The translations under genes were made by a program, and so were the position numbers. This document shows positions 1-35,312 of a DNA stretch of 35,312 nucleotides, piece by piece. The number at the start of each line of letters is the position of its first letter. The stretch's first letter is position 1. Source of the stretch: Elusimicrobiales bacterium (lineage in GTDB: Bacteria > Elusimicrobiota > Elusimicrobia > Elusimicrobiales > UBA9959); assembly GCA_023701245.1 (NCBI GenBank), contig JAMPXK010000023.1:1-35312 (forward strand), read 5' to 3'. Under the pieces are notes generated by a model. That model was not told where the DNA came from. It was given only the letters and a program-made list of their open reading frames with translations, and searched no databases.

Positions 1-21
1 CTTTTTCTTTTGGGACGGCGG

Positions 22-1260
22 TTATTTCTTTTCGCAGAGGTTCAGCGTGGTGACGGCGAACACCTTGGCGTCGCCCATCATGTGGTCTATCACGCAGTAC
101 TCGTTGGGCATGTGGGCGCTCTCGTTGAGGCGGGAGTACACCACTACCGGCAGGTTAAGGCGCCGGAAGAACGCGGCTACCGTGCCGCCGCCTATGCCGT
201 AGGCCTTGGGCTCCACCTTGAGGACCTCTTTAATGGCTTTCTTGAGCTCCACCACTATGGCGGCGTTGGGGTCCGTGGGGGGCGCGGCCTGCGCTTCCTG
301 CTGCGGCTCGAAGGAGATCTTAACGCCGTGCTTACCCTCCACCTCGTCGGCCAGGCGGCGCATTTCGGCTTTCACTTCGCTGAGCTGGTACACGGGCATC
401 ACGCGGCAGTCCATGTAGAACACGTCCTCGCCGGGCAGGGTGTTGACGTTGGGGACATTGGCCTCTTTCTTGGTGGGTTCGAAGGTGCTGATGGGCGGCT
501 CGTAGAGCGCGTCCTTGTGGGGGAACTTCTCGTAGAGCGACTGGTACTTCACCACCAGCTCGCTGGCGGCCTTGAAGGCGTTAATGCCGAGCGACGGGCG
601 GCTGGCGTGGCACTGCTTGCCCTTGGTGATGACCTTCATCCACATGATGGATTTTTCGGCCACCTCGATGAGCGAGCCGTCCTCGCAGCCGGAGTCCGGC
701 ACGAAGAACATATCCTCTTTGCCGAAAATGTCGGGCCGGTGCTCGGAGATGTAGTCGGCGCCGAAACCGGAGCCGGTCTCTTCGTCGGCGCAGAACAGCA
801 GGGCTATGTCGTATTCGGGGCGGTAGTTCAGTTCCATCATGGCTTTCACCACCATGATGCTCGACGCTATGGCCTGCTGGTTGTCCTCCACGCCGCGGCC
901 CACCAGGTTGCGGCCCTGCACTTCCATTTTATAGGGGTCGCTTTTCCACAGCTTGGCCTCGCCGGGCGGCACCACGTCCAGATGGGCCATGAACCAGATG
1001 GTCTTCTTCGAACTTTTGCCCTTGTAACGGGCGATGACGTTGGGGCGGATGCCGTTCTTGGCTTCCTTCTGGGGGGCGTTGATCCATTCTATGGAGTCGA
1101 ACTTCAGTTTCTTCAGTTCGCCTTCCAGCCACTTGGCTTTGTCGTACTCGCCGGTGCCGCCGCTGGAGGGGGCCAGGGCCGGGATGGCGGTGAGGCCGCG
1201 CTGCAGTTCTATGGCGTAGTTCTCGTAGGATTCTATTTTTTTGAGGATCTGGTCTTTCAT
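22..1260 (-). CDS. M20-family metallopeptidase (ArgE/DapE/CPG2-like)
   Basis: A 412-residue cytoplasmic zinc hydrolase of the M20 family, whose members cleave amide bonds in N-acyl amino acids or di/tripeptides. The family's metal and catalytic residues are all visible: His93 and Asp95 in AHLDVVPPG, Asp126 in GRGVEDNQ, the Glu160-Glu161 pair in DEETGSG, Asp189 in PDSG, and a final His383 in ESAHMPNEY. His218 in CHASRPS falls in the dimerisation domain that completes the active site. No signal peptide is present. The ATG is preceded by AGGAG at good spacing. It stands alone on this strand, divergent from the secreted-protein operon at 1409. The exact substrate cannot be read from sequence: peptidase, deacetylase and desuccinylase are all possible. 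Family call is firm, specificity is not. Confidence 0.9.
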   Translation of the reverse strand: MKDQILKKIESYENYAIELQRGLTAIPALAPSSGGTGEYDKAKWLEGELKKLKFDSIEWINAPQKEAKNGIRPNVIARYKGKSSKKTIWFMAHLDVVPPGEAKLWKSDPYKMEVQGRNLVGRGVEDNQQAIASSIMVVKAMMELNYRPEYDIALLFCADEETGSGFGADYISEHRPDIFGKEDMFFVPDSGCEDGSLIEVAEKSIMWMKVITKGKQCHASRPSLGINAFKAASELVVKYQSLYEKFPHKDALYEPPISTFEPTKKEANVPNVNTLPGEDVFYMDCRVMPVYQLSEVKAEMRRLADEVEGKHGVKISFEPQQEAQAAPPTDPNAAIVVELKKAIKEVLKVEPKAYGIGGGTVAAFFRRLNLPVVVYSRLNESAHMPNEYCVIDHMMGDAKVFAVTTLNLCEKK

Positions 1261-1408
1261 GGAATTCTCCTGTGGAAGATAAAGAAAGTATACCTAATTC
1301 CGCGGCGGCCCGGTTTGGTGGCCGCGCCGTTTCTGGGTTGGCGGCTCGGTTTATCGGGGAAAATAAGTATAATAATCGCGTTAGCACTATAACGAGGGGA
1401 TGATAATA
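1261..1408. promoter_or_regulatory. Divergent intergenic region with two candidate -10 boxes
   Basis: This 148-nt spacer separates the M20 peptidase from the secreted-protein operon. On the plus strand TATAAT lies at 1368-1373, about 35 nt before the chosen ATG at 1409. On the minus strand TATACT lies at 1287-1292, about 27 nt before the peptidase ATG. Neither has a strong -35 match. The calls rest on the -10 sequences and the geometry only. Confidence 0.4.
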
Positions 1409-2176
1409 ATGAGAATAATCGCAATATTCACAATGCTGGCCTTGGCGCTGCCGCTCCAGGCGCTGTGCCAGGAAATTCCGGCCTTTACCAAGGCCGAGAT
1501 CGCGGCCGCCCAGGCGGACCCGCTGCGCTACACGCTGGACCCGGAGTCCATAACCGTCGAGCTCGTCTCGGCGCAGGCGCCGGTCTGGAACGAGAAAGGG
1601 GTGGTGGGCAGCATAGTCACCATCATCAATATCGCCAACAAGATCTGGGGCATCATAAAGGACAACGCCCCCGTGACGGAGGTAGAGACCAAGTACGCGG
1701 CCGCCGTGCCCGAGGGCGCCACCTCGCCCAACCAGCTCTACGGCTGGCAGGGCCCGGCCACCTACGAGTACAAGATCCGCGCCAAGAACGCCTACGGCGC
1801 CGAGACCGTCTCGGTGACCTACAAGGTGGTCTTCAACTACGGCGGCAAGTTCGACGGCAAGGGCCAGTACCTGACCGGCGTGACCATAGTGCCCGGCGCC
1901 ATGAACGTGGCCTGGGGCTACAAGCTGTCCATGAACGCCTTCGTGCCCGACACCACCATCACCAACCTCGGCACCTACGAGGACCCGCTCGCCGCCATGC
2001 AGCTGAAGCTCTCCACCAAGATCGCGAGCGTCCTCAAGGAATGGGACGGCACCAGCGTCTACCACATAAAGGGCAACGGCGAGATGAAAGAGATCGTCAG
2101 CCCCTTCAAGGCCCAGCCTGAGGCCGGCGACACCGCCGTGACCCGGCAGCTGCTGAGCCCGGCCCTGTTCCGCTGA
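1409..2176 (+). CDS. Secreted protein of unknown function, paralog A
   Basis: I do not recognise this family. The 255-residue product opens with a classical signal peptide (MRIIAIF, a hydrophobic stretch, then QALCQ) and should be exported. An in-frame ATG at 1400 directly abuts GAGGGG, whereas the ATG at 1409 has that Shine-Dalgarno 9 nt away, so 1409 is preferred. The mature part looks beta-rich. It shares a colinear block with the next gene: AVPEG, then GWQGP, an AKN segment, a YKV strand, YLTGVTI, WG.KL, a VPD.T segment and a DP.A.M segment. The pair is therefore a tandem duplication. Twelve nucleotides separate it from the paralog, and a C11 protease gene follows, so the three are very likely one operon. 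Function is unknown; substrate, inhibitor or partner of the protease are possible. Confidence 0.75.
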   Translation: MRIIAIFTMLALALPLQALCQEIPAFTKAEIAAAQADPLRYTLDPESITVELVSAQAPVWNEKGVVGSIVTIINIANKIWGIIKDNAPVTEVETKYAAAVPEGATSPNQLYGWQGPATYEYKIRAKNAYGAETVSVTYKVVFNYGGKFDGKGQYLTGVTIVPGAMNVAWGYKLSMNAFVPDTTITNLGTYEDPLAAMQLKLSTKIASVLKEWDGTSVYHIKGNGEMKEIVSPFKAQPEAGDTAVTRQLLSPALFR

Positions 2177-2188
2177 GAGGTCTAACGG

Positions 2189-2947
2189 ATGAAAGCACCT
2201 ATTAAACTGCTGCTGGCCGCGGCCCTGCTGCTGCCCGCCGCGCGCCTTACGGCGCAGGAGGCCCCGCTGATAGACGAGGCTTCCGTGATGATAACCCCGG
2301 CCGACCCCGCCGCCGCCTCTCTGGCGGCAGAGGGCGACGGCTCTTTCAGCGACAGCATCGGCCAGTTCAAGAAGATCTTCAACTACGCTATGAAGGTCTA
2401 CAACTTCATCGTGAAGAACAAGCCGGTGGTCAATATCCAGACCGACTACTCCAATGCCGTGCCCGAAGGGGTAACGCACTGGCAGCAGCTGACCGGCTGG
2501 CAGGGCCCCGAGTCCAAGGTGTACACCTTCACGGCCAAGAACGTCGGCGGCCTGCCGGCGGTCACCGCCTCGTACAAGGTGCACTATGTCTGGGGCGCCT
2601 CCTTCCAGGGCAGCGGCAAATACCTGACCGGCGTCACCATAGAGCCCGTCAGCGTGGTCACCTCCTGGGGCACCAAGCTCGACGTGCGGGTGGAAGTGCC
2701 GGACGAGACCGTGCGCAACGCCGGCACCGAAAAGGACCCCGTGGCGCAGATGGACGTGCGGCTGAAGTGGCATATCAAGACCTTCACGCAGACCATCGAC
2801 AAAGAGGCCGTTTACCGCGTGCGCGGCGACGGCGCCCTGCAGGAGGTCGGCGAGCTGTTCGAGCGCGGCCGGCTGGCGCTCAAGCTCGAAGCGGCGGAGA
2901 AGGCCGTATCCGGCTCCAGCTTCGACGGCGCGGAGGTGCGCAAATGA
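2189..2947 (+). CDS. Secreted protein of unknown function, paralog B
   Basis: A 252-residue protein with a signal peptide (MKAPIKLLLAAALLLPAARLTAQ) followed by a mature domain homologous to the preceding gene. The shared block includes NAVPEG, GWQGPES, AKN, YKV, YLTGVTI, WGTKL and VPDETV, in the same order and at similar spacing. It diverges in the N-terminal part of the mature protein and has its own charged C-terminal tail after an ERGRLALKLEAAEKA segment that could form a helix. GAGAGG lies 8 nt before the ATG. Its TGA stop overlaps the ATG of the protease gene (ATGA at 2944-2947), so the two are probably translationally coupled. I do not recognise the family. The order A, B, protease suggests joint action outside the cytoplasm. 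Confidence 0.75.
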   Translation: MKAPIKLLLAAALLLPAARLTAQEAPLIDEASVMITPADPAAASLAAEGDGSFSDSIGQFKKIFNYAMKVYNFIVKNKPVVNIQTDYSNAVPEGVTHWQQLTGWQGPESKVYTFTAKNVGGLPAVTASYKVHYVWGASFQGSGKYLTGVTIEPVSVVTSWGTKLDVRVEVPDETVRNAGTEKDPVAQMDVRLKWHIKTFTQTIDKEAVYRVRGDGALQEVGELFERGRLALKLEAAEKAVSGSSFDGAEVRK

Positions 2948-4311
2948 GGAAAATATTGATATCGGCGCTGCTGCTGGCCCCCGGGCTGGCCGCGGCGCAG
3001 GGCTTCGGCCTGAACCGGGTCGCGGCTGGAGAGGTGAAGGCCGTGGAGGTTTCCGCCCCCGCCGCCGCCCCGGAGCGCGCCGGAGCCGAGTGGACCGTCA
3101 TGGTCTTCATGAACGCCCACAACAACCTCGACGACAGCATGCTCTACGGCGTCTCGGGCAAGTGGGCGCAGAAGGACATCAAGGAGATGCAGAAGATCGG
3201 CTCCACCGGCAAGGTGAACGTGCTGCTCGAGTACGGCCTGAGCGGCCAGGGCTCGAAGCGCGTGGTCGTCACGAAGGACGGGGAGACGCTGGTCTCGGCC
3301 GACCCGAAGGGCGACATGGGCGACTACAAGCGCGTCATCGACTTCGTGAAATGGGCCAAGGCCAACCACCCGGCTAAGCGCTACATGATGGTGCTGTGGA
3401 ACCACGGCCTTGGCTGGATAGACCCGGTGATGCACGCCGCCACGGCCGACGGCACCCTGCCGACCGCCAAGGGCATCCTGTTCGACGACGAGACCAAGAA
3501 CTACGTCAGGACGAAGCAGCTCGGCGAGATCCTGCGCCAGGCCGGCTACGTGGACGTGGTGGTGCAGAACGCCTGCCTGCAGCAGATGGCCGAGGTGCTC
3601 TACGAGATGAAGGACGGCGCGGGCCTGTTCATCGGCTCCGAGGAGACCATGCTGGCCTACGGTTTCGACTATACGAAGCTGCTGAAGTTCCTCAACGAGG
3701 AACCTGCCGCCCCGCTGACCCGGGTCGGTGAGTTCTTCATAGAGTGGGAGAAGGACTTCTTCGCCCACGGCGCCCCGATAGTCGGCCCGATCAATATCCC
3801 GCTCTCGGCCATAGCGGCCACGATGTCCGCCGTGAACCCCAGGCCCCTCAACGACCTGCCGGCCTACCTCGACGCCTTCGCGAAGGCGGCGATGAAGAAC
3901 AACGAGCACGAGGCGGCCAAGTACGCCATCGAGAACGCGGTGCGCTTCTCCAGCCTCGACCCGAAGAACGACAAGACCAAGCAGATCGCGCCTTACGTGG
4001 ACCTCTACGACTTCGCCAAGACCTTCAGCATGGTCAGCGGCTTCGAGACCGCGCAGGCGGCCGAGCGGCTGATGAAGTTCATAAAGGCTAAGCTCGTGAT
4101 GAACAATGTCGGCCTCAACAAGGACGGCGTGAACGGCTACGACTACACCAAGGTAGGCGGCATAGCCATCGGCATGACGATGAAGGCCAAGAAACTGCCT
4201 CCCGCGCTCGGCGGCCTCTACGAGACCAAGTACGGCGACCTGTCGCTGTCGCAGGCCTCGCAGTGGGACGAGTTCGTGGCCTGGACCGACAAGGTCTGGC
4301 GCCCGGAATAA
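2944..4311 (+). CDS. Secreted clostripain-like cysteine protease (peptidase C11)
   Basis: A 455-residue exported protein with a signal peptide ending near LAAAQ. The reading frame extends upstream, but the ATG at 2944 gives the signal peptide and overlaps the previous stop as ATGA. The C11 core is clear. WTVMVFMNAHNNLDD (about 50-64) is the opening strand of the caspase-like fold, MMVLWNHGLGW carries catalytic His154, and VVQNACLQQMAEV carries catalytic Cys211, followed by the family-typical GSEETMLAYGFDY segment. Clostripain relatives cut after Arg or Lys and often mature by self-cleavage; neither property can be shown here. It closes the operon with the two paralogous secreted proteins and is followed at once by a strong terminator. 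Confidence in the family is high; the substrate is unknown. Confidence 0.88.
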   Translation: MRKILISALLLAPGLAAAQGFGLNRVAAGEVKAVEVSAPAAAPERAGAEWTVMVFMNAHNNLDDSMLYGVSGKWAQKDIKEMQKIGSTGKVNVLLEYGLSGQGSKRVVVTKDGETLVSADPKGDMGDYKRVIDFVKWAKANHPAKRYMMVLWNHGLGWIDPVMHAATADGTLPTAKGILFDDETKNYVRTKQLGEILRQAGYVDVVVQNACLQQMAEVLYEMKDGAGLFIGSEETMLAYGFDYTKLLKFLNEEPAAPLTRVGEFFIEWEKDFFAHGAPIVGPINIPLSAIAATMSAVNPRPLNDLPAYLDAFAKAAMKNNEHEAAKYAIENAVRFSSLDPKNDKTKQIAPYVDLYDFAKTFSMVSGFETAQAAERLMKFIKAKLVMNNVGLNKDGVNGYDYTKVGGIAIGMTMKAKKLPPALGGLYETKYGDLSLSQASQWDEFVAWTDKVWRPE

Positions 4312-4333
4312 CCGCGGCCCGCTGGATAAAAGA

Positions 4334-4357
4334 CCCGCCCCCCCGGGCGGGTTTTTT
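4334..4357 (+). terminator. Rho-independent terminator of the C11 protease operon
   Basis: CCCGCCC and GGGCGGG form a perfect 7-bp stem around a CCCC loop, followed by six T. It begins 22 nt after the protease stop codon. Confidence 0.9.
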
Positions 4358-4363
4358 ATTGGG

Positions 4364-4369
4364 TATAAT
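4364..4369 (+). promoter_or_regulatory. Candidate -10 box of the EamA/PLD operon
   Basis: A perfect TATAAT sits 7 nt after the terminator T-run and 9 nt before the EamA ATG at 4379. Initiation at the usual distance would start the RNA 2-4 nt before the ATG, and no Shine-Dalgarno is present, so the transcript may be leaderless. No good -35 is visible. Confidence 0.5.
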
Positions 4370-4378
4370 TCTAATATC

Positions 4379-5278
4379 ATGAAGCAGCCGCCGGCCCGCA
4401 CCAAGCTCTTGTCCGACATCGGGCTGTTCTATTGCGCCGCCATCTGGGGTTCCACTTTCATAGTCACCAAGGGCGCGCTGGACAGCGTGGACCCCGTGGT
4501 GATGGTGGGCATCCGCTTTTTGATCTCTGCCGCGCTGCTGCTGCCCTGGGTGCTCAGGCGGCGCGACCGCACGCGGCACATGCGCGAGGGGTTCCTGCTG
4601 TCGCTGGTGCTGGCCGCGCTCTACCTGTGCCAGACGGTGGGCCTGGTCTATACCTCCGCCTCCAATTCCGGCTTCATCACCGGCCTGTTCATCATCTTCA
4701 TCCCTGTCTTCCTGTATATTGCCCGCCGGGAAAAGCCCACCCGCCTGCAGGGCGCGTCGGCGGTGCTGGCCATAGCTGGCATGTGGTTGCTCACCGGCGG
4801 GGCCAGCGGCTTCAACTTCGGAGACGCCCTTACCCTGGTGGCCGCGGCGGCCTACTCCGTGCACCTGCTCATTACGGATACGGCGGTAAAGGCGGACGCG
4901 GACCCGGTGCTGCTGGCCTTCCACCAGTTCTGGATGGTGTCGGCCATCTCCTTCGCCCTGGCGCTGCTGCGCGGCTCGTCGCTCGCGGTGGCCGGCGTCA
5001 ACGGCTGGGGCGTCATAATTTTCCTGGCGGTCTTCCCCACGCTTACGGCTTTCTTCATCCAGATGCTGGCGCAGCGCCACTCCGAGCCCTTCAAGGTGGG
5101 GCTCATCTTCACGCTGGAGCCGGTGTTCGCGGCCATTTTCGCCTGGACCTGGGGCGGCGAGGAATTCGTGCCGGTGAAAGCCGTCGGCGGCCTGCTGATA
5201 GTGTCGGGCATGCTGATGGGGGAACTGTCCAAGCTGAATTTCAGGAAAGCCGCAAAGAAAGAAGTGCTGCCGGTATAG
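4379..5278 (+). CDS. EamA-family (DMT superfamily) permease
   Basis: A 299-residue integral membrane protein with about ten hydrophobic segments arranged as two EamA repeats. The first starts at GLFYCAAIWGSTFIVTK, the family-typical opening with a conserved W-G-S/T, and the second starts near GDALTLVAAAAYSVHLL. A basic loop (RRRDRTRH, about 61-68) and a basic C-terminus fit a cytoplasmic location. The length matches ordinary 10-TMS drug/metabolite transporters. Members export amino acids, nucleosides or other small metabolites; the substrate cannot be predicted here. The start lacks a Shine-Dalgarno and lies just after a -10 box. The PLD gene follows after 8 nt, so the two are co-transcribed, which may reflect shared handling of a lipid or nucleotide breakdown product, though this is speculative. 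Confidence 0.88.
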   Translation: MKQPPARTKLLSDIGLFYCAAIWGSTFIVTKGALDSVDPVVMVGIRFLISAALLLPWVLRRRDRTRHMREGFLLSLVLAALYLCQTVGLVYTSASNSGFITGLFIIFIPVFLYIARREKPTRLQGASAVLAIAGMWLLTGGASGFNFGDALTLVAAAAYSVHLLITDTAVKADADPVLLAFHQFWMVSAISFALALLRGSSLAVAGVNGWGVIIFLAVFPTLTAFFIQMLAQRHSEPFKVGLIFTLEPVFAAIFAWTWGGEEFVPVKAVGGLLIVSGMLMGELSKLNFRKAAKKEVLPV

Positions 5279-5286
5279 GAGGCAAG

Positions 5287-6489
5287 ATGAAAAACATATT
5301 GTTCGCCGCGCTGCTGCCGCTCATGGCCGCCCTGGCCGGGGCCGCCGACCTTAAGCTGGTGGAGAGCGTGCCCGAAGACACCGTGTACGGGTCTACCGGG
5401 GCCGCCCGGCCGCAGGCCGTCTGGCCGGAAATGATCAATTCCGCCTCACGGACCCTGGACATAGAACAGTTCTACATAGCGGAGAAGGAAGGCGAAGACC
5501 TGACGCAGATGCTGGACGCTATCAAGGCATGCGTAAAGAACGGCGTAAAGGTGCGCTTCATAGTGGACTCGGTGATGATGAAGGAAAGCGCCAAAACCGT
5601 GCCGCAGCTGGAAGCTGCCGGCGTGCAGGTGCGCGTGATGGATTTCAAGAAGGCCGGCGGCGGCGTGCAGCACGCCAAGTTCTTTATTGTGGACGGGCGC
5701 TCGGTTTTCGTGGGCAGCCAGAATTTCGACTGGCGCTCGCTCAAGCATATCCACGAACTGGGCCTGCGCATAGACAGCCAGAAGGCCGCCTCCGACTTCC
5801 AGCGCATTTTCGAGGCGGACTGGGCGGTGGCTGGCGGCGCGGACCCCAAAAAGACTTACGCCAAAAAAAGCAAACAGGAAATTCCCGCCTCCAGGCCGGA
5901 AAAGGGCGTTCTGAATTACGGGGAGGTCTCTTATCACCTGGCGTTCAGCCCGGTGGGCGCGGTGCCGGCGGGGCTGGACCTGGAACTGCCCGAGCTGCTC
6001 AAGATGATCAACGGCGCCAGGAAGACGCTGCGCGGCCAGGTGATGACCTACGCGCTGGAGGAGCACGGGTCCAAGCGCTGGGCGGACCTGGATACGGCGC
6101 TGCGCAAGGCGGCGGCGCGCGGGGTGCAGGTGTCGCTGGTGCTGGCGGACTGGGCGCTGGGCGGCAAGGCGGACCGCGACATCAAGGCGCTGTCCAAGAC
6201 GCCCAATATCTCCATAAAAGTTTCGTCGCTGCCGGAGCACCGGTCCGGGTTCATCCCGTATTCGCGGGTGGAGCACTGCAAATACCTGGTGGCCGACGGG
6301 GAGCTGACCTACGTGACCACCTCCAACTGGGGGCCGGGTTATTTCCTTACGTCGCGCGGCGCGGCGGTGTTCATAAAGGGCGCGGCGGCGGCCAAAGTGG
6401 CGGAAGAGATCTTCGACAAGGCCTGGAACGGGCCTTATGCGCAGCCGGTGGACCCGCTGAAGGCGTACCAGCCGGTAAAACGCAACTGA
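5287..6489 (+). CDS. Secreted phospholipase D-superfamily protein, PLD3/PLD4-like
   Basis: A 400-residue exported protein; the signal peptide ends near LAGAA. The frame is open further upstream, but the ATG at 5287 has TAGGAGG at ideal spacing and supplies the signal peptide. Two complete HKD motifs are present: His129, Lys131 and Asp136 in QHAKFFIVDG, and His330, Lys332 and Asp337 in EHCKYLVADG. The first is followed by GSQNFDWRSLKHIHELG and the second by TSNWGPGYF. These are the signatures I associate with animal PLD3/PLD4 and poxvirus relatives rather than classical PLD or cardiolipin synthase. PLD3/4 are described as lysosomal 5' exonucleases with lipid transphosphatidylation also reported, so either nucleic acid or phospholipid could be the substrate here. 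It lies in an operon with the upstream EamA permease. Confidence 0.85.
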   Translation: MKNILFAALLPLMAALAGAADLKLVESVPEDTVYGSTGAARPQAVWPEMINSASRTLDIEQFYIAEKEGEDLTQMLDAIKACVKNGVKVRFIVDSVMMKESAKTVPQLEAAGVQVRVMDFKKAGGGVQHAKFFIVDGRSVFVGSQNFDWRSLKHIHELGLRIDSQKAASDFQRIFEADWAVAGGADPKKTYAKKSKQEIPASRPEKGVLNYGEVSYHLAFSPVGAVPAGLDLELPELLKMINGARKTLRGQVMTYALEEHGSKRWADLDTALRKAAARGVQVSLVLADWALGGKADRDIKALSKTPNISIKVSSLPEHRSGFIPYSRVEHCKYLVADGELTYVTTSNWGPGYFLTSRGAAVFIKGAAAAKVAEEIFDKAWNGPYAQPVDPLKAYQPVKRN

Positions 6490-6532
6490 CCGGCGCCCAC
6501 CGGGAATAAAGATAGCAGTCTAAGGAGCCATG

Positions 6533-8392
6533 ATGCTTTCACTAGCGGAACTGATGACCAGGAAGGACGGGTTCGGCGCGCTCGTAATGGGCAACCACGC
6601 GCTGGCGCGCGCCATGGCCGAAGCCGGCACCATGGTGGTGACCAGCTACCCAGGGTCTCCCACGCCGGAGATCGCCGAAGCCCTGCAGGCCACGCCCGAG
6701 AACACCAGGCCCTACCGCTTCGAATTCGCCACCAACGAAAAAGTCGCGCTGGAGATAGCCGCCGGCGCCTCCGTCAACGGGCACCCGGCCGCCGTCTTCT
6801 TCAAGTCCGTCGGCCTTAACGTCGCGGCCGACTCGCTCATCCAGCTGCCGCTCATGGAACTCACCGGCGGCATGGTCATCATTCTGGGCGACGACCCCGG
6901 CGCCAACTCCTCGCAGAACGAACAGGACAACCGCTGGTTCGCCCGCATGAGCTACCTGCCCGTGTTCGAACCGGCCTCCCCCTCCGAAGTCTACGTGATG
7001 TACAAAGAAGCCGCCGCGCTGGCCCAGGCCCGCCGGGCGCCCGTGCTGCTGCGCCTTACCACCCACGTCTGCCATGCCCGGGAAAAGATCAGCTTCGGGG
7101 ATCTGCCCGCCGCGGCCTCGGACTGGACCCCGCGCTTCGACGTGAAGAACGGCCCCTACGTGCCTATCACCTCCGCGGTGTTCCCGCTCAAGAAGCGCGC
7201 CCTGGAAAAACTGGACGCCTGGGCCGCGTACGGGGAAAAGAGCCCGCTCAACGCCGTGTATAAAGGCCCCGGTGGCCCGCGCCGGCTGGGCGTAATCTCC
7301 GCCGGGCTGCCCGCCCTCTGCCTGCTGGAGGCCGCGCGCTCCGCCGCCGCGCCGGTGGACCTGCTGAAACTGGGCCTCTCTTACCCGCTGCCGGCCGCCC
7401 TGGTAGAGGACTTCCTGCGCTCCCACGACGAAGTTTACGTTTTCGAGGAACTGGACCGCGTGATGGAGACGGAGATAAAGGCCCTGGCCTACGACCGGGC
7501 CCTGGCCTGCCGCCTGCACGCCCGCCGCGACCACCACGAACTGATGGGCGAGACCAGCCCCGAGCGGGCCCGCGCCGCCCTCAACGAGGTCTGGCCCGAC
7601 CTGTTCCCCGCGCCGGAAAAGCGGGCCTTCGCCGCGCCCGCCGCGCGCCTGCCGCAGATGTGCCCCGGCTGCGGCCACCGCTCGGCCTTCCACGCCGTAA
7701 AGAAAGCTTTGCCGCCCGGCGCCATAACCGTGGGCGACATCGGCTGCCATTCGCTGGGCTTCCTGCCGCCCTACAATATGGGCGAGATCCTGTTCTCCAT
7801 GGGGCATTCCGTGTCCACGGCGGCCGGCCTCGCGCTGGGCAATACCAGCCGCAAGGTGCTGGCTTTCGTGGGCGACTCCACGTTCTTCCACGCCGGCATG
7901 CCGGGGCTGGCCAACGCCGCCTGGCGCGACAGCGACATAACCCTGGTGCTCATGGACAACGGCACCACCGCCATGACCGGCCACCAGCCGCGGCCCGGCA
8001 ACGGCGAACTGGGCGAACGCCTGAGCCTGCCGGACATCCTGAAAGCCCTGGGCGTGAAATTCCTGCGCGAATGCGACGCCTACGACCAGCCCAAGCTCTC
8101 CGGCTTCCTTAAAGAGGCCATGGACCACCAGGGCCTGGCCGTGGTGATAGCCCGCCATCCCTGCATGCTCAAGTTCATGCGCGAACGCCGCCGCGCCAAC
8201 CCCGGCCTGGCGCCGCAGCACGTGGAGGTGGGCCCGGCCTGCGCGCGGCATTATACCTGCGTGGCGGACTTCGCCTGCCCGTCGTTCATCCGGCACCCGG
8301 ACGGCTCCGTGGGCGTGAACCAGGAGCTGTGCATAGGCGACGGGTCCTGCATACAGACCTGTCCCGTGCAGGCCATAGGGAGGAAGAAATAA
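6533..8392 (+). CDS. iorA: Indolepyruvate:ferredoxin oxidoreductase, alpha subunit
   Basis: The 619-residue large subunit of IOR, which oxidises aryl pyruvates from aromatic amino acids to acyl-CoA, CO2 and reduced ferredoxin in the cytoplasm. The N-terminal domain has GNHALARAMAEAG and SYPGSPTPEI. The central TPP domain has CPGCGHRSAFHA, GDIGCHSLG and GDSTFFHAGM with a downstream DNG. The C-terminus is a two-cluster ferredoxin domain. There each Cys motif lacks its second cysteine: Cys570, His573, Cys576, Cys582 and Cys600, Asp603, Cys606, Cys610. AAGGAG sits 5 nt before the ATG at 6533 but only 2 nt before an alternative ATG at 6530, so 6533 is chosen. The stop overlaps the iorB start as TAATG. 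Substrate range (aryl versus other 2-oxoacids) is inferred from the family. Confidence 0.92.
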   Translation: MLSLAELMTRKDGFGALVMGNHALARAMAEAGTMVVTSYPGSPTPEIAEALQATPENTRPYRFEFATNEKVALEIAAGASVNGHPAAVFFKSVGLNVAADSLIQLPLMELTGGMVIILGDDPGANSSQNEQDNRWFARMSYLPVFEPASPSEVYVMYKEAAALAQARRAPVLLRLTTHVCHAREKISFGDLPAAASDWTPRFDVKNGPYVPITSAVFPLKKRALEKLDAWAAYGEKSPLNAVYKGPGGPRRLGVISAGLPALCLLEAARSAAAPVDLLKLGLSYPLPAALVEDFLRSHDEVYVFEELDRVMETEIKALAYDRALACRLHARRDHHELMGETSPERARAALNEVWPDLFPAPEKRAFAAPAARLPQMCPGCGHRSAFHAVKKALPPGAITVGDIGCHSLGFLPPYNMGEILFSMGHSVSTAAGLALGNTSRKVLAFVGDSTFFHAGMPGLANAAWRDSDITLVLMDNGTTAMTGHQPRPGNGELGERLSLPDILKALGVKFLRECDAYDQPKLSGFLKEAMDHQGLAVVIARHPCMLKFMRERRRANPGLAPQHVEVGPACARHYTCVADFACPSFIRHPDGSVGVNQELCIGDGSCIQTCPVQAIGRKK

Positions 8393-8964
8393 TGTCTTTC
8401 AATATCTACATCTGCGGCGTGGGCGGACAGGGCGTGGGGCTGCTGGCGGCGGCGCTGGCCCAGGCGGCCGACCGCGCCGGCCTGGCGGTGCGCGCCTGCG
8501 ACACCCACGGCCTGGCCCAGCGCGGCGGCGTGGTAAGTTCCCACATCCGCATAGGCGCGGACGCGCTGACGCCGCTTACGCCGGAAGGCGGGGCGGACCT
8601 GGTGCTGTCCCTGGAGCGCCTGGAGGCGCTGCGCGGGACGGCGCAATATCTCAAGAAAGGCGGGCGGGTGGTCTATTACGACACCGCCTACCAGCCGGTG
8701 GGCGTGCGCGCCGGCAAGGCGGACTATCCTTCGGCGCAGGACGTGGAAAAGGCCGCCGCCGGCCTGGGCGGGCTTGCCGTGCCCGTAAGCGCCGGGCCCC
8801 TGCGCGACCCGCGCATGCAGAACGCCGCCCTGCTGGGCCGCGTGGCCGCCCTGGGCGCGGTGCCGGGCCTGCCGGCCTCCGTCATAGAGGAAGTGCTGCG
8901 TGAAATAGCGCCGCCGGCCTCCCTGGAGGAGAACCTGGCCATCTTCCGCGCCGCGGCCGTTTAG
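8392..8964 (+). CDS. iorB: Indolepyruvate:ferredoxin oxidoreductase, beta subunit
   Basis: The 190-residue gamma-type subunit of 2-oxoacid:ferredoxin oxidoreductases. It pairs with IorA to form the active enzyme. The opening FNIYICGVGGQGVGLLAAALA contains the conserved GVGGQG motif, and DTHGLAQRGGVVSSHIR is the expected second signature. The frame is open upstream inside iorA, but the ATG at 8392 has GGGAGGAAG in front and overlaps the iorA stop by one base, indicating translational coupling and balanced subunit output. Its TAG stop overlaps the TAA stop of the opposing prfC gene, so the two genes meet tail to tail with no spacer and no visible terminator. Confidence 0.93.
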   Translation: MSFNIYICGVGGQGVGLLAAALAQAADRAGLAVRACDTHGLAQRGGVVSSHIRIGADALTPLTPEGGADLVLSLERLEALRGTAQYLKKGGRVVYYDTAYQPVGVRAGKADYPSAQDVEKAAAGLGGLAVPVSAGPLRDPRMQNAALLGRVAALGAVPGLPASVIEEVLREIAPPASLEENLAIFRAAAV

Positions 8965-10547
8965 GCCTTGAACGGAAGTTCGTAGAGGGGGATCTTCTTG
9001 TTGGTGTCGCTGAAGTACTTCAGCGCCCACGGGGTGGGGAAAAAGACCACGGGGTTGCCGGCGGAGTCCGAGCCCAGCCGCACGTTGTCGCCCAGGTGGA
9101 CCATCCCGGAACCGAGCTGGCGCGCGCCGTCCTCGTCGAGCCAGCGCACGTACTGCCACGGCGACGGCTCCAGCACCGACTTCACGCCGTATTCCTCTTC
9201 CAGCCTGTACTGCGTCACTTCGAACTGCAGCGGCCCAACGGCCGCCAGCAGCAGCGAGGAGGCGGGCGCGTCCTTGACCTGGAACTGCTGCACCACGCCT
9301 TCCAGGATCAGCTGCTCCAGGCCCATTTTGAACGGCTTGAACTTGCTGGGCACCGGGTTGGTGAGGTAGGTGAAGCATTCCGGGGGGAAGCGCGGGATCT
9401 CGTTGAAAACTATGGCGGGGTTCTCGGTCAGGGTGTCGCCTATCTTGTAGTCCTGGTGCCCTACCAGGCCCACTATGTCTCCGGGGTACGCTTCGTCCAC
9501 GGTCTCGCGTTCCTGCCCGAACAGCTTGTTGGAATTGGACAGCCGCACCTTGCGGCCGTCGCCCATGTGGTGCACCTGCATGTCGCGGACGAACTTGCCA
9601 GAGCAGACCCGCACAAAGGCCACCTTGTCGCGGTGGCGCGGGTTCATGTTGCCCTGGATCTTGAAAATGAAGCCTGAAAATTCCGGGGTCTCCGGGGTGA
9701 TGGAGCCTATGGTGGCGTCGCGCGGGCCGGGGGCGGCGGAATGCTCCACAAAGCCGTCGAGCATCAGCTGTATGCCGAAATTGTTCACCGCGCTGCCGAA
9801 GAACACCGGCGTAACCTCGCCGGCCAGCACGGCCTCCTGGTCGTAGGCGGTGCCCGCCAGTTCCAGCATGCCCACTTCCTCTATGAAATTGCGGTAGCTG
9901 ACGGGGTCCAGCTTTTCCTTTATCAGCGGGTCTTCCAGGCCCGCCGTTTCCACGCCCGCCTTGTAGGCGCCGCCGGGCGTACGCTCGAACAGGTGCGCCT
10001 GCCGGGTCATGCGGTCGTAGACGCCGCGGAAATCGGTGCCGTTGCCCATGGGCCAGTTCACTGGAAAGGGTTTGAGGCCCAGCACTTTTTCCAGTTCGTC
10101 TATCAGTTCCAGCGGCTCGCGGGCGGGGCGGTCCATCTTGTTCATGAACGTGAAGATGGGGATGTGCCGGCGCCGGCAGACCTCGAAGAGCTTCAGCGTC
10201 TGGGCCTCTATGCCTTTGCCGGCGTCTATCACCATCACGGCCGCGTCCACCGCGGTCAGCACGCGGTAAGTGTCTTCCGAAAAATCCCGGTGGCCGGGGG
10301 TGTCCAGCAGGTTAATGCGGTAGCCGGCGTAGTCGAACTGCAGCACGGTGGAGCTGATGGAGATGCCGCGCTTCTTTTCCAGTTCCATCCAGTCGGAGGC
10401 CGTGGAGCGCTGGTTCTTGCGCGCCGTCACGGTGCCGGCCAGGTGCAGGGCGCCGCCGTAAAGCAGCAGCTTCTCCGTCAAAGTGGTCTTGCCGGCGTCG
10501 GGGTGGGAAATTATCGCGAAAGTGCGGCGTCTCTTGATCTCGTCCAT
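8961..10547 (-). CDS. prfC: Peptide chain release factor 3
   Basis: A 528-residue translational GTPase that recycles RF1/RF2 from ribosomes after termination. G1 is SHPDAGKTT near residues 14-22, G3 is DTPGHRDF and G4 is NKMD. The RTFAIISHPDAGKTTLTEK start and the ASDWMELEKKRGISI switch I region are typical of RF3 rather than EF-G, as are the length and the C-terminal LQFEVTQYRLEEEY segment. A longer in-frame start at 10589 would add 14 unconserved residues, so MDEIKRRR at 10547 is chosen. No Shine-Dalgarno precedes it, and a promoter-like pair places the transcription start at about the ATG. RF3 is not universal in bacteria, so its presence is informative. Confidence 0.95.
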   Translation of the reverse strand: MDEIKRRRTFAIISHPDAGKTTLTEKLLLYGGALHLAGTVTARKNQRSTASDWMELEKKRGISISSTVLQFDYAGYRINLLDTPGHRDFSEDTYRVLTAVDAAVMVIDAGKGIEAQTLKLFEVCRRRHIPIFTFMNKMDRPAREPLELIDELEKVLGLKPFPVNWPMGNGTDFRGVYDRMTRQAHLFERTPGGAYKAGVETAGLEDPLIKEKLDPVSYRNFIEEVGMLELAGTAYDQEAVLAGEVTPVFFGSAVNNFGIQLMLDGFVEHSAAPGPRDATIGSITPETPEFSGFIFKIQGNMNPRHRDKVAFVRVCSGKFVRDMQVHHMGDGRKVRLSNSNKLFGQERETVDEAYPGDIVGLVGHQDYKIGDTLTENPAIVFNEIPRFPPECFTYLTNPVPSKFKPFKMGLEQLILEGVVQQFQVKDAPASSLLLAAVGPLQFEVTQYRLEEEYGVKSVLEPSPWQYVRWLDEDGARQLGSGMVHLGDNVRLGSDSAGNPVVFFPTPWALKYFSDTNKKIPLYELPFKA

Positions 10548-10554
10548 GGCTGTT

Positions 10555-10583
10555 GGTATAGGGTATCTTTTATGGGGCCCCAA
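10555..10583 (-). promoter_or_regulatory. Candidate prfC promoter giving a leaderless RNA
   Basis: Read on the minus strand, TTGGGG (10583-10578) and TATACC (10560-10555) are separated by 17 nt. The start point 7-8 nt downstream would fall on or next to the prfC ATG at 10547. The -35 overlaps the T-run of the upstream terminator. Confidence 0.45.
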
Positions 10584-10613
10584 AAACAAACCTCCCGGCG
10601 GGGGGCCGGGAGG
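10582..10613 (-). terminator. Rho-independent terminator of the small secreted-protein gene
   Basis: On the minus strand CCTCCCGG and CCGGGAGG (10613-10606 and 10598-10591) form an 8-bp stem, followed by TTTGTTTTT. It lies 20 nt after the stop of the gene ending at 10633 and separates that gene from prfC. Confidence 0.88.
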
Positions 10614-10632
10614 CGGCGCGGGGGCGGAAGGG

Positions 10633-11145
10633 TTACGGGCGGGCCAGGTAGCCGGCCAGGAGCAGCCGGGCTTCCTGCAGCAGGCCGGCGCGCTCGGCGC
10701 CGTCGGCGGCCGCGGCGGCCTTCAGCAGGGGGCCCACCTTGCCTACCACCAGGTCGGCGTCCTGTCCGGTCATGCCGTTGAGAAGCATTTCTTTAACGCG
10801 CTTTTCCACCAGGGCCCTACGGGCCGGGTCGTCCAGGGAGGTTACCCGCACGTGCACGCCGGCGCCCCTGCGGTCTACCCGCAGCGCCCAGACGGTATCG
10901 TTCTGCGCGGTGCAGGCGCGTTCTATGGCCACGCTTTCGCTGACGCCGCCTACGGCGATCTCCATGAGAAAAGGTTTGCAGCCGGCCGCTTTGGCCGCGG
11001 GGGCGGGTACGGCCGCCGGCAGTTCAAGTGAAACCTGGCGCACGCCGGCCAGCGGCGCGGCGCCGTTAAGGCTGAAATCCTGGGAGTAAGCGGGGGAAGA
11101 AAGTGAAGCGGCAGCGAACAGGGCTAACAGGGCGCGTTTTAACAT
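10633..11145 (-). CDS. Small secreted protein of unknown function
   Basis: A 170-residue protein with a signal peptide (MLKRALLALFAAASLSSPAYSQ) and an Ala/Pro-rich linker (LPAAVPAPAAKAAG) before a small charged domain. The two cysteines, in GCKPFL and ERACTAQ, could form a disulfide after export. The C-terminal third (KRVKEMLLNG onward) is predicted helical by composition. I recognise no family. The ATG has GGAGG 7 nt upstream. It has its own upstream -10-like region and a strong terminator, so it is probably monocistronic. The signal peptide and good Shine-Dalgarno support a real gene. Confidence 0.7.
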   Translation of the reverse strand: MLKRALLALFAAASLSSPAYSQDFSLNGAAPLAGVRQVSLELPAAVPAPAAKAAGCKPFLMEIAVGGVSESVAIERACTAQNDTVWALRVDRRGAGVHVRVTSLDDPARRALVEKRVKEMLLNGMTGQDADLVVGKVGPLLKAAAAADGAERAGLLQEARLLLAGYLARP

Positions 11146-11151
11146 GGAACC

Positions 11152-11188
11152 TCCGGTTCAACCGATACTATATTATGGCTGAACCGGA
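11152..11188. promoter_or_regulatory. Inverted repeat around a candidate -10 region
   Basis: TCCGGTTCA (11152-11160) and TGAACCGGA (11180-11188) form a perfect 9-bp inverted repeat with a 19-nt AT-rich centre. On the minus strand that centre reads CATAATATAGTATCGG and holds the likely -10 of the small secreted-protein gene. The proximal arm overlaps its Shine-Dalgarno. It may be an operator or, if transcription starts further up, an RNA hairpin masking the ribosome site. Confidence 0.4.
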
Positions 11189-11242
11189 GACTTTTTTTGA
11201 GGGCCAAAAGGGCAGTTTTCCGCGGTCTTTCGGACCGGGTTT

Positions 11243-11860
11243 TCAGGCCTTCTGGGGCGGGGGCGCGGCGCGGTAGACCGGCCCCGGGAACCAGAACAGG
11301 CGGCGGCCGGCCACGGGGTTGATGAGCAGCGCGAAGGCTATCCAGAGCGCCAGCAGCCCCAGGACCACGGTGAGCGCCGCTATGGGCATGGCCAGCGCGG
11401 CGGTGCCGGTAAGGGCCGCGACGATCTTGAAGACGTACATAAGGTCTATCACCAGCAGGAAGGCGAACAGCAGCCCGCTGAAGAAGCCGAAACCGTAGGT
11501 CATGGCCCCGAAGATCAGCAGGAAGCAGATATCCACGGAGAGCATCACGTGGTGGTCGGGCATGACGCCGCCCGCGATGGAGGTGAGGATCCACCAGTTC
11601 ATGACCCAGTTGAAGGCGAAGGCGGTGAACAGCGTGCCGCCGTAAAGGTTCTTGTTGGCCAGGCTCATCAGGCCGGCCAGGAACTGGCAGCCGCCGCCGA
11701 AGAGCAGGCAGAGGATGGCCGCCGTCTTGAGGGCGGCCGGGGTGAGCGTGAGCCCGAAAGCTATGGGGGCCAGCGCCGCGCAGCCTACCGCCAGGCCTAT
11801 GAGGCCCATCGGGGTGGGTTCCGCGAAGAGCGGGGAAGGGATATGCTGAGCAGTGTCCAT
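11243..11860 (-). CDS. GPR1/FUN34/YaaH (SatP-type) acetate/succinate transporter
   Basis: A 205-residue inner-membrane protein with six hydrophobic segments. The EPTPMGLIGLAVGC start corresponds to the family's N-P-x-P-x-G-L signature, with Glu in place of the usual Asn. GGGCQFLAGLMSLANKNLYGGTLFTAFAF matches the conserved second-third helix region containing the filter residues. Family members take up acetate or succinate, often by proton-coupled or channel-like transport. AGGAGG lies 6 nt before the ATG. The gene is divergent from the thioredoxin-DUF3738 lipoprotein and shares a short promoter region with it. The C-terminus ends in a Pro-rich tail (APPPQKA). Confidence 0.85.
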   Translation of the reverse strand: MDTAQHIPSPLFAEPTPMGLIGLAVGCAALAPIAFGLTLTPAALKTAAILCLLFGGGCQFLAGLMSLANKNLYGGTLFTAFAFNWVMNWWILTSIAGGVMPDHHVMLSVDICFLLIFGAMTYGFGFFSGLLFAFLLVIDLMYVFKIVAALTGTAALAMPIAALTVVLGLLALWIAFALLINPVAGRRLFWFPGPVYRAAPPPQKA

Positions 11861-11904
11861 CGTAACCTCCTGTGCAGTTGCCGGCTTTAACGCCGGGCCG
11901 TAAA

Positions 11905-11943
11905 ATTATACCACACTGAACGCGTGTTCAAATTTTGTATAGT
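11905..11943. promoter_or_regulatory. Overlapping divergent promoters with a TGAAC-N4-GTTCA palindrome
   Basis: The minus-strand promoter for the transporter has an extended -10 TGGTATAAT (TATAAT 11910-11905) and a -35-like TTGAAC at 11931-11926. The plus-strand promoter for the lipoprotein gene has TATAGT at 11938-11943. The inverted repeat TGAACGCGTGTTCA at 11917-11930 overlaps the minus -35 and lies just before the plus -10, where one regulator could affect both genes. Confidence 0.5.
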
Positions 11944-11981
11944 TCACTTATTCTGAAACTAGACCCCGCCGGAGAAAGATC

Positions 11982-13184
11982 ATGAAAAAAAACCTCATCC
12001 TGACGCTGAGCCTGGCACTGGCCGCCTGCGGCAAAGCCCCCGCGCCCGCCGCCAAGGCCAAGATAGGCGCGCCCGCGCCGGCCGTGACCATAGAAAAAAT
12101 GCTGGCGGGCGACCTGAAGTCGCTTAAAAGCTGGGACGACCTGGGCGGCAAGGCCGTAGTGCTGGAATTCTGGGGCACGGACTGCGGCCCCTGCGTGTCC
12201 AATATCCCGCATATGAACGAGCTGGTGGAAAAGTTCCGGGACAAGCCGGTGGTCTTCATACAGGTCTCGCGCGAGAAAGAGGAGACGGTGCGCGAATTCC
12301 TGGCCAAGACCGAGATGAAAGGCAACGTCGCCGCCGAGGCCGCCGGGGCGTTCAAGAGCTACCGGGTGTTCGGGATCCCGCACGCGGTGCTGATAGACCG
12401 CAAAGGCGTGCTGGCCGGCCGCCTGCACCCCGCGGGGCTGCGGGCTGACGCCATAGAGGACCTGCTGGCCGGCCGCAAACTGAAGGGCTCCGCCGGCGAG
12501 GAAGCCGAAGAGGCGGCCGCGGCCGAGGACGACGGCAAGGCCCTGGCGTTCTTCACCATCGGCGCGGCCGGGGACAAGCCCGACCTGCGCTACGGCGGCA
12601 ACACTTACCAGGCCGACGGCCTTACGCTGGATTATATCCTGGAGACCGCCATGAAAGGCGCGCACGGCGTGGAATTCATAGGCGTGCCCGACGAACTGAA
12701 GCTGCACAGGTACAAGGTGTCCGCCCGGGTGCCCCTGACCGGCGAGGACGACGCCCGCCGCCTGCGCGAATTTTTCGCTTCCGGCATCAGCGCCGCGCTG
12801 CCGCTGCAGGTGAGCCTGAGCGTGAAAGAGCGCAAGGTGTACCTGCTTAAGCGCGCCGGCGCCGCCAAGCCCGGACTGGTAAAGGTGGAGGTGCGCGGCG
12901 GCAGCCGCAAGATGAACCACGGGCCCGACGGCGCTTATATGGAAGCCGAGGCCGCCGGCCTGGACGACCTGGCCGCCGAACTGGAGACGTGGCTGGGCAA
13001 GCCCGTGCTGGACGAAACCGGCCTGCCGGGTCATTACAATTACAAGATAAAGGTGGCCGAGCTCGGCCTGAAGGCCGTCAACGCGGAACTGGCGGACAAG
13101 CTGGGCCTGAAGCTGGAGGAAGCTCGCCGCGAGGTGGAAGTGGTGGAAGTGCGCGCCGTGAAGAGCCCCAAAAAACGCGGCTGA
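11982..13184 (+). CDS. Thioredoxin-like (TlpA-type) lipoprotein fused to a DUF3738 domain
   Basis: A 400-residue two-domain envelope protein. The lipobox LAACG puts lipidated Cys at residue 16. Residues about 28-160 are a TlpA/ResA-like thioredoxin fold with the active-site pair Cys69-Cys72 in WGTDCGPC and a cis-Pro at 134 in FGIPHAV. After an acidic Ala/Glu linker (GEEAEEAAAAED) the C-terminal half fits DUF3738 (the TIGR03435 family). Its hallmark is near the end: PVLDETGLPGHYNYKIKV, then LGLKLEEARREVEVVEV. The thioredoxin part could reduce periplasmic disulfides or cytochrome c apoproteins; the DUF3738 role is unknown. The start has a weak GGAGAAAG site. A terminator follows. The pairing of the two domains is known to occur in other bacteria, as far as I recall. 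Confidence 0.85.
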   Translation: MKKNLILTLSLALAACGKAPAPAAKAKIGAPAPAVTIEKMLAGDLKSLKSWDDLGGKAVVLEFWGTDCGPCVSNIPHMNELVEKFRDKPVVFIQVSREKEETVREFLAKTEMKGNVAAEAAGAFKSYRVFGIPHAVLIDRKGVLAGRLHPAGLRADAIEDLLAGRKLKGSAGEEAEEAAAAEDDGKALAFFTIGAAGDKPDLRYGGNTYQADGLTLDYILETAMKGAHGVEFIGVPDELKLHRYKVSARVPLTGEDDARRLREFFASGISAALPLQVSLSVKERKVYLLKRAGAAKPGLVKVEVRGGSRKMNHGPDGAYMEAEAAGLDDLAAELETWLGKPVLDETGLPGHYNYKIKVAELGLKAVNAELADKLGLKLEEARREVEVVEVRAVKSPKKRG

Positions 13185-13203
13185 GCGCCCGCCCCCCTGA
13201 AAG

Positions 13204-13243
13204 AAAAGCCGCCGGCGCAGGAGCCGGCGGCTTTCTTTTTTTG
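13204..13243. terminator. Bidirectional terminator between convergent genes
   Basis: AAAGCCGCCGGC (13206-13217) and GCCGGCGGCTTT (13224-13235) form a 12-bp stem with a 6-nt loop. The stem is followed by CTTTTTTT on the plus strand and preceded by an A-rich run that gives T on the minus strand. It serves the lipoprotein gene and probably the convergent POT gene, whose stop is at 13251. Confidence 0.92.
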
Positions 13244-13250
13244 TCCCGCG

Positions 13251-14702
13251 TCAGTGGATGCCGTGCATCCACTTGCGCAGCTTGGGGGTGATGAGCAGCA
13301 GCAGCACGGCCGCGCCCGCCGCGGTGCCGGCGGGGATCATGTAGAACAGCGTGTGGTTCATGGCGTCGTAGTTGCCGGCGAAGAAGCCTCCCACGAAGTT
13401 GGCCGCGAAGGAGGACATCAGCCAGACGCCCATCATCAGCGAACCGAACTGCACCGGGGCCAGCTTGGTCACCAGCGACAGGCCCACCGGGGAGAGGCAC
13501 AGTTCGCCCAGGGTGTGGAAGAAGTACGCGCCTATGAGCCACATGACGCTGACCGGGCCGCTCTGCTGGTACATGGCGGCCGCGGCTATCATTACCACGA
13601 AGCCGATGGCCAGCAGGCCGAGGGCGATGACGAACTTGACGGGGCTGGAGGGTTCGCGGCCCGTCTCGCCCAGGCTTACCCACATCCGCGAGAAGAACGG
13701 CGCGAAGATGAAGATGAGCAGCGGGTTGATGGACTGGAAATAGCTGGCCGGCATGGTCCAGGTCCAGCCGAACAGCGTGAGCACCCGGTTGGTCTCCCGG
13801 TCGGCGAACAGGGTCAGCGAGCTGCCGGCCTGTTCGAAGGCGGACCAGAAGAAGATGGAGAAGAAGACCATGATGAAGATCACGGCGACCTTCTGCTTCT
13901 CCACGTGCGTCAGGGCGGGCTTGTCGCTCTTGGCGCCGAAGGAGTAGAAGATGCCGCCCAGGAGCAGCAGGCCCGCCAGGCCGTAGACCCAGCGCGGGAT
14001 CATGCCCTTGATATCATAGCCGCTGAACTGGAAGGCGCTGGCCACCAGGAATACCAGCACCAGGCCCACCAGGACCACGGGTATGTAGAACTTGTCGCTG
14101 GGGTCGGCGGGCTTCATGCCCTTGTCGCCCAGCAGGGCTTTCTGGCCCCACAGGTACATGGCCAGGCCTATGAGCATGCCCACGCCGGCCGCGCCGAAGC
14201 CGTAATGCCAGCCTATCTTTTCGCCCAGGGTGCCGCAGACGAGCGGCGAGAAGAAGGCGCCCAGGTTGATGCCCATGTAGAAGATGGTGAAGCCGGCGTC
14301 GCGGCGGGGGTCGTTCTCTTCGTAGAGCTGGCCCACCACGGTGGAGATGTTGGGCTTGAAGAAACCGTTGCCCAGGATCAGCAGGATGAGCGCCGAGAAG
14401 AAGAAGGGCAGCGGGGGGAAGGCCATGGCGAAGTGGCCCAGGGCCATCAGCGTGCCGCCGACGATTATTGACTTGCGCTGGCCCAGGTAGCGGTCGGCGA
14501 TGTAGCCGCCCAGGATGGGGGTGAAATAGACCATGCCGGTGTACCAGCCGTATATCTGGCCGGATTTTTCGGTGGTGAACATCAGGTACTTCACCATGTA
14601 AAGCACCAGCAGCGCCCGCATGCCGTAGTACGAGAAGCGCTCCCACATTTCCACGAAGAATAAAAGGAAAAGTCCCTTAGGCTGGTTATGATGTATGCTC
14701 AT
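13251..14702 (-). CDS. POT/PTR2-family proton-dependent oligopeptide transporter
   Basis: A 483-residue inner-membrane MFS protein that imports di- and tripeptides with protons. The diagnostic helix-1 motif ExxERFxYYG is present as EMWERFSYYGMRA near residues 18-30, and FKPNISTVVGQLY matches the second PTR2 signature. The length and about 12-14 hydrophobic segments fit bacterial POT members. An upstream ATG at 14732 is in frame, but AAGGAGA precedes the ATG at 14702, which begins MSIHHNQPKG, so the shorter form is used. It lies 41 nt downstream of the amylase on the same strand, with a TATATAAT box between. Peptide import fits the extracellular proteases and peptidases in this window. Confidence 0.93.
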   Translation of the reverse strand: MSIHHNQPKGLFLLFFVEMWERFSYYGMRALLVLYMVKYLMFTTEKSGQIYGWYTGMVYFTPILGGYIADRYLGQRKSIIVGGTLMALGHFAMAFPPLPFFFSALILLILGNGFFKPNISTVVGQLYEENDPRRDAGFTIFYMGINLGAFFSPLVCGTLGEKIGWHYGFGAAGVGMLIGLAMYLWGQKALLGDKGMKPADPSDKFYIPVVLVGLVLVFLVASAFQFSGYDIKGMIPRWVYGLAGLLLLGGIFYSFGAKSDKPALTHVEKQKVAVIFIMVFFSIFFWSAFEQAGSSLTLFADRETNRVLTLFGWTWTMPASYFQSINPLLIFIFAPFFSRMWVSLGETGREPSSPVKFVIALGLLAIGFVVMIAAAAMYQQSGPVSVMWLIGAYFFHTLGELCLSPVGLSLVTKLAPVQFGSLMMGVWLMSSFAANFVGGFFAGNYDAMNHTLFYMIPAGTAAGAAVLLLLITPKLRKWMHGIH

Positions 14703-14743
14703 GCCGTCTCCTTGAATAGAACCGTTACGCAATTATATATAAA

Positions 14744-16264
14744 TTAGTCCCCGCCGCCGCGGGGGACCAGGACGCGGACCCCGTGCGGCGGCACCGTCAC
14801 CGAGGCCCCGCCCTTTACCGCGGCCGGCAGGCCGGTGACCAGTTCCTGGTAGTCGCCGTCGGGCACGGCGGGCAGGGTCAGCCTGGCGGGGTAATCCGCT
14901 TTGTTCAGGAAAACAAAAGCCGCGTCCCCGCCGTGGGCGCGCCGGAAAACGTACTGGTCCTTAATGGCGTAGAGCGTCTGCTGCGAACCTTTCTGCAGGG
15001 CGGGGGAAGAACGGCGCAGCTTGTTGAGGGCGCGGAGCTGCGCGTAGAGCGGCGAGGCGGCGGCGGCCTTGAGGCCGGCCGGGCCCAGCACGCGGCGGTT
15101 GTCGGGGTCTTCGCCGCCGGGCAGCATGGCCTCGGTGCCGTAGTAGACGCAGGGGATGCCGCGCGCGGTGAAATAGTAGTTGAGCATGTCCGCGTACTGC
15201 TCCGCGGTCGCCGGGGTGCCCGCCGGCGGCGCGCCGTTGAAGCGGGGCTTGTCGTGGTTGTCGGGGAAGGTGACCAGCCAGGAGGCGTCCTGGTATTTCG
15301 CGTCGTGCGCCAGAACCTCGTCGACGGCGGCGTAGCTGCCGCCCTTGAAGACCGCTTCCAGGCGGCCCCAGCCGCCCATGGCGGAGCCGGGCATGTCCAT
15401 GATGCTCATGCCGGCGTTCATGGGGCTGCCGGGGGCCAGCCGGGTGTAGGCCGCCAGGCCCGCGTAGTCGCTGTTGGTCCAGATCTCGCCGAAGATGAAG
15501 AAATCTTTTTTGCGCCGGTGCATGGCGGCGGTGAACTTCCGCCAGAAACTTTTATCCATCCAGGCCACGGTGTCCAGGCGGAAAGCGTCCACGCCCAGGT
15601 CCTGGTAGCCGCCGTAGATCTGCGTGAACCACTTGAGCACTTCGGGGTTCTTGTCGTCGAGGTCCAGCAGGTCCGCCAGGGCGGGGCCTTTGCGGTTGAA
15701 CCACTTGTGCTCGTCGGCGTAATAGTCGAAAGTGCGGCCCAGGCCCGAAAGCCGGCCGCGCTGCGCGTGCCATTTTACCGTCGGGGCGGTGTCGCCGCCG
15801 TGGCCGTGGTTAAGCACTATGTCCTGGATAATTTTCAGGCCTTTGGCGTGTGCGGCTTTTATCAGGTCGGCGTAGCTGGCGCCGGGGGATTCCAGGTGCG
15901 GGTCTATTTTTGAGAAGTCCCACGCCCAGTAACCGTGGTAGCCGGCGGCGTCGTAGGTGCCGGCGGAATTTACGTAGCGGCCGGGCGGCTGCATTACGGG
16001 CGGGGTTATCCAGAGGGCGGAAAAGCCCATGTCTTTTATGTAGTCCAAATTGTCTATGAGGCCTTTGAAGTCGCCGCCCTGGTAGTAGCGTAAGTTGCCA
16101 GGGACGTATTCGTCGCCGTAGATATTATTGTTGGTGGTGGTGCCGTCAACGAACCGGTCTGTGATCACGAAGTAGATGGTTTCTTCCCGGAAATCAGGCT
16201 GTTTTTGGGCCTGCAGGAGGGAGGGGAAAAGGGCTACCAGGAGGGCTGTTATCAGCTGTTTCAC
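14744..16264 (-). CDS. Secreted GH13 alpha-amylase-family glycoside hydrolase
   Basis: A 506-residue exported alpha-glucan hydrolase. With the GTG start at 16264 it opens with a signal peptide (KQLITALLVALFPSLLQA). A TTG start at 16300 would add 12 residues before it. The (beta/alpha)8 barrel regions are intact: region I DIVLNHG, region II FRLDT with nucleophile Asp about 231, region III FGEIWTN with acid/base Glu about 260, and region IV FPDNHD with Asp about 338. A C-terminal beta domain ends in VPPHGVRVLVPRG. The product may be an alpha-amylase, neopullulanase or related enzyme; specificity is unresolved. The gene is divergent from the rRNA operon and precedes the POT transporter. The start codon assignment is uncertain because the GGAG is very close to the GTG. 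Confidence 0.9.
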   Translation of the reverse strand: MKQLITALLVALFPSLLQAQKQPDFREETIYFVITDRFVDGTTTNNNIYGDEYVPGNLRYYQGGDFKGLIDNLDYIKDMGFSALWITPPVMQPPGRYVNSAGTYDAAGYHGYWAWDFSKIDPHLESPGASYADLIKAAHAKGLKIIQDIVLNHGHGGDTAPTVKWHAQRGRLSGLGRTFDYYADEHKWFNRKGPALADLLDLDDKNPEVLKWFTQIYGGYQDLGVDAFRLDTVAWMDKSFWRKFTAAMHRRKKDFFIFGEIWTNSDYAGLAAYTRLAPGSPMNAGMSIMDMPGSAMGGWGRLEAVFKGGSYAAVDEVLAHDAKYQDASWLVTFPDNHDKPRFNGAPPAGTPATAEQYADMLNYYFTARGIPCVYYGTEAMLPGGEDPDNRRVLGPAGLKAAAASPLYAQLRALNKLRRSSPALQKGSQQTLYAIKDQYVFRRAHGGDAAFVFLNKADYPARLTLPAVPDGDYQELVTGLPAAVKGGASVTVPPHGVRVLVPRGGGD

Positions 16265-16433
16265 GCTCCAATTTAAGCATGTTGAAGGGGTGCCGGGCAA
16301 GTGAAAAAAAGGTCATTTTTGGCCCAAAAGCCCCAAAACAGAGGAAAATACCTGATTTTAATAATTAATAAATATATTTATAAATATAATTATATATTCC
16401 TAAAAAACGCCGTTTGGGCGATACTGGGTTCTG
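16265..16433. promoter_or_regulatory. AT-rich intergenic stretch upstream of the amylase
   Basis: Within this otherwise GC-rich window, 16351-16400 is almost pure A/T and contains overlapping TATAAT-like and TTTATAAA-like boxes on both strands. It most likely holds the amylase promoter on the minus strand. No single box can be chosen with confidence. A plus-strand open frame crossing it has no gene-like features. Confidence 0.45.
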
Positions 16434-16569
16434 CTGGCCGCCTCGGACCAGGGGCCGGAAAAACACGTGGTCGGCCACACCGTGGCCGCCACTCCTCACT
16501 CAGGCTCGGCGCTTATGCAAGCCTCGCCTTCCGCGAAGGTTTTTCCAACCCCTGGTCCGAGGCAGCCGG
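16434..16569. repeat. 136-bp GC-rich inverted-repeat element
   Basis: A 31-nt left arm (16434-16464) and right arm (16539-16569) are complementary at 27 of 31 positions; a fourth-class T-G wobble covers one of the four differences. The core GCCTCGGACCAGGGG is perfect. The 74-nt interior holds smaller hairpins: GTGGTCGGCCAC with GTGGCCGCCAC (one extra base), and CCTTC-CGC-GAAGG. No T-run follows either arm. It is not coding. It resembles a non-autonomous palindromic (MITE/REP-like) element or a structured RNA, and lies 25 nt before rrn P1. No target duplication was identified. Confidence 0.65.
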
Positions 16570-16594
16570 CGGGGAAACAGTTCGAAAAAAAATG

Positions 16595-16624
16595 TTGACA
16601 GGATTTTTTTATTTGTGCTATACT
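16595..16624 (+). promoter_or_regulatory. rRNA operon promoter P1
   Basis: TTGACA (16595-16600) and TATACT (16619-16624) are separated by 18 nt, with a T-rich spacer. Transcription should start near 16631, about 510 nt before the 16S gene. Confidence 0.85.
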
Positions 16625-16748
16625 AATCTTGTTGTCGCAGAACGGTCCCTTAACAAGGGCAGCGAACCTGAAACAACCACCTGATCTTTTAAAGAAAAAA
16701 ACAACAGTGCGAAGTAAAAAAGTTTTTCGAACGCAAGTTTAAAAAACG

Positions 16749-16767
16749 TTTTCTCCGACGGAGAAAA
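16749..16767 (+). promoter_or_regulatory. Palindrome between rrn P1 and P2
   Basis: TTTTCTCC and GGAGAAAA form a perfect 8-bp stem around GAC, ending 6 nt before the P2 -35. It could be a protein-binding site for P2 or a hairpin in the P1 RNA. There is no T-run, so it is not a classical terminator. Confidence 0.4.
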
Positions 16768-16773
16768 TAACAG

Positions 16774-16803
16774 TTGACAAGGTTCGCAGTTTTGTGATAC
16801 TAT
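16774..16803 (+). promoter_or_regulatory. rRNA operon promoter P2
   Basis: TTGACA (16774-16779) is followed after 18 nt by TACTAT (16798-16803), or after 16 nt by GATACT. With P1 this gives the tandem promoter layout common for rRNA operons. Confidence 0.75.
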
Positions 16804-16888
16804 TTACTTACGGTCGCGAACACAAGCCGCAACCGTAACAAACGACCTTCTACCTGTGGAGTGGATTCCACAAAACAGGAAAAGGGTT

Positions 16889-16902
16889 TGCTCTCTAAAA
16901 AA
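16889..16902 (+). promoter_or_regulatory. boxA-like antitermination site in the rRNA leader
   Basis: TGCTCTCTAAAAA resembles the bacterial rrn boxA (TGCTCTTTAACA) and lies just before the 16S processing arm, as in other rRNA leaders. It is a likely loading site for NusB-NusE. Confidence 0.6.
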
Positions 16903-16903
16903 T

Positions 16904-16927
16904 TATGTATGAATGGGCACCCTGAAC
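16904..16927 (+). other. 16S rRNA processing stem, 5' arm
   Basis: This 24-nt arm pairs with 18709-18732 at 23 of 24 positions, looping out the whole 16S gene. The pairing is the expected RNase III substrate that releases pre-16S. Confidence 0.85.
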
Positions 16928-17041
16928 GTGGGAAACAGGGAAAGCCAAAAGAGGCCAGGCCTTAAAACCTGTCTGAACTTCTGGCGGACTCTGCGGAACA
17001 TGTTGATGGTGTAATATACGAAGCAATTACCTAATGGTGTG

Positions 17042-17058
17042 ATAACCAAGTTGGTTAT
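17042..17058 (+). other. Leader hairpin
   Basis: ATAACCA-AGT-TGGTTAT is a perfect 7-bp hairpin in the 16S leader between the processing arm and the gene. Its role is unknown. Confidence 0.4.
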
Positions 17059-17088
17059 GAACAATAGTAATAGAGCTAATTAGAACAC

Positions 17089-17139
17089 TCCGTAAATGCT
17101 AACTGCCGACAGCGAAGTTTGCTGTTAACAGTTACGGAT

Positions 17140-17144
<5 letters not shown>
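17089..17144 (+). other. Terminator-like hairpin at the 16S 5' end
   Basis: TCCGT/ACGGA, AACTG/CAGTT and ACAGC/GCTGT stack into one bulged hairpin (17089-17138), immediately followed by six T at the predicted 16S 5' end. It may be a 16S maturation hairpin or a pause/termination signal overcome by the boxA complex. Confidence 0.45.
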
Positions 17145-18664
<1,520 letters not shown>

Positions 18665-18708
18665 TTATTTCTTTCACGAGAAATATAGGTCGGTGCCATC
18701 AACCTTCG

Positions 18709-18732
18709 GTTCAGGGTGGCCATTCATACATA
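18709..18732 (+). other. 16S rRNA processing stem, 3' arm
   Basis: The complement of 16904-16927 with a single mismatch. It ends 6 nt before tRNA-Ile. Confidence 0.85.
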
Positions 18733-18738
18733 AGTTTT

Positions 18739-18812
18739 GGGCTCATAGCTCAGCTGGTTAGAGCGCACGCTTGATAAGCGTGAGGTCGATGGTTCAATTC
18801 CATCTGGGCCCA
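18739..18812 (+). tRNA. tRNA-Ile (anticodon GAU)
   Basis: A 74-nt cloverleaf. The acceptor arms GGGCTCA and TGGGCCC pair with one G-U, the anticodon loop is TTGATAA on a CACGC/GCGTG stem, and the T-loop is GGTTCAATTCC. The 3' CCA is not encoded. Its place in the 16S-23S spacer is standard. Confidence 0.97.
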
Positions 18813-18851
18813 TACGCTCTAAAAAGTGGCTATGACAGCCAGGCGACATTC

Positions 18852-18924
18852 GGGGCAGTAGCTCAGCTGGGAGAGCGCCTGCTTTGCAAGCAGGAGGTCG
18901 CCGGTTCGATCCCGGTCTGCTCCA
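18852..18924 (+). tRNA. tRNA-Ala (anticodon UGC)
   Basis: A 73-nt cloverleaf. The acceptor arms GGGGCAG and CTGCTCC pair with one G-U, the anticodon loop is TTTGCAA on a CCTGC/GCAGG stem, and the T-loop region is GGTTCGATCCC. CCA is not encoded. Confidence 0.97.
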
Positions 18925-18962
18925 AAAATTCCGAGCAGCCAGGCCCAATAAACAGATTTCGG

Positions 18963-18982
18963 TTCTTTGAAAATTCAAGCGC
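18963..18982 (+). promoter_or_regulatory. Spacer boxA-like site and outer processing arm
   Basis: GGTTCTTTGAAAA (from 18961) matches the boxA-like motif found in 16S-23S spacers of other bacteria. The segment 18965-18982 is also perfectly complementary over 18 nt to 22449-22466, just ahead of rplJ, so it can close an outer stem around the whole 23S-5S precursor. Confidence 0.7.
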
Positions 18983-19037
18983 AAATTCTAACGAACAAAC
19001 CATAATTCTCCTTCGGGAGTGGGCGAGTTCTAAACGA

Positions 19038-19094
19038 ATCTTAAAGCAATAGCGTCTTAATTTGGCAAAATTAAGACACACAATCACACCTTAG
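19038..19094 (+). other. 23S rRNA processing stem, 5' side, with inserted hairpin
   Basis: The segment 19038-19052 pairs perfectly with 22262-22276 (15 bp), and 19083-19094 pairs perfectly with 22245-22256 (12 bp). Between the two 5' arms sits a perfect 10-bp hairpin, GTCTTAATTT-GGCA-AAATTAAGAC (19054-19077), giving a three-way junction. This is the expected RNase III region for pre-23S. Confidence 0.85.
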
Positions 19095-19194
19095 TATACA
19101 TATGTGATAATAGTAAGAACGAACAAAGTTAGTTAAGGCAAAAGTAGGTAGAATACAAGTAACATTACCTTAATAGCTAGGATTAAAGAATAAG

Positions 19195-22210
<3,016 letters not shown>

Positions 22211-22244
22211 TTTTCTAATCCTAAATATTAGAACACATAGGCTG

Positions 22245-22276
22245 CTAAGGTGTGATAATAACTATTGCTTTAAGAT
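22245..22276 (+). other. 23S rRNA processing stem, 3' side
   Basis: Two adjacent arms, 22245-22256 and 22262-22276, pair with 19083-19094 and 19038-19052 respectively. Confidence 0.85.
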
Positions 22277-22297
22277 ACGCGCTTTCCTGCGATTAAT

Positions 22298-22421
22298 AAG
22301 ACCGGTGTTTATTCCGGAGAGGTTACACCCGTTCCCATTCCGAACACGGCAGTTAAGGTCTCCAGGGCTGATGGTACTAACACCCAACCCGGTGTTGGCA
22401 GAGTAGGTCGATGCCGGTCTT
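22298..22421 (+). rRNA. rrf: 5S ribosomal RNA
   Basis: The core is 124 nt, bounded by AAGACCGG and CCGGTCTT. Typical internal elements are visible: CCCATTCCGAACACGG, GGGCTGATGGTACT and GCAGAGTAGG. The terminal stem extends beyond the gene as a perfect 20-bp inverted repeat, CCTGCGATTAATAAGACCGG at 22286 with its complement ending at 22433, which is the likely processing stem. Mature ends are approximate. Confidence 0.95.
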
Positions 22422-22448
22422 ATTAATCGCAGGGGAGCAAATAGAATA

Positions 22449-22468
22449 GCGCTTGAATTTTCAAAGGA
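22449..22468 (+). promoter_or_regulatory. Outer processing arm in the rplJ leader
   Basis: GCGCTTGAATTTTCAAAGGA is the complement of the tRNA-Ala/23S spacer boxA region (18 contiguous pairs, plus a G-U pair and another pair). It ends 17 nt before the rplJ ATG, so cleavage of this stem would create the 5' end of the rplJ message. Confidence 0.65.
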
Positions 22469-22485
22469 TCGAAGCAGGCAATCCA

Positions 22486-22998
22486 ATGAAGATCACGAAA
22501 ACCGACAAAAAAGCGCTCGCCGAGACCCTTGGCAAGGAATTTTCCGCCAAGGACACCTTCTTTGCGACGTTCAACGGCATGAAGTTCAAGGATGCCAACG
22601 GTCTTCGCGACAACCTGCGCCCGACCAAGGCCAAGTTCAAGGTAATGCGCAACACCGTAGTGGCGCACGCCCTGCAGAACGCTTCCCTGAAGCCCGCCGA
22701 CGCGACCGTGGCCAAAGGCCCTACCGCCGTCGTCACCCTGGAAGACTCCAACGAAGTCACCCGCGTAGCCAAAGAGCTGATGGCGTTCGCCAAAGCCAAC
22801 CCCGGCGTGATCTGGAAGGGCGGCTTCTACGAGAAGAAGTGGCTTTCCCCCGAAGATATCTCCAAACTGTCCAAGATCGGCTCCAAGGCCGAACTCCTGG
22901 GACAGCTGGCCGGCACGCTGTACTCCAGCATCGCCCAGATCCGCTACATCCTGGAAGCTCTCAAAGAGCAGAAAGAAAAAGCGGAAGCCCCTAAATAA
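22486..22998 (+). CDS. rplJ: 50S ribosomal protein L10
   Basis: A 170-residue protein that anchors L7/L12 dimers to the 23S rRNA at the GTPase centre. The pattern KITKTDKKALAETLGKEF, then FKVMRNTVVAHAL, KGPTAVV, KGGFYEKKWL and LLGQLAGTLYSSIAQI is typical L10, and the helical C-terminus (YILEALKEQKEK) is the L7/L12-binding tail. A TTG at 22453 is in frame, but it lies inside the outer rRNA processing arm and adds unconserved residues, so the ATG at 22486 is used. The Shine-Dalgarno is weak. The gene begins 64 nt after 5S with no terminator or promoter between. In E. coli L10 represses its own leader; that leader is replaced here by rRNA spacer. Confidence 0.96.
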   Translation: MKITKTDKKALAETLGKEFSAKDTFFATFNGMKFKDANGLRDNLRPTKAKFKVMRNTVVAHALQNASLKPADATVAKGPTAVVTLEDSNEVTRVAKELMAFAKANPGVIWKGGFYEKKWLSPEDISKLSKIGSKAELLGQLAGTLYSSIAQIRYILEALKEQKEKAEAPK

Positions 22999-23198
22999 CC
23001 CAAAATTTGCTATAATTTAAGTAGATTGGTGAGTAAGTAGTCCGTGTTTAGATCCTTCACTCCTCCATCTGCGTTTCGTCGTCTCTATAAATTTGCAGTA
23101 AATCCTGGTAGTCCCGCCAGTAAAAGGGGATAAACTGCCCGCTTAGGCGGACAGGCTACTAAAAAACACCGCCTCCCGGCGGAAAAAGGAGCCCTAAA
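22999..23198 (+). promoter_or_regulatory. rplL leader with a candidate extended -10 promoter
   Basis: TGCTATAAT at 23008-23016 is a perfect extended -10, placed 10 nt after the rplJ stop. A start near 23023 would give a leader of about 175 nt. That leader contains an 8-bp hairpin with one mismatch around TTAG (CTGCCCGC/GCGGACAG, 23136-23155) and CCGCC-TCCC-GGCGG just before the AAAGGAG site (23185-23191). rplJ and rplL are usually only tens of nt apart, so the long gap probably allows extra L7/L12 synthesis. Confidence 0.6.
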
Positions 23199-23591
23199 AT
23201 GGCAACCGTAAGCAAAGACCAGCTGTTAGAAGCGATCGGCAGCATGACGATAATGGAACTGTCCGACCTGGTGAAAGGCATCGAGGACAAGTTCGGCGTG
23301 AAGGCCGCCCCCGTAGGCGTGGCCGTGGCCGCCGGAGCCCCCGGAGCCGCCGCCGGCGGAGCCGCCGAGGAAAAGACGGAGTTCACCGTCGTCCTGAAAG
23401 CCGTCACCGACGCCGCCAAGAAGATCTCCGTTATCAAAGTTGTCCGCGAACTGACCGGCCTGGGCCTGAAAGAGTCCAAGGACCTGGTGGAAGGCGCCCC
23501 CAAGAACGTGAAAGAGGGCGTGGACAAGAAGACCGCCGACGAAATGAGCAAGAAGCTCACCGAAGCCGGCGGCGCCGTCGAACTGAAATAA
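23199..23591 (+). CDS. rplL: 50S ribosomal protein L7/L12
   Basis: A 130-residue stalk protein, present in several copies per ribosome, that recruits EF-G, EF-Tu, IF2 and RF3. The N-terminal dimerisation domain ([21 protein letters not shown]) is joined by an Ala/Gly/Pro hinge (about 43-61) to the factor-binding domain, with [38 protein letters not shown] and a C-terminal GGAVELK. Length and layout are standard. AAAGGAG lies 7 nt before the ATG. It sits between rplJ and rpoB, with its own possible promoter upstream and attenuator-like hairpins downstream. Confidence 0.97.
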
Positions 23592-23603
23592 CACGCCGTA
23601 AAA

Positions 23604-23655
23604 CCGCCGTCCGCTTTAACGCGGGCGGCGGTGTCGTTTGGCCGGACTACCGGCC
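23604..23655 (+). terminator. Attenuator-like hairpins between rplL and rpoB
   Basis: CCGCCGTCCGC/GCGGGCGGCGG (23604-23631) is an 11-bp stem with one G-U, followed by TGTCGTTT, a weak T-tract. A second hairpin, GGCCGG-ACTA-CCGGCC (23640-23655), follows. Their position matches the partial terminator between rplL and rpoB in E. coli, which lowers rpoBC output relative to L7/L12. Confidence 0.6.
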
Positions 23656-23722
23656 GCCAGTTGCGTACCAGTGAATTTGTGTTAAAACAAGCTTATACGC
23701 GGTAACATAAGCGGTGTAGACT

Positions 23723-23752
23723 TATCCCTTCTGCCCTAAGGCGGAAGGGATA
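23723..23752 (+). promoter_or_regulatory. rpoB leader hairpin
   Basis: TATCCCTTCTGCC and GGCGGAAGGGATA form a 13-bp stem with one G-U around a CTAA loop. It ends 25 nt before the GAGGTGA ribosome site region of rpoB and has no T-run. RNase III cleavage site and regulatory hairpin are both possible. Confidence 0.55.
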
Positions 23753-23787
23753 GGCCTGCTATTCGGGTTAAACTACGAGGTGAACTG

Positions 23788-26700
23788 ATGAAACAGCTTA
23801 ACTTCTCCAAGATAGGCCAGATACTCAAAGTACCGGACCTCCTCGACATGCAGAAGCAGTCGTTCGACTGGTTCCTCCAGCTGGACGAAAAACCCGAAAA
23901 CCGCAAGATCCAGGGCCTCCAGGCCTCTTTCGTGGACGTGTTCCCGATAGAGTCCGCCGACGGCACCATGGTGATGGACTTCCTCAAGTACGAGCTGGGC
24001 ACGCCCAAGTACACCGGCCCCGAAGAAGCCCTCGCCCGCGGCGGCTCCTACTCCACCCCGCTCAAGGCCTACATGTCGCTGTCGCTCAAGCAGGAGAGCG
24101 GCAAGCTCAAGCACATGATCGACCAGGACGTAACCCTGTGCGAGCTGCCCATCATGACCGACACCGGCTCGTTCATCTTCAACGGCGCCGAGCGCATCGT
24201 GGTGAGCCAGCTGCACCGCTCCCCCGGCATCATTTTCGAGGACGACGAGGAAAAGAAGCAGTCCGTCCTCGGCAAGCCGCTGTTCTACGCCCGCGTGATC
24301 CCGTACCGCGGCGCCTGGGTGGAATTCGAATTCGACACCGACAACGTCCTCTGGGTCCGCCTGGACCGCAAGAAGAAGATCCTCGCCACCACTTTCGTCA
24401 AGGCCGCCGGCCTTGAGACCAACGCCGAGATCCTGCAGGCCTTCTACCCGTCGGTGGAAGTGCCCGTCAACCAGGACAACGCCGCCAATATCATCGGCAA
24501 GTACGCCATAGAGGACATCGTGGACAAGAGTTCCGGCGAAGTGCTCTGGAACCTGGAAGAGAAGGCCGCCGTCGCCCTGGACGAGAAAGCCTTCAAGGCC
24601 ATGGTGGACCGCAAGGTGAAGACCGTCACCCTGATAAAGGGCAACCCCAAGGAAGACAACCCCGGCGTGATCCTGGCCCTGGAGGCCAAGAACCAGCCCA
24701 AGACCGCTTCCGACGCGCGCTACGAGATCTACAAGAAAATGCGCGGCCAGGACTTCATCGTGAAGGAACAGGCCGAGGAATACCTGGACAATATCCTGTT
24801 CAAGAGCCTGCGCCGCTACGACTTCTCCGTGGTGGGCCGCTACAAGGCCATGCGCAAGCTGCGCCCGCTCTACGAAGAGCTGGCCAAGACCGACAAACGC
24901 TACAAGGTCCCCGGCGACAAGATGCGCAACATCTCGCTGGAAGACATCCTGGTCACCATTAAGTACCTGATGGCCCTCAACTCCGGCGCCGCCTCTTTCG
25001 ATTACCAGGGCGCCAAGTTCGAGTACAAGGTGGACGACATCGACCACCTGGGCAACCGCCGCGTGCGCTCCATCGGCGAACTGCTGGAGAACCAGATCCG
25101 CGTGGCCCTGGTGCAGATAGCGCGCAACGTGCGCGACCGCATGAGCAAGGAAGACAAGACCGTGACGCCCCGCACGCTGGTGAACGCCGCCCCCGTGGTG
25201 GCCATCATGCGCAAGTTCTTCGGTACGTCGCAGCTGTCGCAGTTCATGGACCAGATCAACCCGCTGGCCGAACTGACCCACAAGCGCCGCCTGTCGGCCC
25301 TTGGCCCGGGCGGTCTGAACCGCAAGCGCGCCGGCTTCGAAGTCCGCGACGTGCACTACACGCATTACGGCCGCGTCTGCCCCATCGAAACGCCCGAAGG
25401 TCCGAACATCGGTCTTATCGTTTCGCTGGCCGCCTACGCCAAGGTCAACCAGTACGGCCTCATAGAGACCCCGTACCGCAAGATCACCAATAAGAAAGTC
25501 ACCGACGAAGCCGACTACGTCACCGCCTACATCGAAGACGACATCTTCGTGGGCCAGGCCAACACCCCCATAGAGAGCGGCAAGCTCTCCACGGACCGCG
25601 TGTACGGCCGCCTGAAGGACGAGTACGTGTTCGTGGATTCCGACCAGGTGACCTACATGGACGTCAGCCCCATGCAGGTGGTGTCCATCTCCGCCTCGCT
25701 GGTGCCCTTCCTGGAACACGACGACGCCAACCGCGCCCTGATGGGTTCCAACATGATGAGGCAGGCGGTGCCGCTGCTCAAGACCGAAGTGCCCCTGGTG
25801 GGCACCGGCATGGAGCCGGCCATCGCCCGCGACAGCCGCGCCTGCGTGACCGCCCGCACCTCGGGCAAGGTCATTTACGCGTCCGCGGACATGATAGCCA
25901 TAAAGCCGGAGCACAGCAAAGAACCGGATATCTATCACCTCATTAAGTACCGCCGTTCCAACCAGGACACCTGCGTGAACCAGGTGCCCACCGTGCAGAG
26001 CGGCGACGAGATCAAGAAAGGCGACATTATAGCCGACGGCCCCGCTACCAAGGACGGCCAGCTGGCCCTGGGCAAGAACCTGCTGGTGGCCTTCATGAGC
26101 TGGGAAGGCTTCAACTACGAAGACGCCATCCTGGTCTCCGAGAAGGTAGTGGAAGACGACGCGCTGACCTCCATCTTCATCGAAGAGTTCGAAGTGGAAG
26201 CCCGCGACACCAAGCTGGGCCCGGAAGAAATAACCCGCGACATCCCCAACGTCGGCACCGACGCCCTGGAGCACATCGACAACGACGGCGTAGTGATCCC
26301 GTCCACCATGGTGCGCCCCGGCGACATCCTGGTCTGCAAGGTGTCCCCCAAAGGCGAGCAGCAGCTGTCCCCCGAAGAGCGCCTGCTGAAGGTGATCTTC
26401 GGCAAGAAGGCCGAAGACGTGACCGACACTTCCATGCGCGTGCCCCCCGGCGTGTACGGCAAGATCATCGGCACCCGCGTGTTCGTGCGCCGGGAAAAGC
26501 TGAGCAAGCCCGAGGAAGACCGCCGCAAGAAGGAAATCGACGCGGAAATGAATTACAACCTGGACGCCCTGAAGGAGTTCCGCAAGGAAACCTCCAAGAA
26601 AGGCTCCGAGACCGAAGAGTTCTGCAAGCAGATGGAGAAGCGCATCAAGGAAAAGTTCGCCCGCGAGAAGGAAATGCTGAAGTCCTCCGGCGAACTGCCC

Positions 26701-27666
26701 GTCACCGTCAATAAAGTGGTGAAGGTGCACATCGCCCTGAAGCGCCGCCTGCAGGTGGGCGACAAGCTCTCCGGCCGCCACGGCAACAAGGGCGTAGTGG
26801 CCCGCATCCTGCCGCGCGAAGACATGCCCTATATGCCCGACGGCACCCCCGTCGACGTAGTGCTCTCCCCGCTGGGCGTGCCCTCCCGCATGAACATCGG
26901 CCAGATCCTCGAGACCATGCTGGGCTGGGCCGGCAAGCAGCTGGACACCCAGATGTACTGCCCCGTGTTCGACAGCGCGGCCGAGGATAACAAGGATTAC
27001 TGGAAGTACTGGGAGAAGAAAGGCCGTAAGCGCGGCGACATCACCATAGACGACGTGCTTAAGGACATGGAGAAGCACCCCGGCGGCGAAAAGCCGGGCG
27101 TCATACAGATGATACAGCTGGCCAAGGACCACCTTAAGGCCAAGGGCGTGCCGGAAGAGTATCTGCCGGACGACTACTGCCGCATCACGCTGTTCGACGG
27201 CCGCACCGGCGAGGCCTTCCACGAGAAGGTCACCATCGGCTACCTGTACATCCTCAAGCTCATCCACCTGGTGGAAGACAAGGTACACGCCCGCAGCACA
27301 GGCCCATACAGCCTCATCACGCGCCAGCCCCTGGGCGGTAAGGCCCTGTTCGGCGGCCAGCGCTTCGGCGAAATGGAAGTCTGGGCGCTCGAAGGCTACG
27401 GCGCCGCGTACACCCTGCAGGAAATGCTCACCGTGAAGTCCGACGACTTCACCGGCCGCACCAAGATGTACGAAGCCATCATCAAAGGCGACTTCCCGCC
27501 CCAGCCCGGCGTGCCGGAATCCTTCAAGGTGCTTGTGAAGGAACTCCAGGCCCTGGCGCTGGAAGTGGACCTGCTCAATACGCCCCCGCCGTCCAAGAAG
27601 GGCGCCGCGGAAGAAGAGGAAAAGGGCGCCGCCAAGAAGAAGACCGCGGCGAAAGCCGAGAAGTAA
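23788..27666 (+). CDS. rpoB: DNA-directed RNA polymerase subunit beta
   Basis: The 1,292-residue beta subunit. It forms one side of the catalytic cleft and the rifampicin pocket. The start MKQLNFSKIGQILKVPDLL follows GAGGTGA at 23777-23783. The rifampicin region is at about 479-509 (TSQLSQFMDQINPL, then THKRRLSALGPGG), with the usual Asp488, His498 and Ser503 (E. coli 516, 526, 531) retained. Catalytic-face motifs include GDKLSGRHGNKG and VLSPLGVPSRMNIGQ. The C-terminal clamp segment GGKALFGGQRFGEMEVWALE is present. A Lys/Glu/Ala-rich tail (about 1270-1292) extends past the conserved end. The long transversal insertion of proteobacterial beta subunits appears absent. It is followed by rpoC after 92 nt. 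Confidence 0.98.
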   Translation: MKQLNFSKIGQILKVPDLLDMQKQSFDWFLQLDEKPENRKIQGLQASFVDVFPIESADGTMVMDFLKYELGTPKYTGPEEALARGGSYSTPLKAYMSLSLKQESGKLKHMIDQDVTLCELPIMTDTGSFIFNGAERIVVSQLHRSPGIIFEDDEEKKQSVLGKPLFYARVIPYRGAWVEFEFDTDNVLWVRLDRKKKILATTFVKAAGLETNAEILQAFYPSVEVPVNQDNAANIIGKYAIEDIVDKSSGEVLWNLEEKAAVALDEKAFKAMVDRKVKTVTLIKGNPKEDNPGVILALEAKNQPKTASDARYEIYKKMRGQDFIVKEQAEEYLDNILFKSLRRYDFSVVGRYKAMRKLRPLYEELAKTDKRYKVPGDKMRNISLEDILVTIKYLMALNSGAASFDYQGAKFEYKVDDIDHLGNRRVRSIGELLENQIRVALVQIARNVRDRMSKEDKTVTPRTLVNAAPVVAIMRKFFGTSQLSQFMDQINPLAELTHKRRLSALGPGGLNRKRAGFEVRDVHYTHYGRVCPIETPEGPNIGLIVSLAAYAKVNQYGLIETPYRKITNKKVTDEADYVTAYIEDDIFVGQANTPIESGKLSTDRVYGRLKDEYVFVDSDQVTYMDVSPMQVVSISASLVPFLEHDDANRALMGSNMMRQAVPLLKTEVPLVGTGMEPAIARDSRACVTARTSGKVIYASADMIAIKPEHSKEPDIYHLIKYRRSNQDTCVNQVPTVQSGDEIKKGDIIADGPATKDGQLALGKNLLVAFMSWEGFNYEDAILVSEKVVEDDALTSIFIEEFEVEARDTKLGPEEITRDIPNVGTDALEHIDNDGVVIPSTMVRPGDILVCKVSPKGEQQLSPEERLLKVIFGKKAEDVTDTSMRVPPGVYGKIIGTRVFVRREKLSKPEEDRRKKEIDAEMNYNLDALKEFRKETSKKGSETEEFCKQMEKRIKEKFAREKEMLKSSGELPVTVNKVVKVHIALKRRLQVGDKLSGRHGNKGVVARILPREDMPYMPDGTPVDVVLSPLGVPSRMNIGQILETMLGWAGKQLDTQMYCPVFDSAAEDNKDYWKYWEKKGRKRGDITIDDVLKDMEKHPGGEKPGVIQMIQLAKDHLKAKGVPEEYLPDDYCRITLFDGRTGEAFHEKVTIGYLYILKLIHLVEDKVHARSTGPYSLITRQPLGGKALFGGQRFGEMEVWALEGYGAAYTLQEMLTVKSDDFTGRTKMYEAIIKGDFPPQPGVPESFKVLVKELQALALEVDLLNTPPPSKKGAAEEEEKGAAKKKTAAKAEK

Positions 27667-27701
27667 GCGCCCCGCGGTCTTGAGCGCGGGCCGGAGAGGA
27701 A

Positions 27702-27725
27702 CGGCCGGGGGCTAGGCCCCGGCCG
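27702..27725 (+). other. rpoB-rpoC intergenic hairpin
   Basis: CGGCCGGGG and CCCCGGCCG form a 9-bp stem around GCTAGG, 33 nt before the rpoC ATG. With no T-run it is more likely an mRNA-processing or stabilising structure than a terminator. Confidence 0.5.
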
Positions 27726-27758
27726 CAGCAGAGAGAAAAACGATTCGGAGACTAAACT

Positions 27759-31972
<4,214 letters not shown>

Positions 31973-31973
<1 letters not shown>

Positions 31974-31997
31974 CCGGGAGGGTAACCCCTTTCCGGT
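31973..31997 (+). promoter_or_regulatory. Hairpin enclosing the rpsL Shine-Dalgarno
   Basis: ACCGG (31973-31977) pairs with CCGGT (31993-31997), continued by GAGGG with CCCTT (one G-U, one bulged T), giving about 10 bp around a TAAC loop. The only Shine-Dalgarno-like sequence near rpsL, GGGAGGG, is inside the stem, and the rpsL ATG follows 6 nt after it. Confidence 0.5.
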
Positions 31998-32003
31998 GTT
32001 TAT

Positions 32004-32417
32004 ATGTCTACAATTAACCAGCTCATCAGGCATGGCCGGACCAAGGCCCGCAAGTTCAGCAAGGCCCCGGCCCTCATGTCCTGCCCGCAGCGCCGCGGCG
32101 TCTGCACCCGCGTGTACACCACCACGCCCAAGAAGCCGAATTCGGCCCTCCGGAAGGTGGCCCGCGTAAAGCTGACCAGCAAGCAGGAAGTCACCGCCTA
32201 CATCCCCGGCGTGGGCCATAACCTGCAGGAACACTCCATAGTGATGGTGCGCGGAGGCCGCGTGAAGGACCTGCCCGGCGTGCGCTACCACATTGTGCGC
32301 GGCGCGCTGGACGCTTCCGGCGTGGAAGGCCGCATGCAGAGCCGCTCTTGCTACGGCGCCAAGCGCCCCAAGGGCGAGAAGAAGCCCGGCCGCAAAGGCG
32401 CGGAAGCCGGCAAATAA
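32004..32417 (+). CDS. rpsL: 30S ribosomal protein S12
   Basis: A 137-residue protein of the decoding centre. The conserved [19 protein letters not shown] loop and [26 protein letters not shown] loop are intact, with the lysines whose mutation gives streptomycin resistance still in place. The C-terminus carries a short extra basic tail ([14 protein letters not shown]) compared with E. coli S12. It starts 30 nt after rpoC behind a hairpin that covers its ribosome site, and begins the str gene set rpsL-rpsG-fusA-tuf. Confidence 0.97.
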
Positions 32418-32450
32418 CCCGACAAACTAATAAGGACTGGATAAACTACT

Positions 32451-32930
32451 ATGCCTAGAAAAGGTTTAAAACCCCGCGAACGCCGTGAAGCCCCGCCGCC
32501 GGATTTCAAGTACAACTCCGTGCTGCTCGCCCGCATGATCAACCGCATCAACTTCCAGGGCAAGAAGATCGTGGGCGAACGCCTGGTTTACGGCGCGCTC
32601 GAGATCATCAAGGAAAAGATCAAGGAAGAGCCGCTCGCGGTCTTCACCAAGGCCATAGAGAACGTCCGGCCCCTGCTGGAAGTAAAGGCCCGCCGCGTCG
32701 GCGGCGCCAACTACCAGGTGCCGATCGAAGTCCGCCCCGCCCGCAGCGCCACCCTGGCGATGCGCTGGATCCTGGGCGCCGCGCGCGACCGCAAAGGCCG
32801 CCCGATGGCCGAGCACCTGGCCGAAGAGATATTGCTCGCTTACAAGAAAGAAGGCGCGGCCTTCAAAAAGCGCGAAGACACCCACCGCATGGCCGAAGCC
32901 AACAGGGCTTTCGCCCACTACCGCTGGTAG
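32451..32930 (+). CDS. rpsG: 30S ribosomal protein S7
   Basis: A 159-residue primary assembly protein that nucleates the 30S head and touches E-site t[15 protein letters not shown], then the conserved VARMINR-like [47 protein letters not shown] and [21 protein letters not shown] are present. Length and sequence are standard. AAGGA lies 14 nt before the ATG, longer than usual. In E. coli, S7 binds the rpsL-rpsG junction to repress the str operon; the 33-nt junction here is too short to show an obvious copy of that structure. Confidence 0.97.
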
Positions 32931-32987
32931 AAGCGGCCAAAGGATACGAGGGGCAGGGCAGCAGTTTAACTACGCAAGGATAATAAC

Positions 32988-35081
32988 ATGGCAGAACTCG
33001 ACTTACACAAAGTACGCAACACCGGCATCATCGCCCACATCGACGCGGGCAAGACCACCACTACCGAGCGTATCCTTTATTACACCGGCAAATCGCATAA
33101 GATCGGCGAAGTGCACGAGGGCAACACCACCACCGACTGGATGCCCCAGGAGCGCGAGCGCGGCATAACCATAACCGCGGCCGCCATCTCCACCCAGTGG
33201 CAGGGCTACACCGTAAACATCATAGACACCCCCGGCCACGTGGACTTTACCGCCGAAGTGGAGCGCAGCCTCCGCGTGCTCGACGGCGCCGTGACCGTGT
33301 TCGACGGCGTGCAGGGCGTGGAGCCCCAGAGCGAGACCGTGTGGCGCCAGGCCGACAAGTACCATGTGCCCCGCGTGGCCTACGTCAACAAGATGGACCG
33401 CATCGGCGCGGACTTCTACATGTCCGCCAATTCCATAGTGGAGAAGCTGGGCGCCAACGCGGCCCCCATCCAGCTGCCCATCGGCGTGACGGAAACTTTC
33501 AAAGGCCTCATCGACCTGGTGAAGATGAAGGCGCTGATCTGGATCGGCGACGACCTGGGCGCGCACTTCGACGAACTGGAGATCCCGGCCGACATGCTGG
33601 AAGAGGCCAAGAAGTACCGGGCCAACCTCATAGAGAAGCTGGCCGACTTCGACGAGAAGATCATGGAGAAGTACCTGGCCGGCGAGACCGAGTACTCCGT
33701 GGCCGAGCTCAAGAGCGCCATCCGCCGCGGCACCCTGACCTGCAAATTCTTCCCCGTGCTGTGCGGTTCCTCCTATAAGAACAAGGGCGTGCAGCCCATG
33801 CTGGACGCCGTTATAGACTTCCTGCCCGGCCCGCTGGACGTGCCCCCGGTCATCTGCCACGACGCCCACACCGGCGCGGAAGTTACCCGCAAGGCCGACG
33901 CCAAAGAACCTTTCTGCGCGCTGCTCTTCAAGATCCAGCCCGACCCCTTCGTGGGCAAGCTGACGTTCTTCCGCGTGTACTCCGGCACCCTTAAGCCCGG
34001 CGACACCGTGTACTTCGGCCGCAAGAAGAACACCGAGCGCATCGGCCGTATCCTGCGCATGCACGCCGACAAGCGCCAGGAGATCAAGGAGATCTCCGCC
34101 GGCGACATCGCCGCCACCGTGGCCATAAAGAGCGCCACCGTGGGCGAGACCATCTGCGACCCCGAGCATCCCGTGATCCTGGAAGGCATCACCTTCCCCG
34201 AGCCGGTCATCCAGATCTCCATCGAGCCGAAGTCCAAAGAGGACGAGCAGAAGATGGGCCTGGCCATGGGCCGCCTGGCCGAAGAAGACCAGACCTTCCG
34301 CATCAAGACCGACGAAGAGACCGGCCAGACCATCATCTCCGGCATGGGCGAACTCCACCTGGACATCATCGTGGACCGTCTGCGCCGCGAATTCAACGTG
34401 CAGGCCAACGTGGGCCGCCCGCAGGTGGCTTTCCGCGAGTCCATCAAGAAAAAGGTGGAGCAGGAAGGCAAGTTCATCCGCCAGTCCGGCGGCCGCGGCC
34501 AGTACGGCCACGTGTGGCTCACCGTGGAGCCGCAGGAACTCAACAAAGGCTTCGAATTCGTCGACAATATCAAGCAGGGCCGCATTCCCAAGGAATTCAT
34601 CCCCGCCGTGGAAAAGGGCGTACGCGAAGCGCTGGACGCCGGCGTTATGGCCGGTTTCCCCGTGGTGGACATCAAGGTGACGCTGTTCGACGGCTCCTTC
34701 CACGAAGTTGACTCTTCCGAAATCGCCTTCAAGATAGCCGGCGCCATGGCGTTCAAGGACGCCTGCCGCAAGGCCACGCCTTACCTGATGGAACCCATCA
34801 TGAAGATCGAAGTGGTGACGCCCGAAGTGAACATGGGCGACGTGATAGGCGACCTTTCGAGCCGCCGCGCCAAGATCGTGGAGATGGGCAGCCGCGGCAA
34901 CGCGCGCGCCGTGAAGGGCACCGTGCCGCTCTCCGAGATGTTCGGCTACTCTACGGTAGTGCGCTCCATCTCTCAGGGCCGCGCTTCCTTCACCATGGAA
35001 CCCTCCCACTACGAAGAGGTTCCGCCGAACATCGCCAAGTCCGTGATCGAAACGCGGACCGCGGCGGCCGAGGCTAAATAA
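32988..35081 (+). CDS. fusA: Elongation factor G
   Basis: A 697-residue GTPase that drives ribosomal translocation and, with RRF, recycling. The G domain has [13 protein letters not shown] near 16-28, DTPGHVDF and NKMD. Switch I carries [14 protein letters not shown]. Domains II-V follow with the expected [14 protein letters not shown] and the C-terminal [14 protein letters not shown] and [18 protein letters not shown]. Full length and unremarkable. It is one of two EF-G-like GTPases here, the other being RF3. AAGGAT precedes the ATG. It is 67 nt upstream of tuf. Confidence 0.98.
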
Positions 35082-35088
35082 GATCTGT

Positions 35089-35111
35089 CCGCCGGTCGGC
35101 AAAGCCGGCGG
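35089..35111 (+). other. fusA-tuf intergenic hairpin
   Basis: CCGCCGG and CCGGCGG form a 7-bp stem with a 9-nt loop, without a T-run. It is probably an mRNA structure rather than a terminator, since tuf follows 38 nt later with no visible promoter. Confidence 0.4.
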
Positions 35112-35148
35112 GCTTAAAGCAAGCTAAACGTAAAGCAAGGAGCAAAAA

Positions 35149-35312
35149 ATGGCAAAAGCAAAGTTCGACCGCAGCAAGCCCCACGTCAACGTAGGCACCA
35201 TCGGCCACGTCGACCACGGTAAATCCACTCTGACCACCGCGCTGGTCAAGGTCCAGTCCGAAAAGGGCCTGGCCAACCTGAAGTCCTACGCCGAGATCAC
35301 GAAGGGCGGCAC
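35149..35312 (+). CDS. tuf: Elongation factor Tu (partial, cut by the window end)
   Basis: The first 54 residues and part of the next codon of EF-Tu, which delivers aminoacyl-tRNA to the ribosome. [32 protein letters not shown] is the typical N-terminus. The P-loop is GHVDHGKS, with Ser where most EF-Tu have Thr. The segment YAEITKGG replaces the common YDQIDNAPEE, so switch I may be of a divergent type; the rest lies beyond the window. AAGGAG sits 6 nt before the ATG. Last gene of the cluster in view. Confidence 0.95.

What the first reader, a model, noticed from the sequence alone, without database searches (positions are those of the whole stretch)
16595..35312. rRNA operon joined directly to rplJL-rpoBC-rpsLG-fusA-tuf
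5S ends 64 nt before rplJ, on the same strand, with no T-run terminator and no recognisable promoter between. In most bacteria rplJ follows secE-nusG-rplK-rplA; here that block is split exactly at rplA/rplJ and an rRNA operon occupies its place. If P1/P2 read through, rRNA, the L10-L7/L12 stalk, the RNA polymerase core, S12/S7 and elongation factors are under one growth-rate control point. RNA polymerase synthesis tied to rRNA promoters would be a positive feedback loop that needs damping, perhaps by the hairpins downstream.
Basis: partly seen in the sequence, partly recalled or inferred. Interest (0 to 1): 0.75.

Follow-up and report, generated by a model that had tools for sequence, protein, structure and literature searches.

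The report
rRNA operon running into rplJ
In this bacterium, and in most sampled relatives of its phylum, the ribosomal RNA operon sits just before the genes for ribosomal stalk protein L10 and RNA polymerase, and in this family so close that L10 appears to be made from the rRNA transcript itself.

Summary
5S ends 66 nt before rplJ; no terminator and no sigma-70-like site lies between. Of 104 sampled genomes of the phylum (Elusimicrobiota, inferred) with both genes found, 98 have 5S upstream of rplJ on the same strand within 12 kb; 4 are separated, 2 undetermined. In the window's family, 27 of 27 readable junctions are 24-221 nt long (20 of them at most 67). In the window's genus the 5S-rplJ spacer is one arm of a 26-bp helix with the boxA-like segment before 23S; covariation is present but rests on five genomes. 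rplJ is therefore probably expressed by read-through of the rRNA operon and freed by rRNA processing. The bolder claim (one control point for rRNA, stalk, RNA polymerase, S12/S7 and elongation factors) is only partly supported: a possible extended -10 promoter, a new covarying RNA element (47 genomes, one each, always just after rplJ) and a strong hairpin before rpoB lie in between. Elsewhere in the phylum the junction holds an outer-membrane-type gene, an L10-leader attenuator, or a terminator and unrelated genes. In 75 sampled loci not assigned to the phylum I found no rRNA next to rplJ; 65 have rplA there. There are no transcript data.

The parts
16595..16624 (+). rRNA promoter P1 (TTGACA, 18 nt, TATACT)
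   Evidence: consensus scan 11/12; kept in L212 and G120
16774..16803 (+). rRNA promoter P2
   Evidence: 10/12; kept in L212 and G120
16889..16927 (+). leader boxA-like segment and 5' arm of a 16S processing stem
   Evidence: almost identical in 3 genomes; leader pairs with the post-16S spacer, score 58 against a maximum of 32.5 in 300 shuffles; the name boxA is recalled
17140..18663 (+). 16S rRNA
18738..18924 (+). tRNA-Ile (18738-18813) and tRNA-Ala (18852-18924)
18957..18982 (+). 5' arm of the outer 23S-5S helix, containing a boxA-like segment
   Evidence: pairs with 22449-22474; spacer against gap 56.5, shuffle maximum 32.5, 0 of 1000 as high
19194..22209 (+). 23S rRNA
22301..22419 (+). 5S rRNA, the only match in the assembly
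22449..22474 (+). 3' arm of the outer helix, lying in the rplJ leader
22486..22998 (+). rplJ (L10)
   Evidence: NF000955, 100.9 bits against cut-off 85, on the frame 22453-22998; start chosen
23008..23016 (+). possible extended -10 (TGCTATAAT) for rplL-rpoBC
   Evidence: same or one-letter variant in six of seven genus members looked at
23101..23165 (+). R1: structured RNA element (three-way junction) before rplL
   Evidence: covariation; 58.3 bits (the window's copy is one of the 17 that built the model); no Rfam family
23199..23591 (+). rplL (L7/L12)
   Evidence: TIGR00855
23603..23632 (+). 12-bp G+C-rich hairpin between rplL and rpoB, no U-tract
23716..23759 (+). second long hairpin before rpoB
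23788..27666 (+). rpoB
   Evidence: TIGR02013
27759..31973 (+). rpoC
   Evidence: TIGR02386
32004..32417 (+). rpsL
   Evidence: TIGR00981
32451..32930 (+). rpsG
   Evidence: TIGR01029
32988..35081 (+). fusA
   Evidence: TIGR00484
35149..35312 (+). start of tuf, cut by the contig end
   Evidence: sequence; by eye the same protein start as the complete tuf of G144

Best explanation
The window shows an extended rRNA operon. Transcription starts at P1/P2, passes 16S, tRNA-Ile, tRNA-Ala, 23S and 5S, and runs without an intrinsic terminator into rplJ. Shown from sequence: the adjacency, the short terminator-free gap, the absence of a sigma-70-like site in it, and the helix. Inferred: transcription and cleavage. 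In the window's genus the 5S-rplJ spacer pairs with the boxA-like segment before 23S in a 26-bp helix around 23S and 5S; RNase III (gene present) could cut it, releasing pre-23S/5S and giving rplJ mRNA its 5' end about 12-37 nt before the start codon. L10 output would then follow rRNA synthesis, in place of the L10-leader control found elsewhere in the phylum. L7/L12 and RNA polymerase would get read-through plus extra control: in the genus possibly a promoter just after rplJ, then the R1 RNA, then a hairpin before rpoB. The direct fusion is probably older than this family.
For: Gap 24-142 nt in 13 of 13 sampled f1 genomes and 44-138 nt in 4 of 4 f7 genomes, none with a terminator-like hairpin plus T-run. 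14 further f1 genomes have 34-221 nt. In 11 of the 13 f1 gaps no pair of hexamers reaches 4 of 6 each; two (G080, G086) reach 8/12. Helix in the window: 56.5 against at most 32.5 in 1000 shuffles; over 5 genomes 96.2% of cells paired, 21.5-50.8% when slid, 2 pairs with changes on both sides. P1, P2 and leader kept in L212 and G120. RNase III gene in 5 of 5 f1 genomes searched. L10 leader RF00557: 0 of 15 f1 genomes, 22 of 149 in the phylum, 19 of these upstream of rplJ on its strand. R1: 47 of 149 genomes, one hit each, 47 of 47 within 270 nt after the rplJ match; 98.5% of cells paired, at most 52.5% slid. G130 and G128, with gaps of 210 and 130 nt, branch early in f2, the sister of f1.
Against: No RNA data. 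A promoter of another type, or one inside 23S/5S, is not excluded. Two f1 genomes (G154, G155) have a T8 run right after the 5S stem. The helix is counted in only 5 genomes; shuffles reach the observed value in 13/500 for three measures, 68/500 and 366/500 for the other two. It was not found in G030 or G108 and not seen in G152, G153 or G154. P1/P2 were not found at 10/12 in G108 (f1) or G084 (f7). G156 (f1) has a partial 5S match without rplJ. In most of f2 and some of f10 a terminator-like site or other genes lie between, and four genomes have lost the linkage. One rplJ message per rRNA would give too much L10 unless it is short-lived or poorly translated (inference).
Confidence: 0.75

Rival explanations
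1. rplJ has its own promoter, of a type the consensus scan misses or lying inside 23S/5S, and rRNA transcription ends after 5S by Rho. The adjacency is then only positional.
For: Promoters of non-sigma-70 type are not covered by the scan. Promoter-like sites occur in most longer gaps of f2, f10 and f17, where chance matches are also more likely; no shuffle control was run. G154 and G155 have a T8 run after 5S.
Against: Gaps of 24, 34, 35, 41, 44 and 47 nt leave no room between 5S and the start codon. In the genus the gap is used by a paired helix. No site of 9/12 or more in the 13 f1 gaps scanned.
Confidence: 0.15
2. Old neutral synteny: one early rearrangement placed rRNA before rplJ, and the order persists without functional coupling.
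For: 98 of 104 genomes keep the order although the gap ranges from 24 nt to 12 kb with unrelated genes. 22 of 24 long-gap f2 genomes have a terminator-like site within 130 nt of 5S (no shuffle control).
Against: Elements sit exactly at the junction: the helix arm in the rplJ leader, L10 leaders 24-37 nt after 5S in four genomes, and outer-membrane-type genes that abut both 5S and rplJ.
Confidence: 0.1

Closest known systems
rplKAJL-rpoBC operon of Escherichia coli
   Same: rplJ-rplL-rpoB-rpoC order; hairpins between rplL and rpoB, where E. coli has an attenuator and an RNase III site (Barry et al. 1980, seen only as a reference-list entry in PMC5371410; details recalled)
   Different: rRNA operon in place of rplKA; no L10 leader found; no U-tract after the first hairpin in the window
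L10 leader attenuator (RF00557; B. subtilis type)
   Same: present upstream of rplJ in other families of the phylum, where it could act on read-through (B. subtilis mechanism from passages of PMC10931766)
   Different: not found in the window or in any of the 15 f1 genomes searched
Bacterial rRNA operon with distal tRNA genes (recalled)
   Same: tandem promoters, boxA-like leader, processing stems, a further cistron after 5S
   Different: the distal cistron is a ribosomal protein gene heading the RNA polymerase and translation-factor cluster

Membership tests
canonical rplKAJL-rpoBC operon | rplA directly upstream of rplJ | tested here: not met
   rRNA lies there in the window; no rplA match in G000. 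In 18 sampled genomes with rplA and rplJ on one contig they are at least 14 kb apart. 65 of 80 sampled loci have rplA there
canonical rplKAJL-rpoBC operon | rplJ-rplL-rpoB-rpoC order on one strand | tested here: met
L10 leader-regulated rplJ | RF00557 before rplJ | tested here: not met
   no match in the window or f1
E. coli-type rplL-rpoB attenuator | stem followed by U-tract | tested here: inconclusive
   strong stem; T in the 8 nt after it: 3 in the window, 1-4 in the 13 f1, 3-6 in the 4 f7
rRNA operon with 16S-tRNA-23S-5S order | tandem promoters, boxA-like leader, processing stems | tested here: met
   by sequence only
rRNA-protein gene cotranscription | one transcript spanning 5S and rplJ | not testable with these tools
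   needs RNA

The most novel reading that the evidence does not exclude
In Elusimicrobiota the rRNA operon has been, since early in the phylum, the head of one transcription unit that also makes L10, L7/L12, the RNA polymerase core, S12, S7 and elongation factors, with lineage-specific valves set into it: an outer-membrane-type cistron coupled to rplJ, an L10-sensing attenuator, the R1 RNA, or a terminator. In the window's genus the rplJ leader also captures boxA and so could switch off rRNA antitermination exactly at the rRNA/mRNA border.
Probability: 0.3. Interest if true: 0.85.

Novelty: new variant of a known kind. Interest (0 to 1): 0.62.

Why it matters
In model bacteria rRNA genes and the ribosomal-protein/RNA-polymerase genes are separate units that must be balanced by feedback (recalled). 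Here they are joined, in genomes where 103 of 106 with a 5S match show just one, so the rRNA promoter may set L10 supply directly. The phylum offers many natural versions of the junction, which makes the question of how cells match rRNA, stalk protein and RNA polymerase testable by comparison. R1 is a candidate new ribosomal-protein leader.

Tried and rejected
Assembly error: rejected (27 assemblies of the family; G034 and G023 keep the order on single contigs of 1.64 and 1.59 Mb, with gaps of 6.0 and 1.6 kb). A promoter before rpsL (31871-31900): set aside, since the -10 falls on rpoC codons ENVIIGH (read by eye; that the motif is conserved is recalled); the DNA search (13 of 32 genus genomes) was not analysed further. 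The terminator-like hit 22389-22417 is part of 5S. Known RNA families in 22420-23800: five matches with E 1.5-8, all far below gathering score. RF00557 hits in G044, G146 and G148 are below cut-off and not on the rplJ contig; taken as chance. Pfam on four outer-membrane-type proteins: only matches below cut-off, DUF6588 (2.8e-5, 0.027) and OMP_b-brl (0.2). Literature: searches were made for this junction; two found no paper, the others listed 2, 8, 3, 1 and 1. I saw listings only, except passages of PMC9476967 (one rRNA operon in an Elusimicrobiota genome). None listed is about this junction by title or start of abstract. One search was for background; passages of PMC5371410 and PMC10931766 were seen. 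Only open-licence papers are held.

Dropped from counts: 45 of 149 genomes lacking a 5S or an L10 match. L12 was not found in G142, G006 and G015, so they are not in the tree. In the window's family only 30 of 59 genomes matched the junction query, many assemblies lacking this stretch. R1 alignment A2 holds 17 of 42 elements extracted; G086 is misaligned by one column there and was kept; my pattern missed G084, which the model finds. G149 (N at the junction), G156 and G176 are not among the 14 extra f1 junctions. The outer-membrane-type set differs between script (16 genomes) and profile search (18). In one search my tuf query began one base late and found nothing; tuf was placed from the open frames.
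Full report
What is there. The window is a whole 35.3-kb contig of a 2.55-Mb genome in 96 contigs with one 5S match. Rfam and profile searches give 16S-tRNA-Ile-tRNA-Ala-23S-5S followed on the same strand by rplJ, rplL, rpoB, rpoC, rpsL, rpsG, fusA and the first 164 nt of tuf. The 5S-rplJ gap is 66 nt.

How general it is. In a sample of 149 genomes of the phylum, 106 have a 5S match, 119 an L10 match, 104 both. 98 have both on one contig, in each case 5S upstream of rplJ on the same strand and within 12 kb. Of the six others, G026, G048, G060 and G096 have contigs long enough to show separation (by at least about 20 kb on the 5S side); G099 (contig ends) and G013 (a 33-nt 5S match below cut-off) are undetermined. 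rplA was found in 143 of 149 genomes; of 114 with both rplA and L10 matches, 18 have them on one contig, 14 kb to 573 kb apart. As an outgroup test, 80 rplL loci from many phyla were taken (a capped list of the best of 589). 65 have rplA 0.6-1.2 kb upstream of the rplL match. Of the 15 without, 5 are Elusimicrobiota (four by title; L135 by its contig length, that of G014:C21), 3 have under 600 nt upstream, 7 are others. With a 5S profile and BLAST of the window's 16S/23S, rRNA close before rplJ was found only in three Elusimicrobiota loci (L136, L142, L212). L180 (Clostridia) has 5S further up with rplA between; L151 has a 16S end at its edge.

Where the missing genes went. In G144 (window's genus), G124 and G077 the order is 5S-rplJ-rplL-rpoB-rpoC-rpsL-rpsG-fusA-tuf-secE-nusG-rplK-rplA on one strand, with one full-length tuf each (secE, nusG and rplK recognised by eye from the translations). 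G017, G023, G034 and G036 have two full-length tuf genes, one after the fusA cluster and one before rplA. The joined order is a circular permutation of the usual one, cut between rplA and rplJ and closed at tuf, which recombination between two tuf copies could give (inference). The window ends inside tuf, as does the contig of G173 and, by position, that of G110. In ten f2 genomes rplA instead lies upstream of rplJ on the same strand, at 30-34 kb in eight, 40 kb in G016 and 61 kb in G034; in two (G013, G096) it lies 38 kb downstream.

Why read-through into rplJ is the best reading. In the window's family (f1) the gap is 24-142 nt in 13 of 13 sampled genomes, with no terminator-like hairpin and T-run; 14 more f1 genomes from a family-wide search have 34-221 nt, with a T8 run in two (G154, G155). 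In 11 of the 13 gaps no hexamer pair reaches 4 of 6 each; two reach 8/12. In the window's genus the gap carries one arm of a helix with the boxA-like segment before 23S: score 56.5 against at most 32.5 in 1000 shuffles. Among five genomes 96.2% of cells pair, against 21.5-50.8% when slid; two pairs change on both sides; 13 to 366 of 500 shuffles reach the observed values, by measure. Shorter or bulged versions can be read by eye in G086, G114, G162 and G157. None was found in G030 and G108, none seen in G152, G153 and G154. RNase III is encoded in 5 of 5 f1 genomes searched.

Why the whole cluster need not share one control point. After the rplJ stop the window has TGCTATAAT (23008-23016). Of seven genus members looked at, four have TGnTATAAT (G000, G057, G144, L212), two TGnTATACT (G106, G110), and G120 neither at that place; close relatedness may explain this. 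Further on lies R1, a three-way junction: 98.5% of cells paired (at most 52.5% slid), 34 cells with changes on both sides against a shuffle mean of 9.4; two measures are weaker, 16/500 and 88/500 (17 sequences). A model of it hits 47 of 149 genomes, once each, within 270 nt after the rplJ match: 12 of 15 f1, 32 of 43 f2, 3 of 6 f7, no other family, with filters that lose weak matches. L136, L142, L149 and L212 also have it; the only hit among the other sampled loci is L179 at E = 0.46. It matches no Rfam family. In the rplL-rpoB gap the best stem is 8-18 bp in the 13 f1 and 11-21 bp in the 4 f7 genomes, weak in G108 and G028; the U-tract is mostly missing in f1.

Other solutions in the phylum. 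The L10 leader RF00557 was found in 22 genomes (13 over cut-off), none of them f1. 19 lie upstream of rplJ on its strand, 16-136 nt from the L10 match in 15 and 365-877 nt in four (G026, G141, G046, G020). In G141, G046, G020 and G033 the leader begins 24-37 nt after 5S, so it may meter rRNA read-through; in G020 and G046 a frame of about 280-300 aa stands between it and rplJ. In f2, 22 of 24 genomes with long gaps have a terminator-like site within 130 nt of 5S (no shuffle control), and the gaps hold varied frames. In f5, f6, f8, f9, f12, f15-f19, f21 and f22 a protein called at 205-278 aa, outer-membrane barrel-like by eye and by weak Pfam matches, lies between 5S and rplJ (16 genomes by script). 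In G041, G088, G124, G054 and G004 it starts 14-63 nt after 5S and its stop overlaps the rplJ start by 4 nt or leaves 1 nt. A profile of six of them finds 18 of 149 genomes: 16 lie at this junction, one of these (G066) a remnant with stops; G027 has it elsewhere and G021 cannot be placed. None was found in f1, f2 or f7. A FastTree of L10+L12 for 95 genomes, rooted at the midpoint, puts f1 with f2 (0.98) and both with f7 and f8 (1.0); short-gap G130 and G128 branch early in f2, though one node there has support 0.19 and long-gap G134 lies between them. I read the direct fusion as ancestral to f1, f2 and perhaps f7.

Verdict. Its mechanism is likely right for rplJ, unproven for rpoBC and beyond. 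The searches in an open-licence library listed no paper on this junction by title or abstract start.

Noticed in passing
window 23101-23165: R1: new covarying RNA element just after rplJ, one per genome in 47 genomes of three related families; candidate L10/L12 leader.
   Followed up: yes
G041, G088, G124, G054, G004, G037, G077 and others (L128, L087, L088, L126, L119, L122, L132): Outer-membrane-barrel-like gene as the cistron right after 5S, abutting rplJ in several; remnant in G066.
   Followed up: partly
L049, L050 (G053, G102): Group I intron matches and split 23S matches in the two f4 genomes.
   Followed up: no
L041 798-3118 and 3823-8109 (G108): 16S match of about 2.3 kb, reported under the archaeal model, and 23S match of about 4.3 kb; both probably carry insertions.
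   Followed up: no
L277 15987-16638 (G144): rplA is split into two overlapping frames in a congener; frameshift or assembly error.
   Followed up: no
L044 (G120), upstream of 16S: A third promoter-like TTGACA site, apparently from a duplicated promoter segment, before the rRNA operon.
   Followed up: no
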